The translations under genes were made by a program, and so were the position numbers. Positions 1-33,763 of a stretch of DNA of 33,763 nucleotides are shown in pieces. The notes under the pieces are model-generated. The model saw only the letters and a program-made list of their open reading frames with translations. It was not told the DNA's origin and did not search any database. The first letter of the stretch is position 1, and each line of letters starts with the position of its first letter. Source of the DNA: an uncultured Bacteroidia bacterium (GTDB taxonomy: Bacteria > Bacteroidota > Bacteroidia > NS11-12g > UBA9320); assembly GCA_905478335.1 (NCBI GenBank), contig CAJQIC010000059.1, forward strand, positions 1 through 33,763, in the 5' to 3' direction.

Positions 1-1
1 G

Positions 2-67
2 AAAAAGACCAAAATCAGGACACTTAAGGCTCGTAAAAAACAGTATCAGAAATTTAAACTAAATTAG
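2..67 (+). CDS. Possible C-terminal end of a gene cut by the window edge
   Basis: This reading frame is open from the first complete codon and ends at TAG (65-67). It encodes 21 residues rich in lysine and arginine. It has no start in the window and no recognisable domain. An open frame this short can occur by chance, so it is offered only as a possible gene tail. Confidence 0.25.
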   Translation, partial: KKTKIRTLKARKKQYQKFKLN

Positions 68-368
68 CATGAACTCTCTCTTAGTTTTTCACTCAAAAAG
101 TTCAACTTTCGCTGAAGACGTACAATGATGAGAATCATCTTAAGTAAGGTTACATCGAAAAAAAAGGGGGGGTAAATGGTGTTTTTTGAATGTTTTTTCT
201 CAGAACCTCTTTAACATAAGGCGAGACACCCCTATGAGAAATACGGCCAACAAGTGGTTATTGATAGGTGCCTGTTCATGCTAGAGTATTGTTAGCATCA
301 TTTAATACAATTGCCGGAACAATTATATTTGATTAATATTGATTCTATAAACTAATTATATCTCGGCA
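68..368. other. Non-coding stretch with no identified gene
   Basis: About 300 bases without a convincing gene. Visible features are an A8-G7 homopolymer near 159-173 and a 16-codon ATG frame at 234 whose peptide resembles the start of a lipoprotein signal (LLIGAC) before a stop. The peptide is too short to call. The AT-rich stretch just before 369 presumably carries the promoter of the small membrane protein, but no clear TAnnTTTG box is seen. Confidence 0.5.
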
Positions 369-575
369 ATGAAAAAAATACTATCAATTATCATTTACGC
401 ATTTGTTTATGTTCTAGCTTTCTTTTTACAAGTTTGGGTGGCTATTGGTATTAATATTATGATGTTTGAAACAGGTGTAGGCGCAATAACGGCATTGGGT
501 GCCATTATTTCTCTTTGGACATCGTATAAAATCGTTGAATGGTTGAGGTCAAAAATGTTAAAAACAAACTCCTAA
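369..575 (+). CDS. Small two-helix membrane protein, function unknown
   Basis: A 68-residue protein. Residues about 4-32 and 37-58 are strongly hydrophobic and look like two transmembrane helices. The tail is basic and cytoplasmic in character (EWLRSKMLK). No family is recognised. Its stop codon overlaps the stop of the convergent integrase gene by 4 bases, a compact arrangement that supports both being real. It lies on the integrase side of the tRNA gene and may therefore be cargo of a mobile element; that is inference. There is no Shine-Dalgarno sequence, as is usual in this phylum. Confidence 0.5.
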   Translation: MKKILSIIIYAFVYVLAFFLQVWVAIGINIMMFETGVGAITALGAIISLWTSYKIVEWLRSKMLKTNS

Positions 576-1615
576 ATAAGAGGCATATCCTCTTCTAATA
601 GCTCGGCTATCTCGAGACCTCTCAAGTAGGTTAAACTAACATTTAGGGACGAATGCCCCATTGCCTTTTGTAGCTTGCTTAGAGAGCCTGTACGCTTGAA
701 TATATCAATGGCTCCTGAGTGCCTAAAGGAGTACAATGTCTGTCCTTCCTCAATCAACTCTGATTGTTTCTTAAATCGACTCCAAAGGGTTTTAAAATAG
801 TCTCCATTATGAGGCTCTGAACTTCCTGAGAATATATTGTGATTGGTTTCTCCTAATGATAGTTCTTCCTTGATGTAAGAAGGCACAGGAACGATTCTAT
901 TGCGTCCTGATTTGTTTCTACTACCTGATAGTTTTATGTAGCTTAAATCATCTGTAAAGTCTCCCCATGTAAGCTCTCGTATCTCTCTGTGGGGTCTTAG
1001 AAGGCAACCATAGGTCATTAGGCAACATAGATAAAGTTGGGTGTTATATTCCTTTATCTCTTCAAGGATTGCAGCTACATCAGCAAATGGTTTATGCAGT
1101 GAGGAGATGGGTTTTTTTAATTTCACATTATTTACTAACCCGGGCTTACTTTCATTGAGTAATGGGCTAAGTGTACTCTTAACAGTCCGTTGGGTCTTAG
1201 CGCTCCAATTAGGTCTGACTAAAAATTCTCTGATGTTTGACACCTGCAAATTGTCGAGCGTTAACCCTTTAATATTATTGTCGGACTCATAACGTTTCCA
1301 AAGTTTAACCACTCTTTGTGCGTCTTTTATGAATCTCTCTGAACACCTCTGCGAAACCTTAACCCCAACTCCTTGCTCTAGTGCTTGAATCACTGTTATG
1401 GGCTCCTGCCTAATTACACTTTTCTTGGGCGTGGGTCGCCACCCTTCTCTTAGCTTTAACTCAAATGCAGCTTTTAATAGTGCAGGGTCTTCGCTAGATT
1501 TTAGTTTTAAGTTTATTGCCTTACCGCTCCAAAAACGATAGCGTTTTTTATCGCAATAAACATTGATAAACGATTGATTTTTGTCTTGTCCGATTGTTAC
1601 ATTAAATACTTTCAT
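572..1615 (-). CDS. Tyrosine recombinase / integrase
   Basis: A 347-residue site-specific recombinase that would cut and rejoin DNA at attachment sites through a covalent tyrosine intermediate. The N-terminal half (about 1-175) holds an arm-binding-like region and a SAM-like core-binding domain. The catalytic domain spans about 176-340. Visible active-site residues are Arg207 (LLRPHRE), Lys235 in the beta-hairpin (RNKSGRNR), Arg298 (YSFRHS), His321 (MGHSS) and the nucleophile Tyr330 (LTYLRG). The usual first histidine of the HxxR box is Tyr295, a substitution I believe also occurs in other Bacteroidota integrases. Length and motifs are complete, so it may be active. The start codon sits 54 bases from the 5' end of the initiator tRNA gene and directly abuts two direct repeats (1616-1638). 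Whether this is the integrase of an element inserted at that tRNA is uncertain, because it lies on the 5' side of the tRNA. Confidence 0.93.
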   Translation of the reverse strand: MKVFNVTIGQDKNQSFINVYCDKKRYRFWSGKAINLKLKSSEDPALLKAAFELKLREGWRPTPKKSVIRQEPITVIQALEQGVGVKVSQRCSERFIKDAQRVVKLWKRYESDNNIKGLTLDNLQVSNIREFLVRPNWSAKTQRTVKSTLSPLLNESKPGLVNNVKLKKPISSLHKPFADVAAILEEIKEYNTQLYLCCLMTYGCLLRPHREIRELTWGDFTDDLSYIKLSGSRNKSGRNRIVPVPSYIKEELSLGETNHNIFSGSSEPHNGDYFKTLWSRFKKQSELIEEGQTLYSFRHSGAIDIFKRTGSLSKLQKAMGHSSLNVSLTYLRGLEIAELLEEDMPLI

Positions 1616-1638
1616 ACTGTCAGTTTTTACTGTCAGTT
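1616..1638. repeat. Two direct copies of ACTGTCAGTT before the integrase gene
   Basis: ACTGTCAGTT occurs at 1616-1625 and again at 1629-1638, a 13-base period. The first copy touches the integrase start codon (1613-1615, minus strand). Such iterated decamers beside an integrase gene can be arm-type integrase binding sites or an operator. The sequence shows only the repeat; the role is inference. Confidence 0.6.
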
Positions 1639-1669
1639 CTATATCAGGTAGGTGCCAAACCCTTTAAAT

Positions 1670-1741
<72 letters not shown>

Positions 1742-1750
1742 CATAGACAA

Positions 1751-1777
1751 GGTCGTCCGATAGGACGGCCTTTTTTT
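1751..1777 (+). terminator. Rho-independent terminator of the tRNA gene
   Basis: The stem GGTCGTCC (1751-1758) pairs with GGACGGCC (1763-1770) around the loop GATA, including one G-U pair. Seven T follow. It lies 9 bases after the tRNA end. Confidence 0.9.
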
Positions 1778-1904
1778 ATGCAAAGAAATTGAGCTTGCTC
1801 AGAATTTCGAATGGATAAAAAAAGGAAGGCGAAGCCTGGCCTTGGCATGTTAAGCACCCCCCCCTAAGGACCGCCGACGAGTAAGGCCGGTGATTAGGGA
1901 AGGC
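1778..1904. other. Spacer between tRNA terminator and duplicated tRNA end
   Basis: No gene is visible. It contains a short hairpin AGGC-GAA-GCCT near 1824-1836, a C8 run near 1855-1864, and a larger inverted repeat in which CCCTAA pairs with TTAGGG (near 1862-1899) around GC-rich arms. This is what remains between the two att-like copies. At about 160 bases it is too small to be a functional element, and it could be a deletion scar. Confidence 0.4.
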
Positions 1905-1922
1905 AGTCCTATTCCCGCAACA
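1905..1922 (+). other. Candidate attachment core, copy 2 (duplicated tRNA 3' end)
   Basis: Exact second copy of the 18 bases at 1726-1743. It is not part of a second tRNA: nothing upstream forms a D arm or anticodon arm. It would be the displaced end of the original site after an integration, with the intervening element later lost, or the residue of a tandem tRNA duplication. Confidence 0.55.
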
Positions 1923-1963
1923 ACCCTCAGGTAACTAAAGAATTTTTTAAACCTATTTCTGAC

Positions 1964-1971
1964 TAGATTTG
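1964..1971 (+). promoter_or_regulatory. Promoter -7 box for the DUF4197 gene
   Basis: TAGATTTG fits the Bacteroidota -7 consensus TAnnTTTG and lies 20 bases before the start at 1992. A good -33 TTTG at 19-21 bases spacing is not seen. Confidence 0.45.
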
Positions 1972-1991
1972 TCAAGCACAAATAACACATT

Positions 1992-2717
1992 ATGAAACTC
2001 CGATTAATCGCCTCAATGTGTATCCTTTCCTTATTTACAGTTTCTTGCACCGAGCTGAATGACGTTTTAGAAGATACAGGACTTACAGAACAAGAAGTTG
2101 TGGAAGGGTTAAAATCAGCACTTACAGTTGGTACCGATACTTCGGTTACGGTCTTATCTGCGGTAAACGGATATCTAGGGGATGACCTAGTAAAAATCAT
2201 TTTACCTGATGAAGCGTCTGCTATTGTCACAAATATTTCCAAAGTTCCAGGAGGGAACCTATTGATAGAAAAAACCATTGAAGCCATAAATCGCTCGGCT
2301 GAAGATGCGGCTCCAGAGGCCAAAGACATCTTTGTATCAGCTATCACCGATATTACCATCGAAGATGGATTTGCCATTCTGAACGGTGAAAACAATGCGG
2401 CAACCGAGTATTTGAAAAGCAATACGATGTCTGAGCTAACTGCGGCTTTTGAACCTAAGATCAGCACGTCACTAAATAAAAAGCTAGTCGGAAACGTCTC
2501 GGCAGAGAGTACTTATGCTGACTTAATCAAGGCCTACAATACCGCATCGTTAAATGGTGTACTTTTTCCAAAAATTACGACAAATTCACTCACAGAACAT
2601 ACAACAACCAAGGCACTTGATGGGCTCTTTGTCAAGGTATCCGTTGAGGAAGAAAATATCCGAACCAAAGCATCACACCGGGTGAACGACATTCTTCAAA
2701 AAGTATTTGGAGAGTGA
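1992..2717 (+). CDS. DUF4197 lipoprotein
   Basis: A 241-residue protein with a lipoprotein signal peptide (lipobox ending at Cys19, TVSC). The rest fits the DUF4197 family along its length: GLKSALTVG near the N-terminus, INRSAEDAA and the repeated D-I-T-I-E-DG-ILNG-AATEYL pattern in the middle, and the terminal block of ALDGLF, EEENIRTKA and ILQKVFG. The family is conserved in Bacteroidota and Proteobacteria but has no established function; the protein is probably periplasmic and anchored to a membrane. It is monocistronic, with its own -7 box upstream. The first gene after the att-like repeat, it looks like ordinary chromosomal backbone. Confidence 0.88.
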   Translation: MKLRLIASMCILSLFTVSCTELNDVLEDTGLTEQEVVEGLKSALTVGTDTSVTVLSAVNGYLGDDLVKIILPDEASAIVTNISKVPGGNLLIEKTIEAINRSAEDAAPEAKDIFVSAITDITIEDGFAILNGENNAATEYLKSNTMSELTAAFEPKISTSLNKKLVGNVSAESTYADLIKAYNTASLNGVLFPKITTNSLTEHTTTKALDGLFVKVSVEEENIRTKASHRVNDILQKVFGE

Positions 2718-2820
2718 TTAAGACCACACATTTAAGGCACTTTTTTAGTGTCTAGGCAACCCTTCAATTCGACCGTTTTTTTTTGCACCTAGGTGTTAAG
2801 AATTAAACCATATTTGCACC

Positions 2821-3162
2821 ATGTCTACCGATACCAACGAGAAGTGGAAATTCATTTTGTCTGAACTCGAAAAACAGTTCAACAAGAAGCTTGATATGAA
2901 TGCGCTTTTACTCATCATCGGTATTCGCGAACTCGGCAGTTTAAAAGACAAGTTTACAAAAGAAGAAAAGGTGCGTCTGATGCATATTGCAGTGTGTCGC
3001 TTGTTTAGCAAAAGTGGGCATTATGAACTTGCTGGCGTTAATACCAAGGGCTGGCCGGAATGGAAAAAGCTAAAAGACCTACCTTTTGTTGACGTGTTTG
3101 AACAAGAAAGTTTGATGCGCCAACACATCGTCGATTATTTCGAAGAAGAAGAAATTTACTAA
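2821..3162 (+). CDS. Conserved hypothetical protein of Bacteroidota
   Basis: 113 residues, acidic and probably cytoplasmic, with no signal peptide or membrane segment. It carries the pattern I recall in a small conserved Bacteroidota family: IGIRELG, then F-KEEKV-LMHIAVC, a G-YEL-G motif, GWPEW, and an EQESLMRQHIVDYFEEEE tail. Function is unknown. The start is only 4 bases after a near-consensus -7 box (CATATTTG, 2809-2816), so the mRNA may be almost leaderless. Its stop overlaps the stop of the convergent lytic transglycosylase gene by 4 bases. Confidence 0.8.
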   Translation: MSTDTNEKWKFILSELEKQFNKKLDMNALLLIIGIRELGSLKDKFTKEEKVRLMHIAVCRLFSKSGHYELAGVNTKGWPEWKKLKDLPFVDVFEQESLMRQHIVDYFEEEEIY

Positions 3163-4079
3163 TTACTTTTAGGTACAGAAATAACTACTGTTTTACCTGG
3201 CTTAATAATCAAGTGGTCATCTCGCAACCACGGATTCAAAAGCTTTACCGTTTTATAATTGGTGTTGTGTTTAATAGCGAATTCCGCTAAGTCCGAAATC
3301 GTCGTATCCACCTTTATTTTTGACACTTGAATGTTGGTATAATAATCTTCTTCGGACAGGCTAAAACCATAGCCCCCTGGATTTTCCATGATAAGCTTGT
3401 AGGCAATCAAACGAAAGACGTATCGACTCGTTTCCGTGTTGAGGTATAAATCATAGTAACTATCCACCTTTTGATTAGACAAATCTCGTTTTACACCAGA
3501 CAAGCCTCTGTTGAATGCAGCAGCAGCAAGAGTCCATGAACCGAGTTGCCCTTTTGCTTTTTTAAGATACGCACAGGCCGCTCTTGTCGCTTTTTCAATG
3601 TGATATCGTTCGTCAATCTCACTGTTAATTGTCAATCCGTACGACTGACCTGTAGTTTTCATAAATTGCCATACGCCTCGTGCACCAGCAGGAGACACAG
3701 CATTGGTTAAACCACTTTCTGCAACGGCCAAATACTTAAAATCAAGCGGTACGCCTTCTTCTGTCAAAATTCGATCCATCAATGGGAAGTATTTACCGCT
3801 TCGCTTTAATAACAAAACAGTGTTTGACTGCCAGTAGGTGTTACTCAATAATTCTCTTTCCAAACGCTCTTTTACCTCCCAATTTGACTGGGGCACGAGT
3901 TCTCCGCATAAAAAAATCGTGTCAGGAACTGGCGGCATGGTTATATGATAACGCGAATTGAAATCTGTTGTAACGGTTGAAATCTGAGCCTCATTTTCCC
4001 CTGCTTTCGATGCGCTCATAACGATGCCTATTACAAACAATATTGCAATAGAAAGAGAAATTTTAAGCAGTGAATTCAT
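3159..4079 (-). CDS. Membrane-bound lytic transglycosylase, MltD-like, with LysM-like end
   Basis: 306 residues. An N-terminal hydrophobic segment (about 4-22) anchors or exports it. The SLT domain spans about 105-235. The catalytic glutamate is Glu121 in AVAESG, followed by SPAGARGVWQFM and AAFNRG (187-192, the position of the usual AYNxG). The C-terminal ~45 residues (from about 256, with D-TISDLAEF and N-K-LNPWL) look like a LysM module that binds peptidoglycan. It would cleave the glycan strand between MurNAc and GlcNAc without water. It starts one base after the stop of the upstream barrel gene, so the two are probably co-transcribed with hscA. Confidence 0.88.
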   Translation of the reverse strand: MNSLLKISLSIAILFVIGIVMSASKAGENEAQISTVTTDFNSRYHITMPPVPDTIFLCGELVPQSNWEVKERLERELLSNTYWQSNTVLLLKRSGKYFPLMDRILTEEGVPLDFKYLAVAESGLTNAVSPAGARGVWQFMKTTGQSYGLTINSEIDERYHIEKATRAACAYLKKAKGQLGSWTLAAAAFNRGLSGVKRDLSNQKVDSYYDLYLNTETSRYVFRLIAYKLIMENPGGYGFSLSEEDYYTNIQVSKIKVDTTISDLAEFAIKHNTNYKTVKLLNPWLRDDHLIIKPGKTVVISVPKSN

Positions 4080-4080
4080 A

Positions 4081-4716
4081 TCAGAAATATAGTTTTAAAT
4101 CAAAGGTTAAGCTGGTTATGGAACCGTTATTTCCTGTTTCAGGAAATACATTTTCTAGTTTAAGGTTGTTATTAATATTAACCAGGCCGAAGCGAACACT
4201 AGGCCTTAAACCGAAATAGTAAAAGTCAAAATGGTAACCAACAACAGCACTTAGATCAAAGTTTTGAAAGCCATAATCTTTGTAGGTAGCTTTAAAATCA
4301 TTTGGCTTTACAAAGATCTCGGATTGCATGAGATACGCTGGTTCTAAGCCTAAGGTTAAAAAACGATTTTCTTCCTTCCCACTCGTGTTAATCATAGCAT
4401 TTATCGGCAAATCAACGTAAATGAACTTGATTGCACTGTACGCATCTGTGATGCCATTGTCAAAGTTTGAACCGCGAAACGAAGCATTTAACTCTGCTCC
4501 AAGGTGCATTGACTTACTCAGTTTCTGACGATATGCCGCGCCTAAAACAATAGCTGTTTTGAGTTGTGGGTTTTTGAGTTCAGTACCAATTAAAGTCGCT
4601 GTATTTATTCCAGTATTCATGCCCACTCTAAAATTAGAGGATTTTGGAAAAGGTTGAGCACTTGTTCGAAGACTGAACAAAACGAATAGGGTCAATATTG
4701 TTAGTTGCTTTAACAT
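4081..4716 (-). CDS. Outer-membrane beta-barrel protein (PorT-like porin family)
   Basis: 211 residues from the chosen start. The frame is open a further 11 codons to 4749, but the ATG at 4716 directly precedes a good signal peptide (MLKQLTILTLFVLFSLRTSA, then Q), so I prefer it. The mature part alternates polar and hydrophobic residues in short strands with glycines (FRVGMNTGIN, HLGAELNASFRG, YFGLRPSVRFGL) and ends in an aromatic strand LTFDLKLYF. This is the pattern of a small barrel of the OMP_b-brl/PorT type. The exact role is unknown. It sits between hscA and the transglycosylase gene, 38 bases after hscA. Confidence 0.75.
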   Translation of the reverse strand: MLKQLTILTLFVLFSLRTSAQPFPKSSNFRVGMNTGINTATLIGTELKNPQLKTAIVLGAAYRQKLSKSMHLGAELNASFRGSNFDNGITDAYSAIKFIYVDLPINAMINTSGKEENRFLTLGLEPAYLMQSEIFVKPNDFKATYKDYGFQNFDLSAVVGYHFDFYYFGLRPSVRFGLVNINNNLKLENVFPETGNNGSITSLTFDLKLYF

Positions 4717-4754
4717 GGTACCTTTCTTATTAACGCATAAATGGCTCATTTCGT

Positions 4755-6617
4755 TTACTCAATGCTTTTGCCTTTTAATGCTGTTGAAATTGTGTTGTCC
4801 ATCATGCGTTCGGCAAACGGTTTGGTATATTCATTTAAAGCATCTTGTGCAGTTTGAATCTGATCTTTATCCTTTTGTGCTACAGCCAAGGTAAGCGTAT
4901 TTACATGCTTTTCAATAGCACCTAGTTCGTCATCATTTAAGGTTAACCGATTATTCGCAACAAACTTCTCAGTACTTTTAATTAAATATTCTGATTCATT
5001 TATGGCCTCATGCAAAACACGATAATCCATGTCTTTTTGTGCATTTGATAAGGAGTCTTTAAGCATTGTTTCGACTTCTGCATCGGTTAAACCATATTGT
5101 GGTTTAACATCGATCGTTTGCTCTACGCCTGATCTCAATTCTTTAGCCCTTACCTTCAATATACCATCGGCATCGAGAATAAATGCAATTTCTACTTTAG
5201 GGATTCCAGCAGGCATTGCCGGTATTCCGTTCAAAACAAACTCGGCCAGTTTTCTATTCTCGCTAACCTTTCCTCGTTCCCCTTGATAAACAGATATTTT
5301 AAGATTCACCTGTCCGTCTATAGAAGTAGTGTAGTTTCTACCTGCCTTAAATGGAACGCGTGAGTTTCGTGGTATAATGACATCCATTAACCCGCCTAAG
5401 GTCTCAATACCTAAGGATAATGGTGTTACATCCAGCAACAACAAGTCTCGCCTATTACCGGCTAAAATATCAGCTTCAATTGCGGCCCCAAGGGCGACAG
5501 TTTCATCTGGGTTTAAGGTATTTTCAATGGTGCTTTTAGCAAAGTAATCCGACACCGTCTTCACTACAAAAGGCACTCGGGTAGATCCTCCGACAAAAAC
5601 AACTTCTTCAATTTCATTTAATTCAAGTCCTGAATCTGCAAGTGCGTTTTTACAACAATCAATTGTTTTATCCACTAATGGCTCAATCAATTGATTGAAT
5701 TCAGACTCTGCTAGCGTAAGGCTTGTGTTTCGGAAACTACCTACGTATGGGCCTGTGGTGCAAACCTTCTTCTTTGCCTCTTCTGCGAGTAATCGCAATT
5801 GCTGACTCTCTCTTTTAGATAAGTCCGAAAATTTAACTTCATGACCATCTAACCAGTGTTTCATGATTGCTTGGTCAAAATCATCGCCACCTAAAAATGT
5901 ATTTCCATTGGTTGCTAGCACTTCAAAGATGCCATCTTCAATTCTTAGTATGGATATATCAAATGTGCCTCCACCTAAGTCGTATACGGCAACAACCTTT
6001 TCTTTGTCGGCATCTAATCCAATACCATAGGCCAAACTAGCAGCAGTTGGCTCATTCACAATTCGAAGAACTTCTAAACCAGCTAACTTTCCTGCATCTC
6101 TTGTAGCCTGTCTTTGAGCATCGTTAAAATAGGCCGGTACGGTAATTACCGCTTTGGAAATCTCCAGTTTAAGCTTGGCTTCTGCCTTTGATTTTAGCTC
6201 TTTAAGTATTTCTGCAGACAGTTCAATTGGCGTATAAAATTGGTTCTCTAATTTTATTTTCACCAACCGGTCTTCATCTTCGTCAATGATTTTGTAACCA
6301 TAAGATGCTTCAAATTCCGACACATCATTAAACGACTTCCCAAGCAAACGTTTTACGGAGTAAACCGTCTGTTCAGGGTGTTTAACAAGCATGTCTTTAG
6401 CTGCATCACCAACTAAAAAGTGTCCGTCGGGATGACGATATAACACCGATGGTGTTATCACGTGGTTGTTATCACTATCAGACAAAGCAACAGGGGCTTT
6501 TGTCTCACCATCTATTACAGCAATTAAACTGTTTGTGGTGCCCAAGTCGATACCAACAACAATGTCGCTCGACTTTTCGATAGTTCCAGAACCTAGATTG
6601 ATTGAGATTTTCGCCAT
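4755..6617 (-). CDS. hscA: Hsp70 chaperone of the HscA (Fe-S) type
   Basis: A 620-residue, full-length Hsp70. The ATPase domain spans about 18-390, with DLGTTNS (24-30), EPTAAS (189-194), DLGGGTFD (213-220) and GGSTRVP (343-349). The interdomain linker [11 protein letters not shown] is at 391-401, followed by the substrate-binding domain and helical lid. Several points favour HscA over DnaK. There is an N-terminal extension before the first strand. [36 protein letters not shown] and [11 protein letters not shown] match HscA blocks. The end, [14 protein letters not shown], matches the HscA C-terminus, and there is no acidic EEVD-like or Gly-rich DnaK tail. HscA with HscB transfers Fe-S clusters from a scaffold. 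No hscB, iscU, iscS or fdx gene is nearby; the neighbours downstream are envelope genes. A -7 box lies at 6623-6630. Confidence 0.85.
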
Positions 6618-6622
6618 CGCTG

Positions 6623-6630
6623 CAAAATTA
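6623..6630 (-). promoter_or_regulatory. Promoter -7 box for the hscA operon
   Basis: Read on the minus strand, TAATTTTG matches TAnnTTTG exactly. Only 5 bases separate it from the hscA ATG, so the transcript would have almost no leader. No clear -33 TTTG is seen. Confidence 0.5.
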
Positions 6631-6682
6631 GCATAATGCCCATTGTTTTGATTCTAATAAAACGTGAGATTCACTCACTTTT

Positions 6683-7282
6683 TTAAAGTTCTTGTAATAT
6701 CTGTTTAACTGTGGACCGATTGGTATAGTTCATATCAACGTGTTTCCATTTAACCAAACCATTCTTTCCTACGATAAACGTGGCTGGAATAGGTAAAATA
6801 CCTTCTGCATTTCCATTGCTTTTCTGGGTCAACCGCGTCGTGTTTTCTCGGTATTTTGGAACTGTTTCTTTGGATATTTTAAAACTTACACCGAAAGCAT
6901 CCATGATTCGATACGTGGTATCAGAAATGATCGAAAAGGTTGCTCCTGAAGTTGATTCCATGCGTTCTCTGGACTCTGATGTCTCAGGTGTCACCACAAT
7001 TACAGATGTATTTTGAGCCAATATTAGGGATAGCGAATCAGACAAAGCGGATACATGCTTTCTGCAATATTTACACCATGACCCTCGGTAGAAAATGAGA
7101 ACATAATTGTCTGCCGAATCCAAAATGGTTTGTGATGAAACTATTGAATCGAATTGGTCAATAGCTGAAAATGTTGGTGCCGTGTCACCAACTTCTAATC
7201 CATTGTTTTGGGCCATAGAGGTCAGTGAAAGACCAACCAGCACGAACACTGCTCCTAATGTATGTATATACTTCACCTTCAA
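6683..7282 (-). CDS. Exported peroxiredoxin/thioredoxin-fold (AhpC-TSA) protein
   Basis: 199 residues. The signal peptide ends near residue 24 (TSMAQ), so the protein is periplasmic or secreted. The redoxin domain covers about 28-199: GDTAPTF, FYRGSWCKYC with Cys70 and Cys73, VVTPET, and a TFIVG strand with the cis-Pro region PIPATF. The RGSWC-x-x-C box resembles the peroxiredoxin-like group (YRGxWCPYC) more than TlpA. It could reduce peroxides or act as a periplasmic thiol-disulfide exchanger; the sequence does not separate these. It is divergent from the LytTR regulator, with 94 bases between starts. Confidence 0.82.
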   Translation of the reverse strand: MKVKYIHTLGAVFVLVGLSLTSMAQNNGLEVGDTAPTFSAIDQFDSIVSSQTILDSADNYVLIFYRGSWCKYCRKHVSALSDSLSLILAQNTSVIVVTPETSESRERMESTSGATFSIISDTTYRIMDAFGVSFKISKETVPKYRENTTRLTQKSNGNAEGILPIPATFIVGKNGLVKWKHVDMNYTNRSTVKQILQEL

Positions 7283-7376
7283 TTATTTACTATTTGCTTA
7301 ACAACCGAAAAATCAAAAAGTTAGTCGTTTTACTTTTAATAAAAAGACAAGAAAGAATCTTTTACATTCGTATGTA

Positions 7377-8123
7377 ATGAAAAGGTTCACCGCGGTTATT
7401 ATTGATGATATAGAAGATGCACGCAACATCTTAAAGATGGATTTAGGTGATGTCGCTCCAGAGATAGACATTATCGGCGAAGCTGATAGTGTTATGCCTG
7501 GCGTAAAACTTTTAGCAAAACAAACACCAGACATTTTATTCTTGGACATTCAAATGCCAGACGGAGATGGATTTGACTTGCTTGAAATGCTTCCTACCAA
7601 ACCTTTCAAAACGATCTTCACAACAGCCAGCGACGAGCATGCGCTTAAAGCATTTAGGTTTTCTGCGGTAGACTATCTGTTAAAGCCAATTAATCCTGAA
7701 GACCTAAAGATTGCCATCCAAAAGGCTAAAGATTCCAAAGACAGCCCACAAAGTCTTGAAATTCTGCAAGAAAACATTGGACGTAACATCGACAAAATGG
7801 AACGCATTATTCTCAACACACAAGAGAAAATACATGTGCTTCGTCTCACAGAAATTGTACGTTTGGAATCAGATGTAAACTATACCAAGTTCTATTTAAC
7901 CTCTGGCCAAAGGGTGATGGTTACTAAAACTTTAAAGGAATACGACGAAATGTTAAGCGGAAACGGTTTTATACGTGCGCATCAGTCACATCTCGTTAAT
8001 AGTGAGCACATTGTAGAATTCGTTAAGGCAGATGGTGGCCAAATAAACCTCACAGACGGAAGTTACGTTCCCGTTTCGTCGAGACGACGTGCCGTGGTTA
8101 TGCAAGCACTTGAAGATTTATAG
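7377..8123 (+). CDS. LytTR-family response regulator
   Basis: 248 residues. The receiver domain (about 5-120) has the acidic pair Asp10/Asp11, phospho-acceptor Asp57 (FLDIQMPDGDG), a Thr at 82/83 and Lys103 (LLKPINP). The LytTR DNA-binding domain occupies about 140-245 (EKIHVLRLTEIVRLES, FIRAHQSHLVN, VPVSSRRR). A histidine kinase would phosphorylate Asp57 to alter DNA binding. No kinase gene is in the neighbourhood, so it is an orphan here. A near-consensus -7 box (TACATTCG, 7363-7370) sits 6 bases before the ATG. GGTTCA/TGAACC inverted arms follow the gene but lack a T-tract. Confidence 0.9.
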   Translation: MKRFTAVIIDDIEDARNILKMDLGDVAPEIDIIGEADSVMPGVKLLAKQTPDILFLDIQMPDGDGFDLLEMLPTKPFKTIFTTASDEHALKAFRFSAVDYLLKPINPEDLKIAIQKAKDSKDSPQSLEILQENIGRNIDKMERIILNTQEKIHVLRLTEIVRLESDVNYTKFYLTSGQRVMVTKTLKEYDEMLSGNGFIRAHQSHLVNSEHIVEFVKADGGQINLTDGSYVPVSSRRRAVVMQALEDL

Positions 8124-8207
8124 TCAAGGGTTCACTTTGGAGATTCTATTATGAACCTCCATAAGCAACGAACTTATCAATTTATGAATCATATAAAAAT
8201 AAGAGTG

Positions 8208-8215
8208 TAAATTTG
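8208..8215 (+). promoter_or_regulatory. Promoter -7 box deciding the start of the T9SS protein gene
   Basis: TAAATTTG fits TAnnTTTG exactly. The most upstream in-frame start (TTG at 8213) lies inside this box, so the ATG at 8231, which begins the signal peptide, is the better start. Confidence 0.55.
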
Positions 8216-8230
8216 ATTAAACTGAGCATT

Positions 8231-10351
8231 ATGCAAACTTCTATTTTTCGTAAGATTGGCTTACTCCTTATTGTTGCTGCAGCGTCATTCACTTCAAGTT
8301 TCGCACAAACTTTCAAAATTTCTCCAAACGGTACAGTCAATCTGTGCAGTGGACAAACTTTAGCCATTGAGGCCTCTTCAGGGTTTGTTAAATATAGTTG
8401 GAGCAATAGGGCAACAACACGTGTAATTAAGGTCACTACATCGGGCACTTACATTTGTACCGCTTCCGACAAATCAGGAAAAACATATAGTGATACGGTT
8501 CGTGTAAACGTGGTGAAGGCTGTACAGCCGAAATTGTCAATAAAGCCAACAAATCAAGTCGTTTGTTTGGGAGATTCCCTTACGATTGAAGTTGTAAATA
8601 AGTTTAAGGCTTACGAGTGGAGTGATAAATCTACCAAGTCCTCTATCGCTCTGAAACCAAAAACATCCGGATATGTAACACTTCTCGTAACAGATTCGAA
8701 TGGGTGTAAGTCTGATAAACGCATTCAATACACGGTACAAAATTGTGGTTCAACCTCAGGCTGTGATAGTCTTATTGGTGCTTGGCCAGATTCGATTTTA
8801 TGCGGCTCAAAGGACTCCGTAATTTTAGAAGCAAAAAGTGGTTTTGCCAATTACTTGTGGAATGATGGCAGCACCGCGCGCATAAAAGTAATTAAGTATC
8901 CTGGTACCTATACGCTAAAAGCAAAGGACAAAAACGGCAATGCCTGTTACGACACTATTGTAATTACAGGCGGTTCTGGTAGGCTTACAATTACAGCAAA
9001 ATCCAAAGAAATCTGTAAAGGTGATAGCGTCCAACTGGTTGCATCAGAAGGCTTTAAAAAATATGCTTGGAACACAGGCAGTAAGGACAGAAAAATATAT
9101 GTTAAACCCTCTAGTACAACAGGTTACGTTGTTGAAGCTATAGACAGCTTTGGGTGCGAATATCGTGAGGACATTAAAATAACCGTTAAATCTTGTGACG
9201 ACTGTGATGACCTACTTGGTGCTTCTAAAAAAGTACTTTGTTCAGAAAAGGATACTGTTGTCTTGGAAGGAAAATCAGGTTTTAAAACGTATAAGTGGAG
9301 CACTGGGAGTAGTGATCGTGTAATTAAAGTCACCCAAAAAGGATGGTACGTGCTTACCGCAAAAACACAATGGGGTAAGGAATGCAAAGACAGTATTTAT
9401 ATAGGTAAAGGCGGCAAAGCGTTAAAAGCATATACGAATCCAAATCCTGCCATTGTTTGCCCTGGCGATAAAGTGGTTATTGAGGTTACCGATGGTTTTA
9501 AGTCATATTGGTGGAATACAGGTCATCGGTACAACCGAGCCGTTCTTAACTTAAAAGAAACAAAAACTGTAATTATTGAGGCCGAAGATTCAAATGGCTG
9601 TGGCGCACGTGTTGAAGTGAAGATCATTGTTAAGGACACGTGTAATAAAGACAAGTGCCCAAGCATTATAACCTATTGGCCTAAAAAGACTTTATGTGGA
9701 GACAAGGATTCTATTAGCCTTGAAGCTAAAAGTGGCTACAAAAATTATGTATGGAGTACCCGTGAAACAGGTCGCGCTATATGGGCAAAAAAGAAGGGTT
9801 GGTACTATCTAGATTTTAAGGATTCCTCCGGGAATACTTGCCGAGACAGTATTTACATTGGAAGTGGATCTTCCAAAAGTTTAAAAATAGAAATAAGACC
9901 TGGCAAGCCGTGGTGTATAGGTGATACCGTTTATGCAACCGCATCAAAAGGATTTAAGTCTTATGCATGGAACACGCGGAGTACAGACCGAATCATTGAA
10001 GTCGTATTAAACGAAAGGAAAAAGCTAGTTGTTGAAGCGCTTGATTCCAATGGTTGTGAAGCCCGTGCAGAATATATTATATATCCGGATTCGTGTAATT
10101 CATCTATAGATTTAATTTCCAAAATAAACCTGTCTATCACACCAAATCCTGTTCAAAACGTTCTTAGCATATCGGCTGACTTGCCTATAAACCAAGTGAG
10201 CGTTATGACGGTTTCTGGTAAGACTATTATAATGTCTCGTCCAATCGGGAAAACTGTTTCTTTAAACCTTTTTGAATTACCTGCAGGTATCTATTTGATA
10301 CACGTGGAAACGCCCCAAGGTCAGATTCATCAAAAAATTGTAAAGGAATAA
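8231..10351 (+). CDS. T9SS-exported surface protein with eight Ig-like modules and a sorting domain
   Basis: 706 residues. A signal peptide (about 1-26, ending SFAQ) leads into eight modules of about 70-80 residues. Each has C-x-GD-S/T near its start, then G[FY]-x-x-Y-x-W-[SN], a conserved S/T-x-R-x-I strand, and a closing D-x-x-G element. Two module types alternate. Even-numbered modules end in DSNGC or DSFGC plus a Cys-rich linker (CGSTSGC, CDDC, CNKDKC). Odd ones (except the first) start C-[GS]-x-KD and end in a C-x-D-[ST]-I strand. The last ~75 residues (from about 630: LSITPNPVQN, LPAGIYLIHV, KIVKE) are a type A C-terminal sorting domain, which sends the protein through the type IX secretion system to the surface or medium. 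The repeats suggest a rigid, disulfide-stabilised adhesin or extracellular fibre; the ligand is unknown. It is lysine-rich. It is probably monocistronic. Confidence 0.9.
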   Translation: MQTSIFRKIGLLLIVAAASFTSSFAQTFKISPNGTVNLCSGQTLAIEASSGFVKYSWSNRATTRVIKVTTSGTYICTASDKSGKTYSDTVRVNVVKAVQPKLSIKPTNQVVCLGDSLTIEVVNKFKAYEWSDKSTKSSIALKPKTSGYVTLLVTDSNGCKSDKRIQYTVQNCGSTSGCDSLIGAWPDSILCGSKDSVILEAKSGFANYLWNDGSTARIKVIKYPGTYTLKAKDKNGNACYDTIVITGGSGRLTITAKSKEICKGDSVQLVASEGFKKYAWNTGSKDRKIYVKPSSTTGYVVEAIDSFGCEYREDIKITVKSCDDCDDLLGASKKVLCSEKDTVVLEGKSGFKTYKWSTGSSDRVIKVTQKGWYVLTAKTQWGKECKDSIYIGKGGKALKAYTNPNPAIVCPGDKVVIEVTDGFKSYWWNTGHRYNRAVLNLKETKTVIIEAEDSNGCGARVEVKIIVKDTCNKDKCPSIITYWPKKTLCGDKDSISLEAKSGYKNYVWSTRETGRAIWAKKKGWYYLDFKDSSGNTCRDSIYIGSGSSKSLKIEIRPGKPWCIGDTVYATASKGFKSYAWNTRSTDRIIEVVLNERKKLVVEALDSNGCEARAEYIIYPDSCNSSIDLISKINLSITPNPVQNVLSISADLPINQVSVMTVSGKTIIMSRPIGKTVSLNLFELPAGIYLIHVETPQGQIHQKIVKE

Positions 10352-10361
10352 GCTGAAAGAC

Positions 10362-11819
10362 TTAACCTAAATAACCTCCCAACAAGTCGGTAAACGCGGT
10401 TTTGTCTTCGTAAAACTTGCGACTTAGTTTGGAATGCTCTGCAAGACCATAAAGGATGAATTCCATCCATACATATTTATCCATTTTCCCTGAATCCGAT
10501 ATGTATCGATCAACCGTTGCACCTAAACCATGCACTTTGTTCAATTCTCGTGCGTAGTTCGCATCTGAAGTATCAAAATCGATATGAAGGCTTTTACCAT
10601 TTTCAAACCACGTTAACACGTCGGTAAAAGGATCGGTTTCTTCTTTGTCGCGTTTATCAGATATGGGCAGATATTTTTCAAAAAGTGTCCGAATCGCTTT
10701 GCCAATCAGAATGTTTGCCACGTTGTACGAACCTTCTTGTTCTCCCTCATACACCATTTCAATTTTACCTGTTATGCTCGGAATAATCCCATGCACATCG
10801 CTTATCCGTACGGTTGTTTTTTTGTCCCGGTTTAGGTGTGCACGACGTTCCGCATTACTCACTAAATTCTCCAATGCCGTAATACTTAATCTGGCCGAAA
10901 CACCACTTTTGTGATCAACATATTCATTGTCACGAGCCTCCATGACCACTTGTTCAACCAAGTCTTTGAGCAGCTCTGGAATTGTAATTGATTTCTGTTG
11001 AGCCTCTGTTAGTCGCGCTTCTTGCTCCGTTATTTTTTTGGCTAACTCAATGCTTTTTGGGTAATGCGTTAGTATTTGGCTACCAATTCTATCTTTTAAT
11101 GGGGTAACAATACTGCCACGATTCGTATAATCCTCAGGATTTGCCGTAAACACGAACTGGGTATCTAACTGTAACCGAAATTTAAATCCTCGAATTTGGA
11201 CATCGCCTTCTTGTAAAATATTAAACAACGCCACTTGTATTCGTGCCTGCAAGTCAGGCATTTCGTTTATGACAAAAATGCATCTGTTTGCACGAGGAAT
11301 AATTCCAAAATGTATGACACGTTCATCGTTATAGGTCAACTTTTCGTTTACCGCTTTAATTGGGTCAACGTCGCCAATCAAATCTGCTACGGAAACGTCT
11401 GGAGTCGCCAATTTCTCAACGTACCTGTCGCTTCTGTGCAACCAAGTTATTGGCGTATCGTCTCCTTTTTCTGCGACTACGTTCTTCCCAAAAAAACTAA
11501 TAGGAGCCAATGGATCATCGTTGAGTTCTGAACCCGAAATGACTGGAATATATTCATCCAAAAGATGCACCAACATGCGTGCTAACTTTGTTTTGGCCTG
11601 TCCTCTTAAACCCAACAAGTTTATGTTGTGGCGGCTCAAAATGGCACGTTCTATGTCTGGAATTACAGTATTTTCAAATCCCCAGATTCCCGGAAATGTG
11701 GCTTCCTTTTTTGATAGTTTATCAAGCAGGTTCGCTCTTAATTCTTCTTTTATAGATTTTGAAGTGTACCCGGATGCTTTTAGTTCACCGAGTGACTTGA
11801 TGCTTTCAATTTTTGTCAA
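10362..11819 (-). CDS. MoxR/Mg-chelatase-like AAA+ ATPase
   Basis: 485 residues, cytoplasmic. The AAA+ core (about 40-300) has a Walker A variant GLRGQAKTK (70-78, alanine before the lysine as in MoxR proteins), Walker B-like FVINEM (182-187, with Asn-Glu instead of Asp-Glu), sensor TANPEDY (225-231) and a probable arginine finger in LKDRIGS (241-247). The C-terminal part is helical and unassigned. The MoxR group works with VWA-domain partners as a chaperone- or chelatase-like remodelling machine. Here the VWA partner is immediately upstream in the same direction, separated by 2 bases. It is often annotated as 'magnesium chelatase', but no chlorophyll or cobalamin genes are here and I would not assign that substrate. 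Confidence 0.85.
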   Translation of the reverse strand: MTKIESIKSLGELKASGYTSKSIKEELRANLLDKLSKKEATFPGIWGFENTVIPDIERAILSRHNINLLGLRGQAKTKLARMLVHLLDEYIPVISGSELNDDPLAPISFFGKNVVAEKGDDTPITWLHRSDRYVEKLATPDVSVADLIGDVDPIKAVNEKLTYNDERVIHFGIIPRANRCIFVINEMPDLQARIQVALFNILQEGDVQIRGFKFRLQLDTQFVFTANPEDYTNRGSIVTPLKDRIGSQILTHYPKSIELAKKITEQEARLTEAQQKSITIPELLKDLVEQVVMEARDNEYVDHKSGVSARLSITALENLVSNAERRAHLNRDKKTTVRISDVHGIIPSITGKIEMVYEGEQEGSYNVANILIGKAIRTLFEKYLPISDKRDKEETDPFTDVLTWFENGKSLHIDFDTSDANYARELNKVHGLGATVDRYISDSGKMDKYVWMEFILYGLAEHSKLSRKFYEDKTAFTDLLGGYLG

Positions 11820-11821
11820 TG

Positions 11822-12913
11822 TTATCTTGTTTTTCTTTTGTTATTGGCGTAGTCGTGAATAACAAATTGACCTAGGTCGTCCAATCCACTATAAAACGCC
11901 TTGCCTTTTGCTTCTTCTGTAAATTCAGATATAAATTGTTGTAAATAAGGGTCTTGAGCAATCATAAACGTGGTCACATTTATCTTTTGTCTTCTACAAG
12001 AAGCAGCCTCATTTAGTGTTTTGTTAATAATTTTTCGATCTAAGCCGAAGCTATTTTTATAATAGGTTCCGTTCTCGTTTAAACAACTTGGTTTGCCATC
12101 CGTAATCATCAAAATCTGCTTATTCGGATTTCGTTTACGTTTCAACAAATCCTGAGCCAATTGCAATCCTGCAACCGTGTTTGTGTGATAGGGCCCAACT
12201 TGCAAATAAGGCAGATCCTTAAGTTTAATTTCCCAAGCGTCGTTGCCAAAAACAATAATGTCTAGCGTATCCTTTGGAAACTTGGTCTGAATGTATTCAG
12301 CCAAAGCCATTGCCACTTTCTTCGCAGGTGTGATTCTATCTTCCCCATAAAGTATCATGCTATGACTGATGTCAATCATCAATACGGAGCTTGTTTGCGT
12401 TTTGAGATCAGTTTCTTTAACCAAGAGATCGTCCGCAGACAACATCCAATCATCACCGTTCATTTTGATTTGCGCATTTAGCAAACTCTCTGTCAATGCG
12501 ATTTTATCTAACCCATCGCCAAAAGAATAATTGCGCAACTCTGGTTGAACTTCATCGCCTTTCCCACTGAATTTACTATTGTGGTCTCCATGACTAGATT
12601 TCCGGATCTTACCAAAGATCTCGTTTAACGCCGACTTTCTAATGGATTGCTCCATTTTGGAAGACATCGCCATAACTTCACCTTCTTCGTCTCTTAAAAA
12701 CCCTTTGTCTTTAAGGTCTTGAATAAAATCACCCATGCCATAATCATCAGTTGTGATGTTATGTTCTCGGTCTATTTCATTCATCCAGTCCAATGCCTCA
12801 GCCACATCTCCGCTCGTATGAATCAGTAATTCTTTGAACAATTCAAACAGCCTTTCAAACGGCCCTTGATTGCTTCCTTTATCAATATATTTTCCGAATT
12901 GGATTCCCCTCAT
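11822..12913 (-). CDS. VWA-domain protein, partner of the AAA+ ATPase
   Basis: 363 residues. The N-terminal half (about 1-160) is helical and charged, with GDGLDKIAL. The von Willebrand A domain spans about 175-350. Its metal-ion-dependent adhesion site is complete: DISHS (181-185), Thr in YHTNT (242-246) and TDGKPS (271-276). Such proteins bind a target or cofactor through the metal site and are remodelled by the MoxR ATPase, as in RavA-ViaA or ChlI-ChlD. The gene leads a two-gene operon with the ATPase. A weak -7 match (TACATTTA, minus strand, 12928-12935) precedes it. The substrate cannot be read from the sequence. Confidence 0.87.
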   Translation of the reverse strand: MRGIQFGKYIDKGSNQGPFERLFELFKELLIHTSGDVAEALDWMNEIDREHNITTDDYGMGDFIQDLKDKGFLRDEEGEVMAMSSKMEQSIRKSALNEIFGKIRKSSHGDHNSKFSGKGDEVQPELRNYSFGDGLDKIALTESLLNAQIKMNGDDWMLSADDLLVKETDLKTQTSSVLMIDISHSMILYGEDRITPAKKVAMALAEYIQTKFPKDTLDIIVFGNDAWEIKLKDLPYLQVGPYHTNTVAGLQLAQDLLKRKRNPNKQILMITDGKPSCLNENGTYYKNSFGLDRKIINKTLNEAASCRRQKINVTTFMIAQDPYLQQFISEFTEEAKGKAFYSGLDDLGQFVIHDYANNKRKTR

Positions 12914-13082
12914 TTTCCTTGCTGCGGTAAATGTACCACATTATGAAACATTAAAGCATTCGTATTGTTTGGCTAAATCGTTGGAATTCAGTTCTGTAAT
13001 TCTAGTGTCAAATGGTAAATATCATAAATCAATTCTCCTCCGATTTCGTTATCTTGAGAGATGAAAGATAATATATACGATT

Positions 13083-13259
13083 ATGACGAACCTAGCATGC
13101 CCCAACTGCCACCATCACAAGTTTGAAATTAAGCCTGTTTCAGGCAACAAATTACTTGATAAAATCGAAAGAGCTTTAGTAGCTGTAGGATTTCCTACGA
13201 ATTGGTTTCACAACATATTGATGCGTTGTAAAACGTGTAAATATTACTGGCGAGCGTAA
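13083..13259 (+). CDS. Small zinc-ribbon protein
   Basis: A 58-residue open frame from ATG to TAA. It has two CxxC knuckles, Cys6/Cys9 (CPNC) and Cys49/Cys52 (CKTC), separated by 39 residues, followed by aromatic residues (KYYW). This is the layout of a single zinc ribbon. A triple histidine (10-12) follows the first knuckle. No larger domain is present and no function can be named; small ribbons often bind RNA, DNA or a partner protein. It stops 3 bases before the stop of the convergent DUF4468 pseudogene, which argues that it occupies real coding space. Confidence 0.6.
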   Translation: MTNLACPNCHHHKFEIKPVSGNKLLDKIERALVAVGFPTNWFHNILMRCKTCKYYWRA

Positions 13260-13262
13260 CGA

Positions 13263-13799
13263 TTACCAATCGTCTTGCTTTTCCGCTTCACCCACTTTCA
13301 TATAGCTTTCCAAACTTTCTGTTAGGTCGTCAAAGTATTTTATCGTTTGTTCAATATATGAAGTGTATTCAGGTTTACTGTAGTTATTCTGTGTAGTGTC
13401 TGCCCATTGGCTGACATCGTAATAAGAGGGTTTCTCCCAACGTATTCCATCAATAATGTATCTGTACTTACCGTCTTTAAATTGTAATGTAATTTGATAC
13501 GAAACGTAACCCGCATTCGGGTTCACCCTTCATTTATCCTCAATACGCGATAATTTATATCTTGCTCGTCCCACTATTTTTCCCCCTTCGGCATCTTGTG
13601 TTTTCATTACGCCATTTGGGTTCACATAGTATTTATTAATCCAAGCCACACCTCTATCGTATAACTTCTGCTTCGTTAATCCCGCTACAGCAGCTCCATT
13701 TTTGTATTCTGCCTTACCTGAATCCTCTCTAACGGGTATTTCTTGCCCATAGGAAATGGAGGTGATTAAGCAGAGGCAAAGTATTTGTAATAATCTCAT
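13263..13799 (-). pseudogene. DUF4468-type secreted protein interrupted by one in-frame TGA
   Basis: Reading from ATG at 13799 (frame open to 13826) gives a signal peptide (MRLLQILCLCLITSISYGQ) and the start of a DUF4468 (TBP-like fold) domain: AGLTKQKLYDRGVAWINKYY, then EGGKIVGRARYKL. Codon 90 (13530-13532) is TGA. Without any frame shift the same frame continues with the expected second half, GYVSYQITLQFKDGKYRYII, and runs to TAA at 13263. Both halves are needed for the fold. So this is one gene of 179 codons with a single nonsense codon, not two genes. TGA is a normal stop elsewhere here (for example at 2715-2717). The rest is undamaged, so the lesion is recent, or is a base-call error. 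Confidence 0.8.
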
Positions 13800-13866
13800 A
13801 TTGATTTTTGTAATTAAAGAACGCAATTTATTTGTTTTGATTATCTAATCCATAAACTGTTCCAAA

Positions 13867-13899
13867 CTTGTTGTGCTTCATTCACAAAGCATAAATTTG
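13867..13899 (+). promoter_or_regulatory. Promoter of the AcpH-like/PorV/hbd operon
   Basis: CTTG (13867-13870) as -33 element and TAAATTTG (13892-13899) as -7 box, 21 bases apart, match the Bacteroidota arrangement. The GTG start at 13904 is 5 bases downstream, so the first gene may be read from a leaderless mRNA. Confidence 0.55.
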
Positions 13900-13903
13900 C
13901 CGT

Positions 13904-14554
13904 GTGAATTTTCTATCTCATTACTACTTCGATAAACAGGAAGGCAACCCTTACTTCAACCTTGGTTTAATATTCCCTGACATTGTCAGAAATTTTGTAC
14001 GTGGTAGTAAGCTCGATTTAACGATTGACATGAAAGATGAACTCCCCGTTGCATCACTGCAGAAGGGTTGTATTCAGCATGTCCAGAGTGATAAGGTCTT
14101 TCACGCATGGGATGAATTTATTGATGCCATGGATATGGTAACGGGTCATATCCGAAAAAACCCCGTTCCGTTTAAAAAAGATTGGTTCATAGCCCACATC
14201 CTTGTTGAGTTAACAATGGATCACTATTTAATTCTGAACAATCCAAATCTGGCTAATAAGCTATACACGGATTTCGAAATAGTAGATACAGAACATATTC
14301 ATTCTTTCCTGCGCCGTAATGATTTCTCTAAATTTGATTTATTCCAGAAAGGTTTTGACCATTTTATGAGCGTGCGATACCTTGAATCTTACACAGAACC
14401 TAATAATATTGTGTATGCTTTAGGTCGGATTTGTACTAAAATGCGATTACCGCCGTTTTCGGAAGAACAGAAGCAATTGCTGAAATCTGTCATCAAGGTG
14501 TTACACAACAAAATGCCGCAAATGGTAGAAGACCTGAAAGTCGAATTGAAATAA
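13904..14554 (+). CDS. AcpH-like (acyl-carrier-protein phosphodiesterase family) protein
   Basis: 216 residues, cytoplasmic, starting at GTG. The opening MNFLSHYYF, the following GLIFPDIV, and spaced conserved H and D residues in a helical protein (QKGCIQHVQSDKVFH, HILVELTMDHYLIL) resemble the AcpH/ACP phosphodiesterase group, which has an HD-type metal fold. The match is by pattern only and the protein is divergent, so removal of phosphopantetheine from ACP is a guess. It overlaps the next gene by one base (TAATG), showing translational coupling. The GTG start is supported by the promoter just upstream. Confidence 0.6.
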   Translation: MNFLSHYYFDKQEGNPYFNLGLIFPDIVRNFVRGSKLDLTIDMKDELPVASLQKGCIQHVQSDKVFHAWDEFIDAMDMVTGHIRKNPVPFKKDWFIAHILVELTMDHYLILNNPNLANKLYTDFEIVDTEHIHSFLRRNDFSKFDLFQKGFDHFMSVRYLESYTEPNNIVYALGRICTKMRLPPFSEEQKQLLKSVIKVLHNKMPQMVEDLKVELK

Positions 14555-15630
14555 TGAAGAAACTACTCTACCCAATCATCCTTTTGTTTGTAAGCATTTC
14601 ATGTTTCGGACAAGGAACACCGAAGTACTCAAACGAGTTCCTTTTTGTTGGAGTTGGTGCCAAAAGTTTTGGCATGTCTCAATCTGTTATTGCGTCTGTT
14701 GACGACGTTACCGCTGGATATTGGAATCCTGCAGGTTTGGTTCACTTAAAAGACAACATCCAGTTGAGCTACATGCACTCTAATTATTTTGCTGGTATTG
14801 CCAACTATGATTATAGCGGCCTCGCATTTAAAGCTGGCGAAAACAATGTTATGGCATTTTCTTTTGTCCGTATGGGGGTTGATGGAATTCCCAATACCTT
14901 GGATATTTGGAAAAATGGTCAGCTTAATTACGACCTAATTACAGAGTTTTCAGCGGTAGATTATTCCTTCATGTTCAGTTATGCTCAGAAGTTATTAAAA
15001 GACGGATTAAGCTTTGGAGGCTCAGCCAAAATAATCAGACGAAAAGCTGGCGAATTTGCCTCTGCTTGGGGGTTCGGAATCGACGCTGGCCTGCAATACA
15101 AATTAGAAAACAACTGGCGATTCGCTTTGGTAGCTCGAGATGTGACGAGTACGTTCAATGCTTGGAACTTTACATTTACCGATGCCCAAAAAGACGTGTT
15201 AACACAACAAAATCAAGAAATACCAAAGAACTCATTAGAAATAACACTGCCTAGATTGGTCATGGGTGCTGCAAAACGAATAGACTTTGGTGATGACTAT
15301 TCCTTTGATGCCGAATTAAATGCTGATTTAACGACAGATGGTAAAAGAAACACGGTATTGAAAACAGACGTTGTTAGTGTTGACCCTCATCTTGGAATTC
15401 AATTTGGCTATGCCGATCTTGTGTTCTTACGCGGAGGTGTTGGGAATATTCAAAAAGTAACAGACATCGACAACAAAGAATTGTGGTCTTTTCAACCCAA
15501 TATTGGCGTAGGCGTGAACTTAGACAAATTTGCCATTGATTATGCGATGGCCAATTTAGCAACCACAGCCGCTACCACTTATTCACACGTATTTTCCATA
15601 AGATTTAAATTTAACTCAACCGAAGAATAG
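14554..15630 (+). CDS. PorV/PorQ-family outer-membrane protein
   Basis: 358 residues. Signal peptide about 1-20 (SCFGQ). It is a FadL-like barrel of the PorV/PorQ type: an early ASVDDVTAGYWNPAGL motif, then MHSNYFAGIANYDYSG and repeated amphipathic strands (MAFSFVRMGVDGIP, FGGSAKIIRR, WRFALVARDVT), ending in an aromatic strand VFSIRFKF. PorV is the outer-membrane carrier that shuttles T9SS cargo, and several paralogs are common per genome. This copy sits in a metabolic operon, away from other por genes, so a dedicated T9SS role is not certain. Confidence 0.82.
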   Translation: MKKLLYPIILLFVSISCFGQGTPKYSNEFLFVGVGAKSFGMSQSVIASVDDVTAGYWNPAGLVHLKDNIQLSYMHSNYFAGIANYDYSGLAFKAGENNVMAFSFVRMGVDGIPNTLDIWKNGQLNYDLITEFSAVDYSFMFSYAQKLLKDGLSFGGSAKIIRRKAGEFASAWGFGIDAGLQYKLENNWRFALVARDVTSTFNAWNFTFTDAQKDVLTQQNQEIPKNSLEITLPRLVMGAAKRIDFGDDYSFDAELNADLTTDGKRNTVLKTDVVSVDPHLGIQFGYADLVFLRGGVGNIQKVTDIDNKELWSFQPNIGVGVNLDKFAIDYAMANLATTAATTYSHVFSIRFKFNSTEE

Positions 15631-15643
15631 TTAGAATAACCAA

Positions 15644-16483
15644 ATGAAAGTAGGAATTGTAGGAGCGGGAACAATGGGCGCTGGAATTGCACAGGTATGT
15701 GCAATGGCCGGTCACAATATTATTCTTTTTGATGTTAATTCAAATGCTTTGAGTAAAGCGTCAGGTGCCATTGAAAAAAATCTCGACAAGGGAATTTCTA
15801 TTGGTAAACTAACAGAGGATGTTAAATCAAAAGCGCTTGCTTTAATTGAAAATACCAACGACTTAAATGAACTAAAGGTAGACCTCGTCATTGAAGCCAT
15901 AGTTGAACGCTTGGATATTAAAACCAAGTTGTTCCAGGATTTAGCAGAAATCAACGGGCCCAAAACCGTATTGGCAACAAATACCTCTTCCATTCCAATA
16001 ACACAGATATCAGCAGCGATTCCACATCCAGAAAGGGTTGTAGGAATACATTTCTTTAATCCAGCACACATCATGAAGTTGGTAGAAGTGGTGAGCGGTG
16101 CACATACATCACCAGCAATTGCAAAATTTGCTTTCGACTTTGTTAAGGAGATAAAAAAGACTCCCATCATGGCCAAGGACTCTCCTGGTTTTATTGTAAA
16201 CCGAGTTGCCCGTCATTACTACGTTGAAGGTTTAAAAGTTTTAGAAGAAAACGTTGCGTCGCATTCTGATATTGACTTGTTGCTGCAATCCAGTGGTTTT
16301 AAAATGGGTCCTTTTAAACTCATGGACCTGATTGGAGTAGAAACCAACTTTTCTGTTACTGAATCTATGTACAACCTGTTTTATCAAGACAGTAAATTCA
16401 GACCAAGTCGTATTCAAAAACAAAAAGTCGATGCCGGCCACCACGGTAGAAAGTCGGGCAAAGGATTTTACACCTATGCATAA
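15644..16483 (+). CDS. 3-hydroxybutyryl-CoA dehydrogenase
   Basis: 279 residues, cytoplasmic; oxidises 3-hydroxyacyl-CoA to 3-oxoacyl-CoA with NAD(P). The N-terminal Rossmann domain shows GAGTMG (7-12) and Asp31 in LFDVN for the adenosine ribose. The catalytic pair is His136 (GIHFFNPAH) and Glu148 (LVEVV), with TNTSSIPI before it. The C-terminal helical domain has DSPGFIVNR and ends in GRKSGKGFYTY, the family signature. It is a stand-alone Hbd/PaaH type rather than a fused FadB. The gap to the barrel gene is 13 bases, and the next gene starts inside its last codons. Confidence 0.93.
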   Translation: MKVGIVGAGTMGAGIAQVCAMAGHNIILFDVNSNALSKASGAIEKNLDKGISIGKLTEDVKSKALALIENTNDLNELKVDLVIEAIVERLDIKTKLFQDLAEINGPKTVLATNTSSIPITQISAAIPHPERVVGIHFFNPAHIMKLVEVVSGAHTSPAIAKFAFDFVKEIKKTPIMAKDSPGFIVNRVARHYYVEGLKVLEENVASHSDIDLLLQSSGFKMGPFKLMDLIGVETNFSVTESMYNLFYQDSKFRPSRIQKQKVDAGHHGRKSGKGFYTYA

Positions 16484-16928
16484 GTCATTATACTTGGTCA
16501 TACTGTGTCTATTTGCATCGTCTTGCAACGACAATACGCCCACCAACGGTCAGGTCTTTATTCCTGATGTTCCAGTGAGCATAACCGTCAACATGGACCT
16601 TCCATTGCATTATCATTTGCAAAATTTAGGAGGATATTCACTGCTGGAAGGCGGAAACAGAGGTGTTTTTTTAGTGCATAACTTCGATGATGAATTTTAC
16701 GCACTTGAACGCACCTGTACTTTTGATCCGGATCTCGATTGTGGTCATATTCAAGTTGACACCTCTAATATCCAGTTAAGGTGCGGAATTTATGACAATG
16801 ATACGTTTGCCCAGTGCTGTCAAAGCCTGTACAGTTTTGATGGATTTGTATTACAAGGTCCAAGTAGGTTTGCACTGAAGCGCTATCAAGTTTTCAGAAA
16901 TAGCAACTTATTAACGGTCAGAAACTAA
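16476..16928 (+). CDS. Rieske-like lipoprotein with degenerate cluster site
   Basis: 150 residues. I chose the ATG at 16476, which overlaps the dehydrogenase gene by 8 bases, because it begins a lipoprotein signal peptide ending at Cys17 (FASSC); an upstream in-frame start at 16431 lies inside the previous gene and has no signal. The body has a Rieske-like order: ERTCTF with DCGH, then QCCQSLYSFDG, then LQGPSRFALKRY, matching the usual C-x-H, C-x-x-H/GS-x-F-x-x-G and GPA-x-x-L-x-x-Y blocks. The second-box histidine is replaced (CCQS) and the first box is irregular, so a normal 2Fe-2S cluster seems doubtful. Role unknown. Confidence 0.65.
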   Translation: MHKSLYLVILCLFASSCNDNTPTNGQVFIPDVPVSITVNMDLPLHYHLQNLGGYSLLEGGNRGVFLVHNFDDEFYALERTCTFDPDLDCGHIQVDTSNIQLRCGIYDNDTFAQCCQSLYSFDGFVLQGPSRFALKRYQVFRNSNLLTVRN

Positions 16929-17034
16929 TAAATCGCTGGCGATACAATCCAATTTATTAGACAACTTTACGTTTTCATAACCCTGGTTTAGTTAAAAAAT
17001 AATGCAAAAACCGTCTAAATACGCTATTTATGCC

Positions 17035-17042
17035 TACCTTTG
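17035..17042 (+). promoter_or_regulatory. Promoter -7 box of the cold-shock gene
   Basis: TACCTTTG matches TAnnTTTG and is followed by GCAG, as at other strong promoters in this window. It predicts a short leader to the ATG at 17062. It lies between the first in-frame start (17002) and 17062, which supports the later start. Confidence 0.6.
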
Positions 17043-17061
17043 CAGCTTAATAATTTATTTA

Positions 17062-17253
17062 ATGAGTACTGGAACAGTAAAATTTTTCAATAACGCCAAA
17101 GGTTTTGGTTTTATCACTCCGGAAGATGGAGGAAAGGACGTATTCGTCCACGTAAATGGTTTAACCGATGAGATTACAGAGGGTGACAAAGTAAGCTATG
17201 ACGTAGAAGAAGGCAGAAAAGGATTAAATGCAGTTAATGTAAAAATCGCTTAG
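17062..17253 (+). CDS. Cold-shock domain protein (CspA family)
   Basis: 63 residues, one OB-fold cold-shock domain that binds single-stranded RNA or DNA. The RNA-binding motifs are clear: KGFGFI (RNP1) and VFVHV (RNP2), with the usual MSTGTVKFFN start. I use the ATG at 17062 because family members begin MxxGTVKFFN; the longer frame from 17002 adds a tail overlapping the promoter. It has its own promoter and a strong terminator, so it is a single-gene unit. The leader is short, unlike the long thermosensing leader of E. coli cspA. Confidence 0.95.
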   Translation: MSTGTVKFFNNAKGFGFITPEDGGKDVFVHVNGLTDEITEGDKVSYDVEEGRKGLNAVNVKIA

Positions 17254-17281
17254 TCTAATTCTTTTAGATATTGAAATTAAA

Positions 17282-17308
17282 AGCCTATCACAGTTGATAG
17301 GCTTTTTT
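17282..17308 (+). terminator. Rho-independent terminator after the cold-shock gene
   Basis: AGCCTATCA (17282-17290) pairs perfectly with TGATAGGCT (17295-17303) around the loop CAGT, followed by a T run to 17308. Flanking A and T runs extend the stem. Confidence 0.92.
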
Positions 17309-17369
17309 CATGCTCAAATTTTCGAAAATTGGATTGCTCAACTTACCTTTAAAGACTTAAACCAAAAAC

Positions 17370-17837
17370 TTGACCAATTCCGAAACCATATACCATTTTT
17401 ATTCAAGCTTAGAGGCAGGTAATATTGAAGACCTTTTGAGCTGTTATCATCCACAAATCAGTTTCAGCGATCCCGTCTTTGGCGAATTACAGGGCGACCA
17501 AGCCCATTCCATGTGGCGTATGCTGATGAGTAAAATGTCCTCTGACATTAAAATTGACGTCAATCACGTTTTTGATCAGAATGGTCGTATGCATTGTACC
17601 TGGGCTGCTGATTACCCTTTCGGTAAAAATCAACGGCACGTGCACAATGAGGTCTCCTCTCAGTTTACTTTTAAAGACAACAGAATTATTACCCATCATG
17701 ACGTCTTTGACTTATGGAAATGGACAAGACAAGCTCTTGGTTGGCCTGGCTACCTATTTGGTTGGTCGAACATAATGCAACGAAAAATGATTGAACGAAA
17801 TCAATCATACTTAACCAAGTTCATGAAAAAAGCATGA
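17370..17837 (+). CDS. NTF2-like / SnoaL-like protein
   Basis: 155 residues, no signal peptide, single alpha+beta-barrel domain of the NTF2-like superfamily: an early helix (ETIYHFYSSLEAGNIEDLLSCY), HPQISFSDP-FGEL, and later strands RMHCTWAADY and FKDNRIITHHDVFDLWKW. In Bacteroidota such proteins are often annotated 'nuclear transport factor 2 family'. They may be enzymes or binding proteins, and no catalytic residue decides this here. The start codon is TTG; no in-frame ATG occurs before residue 48, which would cut the first helix and strands. It stands alone after the cold-shock terminator. Confidence 0.75.
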   Translation: MTNSETIYHFYSSLEAGNIEDLLSCYHPQISFSDPVFGELQGDQAHSMWRMLMSKMSSDIKIDVNHVFDQNGRMHCTWAADYPFGKNQRHVHNEVSSQFTFKDNRIITHHDVFDLWKWTRQALGWPGYLFGWSNIMQRKMIERNQSYLTKFMKKA

Positions 17838-17920
17838 GTCAAATCAACTTTCGATTTACATCTTCAAGACTCGTTATTTACTTTAAATGAATCCGATAAA
17901 TGCATGCCGATTTCACCATT

Positions 17921-17945
17921 CTACAAATCGAATGTAAAATTGTAG
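17921..17945. promoter_or_regulatory. Inverted repeat, possible TetR operator
   Basis: CTACAA (17921-17926) and TTGTAG (17940-17945) form an inverted repeat 19 bases centre to centre, 54 bases before the TetR-type gene. A third TTGTAG is at 17980-17985. TetR proteins commonly bind such dyads to control themselves. This is suggestive only. Confidence 0.3.
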
Positions 17946-17998
17946 GTACACTGAAACAATTTGCTTGACACAAGTGTTTTTGTAGTAAACTTCTTCGA

Positions 17999-18631
17999 AT
18001 GAAAAACGAAATAATTACTGCGTACATGCACCATATTTTGGAACATGGTGAACGACCCAAAACAATGTACAGTTTTGCCAAGCAAGCCAAGTTAAAAGAA
18101 CAAGAGCTATATGGGTATTTTACCTCATTTGATTCCATAGAGAAATCGATTTTTAGTGTGTTTTTTGAAAACACCCTGGAAGTACTTTCTAAAAACGAAG
18201 ATTATGTAGACTTCGAATCAAAAGATAAGCTACTTTCATTCTATTACACCTTTTTTGAAATGCTAACGGCCAATAGAAGCTATGTGCTATTCGCATTAAG
18301 TAAAGGTTTAATGCACCCAAAGACACAGTCACAACTCAGCCTGCTAAAGAAGGATTTTCAAAAATTTGTTTCAGGGTTGGATATTTCTACCCTAGATATT
18401 CCAAATAAAAAACTGAACGAATTCCAAGAAAAAAGTATGTCGCACGTGGGCTGGAGTCATTTGACTTTTGTCTTAGATTTTTGGATGAAAGATGTTTCAC
18501 CGGGCTTTGAAAAGACGGATATCTTAATTGAAAAATCAGTGAATACGGGTATGCATTTAGCCAACAGCCAACCCGTTAAAGACGTTATCGACTTAGGAAA
18601 ATTCTTGTATAAAGAAATAACACAACGTTAG
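17999..18631 (+). CDS. TetR-family transcriptional regulator
   Basis: 210 residues. The N-terminal 50 residues form a helix-turn-helix of the TetR type (TMYSFAKQAKLKEQELYGYF), followed by SIEKSIFSVFF, the usual start of helix 4. The rest is an all-helical ligand and dimer domain without recognisable ligand residues. It is followed after one base by the ABC1 kinase gene, a pairing I recall from other Flavobacteriia. It would control this two-gene operon in response to an unknown small molecule, perhaps a lipid or quinone-related one given the partner; that last step is inference. Confidence 0.8.
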   Translation: MKNEIITAYMHHILEHGERPKTMYSFAKQAKLKEQELYGYFTSFDSIEKSIFSVFFENTLEVLSKNEDYVDFESKDKLLSFYYTFFEMLTANRSYVLFALSKGLMHPKTQSQLSLLKKDFQKFVSGLDISTLDIPNKKLNEFQEKSMSHVGWSHLTFVLDFWMKDVSPGFEKTDILIEKSVNTGMHLANSQPVKDVIDLGKFLYKEITQR

Positions 18632-18632
18632 T

Positions 18633-19943
18633 ATGGAAACTATCGACAAACTGCCTATCAGCAAAGTAAAACGAGCCTCAAAGTTGATTCAGACTGGCGC
18701 AAAAGTCGGGACCAACTATCTCAAATACTATGGCAACAAGCTAAGATATTCTGAAGAGGAGGCGAAAACAAAGTTGGATGAAGCAAATGCTTCTGATATT
18801 TACGATAGCTTAAAAAATTTAAAAGGCAGTCCATTAAAAGTTGCCCAAATGTTGAGTATGGATAAAAGCATCCTTCCAAAAGCTTACGTGGACCAGTTCT
18901 CACTTGCACAATTTTCTGTTCCTCCTTTGTCGGCTCCATTGGTAATCAAAACATTTACGCGATACTTCGGAAAATCGCCACAAGAATTGTTTGACCAATT
19001 CGACCCCAACGCAATCAATGCAGCGACCATAGGACAAGTCCATAAAGCGCAAAAAGATGGAAAAACATTGGCCATTAAGATTCAGTATCCAGGTGTAGCC
19101 GATAGTATTAGCAGTGACCTTGCTTTGGTTAAGCCAATAGCCATGCGGATGTTCAACATTAAAGGTAAAGATTCAGACAAGTACTTTAAAGAAGTTGAGC
19201 AAAAACTGATTGATGAAACGGATTATACCAATGAGATAAAGCAGAGTGTTGAAGTAGTAGAAGCCTGTAAACACATTCCAAACTTAAGATTCCCGCATTA
19301 CTACCCAGCGTATTCTACAAAACAAATTATAGCAATGGATTGGATGACGGGTAAACATCTTTCTAAATTTGCTAAGGAGAATACCGACCCAGACATTGCT
19401 AATCAAGTTGGTCAAACGTTGTGGGACTTTTATATGTACCAAATTCATACCCTTAAAAAAGTGCATGCCGATCCGCATCCTGGGAATTTCCTAGTGGATG
19501 ATTCCGGACAACTCATTGCTTTGGACTTTGGTTGTATGAAAGAAATTCCAAACGACTTTTATATACCCTATTTTGAACTTACAGACCCCAATACATTAGA
19601 AAACAAAGATGTATTTATGGACAAGCTTTCAGAGCTAGAGATTATTCGTTTAGATGATACAGAAGAAGAAAAAGCCTTCTTTGGGGAAATGTTTCATGAC
19701 CTTCTTCAATTGTTCACTAGGCCTTTAACCCAAGAAACCTTTGACTTTTCAGACCCCGCGTTCTTTAACGAAATTGCAAACCTTGGCGAACAATTTACAA
19801 AAAGTACAACATTGAGAAAGATGAATGGTAACCGCGGTTCAAAGCATTTCATTTATGTCAATCGAACATTCTTTGGTTTATATAACCTGATGCACGAAAT
19901 AGGCGCAAAAAACGTAAGAATAGAAAATTTGGCCATTGCTTAA
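18633..19943 (+). CDS. ABC1/AarF/UbiB-family atypical kinase
   Basis: 436 residues. It carries the family's hallmark elements: KGSPLKVAQ (64-72, the KxGQ-type motif), the Ala-rich nucleotide loop variant AATIGQVHKA, the lysine in LAIKIQYPGV, the catalytic loop HADPHPGN (278-285) and the metal-binding DFG at 298-300. UbiB-family proteins are atypical kinases or ATPases that support quinone and lipid metabolism, often at membranes. No strong C-terminal membrane helix is seen here. It is co-transcribed with the TetR regulator. Substrate unknown; Bacteroidota make menaquinone, so it should not be equated with E. coli UbiB. Confidence 0.9.
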   Translation: METIDKLPISKVKRASKLIQTGAKVGTNYLKYYGNKLRYSEEEAKTKLDEANASDIYDSLKNLKGSPLKVAQMLSMDKSILPKAYVDQFSLAQFSVPPLSAPLVIKTFTRYFGKSPQELFDQFDPNAINAATIGQVHKAQKDGKTLAIKIQYPGVADSISSDLALVKPIAMRMFNIKGKDSDKYFKEVEQKLIDETDYTNEIKQSVEVVEACKHIPNLRFPHYYPAYSTKQIIAMDWMTGKHLSKFAKENTDPDIANQVGQTLWDFYMYQIHTLKKVHADPHPGNFLVDDSGQLIALDFGCMKEIPNDFYIPYFELTDPNTLENKDVFMDKLSELEIIRLDDTEEEKAFFGEMFHDLLQLFTRPLTQETFDFSDPAFFNEIANLGEQFTKSTTLRKMNGNRGSKHFIYVNRTFFGLYNLMHEIGAKNVRIENLAIA

Positions 19944-20004
19944 GGCCATTTAGCCGGTTAAAATTATATCCAAATTAAAGATTTTCATAAATCAACAAAA
20001 TCGC

Positions 20005-20012
20005 TATCTTTG
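20005..20012 (+). promoter_or_regulatory. Promoter -7 box of the rimP-nusA-infB operon
   Basis: TATCTTTG matches TAnnTTTG and is followed by GCAGCG. A TTTT (19982-19985) lies at the -33 distance (19-base spacer). The transcript would begin near 20018, before the hairpin at 20036-20064. Confidence 0.65.
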
Positions 20013-20035
20013 CAGCGTTGGTAAGAGACAGGAAA

Positions 20036-20064
20036 GAGGGAATTAAAAATTCCCTCTTTTTTTT
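20036..20064 (+). terminator. Terminator-shaped hairpin in the rimP-nusA-infB leader (candidate attenuator)
   Basis: GAGGGAATT (20036-20044) pairs perfectly with AATTCCCTC (20048-20056) around AAA, and eight T follow (20057-20064). Flanking AAA/TTT can extend the stem to 12 pairs. It lies after the promoter -7 box and 11 bases before rimP, so it is inside the leader rather than at the end of the previous gene's own unit. It could also terminate read-through from the ABC1 gene. Confidence 0.8.
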
Positions 20065-20075
20065 ACGCAATTAAT

Positions 20076-20543
20076 ATGTCTTTGGTAGAAACAATAAAAG
20101 CACTGGTTGAGGAAGAGGTAAAAGACTCCCCAATTTTTGTTGTGGACATTGTTGGAGGAGACAGAAGCAGAAAAATTCAAGTTTTGGTAGATGGAGACAA
20201 AGGGGTCACCGTTGATCAATGCTCGAAAATCAGCAGATCAATTTCGAAAGTAGTGGATGATGAAGAATTCGAGTCAGACCCATTTATTTTGGAAGTATCT
20301 AGCCCCGGAGCTGACGAACCCTTAAGAAACGAAAGACAATACCACAAACATGTTGGTCGTAAATTATCTGTTGAAACCGAATCGAGCACCACAGAATACA
20401 AACTTTTAGAAGTGACCGAAACTCATATCGTTTGTGCTCCAGTGCTGGACAAAAAACAAAAGAAAAATAAAGTTAAAGTGGAACCTGTTAGTATCAGTTT
20501 CGACGACATTATAACATCAACCGTAGTATTATCTTTTAAATAA
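20076..20543 (+). CDS. rimP: Ribosome maturation factor RimP
   Basis: 155 residues, cytoplasmic; needed for maturation of the 30S subunit. The N-terminal domain shows FVVDIVGGDRSRKIQVLVDGDKG and SKISRSISKVVDD, followed by the family motif LEVSSPGADEPL (the SSPGxxxPL core), and the C-terminal half forms the small beta barrel (GRKLSVETE, IVCAPVLD). Length is normal for Bacteroidota. It is first in the classic rimP-nusA-infB operon, with nusA starting 6 bases after its stop. Expression is probably affected by the leader hairpin. Confidence 0.95.
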   Translation: MSLVETIKALVEEEVKDSPIFVVDIVGGDRSRKIQVLVDGDKGVTVDQCSKISRSISKVVDDEEFESDPFILEVSSPGADEPLRNERQYHKHVGRKLSVETESSTTEYKLLEVTETHIVCAPVLDKKQKKNKVKVEPVSISFDDIITSTVVLSFK

Positions 20544-20549
20544 AGGAAA

Positions 20550-21785
20550 ATGACTTTAGGACTAGTAGAATCGTTTGCGGAATTTAAAGAGTTCAAGAAC
20601 ATAGACAGAGCCACTATGATGGCCGTTATGGAAGACGTCTTTCGAAGCATGCTTCGAAAGAAGTTTGGAGATGACTCAAATTTTGACATTATCATCAACA
20701 CGGATCAAGGAGATTTGGAAATCTATCGAAATCGAAAGATTGTGGACATGGATGAGGTCGAAGACCAAAACCAAGAAATAAACATCGAAGATGCATTGAA
20801 GCTTGAAGATGATTATGAAATTGGTGAAGATGCCATTGAAGAGATTAAATTACTCGATTTTGGCCGTCGCGCAATACTTGCTGCAAGACAAACACTGCTT
20901 TCTAGAATTCTTGAATTAGAGAAAGATGAGTTATTTAAGAAATATAAAGACCGTGTTGGTGAAATAATCACAGGAGAGGTTTACCAAATATGGAAGCGTG
21001 AATTAATGGTTTTGGATGATGAAGGCAACGAACTCATTCTACCAAAAACAGAAATGATTGGACGCGATTTCTTCAAAAAAGGAGACAGCGTTCGCGCCGT
21101 TGTATTGCGTGTTGAAATGCAAAACAACAACCCACGTATCATACTTTCTCGTACTGCTCCAATTTTCTTAGAAAGACTGTTTGAACTTGAAGTACCTGAA
21201 ATCTTGGACGGATTAATCACTATCAAAAATGTGGTTAGAGAGCCAGGTGAGCGTGCTAAAGTTGCTGTAGAGAGCTATGACGATAGAATCGACCCAGTAG
21301 GTGCTTGTGTTGGAATGAAAGGTTCTCGTATTCACGGAATTGTTCGTGAGTTACGTAATGAAAATATTGACGTTATTAACTTTACAACCAATACACAACT
21401 ATACATTCAACGTGCTCTAAGCCCAGCTAAGGTGTCAAGCACCGCTTTAGACGAGGAAGAGAAGCGTGCTGATGTATATTTGCCAAGTGACCAAGTTTCA
21501 CTTGCCATTGGTAAGGGTGGGTTTAACATTAAGCTTGCTGGTAGATTGGTAGGGTACAACATCGATGTATATCGTGAAAATGTTGAAGAAGACGACGTAG
21601 ACGTTGACTTAGACGAATTCACTGACGAAATTGATGAGTGGATAATTGACGAGTTAAAAGCAATTGGCTTAGATACGGCCAAAAGCGTATTAGAAATGGA
21701 AGTAGACGACTTGGTTCGCAGAACTGAATTAGAAGTTGAAACCATAACTGAGATTAAAAAAATATTTGAAGCGGAGTTTGATTAA
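20550..21785 (+). CDS. nusA: Transcription termination/antitermination factor NusA
   Basis: 411 residues. The N-terminal polymerase-binding domain (about 1-125) is followed by an S1 domain (about 130-200: GEVYQIWKRELMVLD) and two KH domains (DPVGACVGMKGSRI and SLAIGKGGFNIKLA hold the GxxG loops). A short acidic C-terminal stretch ends in a helix-hairpin-helix-like segment (LKAIGLDTAKSVLEME). It binds RNA polymerase and modulates pausing and termination at hairpins. It lacks the two acidic repeats of the E. coli protein, as expected for the phylum. Its position behind a leader hairpin makes autoregulation plausible. Confidence 0.95.
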   Translation: MTLGLVESFAEFKEFKNIDRATMMAVMEDVFRSMLRKKFGDDSNFDIIINTDQGDLEIYRNRKIVDMDEVEDQNQEINIEDALKLEDDYEIGEDAIEEIKLLDFGRRAILAARQTLLSRILELEKDELFKKYKDRVGEIITGEVYQIWKRELMVLDDEGNELILPKTEMIGRDFFKKGDSVRAVVLRVEMQNNNPRIILSRTAPIFLERLFELEVPEILDGLITIKNVVREPGERAKVAVESYDDRIDPVGACVGMKGSRIHGIVRELRNENIDVINFTTNTQLYIQRALSPAKVSSTALDEEEKRADVYLPSDQVSLAIGKGGFNIKLAGRLVGYNIDVYRENVEEDDVDVDLDEFTDEIDEWIIDELKAIGLDTAKSVLEMEVDDLVRRTELEVETITEIKKIFEAEFD

Positions 21786-21811
21786 ACAAAGCAACAAATG
21801 ACAATAAGAAT

Positions 21812-21898
21812 GAAGAACACGGTGAATATCATGAAGTAGCGGGGATCATTACATATGGTCGGTTCGCGTTCGCTACATGGTTTTTGTGAATGTTCTTC
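21812..21898 (+). ncRNA. Large imperfect hairpin in the nusA-infB intergenic RNA
   Basis: The outer stem GAAGAACA (21812-21819) pairs with TGTTCTTC (21891-21898). The inner stem CATG (21830-21833) plus TAGCG (21837-21841) pairs with CGCTA plus CATG (21871-21879), with a 3-base bulge AAG. The two stems are coaxial, separated by an internal loop. The apical 29 bases hold no long stem. It ends 23 bases before the infB start. There is no T-tract, so it is not a terminator. A role as RNase processing site or translational control element for infB is inferred. Confidence 0.55.
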
Positions 21899-21921
21899 AG
21901 AAATTAAAAAGTAAAACATTA

Positions 21922-24807
21922 ATGGCTGGAAAAACTCACAGAATTTCAAAAGTTGCAGCAGAGCTCAATGTTAGCTGGAAAAGCTTGATTGAATATCTCA
22001 ACCAAAACGGTTATGAGGTAGACATGAAGATGACGGCTAAGATCGCCCAAGATATGTATGACGTTCTTGAACAGAAATACCGTTCTGACAAACAAGCGAA
22101 AGAAGAATCTCAAGCACTAGAGATTAATATTCGTCGACAAGACGAAACGCTTACAGCAAATACCAATAAACCGGGTACGAAGAAGAAGAAAAAAGGTGAA
22201 GACGAAGCGCAAGACATCGTCTTAATTAAGGATACTGGATTAAGTCGTCCAAATGCCTCTGAAGAGCCTGTAACTGAAGAAAAGCCAGAAGTCAAGGAAG
22301 AAGTTCCAGAGGTGGAAGCCAAAGAAGAAAAACCTGAGCCAAAAGAAGAAGAGGCTCCTAAGGTTGAAGAGGAAACCCCAACGACCAAAAAGACTGAGAT
22401 TCCAGGATTTAAGGTACTTGGTAAAATTTCGTTAGATAAGCCTGAAAAGAAAAAGAAAGAAGAGCCCGAAGCTCCAAAAGAAGAGAAGAAAGAAGAAGTA
22501 ACCGAGGAAAAACCGGTTGAAGAAAAAGCTCCTGAAAAGCCAGTTGAAGAAAAACCGGTTGAAGAAAAAACTCCTGAAAAGCCAGAAGCTAAAAAAGAAG
22601 AAGAACCAAAAAAGGTTGAACCTGAAGCCCCAAAAGCGCCTGCAAAGGAAGAGGGGGAATCAATTATTAAGCCTAAATATGAAAAACTAGGTGGCCTTAC
22701 GATTAAAGGAAAAATCAAACTTCCTGATCCACCGTCGCCTAAAAAAGTAGCAAGCTCTGGTGGCAAACCAGAAGACAACCAGCGCAAGAAAAGAAAACGA
22801 ACGGTTAAGTCTGGACCTGTTAAATCAGGTGGCAATTTTGGAAAAGGTCGTTACAACAAAGGTGGTGGCAAAGACGATGCAAAAGACGAAATCACAGAAA
22901 AGGAAATCCAAGATAAAATCAAGGCAACACTTGCTAAACTTGGTGGAAATAAAGGTAGTAAAGGACCATCTCGTCAGAAATTAAGACGACAAAAAAGAGA
23001 TGATCACAAAACCACGCGTGAGGAAGAAATTATCAAACAAGAGCTTGCGAGCAAGGTCTTAAAAATCACTGAATTTGTAACGGCTAACGAGATGGCATCG
23101 TTAATGGACGTTTCTGTTAACGACATTATCACCGCATACTTCTCGCTTGGCATGATGGTGTCTATCAACCAACGTTTGGATGCGGAGACCATTAAAATGG
23201 TTGCCGATGAATTTGGTTTTGAAATTGAGTTTGTTGACGCAGAAGAGCAAGTCGAATTTGGCGAAGAAGAAGTTGATAAACCAGAAGATCTTGAGGAACG
23301 CGCACCGATTGTAACCATCATGGGTCACGTTGATCACGGTAAAACTTCATTACTTGACTACATCCGAAATACGAACGTAATTGCAGGTGAAGCCGGTGGT
23401 ATTACACAGCACGTTGCTGCATACGAAGTAGAACTTAAAGACAAAAAACGCATAACCTTTGTTGATACTCCAGGTCACGAAGCCTTTACCGCGATGCGGG
23501 CAAGGGGAGCAAAGGTCACGGATATAGCCATTATTGTAATTGCGGCTGACGACAGTGTGATGCCTCAAACAAAAGAGGCAATAAGCCACGCCCAAGCGGC
23601 AGATGTACCGATCATTTTTGCTTTCAATAAAATAGATCGCGACGTTTCAAACCCAGATAGAATTAGAGAAGAGTTATCTGCCATGAATATTTTGGTAGAA
23701 GAATGGGGTGGTAAATATCAAGCACAAGAAATCTCAGCGAAAAAAGGTACCAATATTGACGAGCTACTCGAAAAAGTATTACTCGAGGCTGAATTATTAG
23801 AACTAAAAGCCAATCCAAACAAACGTGCTAAGGGTTCTGTGATGGAAGCCCGATTGGACAAAGGTCGAGGAATATTGGCATCAGTTCTGGTACAAGAAGG
23901 TACACTTCGAGTTGGAGACCCACTCGTTGCTGGTCATCATTTTTGCCGTGTACGGGCGATGTTCAATGAGCGTATGAATCAGGTTAAAGTTGCTGATCCG
24001 GCTACGCCAGTAAACATATTAGGATTTACTTCTGCACCTACAGCAGGTGATGTATTCCAAGTTTTTGAATCTGAACAAGACGCCAAAGATGTTGCGAATA
24101 GACGTGCTCAATTGCAGCGTGAACAAGGTATTAGAACAACCAAGCATATTACGCTAGATGAAATTGGACGACGTTTGGCAGTAGGTAACTTTAAGGAATT
24201 AAAGGTTATTGTGAAGGCCGATGTGGATGGTTCTGCAGAAGCACTTGCTGATTCATTGTTGAAACTATCTACCGAAGAAATACAGGTTAACGTTATTCAT
24301 AAATCAGTTGGTCAAATCACTGAGTCAGATGTATTATTAGCTTCTGCCTCTGATGCGATAATTATCGGTTTCCAAGTTAGACCAGCGGCTTCCGCAAGAA
24401 AGCTTGCTGAAGCTGAAGAAATTGATATCAGAATGTATTCTGTCATCTATAAAGCCATTGAGGAAATCAAGTCTGCCATGGAAGGTATGCTTGCTCCTGA
24501 GTTTGAAGAAAAGATTACAGGTAATGCAGAAATTCGTGAGGTATTCAAAATCACCAAGGTTGGTACAGTTGCCGGTTGTATGATTACAGACGGTAAAATA
24601 CAGCGAGACAATAAGGTTAGACTTATTCGAGACGGTGTAGTTGTATATAGTGGTGTATTAGCAGCACTAAAGCGATTTAAAGACGACGTTAAGGAAGTAA
24701 ATCGAGGTTTTGAATGTGGAATGCAGATCAAAAACTACAACGATATTCGGATTAACGATATCATCGAATGTTACACCGAGGTTGAGGTGAAACGTAAGTT
24801 GAAATAA
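21922..24807 (+). CDS. infB: Translation initiation factor IF-2
   Basis: 961 residues from the ATG at 21922, where the family start [18 protein letters not shown] begins; the frame is open 15 codons further up, but those overlap the intergenic hairpin. An N-terminal IF2N domain is followed by a long, charged, low-complexity linker (about 60-350) rich in E, K and P, including a 14-residue direct repeat (KPVEEK-x-PEKP). A second IF2N-like part comes before the GTPase. The G domain has GHVDHGKT (468-475), DTPGHEAF and NKID, then domains II-IV. It brings fMet-tRNA to the 30S subunit. The initiator tRNA gene is also in this window, about 20 kb away. Confidence 0.97.
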
Positions 24808-24816
24808 ATTCACTTT

Positions 24817-25404
24817 ATGTTTTCTTTGTTTAATCGCACCGTACTTTTAGGCTTAGTTACCTTATTCCTCGGCTGCGACAAACTGCCCTCTGCGCGCGTA
24901 GCAAACACTAAATTCAAGCTGGTTAATACAAAAAAACTGTTTCAAGTTGCTGTCCCAGACTATATGTCTGAGGCAACCAACTTAAGTGACGAGGCATCAC
25001 TACAGTACCAAAGTTTGTTAAAGGAGCTTTACTTCGTTGTACTCCACGAACCAACAGACGAGTTTCAAGAAGCATTTCAAAATATTGGGATGTACGAAGA
25101 TTCTATTAGCCTCCTCGACAATTACACCAACGTGCAGTATGAATCCATTACAGACGAGATGGAAATCGCGTCGGACGTGATACGTAAATCGGTTAAAATA
25201 AATGGGTTACCCGCAAGAATAATAGCGTTTGACGCTAATGTAGAAGGCATTGATGTGCCTCTAACGTAGTATTATACCATATACGAAGGTTCGAAAAACG
25301 TATACTTAATGTTGAGTTGGACCTTAAAATCGAGGCGTAAGACCTACCTACCCATAATGGAAAAAATGTCTAAATCATTTCGATTGATGACAGACGCTCA
25401 ATAA
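24817..25404 (+). pseudogene. Lipoprotein-like gene interrupted by one in-frame TAG
   Basis: A signal peptide with lipobox-like LFLGC (Cys20) begins a protein with no family I recognise. Codon 151 (25267-25269) is TAG. The same frame continues without another stop for 44 codons to TAA (25402-25404). That extension looks coding: PLT then YYTIYEGSKNVYLMLSWT and a MEKMSKSF tail, the natural end of a small alpha/beta protein in which a strand-forming W-T block is followed by a last helix. So the intact gene was 195 residues. A single CAG-to-TAG change would explain it. It starts 9 bases after infB and may be the last gene of that operon. Confidence 0.7.
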
Positions 25405-25428
25405 ATCGGTTCTGACTATAATTTTTCA

Positions 25429-25794
25429 CTATTCTACATTCAGTACTTCGTTCGGGTCCCAATAGATTTGACTTAAGTTTTGAATTTGATTGTTTACAAT
25501 CTCCACGCCTTCATCGGTCAACAACTGCTCCATTGGAATGCCTCTAAAATGCTCCTTCCCTGTTAGCAAACCTTGACGGTTTACCACACGATGCGCCGGC
25601 AAATTATGTTCTGTTTTGTTTAAACCATTGAGCGCCCAACCTACCATTCTGCTTGACCGTGCAGCCCCTAAATATTTTGCAATTGCTCCATATGAGGTTA
25701 CCCTGCCCTTCGGTATAAGGGCGACGACTTGATACACCATTTCGAAAAATGAAATTGATTTATCATTTTCATGCAACCTTTTGTTATTAGGCAT
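25429..25794 (-). CDS. Alkyltransferase-like protein (MGMT family without the active cysteine)
   Basis: 121 residues. It has the DNA-binding domain of O6-alkylguanine-DNA alkyltransferase: IPKGRVTSYGAIAKYLG with the conserved Tyr35, the arginine finger region SSRMVG (Arg49), and the active-site box as PAHRVV (66-71), where Ala67 replaces the alkyl-accepting cysteine. Such ATL proteins cannot repair by themselves; they bind O6-alkylguanine and hand the lesion to nucleotide excision repair. I use the ATG at 25794 because the upstream one (25812) lies in a promoter -7 box. Confidence 0.88.
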   Translation of the reverse strand: MPNNKRLHENDKSISFFEMVYQVVALIPKGRVTSYGAIAKYLGAARSSRMVGWALNGLNKTEHNLPAHRVVNRQGLLTGKEHFRGIPMEQLLTDEGVEIVNNQIQNLSQIYWDPNEVLNVE

Positions 25795-25805
25795 AGTCTT
25801 TGTAA

Positions 25806-25813
25806 CAAACATA
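25806..25813 (-). promoter_or_regulatory. Promoter -7 box of the alkyltransferase-like gene
   Basis: On the minus strand TATGTTTG matches TAnnTTTG exactly, ending 11 bases before the ATG at 25794. It overlaps the longer in-frame ATG at 25812 and thus argues for the shorter protein. Confidence 0.45.
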
Positions 25814-25828
25814 AAACATATTACTCCT

Positions 25829-25836
25829 TATTTTTG
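25829..25836 (+). promoter_or_regulatory. Promoter -7 box of the tandem thioredoxin genes
   Basis: TATTTTTG matches TAnnTTTG, 25 bases before the ATG at 25862. It sits 15 bases from the divergent box at 25806-25813, so the two promoters are back to back and may compete. Confidence 0.5.
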
Positions 25837-25861
25837 TAACAACTTGAAGAGACATCGATAT

Positions 25862-27277
25862 ATGAGATTTATAAAAACAGTAGTGTTGTTATTATTTGTT
25901 GGATTAGGTTTTGCAAATGGCCAGCACAACATCAGTTTTAAAATCAACGGATTGCAAAACGGAGATGAGTGCATCCTTGCACATTATTACGCAGATCAAA
26001 ACCGGATCATCGATACAGCCCAAGTAAACGCTAACGGAGACGTTATTTTTCAAGGTCCCGACAAGCTCTTAAACGGTGTATACATTATCGTTTTGCCGCG
26101 TAAAACCTACATTGAATTTATTGTGCCAAACGACGATCAAGAATTCCAGATTACGTTTGACACTACATTAGCCCCAAGCAGTAAGTCTGTGGTAGGTTCG
26201 GTAGATAATCAGGTATTTTTTGAATTCGACAAATTTGCTATTTCACCTGGCACAAGAAAACGGGATTTAATCGCAGAGTTTAAGTCATGTGATAATCCAA
26301 CTTGTAAAAGTGATATCCGTAAAAAGATCAAAATCGTAGACAAAGAAGTAGATGATAAAAGAAAGGAATTGGTCAATAAGTACTCCGAAACCTTTACTGC
26401 TAAACTGCTGAAATCCGTATTAGATATTGAAATTCCTGAAGAAATTAAATCCGATACCACAGGAAAGAAATACGATTACTATAGAAAACATTACTGGGAT
26501 AATATTGACCTCACCGACGACGGTATGCTCCGTACACCTGTTTTTAAAGGCAAGTTAGAATACTATATCGGTAAGTTAGTTGTACAACAAGCTGATACAT
26601 TAATCCCTGCTATCGATGATTTAATTAGTCGCATAGAACAAGGGGGAGCAATGGAAATGTATAAATATGTGGTGTGGTGGAACACAAATCATCATGAAGA
26701 ATCTAAGATGATGTGCATGGATAAGGTTTTGCATCATATGGCACAAAATTATTATTGTGCTGGGAAATGTTATTGGGCTGATTCCGCTTTAGTAGCAACC
26801 ATGTGCGAACATTCCGAAAAAATTGGGCCAACAGTATGTGGTGCTGTAGCTCCTAACATGCTGTTAGCCGATACCACGTTTGCGCGTACTAACGAGTTGC
26901 ACAAAATTAAGGCCCCGGTTACCGTGGTTGTTTTTTGGGATCACCAATGCGGACACTGTAAAAAAGAAATTCCTAAACTGAAGTTAATGTATGATACCAT
27001 GAAGCAACGTGGTGTGGAAGTTTACTCGGTTTACACACAAGCAGATTGGGAAGGTTGGAAAGAGTATATCAGAGCAAACGGCCTTAACTGGTTGAATGTA
27101 ATGGATGCTTTTAATAAAGCTACCTACAGAGAGGATTACAACATTATTTCTACGCCACAAGTATATATGTTGGACGAAAACAAAAACATTCGTTTCAAGA
27201 ATCCACCTGCTGACAATGTGGGAAGAATCGCTGAAATTATGCTCGAAGAATACGAAGCAAAACAGAACCAAAAATAA
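25862..27277 (+). CDS. Exported thioredoxin-like protein, paralog 1
   Basis: 471 residues from the ATG at 25862, which begins a signal peptide (MRFIKTVVLLLFVGLGFANG); the frame extends to 25781, but that part crosses the promoter. The N-terminal ~110 residues are a beta-rich DUF4369-like domain (ISFKINGLQNGDECILAHYY, VYIIVLPRKTY). The middle ~210 residues are helical, of the DUF5106-like type (YYRKHYWDNIDLTDDGMLRTP). The C-terminal thioredoxin domain has Cys363-Gly-His-Cys366 and STPQVYMLDENK with the cis-Pro. It should act in the periplasm or be membrane-linked as a thiol-disulfide reductase of the TlpA/ResA kind. It is followed after 23 bases by a close paralog. Confidence 0.88.
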   Translation: MRFIKTVVLLLFVGLGFANGQHNISFKINGLQNGDECILAHYYADQNRIIDTAQVNANGDVIFQGPDKLLNGVYIIVLPRKTYIEFIVPNDDQEFQITFDTTLAPSSKSVVGSVDNQVFFEFDKFAISPGTRKRDLIAEFKSCDNPTCKSDIRKKIKIVDKEVDDKRKELVNKYSETFTAKLLKSVLDIEIPEEIKSDTTGKKYDYYRKHYWDNIDLTDDGMLRTPVFKGKLEYYIGKLVVQQADTLIPAIDDLISRIEQGGAMEMYKYVVWWNTNHHEESKMMCMDKVLHHMAQNYYCAGKCYWADSALVATMCEHSEKIGPTVCGAVAPNMLLADTTFARTNELHKIKAPVTVVVFWDHQCGHCKKEIPKLKLMYDTMKQRGVEVYSVYTQADWEGWKEYIRANGLNWLNVMDAFNKATYREDYNIISTPQVYMLDENKNIRFKNPPADNVGRIAEIMLEEYEAKQNQK

Positions 27278-27300
27278 CGCACTCCGATACAATCTAAACG

Positions 27301-28710
27301 ATGAGAATACCCCTAACATTTATACTTATGCTCTTCACTTCAATAGCTACGTGTTTTGGACAGCACGACATTCGATTTAAAGTTAATGGCTTAAAGCAAG
27401 GTGACGATTGCATTTTGGCACATTACTACGCTGATAAAAACAAAGTCATCGATACGGTTGCCATTAATCAAGATGGTTATGCTGTGTTTCAAGGTGAGGA
27501 AAAATTATTACATGGTGTATATATCCTCGTACTCCCAAAAAAAACATACGTCGAGCTCATCGTTCCGAAAGAAGATCAAGAGTTCACGATAGAATTAGAT
27601 ACAACCTTATCGCCCCACACAAAGAAAGCTACTGGTTCGCTTGACAATGAATTGTTTATTGAATTCGACAGATATTCTGTTGGACCAGGATCTAAAAAAA
27701 GACAGTTAATAAAAGACTATCGAAATTGTCAAGACGACTCATGCAAAGCACGTATCCGAAAAGAAGTTGATGACTTGGACAAGGAAATAGACGTAAAACG
27801 GAAGGAGATAATCGATAATTATCCAAACACGTTTACCGCTAAGCTATTTAAACCCATCTTAGAAATTGAGGTACCCGATTCCTTAAAATCAGATAATGCC
27901 AAGGCCTACATGTATTACAAAAAGCATTTCTGGGATAATTTTGATTTAACCGACGATGGCATGTTACGTACACCGATTTTTCAAGGAAAATTGGAGTACT
28001 ATATAACCAAAGTCATCTTACAAAAACCAGATACATTGATTCCAGCCATAGATGATTTATGTGCCAAAATTGAGAAAGGCGGTGCAACAGAAATGTACAA
28101 ATACGTGGTTTGGTGGAATACGAATCACCATGAAGAATCAGACCGAATATGTATGGACAAGGTACTTTACCATCTTGCTGCAAACTATTACCTTAAAGGC
28201 AAATGCGAATGGGCCGACTCAAGTACAATAGCCAACATGACTGATTATGTTAAAAAAGCAAAACGTATACAATGTGGTTTAGTGGCACCCAATATGACCT
28301 TAGTTGATACCACGTATTTGCGTAAGTATGAACTTCACAAAATAAATAAGCCAGTTACGATTGTTGTTTTTTGGTCGCACACTTGTGGACATTGCAAGGA
28401 AGAAATTCCAATAATTCAAGAAATGTATGATACCCTAAAGCAAAGCGGCGTTGAAATATACGCTGTGTATACGGGCTCAGATGTTGACGGTTGGAAAGAA
28501 TATATTCGAAAAAACAAACTGACTTGGATCAACCTAGTAGACGCCTATAACAACTCGACATATAAAAAGGATTACAATCAAGTCAAAACGCCTGAGGTGT
28601 ATATGCTCGACGAAAACAAAGTAATACGTTATAAAAACCCGCCGGCTCAAAACATTGGCAAAATTGCAGAGATGATGTTAGAAGAATATGGAAAACGCCA
28701 AGCTGAATAA
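27301..28710 (+). CDS. Exported thioredoxin-like protein, paralog 2
   Basis: 469 residues with the same three-part layout as its upstream neighbour: signal peptide (ending CFGQ), DUF4369-like domain, helical DUF5106-like middle, and thioredoxin domain with Cys362-Gly-His-Cys365 and KTPEVYMLDENK. The two proteins align over their full length with hardly any gaps and share long identical blocks such as MYKYVVWWNTNHHEES and DDGMLRTP. Conservation is high in the middle and the thioredoxin domain and lower in the signal peptide, as expected of a tandem duplication. The gene is probably co-transcribed with paralog 1 and ends 4 bases before the convergent small outer-membrane protein gene. Confidence 0.88.
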   Translation: MRIPLTFILMLFTSIATCFGQHDIRFKVNGLKQGDDCILAHYYADKNKVIDTVAINQDGYAVFQGEEKLLHGVYILVLPKKTYVELIVPKEDQEFTIELDTTLSPHTKKATGSLDNELFIEFDRYSVGPGSKKRQLIKDYRNCQDDSCKARIRKEVDDLDKEIDVKRKEIIDNYPNTFTAKLFKPILEIEVPDSLKSDNAKAYMYYKKHFWDNFDLTDDGMLRTPIFQGKLEYYITKVILQKPDTLIPAIDDLCAKIEKGGATEMYKYVVWWNTNHHEESDRICMDKVLYHLAANYYLKGKCEWADSSTIANMTDYVKKAKRIQCGLVAPNMTLVDTTYLRKYELHKINKPVTIVVFWSHTCGHCKEEIPIIQEMYDTLKQSGVEIYAVYTGSDVDGWKEYIRKNKLTWINLVDAYNNSTYKKDYNQVKTPEVYMLDENKVIRYKNPPAQNIGKIAEMMLEEYGKRQAE

Positions 28711-28714
28711 TTTC

Positions 28715-29350
28715 TTAAGAATTATTTCTTCTGGTTTGAACCTGTTTGTACAATTCACCGGCATAAAGCGCTAAACCTAAATTGTAGTAAGATCCGCTTA
28801 AAACGGAAAAAGATTTTCCTAAACTTAGCCTTACCCCCATTCCCGCTTTTACGCCAAACCAATCTGTAAATAAAAAAACAGCATTGGCGCCTATTTCAAT
28901 AGGAACAACTGGCTTTTTCCTTACAACTGATAGGTCTCTGTTCACGCTTTCTGTATACTTGTTTTGTCCGATGCCCAATTGAATTGGGTAACTCAAAACC
29001 CAACGATTTCTTCTAAGAAACGTGTACTCGGTTTGCAGTCCAAAATACTTTAGATCGCTGGTTTCCAATAATGTGTCCCCATCATTTCTGTAAGTAACAT
29101 TAACGGCAGGTAAAGGCATAAAGTTATAGGCCGCTTCGAACCGAATTTTCTGGTTAAACTCTACTCCCGTAAATACACGAACCGTTTTATATGGATCACC
29201 TGAAACTGTGGTCGTTTTACTGTTCAAACCAAACACCCATCTAGGTTTAAAGGTCAATGCGTGTTTTACACTGTCCTTCACCTGTGCTTCAATCGTTGGA
29301 ACGCCAACAGATAATATCAAAGCAATTATGATTAGATATCGCCGTATCAT
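28715..29350 (-). CDS. Small outer-membrane beta-barrel protein, unknown role
   Basis: 211 residues. Signal peptide about 1-22 (IEAQ). The mature chain alternates hydrophobic and polar residues in strands typical of an 8-10 strand barrel (KPRWVFGLNSKT, VRVFTGVEFNQKIRFEAAYNF, YFGLQTEYTFLRRNRWVLSYPIQLGIG, GVKAGMGVRLSLG, YYNLGLALYAGELY). No family can be named beyond the outer-membrane porin-like superfamily. It is convergent with the thioredoxin pair and divergent from the MBOAT gene. Confidence 0.65.
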   Translation of the reverse strand: MIRRYLIIIALILSVGVPTIEAQVKDSVKHALTFKPRWVFGLNSKTTTVSGDPYKTVRVFTGVEFNQKIRFEAAYNFMPLPAVNVTYRNDGDTLLETSDLKYFGLQTEYTFLRRNRWVLSYPIQLGIGQNKYTESVNRDLSVVRKKPVVPIEIGANAVFLFTDWFGVKAGMGVRLSLGKSFSVLSGSYYNLGLALYAGELYKQVQTRRNNS

Positions 29351-29362
29351 GGGTGTTTTAAA

Positions 29363-29370
29363 TATTTTTG
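29363..29370 (+). promoter_or_regulatory. Promoter -7 box deciding the MBOAT start
   Basis: TATTTTTG matches TAnnTTTG. The longest open frame starts at TTG 29368, inside the box, which cannot be transcribed from this promoter. The TTG at 29389, 18 bases downstream, fits. Confidence 0.5.
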
Positions 29371-29388
29371 CAAGTAACAGAAAAGACT

Positions 29389-30804
29389 TTGCTATTTAAT
29401 TCAGTTGCCTTCTTCATTTTTCTACCGGTAGTCGTAGTACTGTACTATTTCCTACCTCAAAAATATCGATGGGTAATTCTTTTGACAGCGAGTTACTTCT
29501 TTTACGGCTCTTGGAAAATTGAATTTCTCAGCCTTATCATGTTCTCAACGCTGGTGGATTTTTACGCCGCACAAGCACTACACCGACAAAAAATAAAATG
29601 GCGCAGAAACATACTGTTAGGTGTAAGTCTTACCGCTAACCTCGGTTTACTGTTTGCGTTTAAATATCTCGTACTGTTTCTACCAAGTGTAGACCCTATG
29701 ATTGCCAATATTTATACGGTCGATCATCCATTTCTTGGATTTTTACTGCAAGGCGTATATTTCTCGATTCCTGTTGGTATTTCGTTTTATACTTTTCAAA
29801 CACTGAGTTATACGCTCGACGTGTACCACAATAGAATTGAACCGGAGAAACATCTGGGTCATTTTGCGCTTTTTGTTTCATTTTTCCCGCAGTTGGTCGC
29901 CGGACCAATTGAGCGGTTCTCGCGTTTGATGCCGCAACTCAAGACGAAACATATTGTTTCTTATGCGCGGTTCCAACAAGCCTTCCGTTTAATGCTTTAT
30001 GGTTTCTTTATCAAGATGTGCATTGCCGATAATTTGTCTCCTTTGGTAGATGCCGTTTATGACAACCCCTCCAACTATGCGCAGTGGAGCACTTGGTTCG
30101 GAACTTTCGCTTTTGGGCTTCAGATATATACGGACTTTGCAGGATATTCTTTAATCGCCCAAGGTGCAGCATTGTGCCTGGGTATAAGCCTAATGGACAA
30201 TTTCAAGACACCTTATTTCAGTACCAGTATCGGTGAGTTTTGGAACCGCTGGCACATTTCCCTTTCAACTTGGTTTAGAGATTACGTGTATTTGCCTTTG
30301 GGTGGAAATCGCGTGTCATTAATAAGATGGGTCGTTAACATATTGGCTGTCTTTATTATCAGTGGCTTCTGGCACGGTGCGAACTATACCTTTTTAATTT
30401 GGGGTGCGATCCATGGTATGTTATACTTGGTAGAAAGGTTGATCAATGCCAATAAGCGCTTACCTCAAACTCGGTTGGTTTTGTTTGCAGGAGGAATAGC
30501 CATTTTTATTAGCGTTAATATAGCATGGCTGTTTTTCAGGATTGATAGTTTAGAACAGATACCTGAGCATGTCAACGCACTTTTCCATACTGAAGGCGTG
30601 CAAAATTTGACCCTGTCTATCCCAATAATAACAATGCTATTCACCTTTGTTCTAGCCGAAATTATGACGTACAACAGCCGTTTTGATCAATTGTTAAGCA
30701 AGCTTCCTACTGCTGTTCGGTGGTTGATTTATGCAGGTTTATTCTGGTGTATTGCAGCTTGGGCAGGGGTAACCAATCATCCTTTTATCTATTTTCAATT
30801 CTAA
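29389..30804 (+). CDS. MBOAT-family O-acyltransferase (AlgI-like)
   Basis: 471 residues, many transmembrane helices. I place the start at TTG 29389 because the protein then opens LLFNSVAFFIFLPVV, the standard MLFNSxxFxxFxPxV opening of AlgI-like proteins, and because of the promoter at 29363-29370. Family motifs: FPQLVAGPIERFSRLMPQL, FWNRWHISLSTWFRDYVYLPLGGNR (His289) and SGFWHGANYTFLIWG with the catalytic His329. It would move acyl (usually acetyl) groups across the membrane onto a polysaccharide or lipid. Its stop overlaps the start of the SGNH-like partner (TAATG), the typical AlgI plus AlgX/AlgJ-like or DltB plus DltD arrangement. The acceptor is not indicated by neighbours. Confidence 0.9.
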   Translation: MLFNSVAFFIFLPVVVVLYYFLPQKYRWVILLTASYFFYGSWKIEFLSLIMFSTLVDFYAAQALHRQKIKWRRNILLGVSLTANLGLLFAFKYLVLFLPSVDPMIANIYTVDHPFLGFLLQGVYFSIPVGISFYTFQTLSYTLDVYHNRIEPEKHLGHFALFVSFFPQLVAGPIERFSRLMPQLKTKHIVSYARFQQAFRLMLYGFFIKMCIADNLSPLVDAVYDNPSNYAQWSTWFGTFAFGLQIYTDFAGYSLIAQGAALCLGISLMDNFKTPYFSTSIGEFWNRWHISLSTWFRDYVYLPLGGNRVSLIRWVVNILAVFIISGFWHGANYTFLIWGAIHGMLYLVERLINANKRLPQTRLVLFAGGIAIFISVNIAWLFFRIDSLEQIPEHVNALFHTEGVQNLTLSIPIITMLFTFVLAEIMTYNSRFDQLLSKLPTAVRWLIYAGLFWCIAAWAGVTNHPFIYFQF

Positions 30805-31832
30805 TGGGTCAGGAAATCAAACATATCTTAAGTAAGGGGCTTGTTCGACTGATTTCGATTGGGTTGCTTGCCGTTGGTTTCAACCAATTATACACCACCT
30901 ATTTCTTGGAGGCAGATCTAGACGATCATGGCCCTATGTTATTGGAACTCAATAAAATTGCCGACACCAGTGATGTAATCTACTTTGGAGAAAGTTCAAA
31001 CTTCACTACCCATCCTGATGACTATAACACTTTACGCATTAGCGATAATATAGCTGTTAAACATCCGAACTATTCGTTTGGCACAATCAATCATGGCGCC
31101 TATCATGTTGGTATGTTTTTACCGCTGGTTAAGCAAGTTCAAACAACTAAAGAACCAAAAACGATTATCGTTACCATGAACCTAAGAACTTTTAATCAAG
31201 ACGTTATTTATGGTCCAAGTGAAGCTAACTTAAGGCTTGCAAGTCGATTTTATCAACCTACATTACCGATACTCAACAAAGTTTTCGCTTCGCTTAATCA
31301 TTACGACAATCGTTCAGGACATGAGAGAGACCTACTAAAATGGAAGGCCTGGACTTACGATACTTTAGTGAGTACTGATGATTCTGTGCATTTCAAAGTC
31401 AATACAATAAGACGGTGGTGCGAGGTACCCAAATTTTTAGATAGTGCCGGTGTTCAAGACAACGCCAAAAGACAATTAGCAGACCAGTATATTAAAGCCT
31501 ATGCTTTTCAAATCGACGATAGTAATCCTATGGTTCAGGAATTTGACGAATTACTGCAAGTAGCTCAACAAAAGAACATGCGGGTTGTGTTTAACCTTAT
31601 TCCAGAAAATGTAGAAGACGCGGCATACTATATTGGAGATAATTTGGTTTGGCTTATGCAAACCAACCGTGACTTTTTAGTTGAGCGGTACACCAATCTT
31701 GGCGCCACAGTGGTTGACAACCTTGAGCTGTTGCCAAGTAAACACTTTCTTGATCGCGCGGTAATACCCCAGGAGCACTACGATGCTAAAGGTCGTGAGC
31801 TAGTTGGGTTACAGGTAGCGCAAGTATTGTAA
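30804..31832 (+). CDS. SGNH-like partner protein of the MBOAT acyltransferase (DltD/AlgX-like role)
   Basis: 342 residues from the ATG overlapping the MBOAT stop; the frame runs further upstream only through the MBOAT gene. One N-terminal transmembrane helix (about 11-27) leaves the rest outside the cytoplasm. The body starts with DVIYFGESSNF (Ser64 or Ser65 of a GxS block), followed by TINHGAYH and, near the end, PQEHYDAKGRELV, in the order of SGNH/GDSL-fold block I, block III and the terminal His. The match is distant. Translational coupling makes a joint O-acylation system likely: the MBOAT protein passes the acyl group and this protein transfers it to the extracellular acceptor. Confidence 0.65.
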   Translation: MGQEIKHILSKGLVRLISIGLLAVGFNQLYTTYFLEADLDDHGPMLLELNKIADTSDVIYFGESSNFTTHPDDYNTLRISDNIAVKHPNYSFGTINHGAYHVGMFLPLVKQVQTTKEPKTIIVTMNLRTFNQDVIYGPSEANLRLASRFYQPTLPILNKVFASLNHYDNRSGHERDLLKWKAWTYDTLVSTDDSVHFKVNTIRRWCEVPKFLDSAGVQDNAKRQLADQYIKAYAFQIDDSNPMVQEFDELLQVAQQKNMRVVFNLIPENVEDAAYYIGDNLVWLMQTNRDFLVERYTNLGATVVDNLELLPSKHFLDRAVIPQEHYDAKGRELVGLQVAQVL

Positions 31833-31850
31833 AGCGTGTTTGTTAAAACC

Positions 31851-32384
31851 TTATTCAGTCGGCTTTTCTTCACCTGAATCGGTAGCGTCTGTGCTTTCAG
31901 TTTCGGCTGAATCAGTAGTTGTATCGTCATCACCATCTACCAAATCCGTAACCTTTTCTTTCACGTCGTGAGCAACATCTTCAACCTTCGTTTTGATTTT
32001 GTCACCAACCTCTTTGGCATCCTCAAGTAGCTCGCCAGCCTCTTCCTTTATCTCATCAATTACTTCCGACGCTTTGGCTTTGATTTTGCCACCAACTTCT
32101 TTGGCGTCTTCCATCATTTCACCAGCCTCTTCCTTAACTTCAGCAACAACTTCCTTGGCTTTTGCACTTACTTTATCCGCCACCTCCGCAGCCTCTGTCT
32201 TCAACTTTGATGTTGCTTCCGCTGCATCCTTGGCCATCTCATCGGCTTTTATTTTTGCCTTTTCACCAAACTCCTTCCCCTTTTCAATTGCAGCGTCCGC
32301 AATCACTTCTGCCTTTTGGCTCACGTCGTCCACTGTTTCCTTGGCTTTACCAAATAGATTTTTTAAAAAACTTGAAATTCCCAT
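31851..32384 (-). CDS. LEA-like / YtxH-like amphipathic repeat protein
   Basis: 177 residues from the ATG at 32384, where MGISSFLKNLFGKAKE begins; the frame extends 9 codons more. It is almost entirely charged amphipathic helix, dense in A, E, K and D. A 29-residue unit occurs twice in tandem (74-101 and 103-130: EVxxEVKEEAGExxEDAKEVG) after weaker 11-residue-like repeats. The tail (150-177) is acidic and disordered, rich in D, T, S and E. This resembles late-embryogenesis-abundant or YtxH/apolipoprotein-type stress proteins. There is no signal peptide. A protective role in stress is a guess from composition. Confidence 0.65.
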   Translation of the reverse strand: MGISSFLKNLFGKAKETVDDVSQKAEVIADAAIEKGKEFGEKAKIKADEMAKDAAEATSKLKTEAAEVADKVSAKAKEVVAEVKEEAGEMMEDAKEVGGKIKAKASEVIDEIKEEAGELLEDAKEVGDKIKTKVEDVAHDVKEKVTDLVDGDDDTTTDSAETESTDATDSGEEKPTE

Positions 32385-32432
32385 ATCTATAATACCGTTT
32401 TTGAGTCCCACAAGTTACAAATCCCTAAATGA

Positions 32433-32465
32433 TTTGGCAAGAAACGCCCCCTTATCATACCTTTG
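32433..32465 (+). promoter_or_regulatory. Promoter of trhO
   Basis: The -33 element TTTG (32433-32436) and -7 box TACCTTTG (32458-32465), 21 bases apart, match the Bacteroidota consensus in both parts. The ATG of trhO follows 24 bases after the -7 box. Confidence 0.7.
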
Positions 32466-32489
32466 CACTTCCATTAAAAAGGGTGTAAC

Positions 32490-33521
32490 ATGAAATTGCA
32501 TAATACTATTAATGGGGAAGAGTTAAAGGAAAAGATACGGCGTAGCGCAGAATCGCGTACGACCATTTCTTTTTATAAATATGCCAAAATTGGCAATCCC
32601 CAAATTTTCAGAGACCACATTTATCTTCATTTCAATGAAGTGGGCGTACTTGGTAGAATATACGTTGCCGGAGAAGGCATAAACGCTCAAATTAGCGTTC
32701 CTTCTGATCATTTGGATACGTTTAAATCTCACCTTAACGATATCACTTTTCTTAAAAACGTGCGACTGAATTATGCCGTAGAAGACGATGGTAAATCGTT
32801 CTTTAAACTCGCCATTAAGGTAAAAGACAAAATAGTCGCTGACGGATTAGAGGATGATATTTTTGATATCACAACACCAGCTGATTACTTGGATGTAGCA
32901 GCATTTAATAAACTTACCGAAAATCCTGAAACCGTAATCGTTGATATGCGAAATCATTACGAAAGTGAAGTGGGACATTTTGAAGGTGCGTGGTGCCCTG
33001 ACGTTGACACATTTAGAGAACAGTTGCCTGTTGTAGTTAAAGAACTACAAGACAAAAAGGATAAGCCCGTGGTCATGTATTGTACTGGTGGAATTCGTTG
33101 CGAAAAAGCCAGCGCTTATATGAAATACAATGGATTCGAAAACGTCTATCACTTAGAAGGCGGTATAATCAAGTACAGTCGTGATGCGAAAGAAAGAGGG
33201 CTCGATAACAAATTTATTGGGAAGAACTTTGTATTTGACGAGCGATTACATGAGCGCATTACCGACGACGTGATTGCGAATTGTCATCAATGCGGCGAAC
33301 CATTTGACGATCACATTAACTGTAAAAATAAAGCCTGTAACTTGTTGTTTATCCAGTGCCCAAGTTGTGCTGAAAAGTACTCCGAATGCTGTTCTGAAGA
33401 ATGTCAGTCGATTGCTGCATTGCCAGAAGAAGAACAACGTGCACTTCGAAAAGGAAAAGACAAAGGCGTACGTATTTTTAGTAAAGGGCGGTTTAAGCAG
33501 AATGTTACGAAACAGGGGTAG
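32490..33521 (+). CDS. trhO: tRNA uridine(34) hydroxylase TrhO (rhodanese family)
   Basis: 343 residues, cytoplasmic; forms 5-hydroxyuridine at the wobble position of tRNA using oxygen. The N-terminal ferredoxin-like domain shows GRIYVAGEGINAQISVP. The rhodanese domain (about 130-235) has VDMRNHYESEVGHFEGA and the active-site loop CTGGIRCEKAS with Cys198 and Cys204. The C-terminal part carries a Cys cluster (CHQCGEPFDDHINC, then CNLLFIQCPSCAEKY and CCSEEC), probably a zinc-binding extension as in longer TrhO/YceA proteins. A strong promoter precedes it and the 3' side is non-coding, so it is a single-gene unit. Confidence 0.93.
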   Translation: MKLHNTINGEELKEKIRRSAESRTTISFYKYAKIGNPQIFRDHIYLHFNEVGVLGRIYVAGEGINAQISVPSDHLDTFKSHLNDITFLKNVRLNYAVEDDGKSFFKLAIKVKDKIVADGLEDDIFDITTPADYLDVAAFNKLTENPETVIVDMRNHYESEVGHFEGAWCPDVDTFREQLPVVVKELQDKKDKPVVMYCTGGIRCEKASAYMKYNGFENVYHLEGGIIKYSRDAKERGLDNKFIGKNFVFDERLHERITDDVIANCHQCGEPFDDHINCKNKACNLLFIQCPSCAEKYSECCSEECQSIAALPEEEQRALRKGKDKGVRIFSKGRFKQNVTKQG

Positions 33522-33565
33522 TTTTAGCTTTCTTTTCTTAGACTTACCACCCTTCTCTTCGTCCA

Positions 33566-33650
33566 TTAGGCTTTCGCGGTCGAAATTTCTTCGGTTAGGC
33601 TTATCAGCCTACTTTTCGTCGATTAGGCTTATCAGTCTATAACCGATTTT
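33566..33650. repeat. Three imperfect ~28-base tandem repeats
   Basis: TTAGGC recurs at 33566, 33595 and 33623, each time preceded by a TCG/TTCG-like triplet and followed by T-T-ATCAG or a variant. The second and third units are nearly the same over about 20 bases (TTAGGCTTATCAGYCTA). They lie just after trhO in non-coding DNA. They could be a small dispersed or slippage-prone repeat. Confidence 0.5.
33596..33611 (+). terminator. Weak hairpin, possible trhO terminator
   Basis: TAGGCT (33596-33601) pairs with AGCCTA (33606-33611) around TATC, then CTTTTC. It is 74 bases after the trhO stop and the T-tract is short, so it is a weak call. Confidence 0.35.
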
Positions 33651-33681
33651 CATTTTTGAGACCAAAAACGAAACAAACGTG

Positions 33682-33697
33682 TCCGCCCACCGGCGGA
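33682..33697. other. GC-rich hairpin in the right-edge non-coding DNA
   Basis: TCCGCC (33682-33687) pairs with GGCGGA (33692-33697) around CACC. Nearby, ACCAAAAA (near 33706) and TTTTTGGT (near 33750) form a wider inverted repeat. No T-run follows. The stretch from 33612 to the window end holds no convincing gene. Confidence 0.4.
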
Positions 33698-33763
33698 AAG
33701 TCTTACCAAAAATATGCTCCCAATGCACAGGCCAGCGCGTCCCCCGCATTTTTGGTGGGCCAA

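Follow-up and report, generated by a model that had tools for sequence, protein, structure and literature searches.

The question raised by this locus is what a complete intrinsic terminator does between a promoter and the operon that this promoter would serve. The element lies in a window of 33,763 nucleotides (the whole stretch of DNA that was analysed) from an uncultured member of the Bacteroidia. A sequence-only reading of the window had placed a terminator in the leader of rimP-nusA-infB, and had proposed attenuation by NusA as the simplest explanation, with a small RNA or a barrier to transcripts from the preceding gene as alternatives. The identity of the operon is confirmed by Pfam for all three genes, which follow the hairpin on the plus strand: rimP, encoding the ribosome maturation factor (20076..20543; PF02576, E 2.9e-16); nusA, with NusA_N, S1, and KH domains (20550..21785; PF08529, PF13184); and infB, encoding IF-2 (21877..24807; PF11987, PF04760). 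The position 21877 is the start of the longest open reading frame of infB and is probably too early; relatives begin with MAGKTHRIS, found here at about 21922. Upstream, an ABC1/AarF kinase gene (Pfam) ends at 19943 on the same strand.

Anatomy of the leader

Direct reading gives a -7 box, a hairpin, a run of eight T, and the start of rimP, in the order that had been claimed. The box, TATCTTTG (20005..20012, plus strand), is of the TAnnTTTG type of Bacteroidota sigma-A promoters. A weak -33-like element, with TTTT in place of TTTG, may lie 19 nt upstream of it (19982..19985, plus strand), at what we take to be the usual spacing between the two motifs; we have low confidence in this assignment. 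The box alone is weak evidence for a promoter, as TAnnTTTG occurs 34 times on the two strands of the window; its position 5' of the hairpin is conserved. According to PMC9723704, the TAnnTTTG box of Flavobacterium psychrophilum spans -12 to -5 and transcription starts 5 nt 3' of it, from which we infer a start at about 20017 on the plus strand.

The predicted transcript would open with a short leader (20017..20032, plus strand) that has neither a stable fold nor a reading frame conserved in the genus. It would continue into the terminator hairpin (20033..20059, plus strand), whose G-rich 5' arm AAAGAGGGAATT (20033-20044) and C-rich 3' arm AATTCCCTCTTT (20048-20059) enclose the loop AAA. A perfect stem of 9-12 pairs followed by eight U had been claimed; we read 12 perfect pairs and a T8 tract (20057..20064, plus strand), which is the expected 3' end of a terminated RNA. 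The ATG of rimP comes 11 bases past this tract. Computed from the predicted start to the U-tract, the terminated RNA would measure about 46-48 nt, in agreement with the earlier figure of about 46 bases. One leader-peptide candidate was rejected: a TTG-started frame of 18 codons (20018-20074), with a TAA just before the ATG of rimP, is probably due to chance, its TTG being absent from a relative of the same genus (L004). No conserved leader reading frame was found, even within the genus.

The hairpin is exceptional in its surroundings. The predicted folding energy of 20015-20100 is -22 kcal/mol (z -3.9), which was equalled by none of 200 shuffled sequences. No other perfect stem on either strand of the window reaches 10 bp and has a T-rich 3' side, and 20 first-order Markov randomisations of the window produced no such stem. 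The pattern AGAGGGN6-14CCCTCTTTTTT occurs a single time in the 2.78-Mb genome of the organism, at this leader. A simple terminator scan called the hairpin on the minus strand only, because the stem extends into the T run.

Conservation of the hairpin in the phylum

Conservation of the order of box, hairpin, and rimP in relatives had been suggested as a check, and this order, with a hairpin having its G-rich arm first and its C-rich arm second and with the U-tract, is kept in all 30 rimP loci of the same GTDB-type family. In one locus of the same genus (L006), the hairpin and rimP are separated by a stretch of N that looks like an assembly gap. We then consider a phylum-wide sample of 197 loci, made of Bacteroidia, other classes of the phylum, and named species located via NusA (Pedobacter, Mucilaginibacter, Brumimicrobium, Sphingobacterium, and others). 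A hairpin followed by a U-tract lies 5' of rimP in 195 of them, and 186 exceed a modest score, counts in which related genomes are non-independent observations. The two loci lacking a scored hairpin are one at a contig end and another where a GAGGGG..CCCCTC stem is visible and the U-tract is poor. A TAnnTTTG box is found 11-58 nt 5' of the stem (median 23) in 137 of the 195 leaders, where the predicted terminated RNA has a median of 43 nt.

To put these counts in context, 404 other genes from the same contigs were scored identically, their start being the first ATG of the open frame. With rimP start codons approximated in the wide sample and a simple scoring scheme of our own, a hairpin scoring at least 20 lies within 200 nt upstream of 81% of the rimP genes and of 2.5% of the controls. 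When a promoter box in front of the hairpin is also counted, the values become 62% and 0%. This enrichment and the conservation of the element strongly support the proposal that the operon leader carries an attenuator.

In the stem, G comes first in 30/30 loci of the family, in 31/36 of the class sample, and in 73/76 of the named relatives; polarity is mixed in the other classes of the phylum. In several of those classes, the rimP leader hairpins of loci L032, L034, L042, L051, L053, L054, L056, and L116 have CCC first and GGG second, and so resemble the inverse motif that Naville and Gautheret described for a second gammaproteobacterial terminator.

Probable selection on the stem

Compensatory changes are seen at the pairs that adjoin the GGG/CCC core on the loop side, including in the family of the window. 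The first inner pair is a standard one in 107 of 128 cases, against 66.5 after shuffling, and the second in 89 of 114, against 55. At the same time, many Bacteroidia share the stem GAGGGGAC..GTCCCCTC. Of 119 genomes of the class, 31 contain exactly one copy of the corresponding pattern GAGGGGACN2-10GTCCCCTC, and the stem was directly 5' of rimP in nine of the ten loci that were checked. At the remaining locus, L206, the hairpin lies away from rimP, after another gene, with A-rich and T-rich flanks that make it look like a bidirectional terminator. In the genus of the window the inner pairs are A-T, hence the full GGGGAC signature is absent here. Shorter markers were discarded: GGGGN2-16CCCCTTTT is unspecific, with several occurrences per genome, and AGGGGN5-9CCCCTTTTTT also tags ordinary terminators in the family, so that the longer stem patterns are needed for specificity. 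The compensating inner pairs, together with the shared stem sequence, argue for a hairpin that is probably selected as an RNA, with some sequence preference too. Judged by eye, sequence conservation of the 16-nt leader and of the loop ends at the genus; outside it, only the hairpin is kept.

Proposed control of read-through

We regard the element as a transcription attenuator of the rimP-leader type in which read-through is most likely set by NusA, a reading to which we give a probability of roughly 0.68. RNA polymerase would start at about 20017 and meet the intrinsic terminator after about 45 nt. As the order is promoter, terminator, gene, transcripts from the box must pass the terminator, and only the polymerases that do so would yield the rimP-nusA-infB mRNA. 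No antiterminator is apparent: among the 137 leaders with a box, the RNA 5' of the 3' arm folds no better than chance (mean z 0.26). Given that there is no competing fold, a protein that acts on both polymerase and hairpin would most likely determine the fraction of read-through, NusA being the prime candidate (with NusG). Plentiful NusA would promote folding of the hairpin and release of the transcript, while under scarcity more polymerases would pass and the operon would be expressed.

Two precedents, by analogy, make NusA, which Pfam places in the very operon that the hairpin would control, the regulator with the best support. The transcripts of the Escherichia coli operon increase once NusA-dependent termination is lowered (PMC6511841), and in Bacillus subtilis NusA-stimulated termination in its own leader has been reported (PMC12288461). 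Some features argue against this reading. The RNA 5' of the hairpin would be only about 16 nt long, which leaves little room for the RNA-binding domains of NusA. In the window copy, the stem is strong and perfect and the U8 is uninterrupted. The hairpins of NusA-dependent terminators in B. subtilis tend to be weak. In addition, their U-tracts are commonly interrupted towards the distal end (PMC8060035). Across the wider set, T becomes less frequent at distal positions of the U-tract, down to 0.49 at position 8, which fits factor-dependent terminators; the unbroken U8 of the window copy does not. Moreover, read-through of so strong a terminator might be too rare to sustain the expression of essential genes, unless the stop is actively relieved.

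An attenuator read by another regulator is a rather unlikely alternative, in which RimP, IF-2, a ribosomal protein, a cold-shock protein, or NusG would recognise the conserved stem. The preservation of GAGGGGAC/GTCCCCTC in Bacteroidia, beyond mere pairing, suggests recognition; feedback by RimP was named as possible by Naville and Gautheret (PMC2965389), and NusG also stimulates intrinsic termination (PMC8060035). Against it stand the experimental precedents from E. coli and B. subtilis, which point to NusA, and the compensated changes of the inner stem in the family of the window. A related idea, also unlikely, is that Bacteroidia have a sequence-specific rimP attenuator, with the GAGGGGAC-loop-GTCCCCTC hairpin recognised by a protein about 45 nt past the start, so that the decision would be taken during the exchange of sigma for NusA. 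If true, this would be a timing that has not been described in B. subtilis or E. coli, where the leaders are long. The hairpin might also act as a constitutive, unregulated damper that lowers the output of a strong promoter by terminating a fixed fraction of polymerases. We found no antiterminator, aptamer, or conserved reading frame in the leader, and the window copy resembles a strong ordinary terminator, as expected from a damper. Yet the element is kept across the phylum beside the gene of a termination factor, and a weaker promoter would have the same effect, which makes a damper improbable.

The two other proposals of the sequence-only reading fare worse. That the terminated 46-nt RNA acts in trans as a small RNA is very improbable: it would possess its own promoter and terminator, and an enterobacterial rimP leader fragment is among the attenuator-derived small RNAs associated with ProQ (PMC5391140), but the confinement of conservation to the hairpin outside the genus, with no conserved unpaired seed region seen by eye in leader or loop, leaves this idea without positive support. 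It is hardly credible that the hairpin merely ends read-through transcripts of the ABC1/AarF gene, even though this gene, which ends at 19943, precedes rimP on the same strand. The hairpin sits 3' of the rimP promoter box, and it persists in 51 of 116 loci where the nearest upstream open reading frame is called divergent (by a crude calling of frames). The element is thus independent of the upstream gene, which contradicts this explanation as a general account of the element.

Comparison with known systems

The element has all the defining features of the published rimP-leader attenuator except the exact core GGGc..gCCC, and is the form that this attenuator takes in Bacteroidota. The rimP-leader was called the most ubiquitous attenuator, with this conserved core and with NusA proposed as regulator (PMC2965389); that text names Firmicutes and Gammaproteobacteria and leaves Bacteroidetes unmentioned. 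As in the description by Naville and Gautheret in 2010 (PMC2965389), the terminator lies in the 5' UTR of rimP-nusA-infB, a G-rich 5' arm and a C-rich 3' arm are followed by a T-stretch (here GAGGG..CCCTC and T8), and there is no visible antiterminator. The distance to the gene, 4-130 nt in the published set (PMC2965389), is here 11 nt after the T run. The differences concern the stem, the promoter, and the length. The GGG/CCC of the core is followed here by an A-T pair, the C-G pair of the rimP-leader (PMC2965389) being found in 22 of 128 distinct stems, and the arm reads GAGGG-AATT where many other Bacteroidia have GAGGGGAC..GTCCCCTC and the rimP-leader GGGc..gCCC. Unlike in the published element, a promoter of the TAnnTTTG type precedes the hairpin and the leader is very short.

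A scan of the window against Rfam at gathering and permissive thresholds gave no meaningful family at the site, its weak matches being generic hairpins. RF01770, the gammaproteobacterial rimP leader, describes an element at the same position of the same gene; it had no match in the window, and none of 41 Bacteroidota genomes, this one included, exceeded its cut-off, where the E. coli control was detected. A structured element 5' of rimP in F. psychrophilum was reported in 2021 (PMC9723704), for the same gene in the same phylum. The text describes it as conserved in other genera of Flavobacteriaceae and without an Rfam match, and neither calls it a terminator nor ties it to the rimP-leader (PMC9723704). 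We presume that it is the same element as here.

The B. subtilis nusA attenuator is said, from work of Mondal in 2016, to need no antiterminator. Its resemblance to the arrangement proposed here lies in autoregulatory, NusA-stimulated intrinsic termination in a 5' leader, which was shown experimentally for B. subtilis (PMC12288461) and is deduced here. Its leader has about 180 nt (PMC2965389), against about 60 nt in the window. The element is thus ordinary in kind, a confirmation rather than a surprise, and its only new part is the conserved Bacteroidia stem GAGGGGAC...GTCCCCTC. Why Bacteroidia keep this stem sequence, placed so near the start site, is where most is left to learn. In a phylum where tools of this kind are scarce, the short and simple leader could provide a testable reporter of NusA activity. 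These results give the rimP-leader attenuator a defined consensus in the phylum Bacteroidota, to which it is hereby extended, and suggest that the control of nusA by termination is either very old or has evolved repeatedly.
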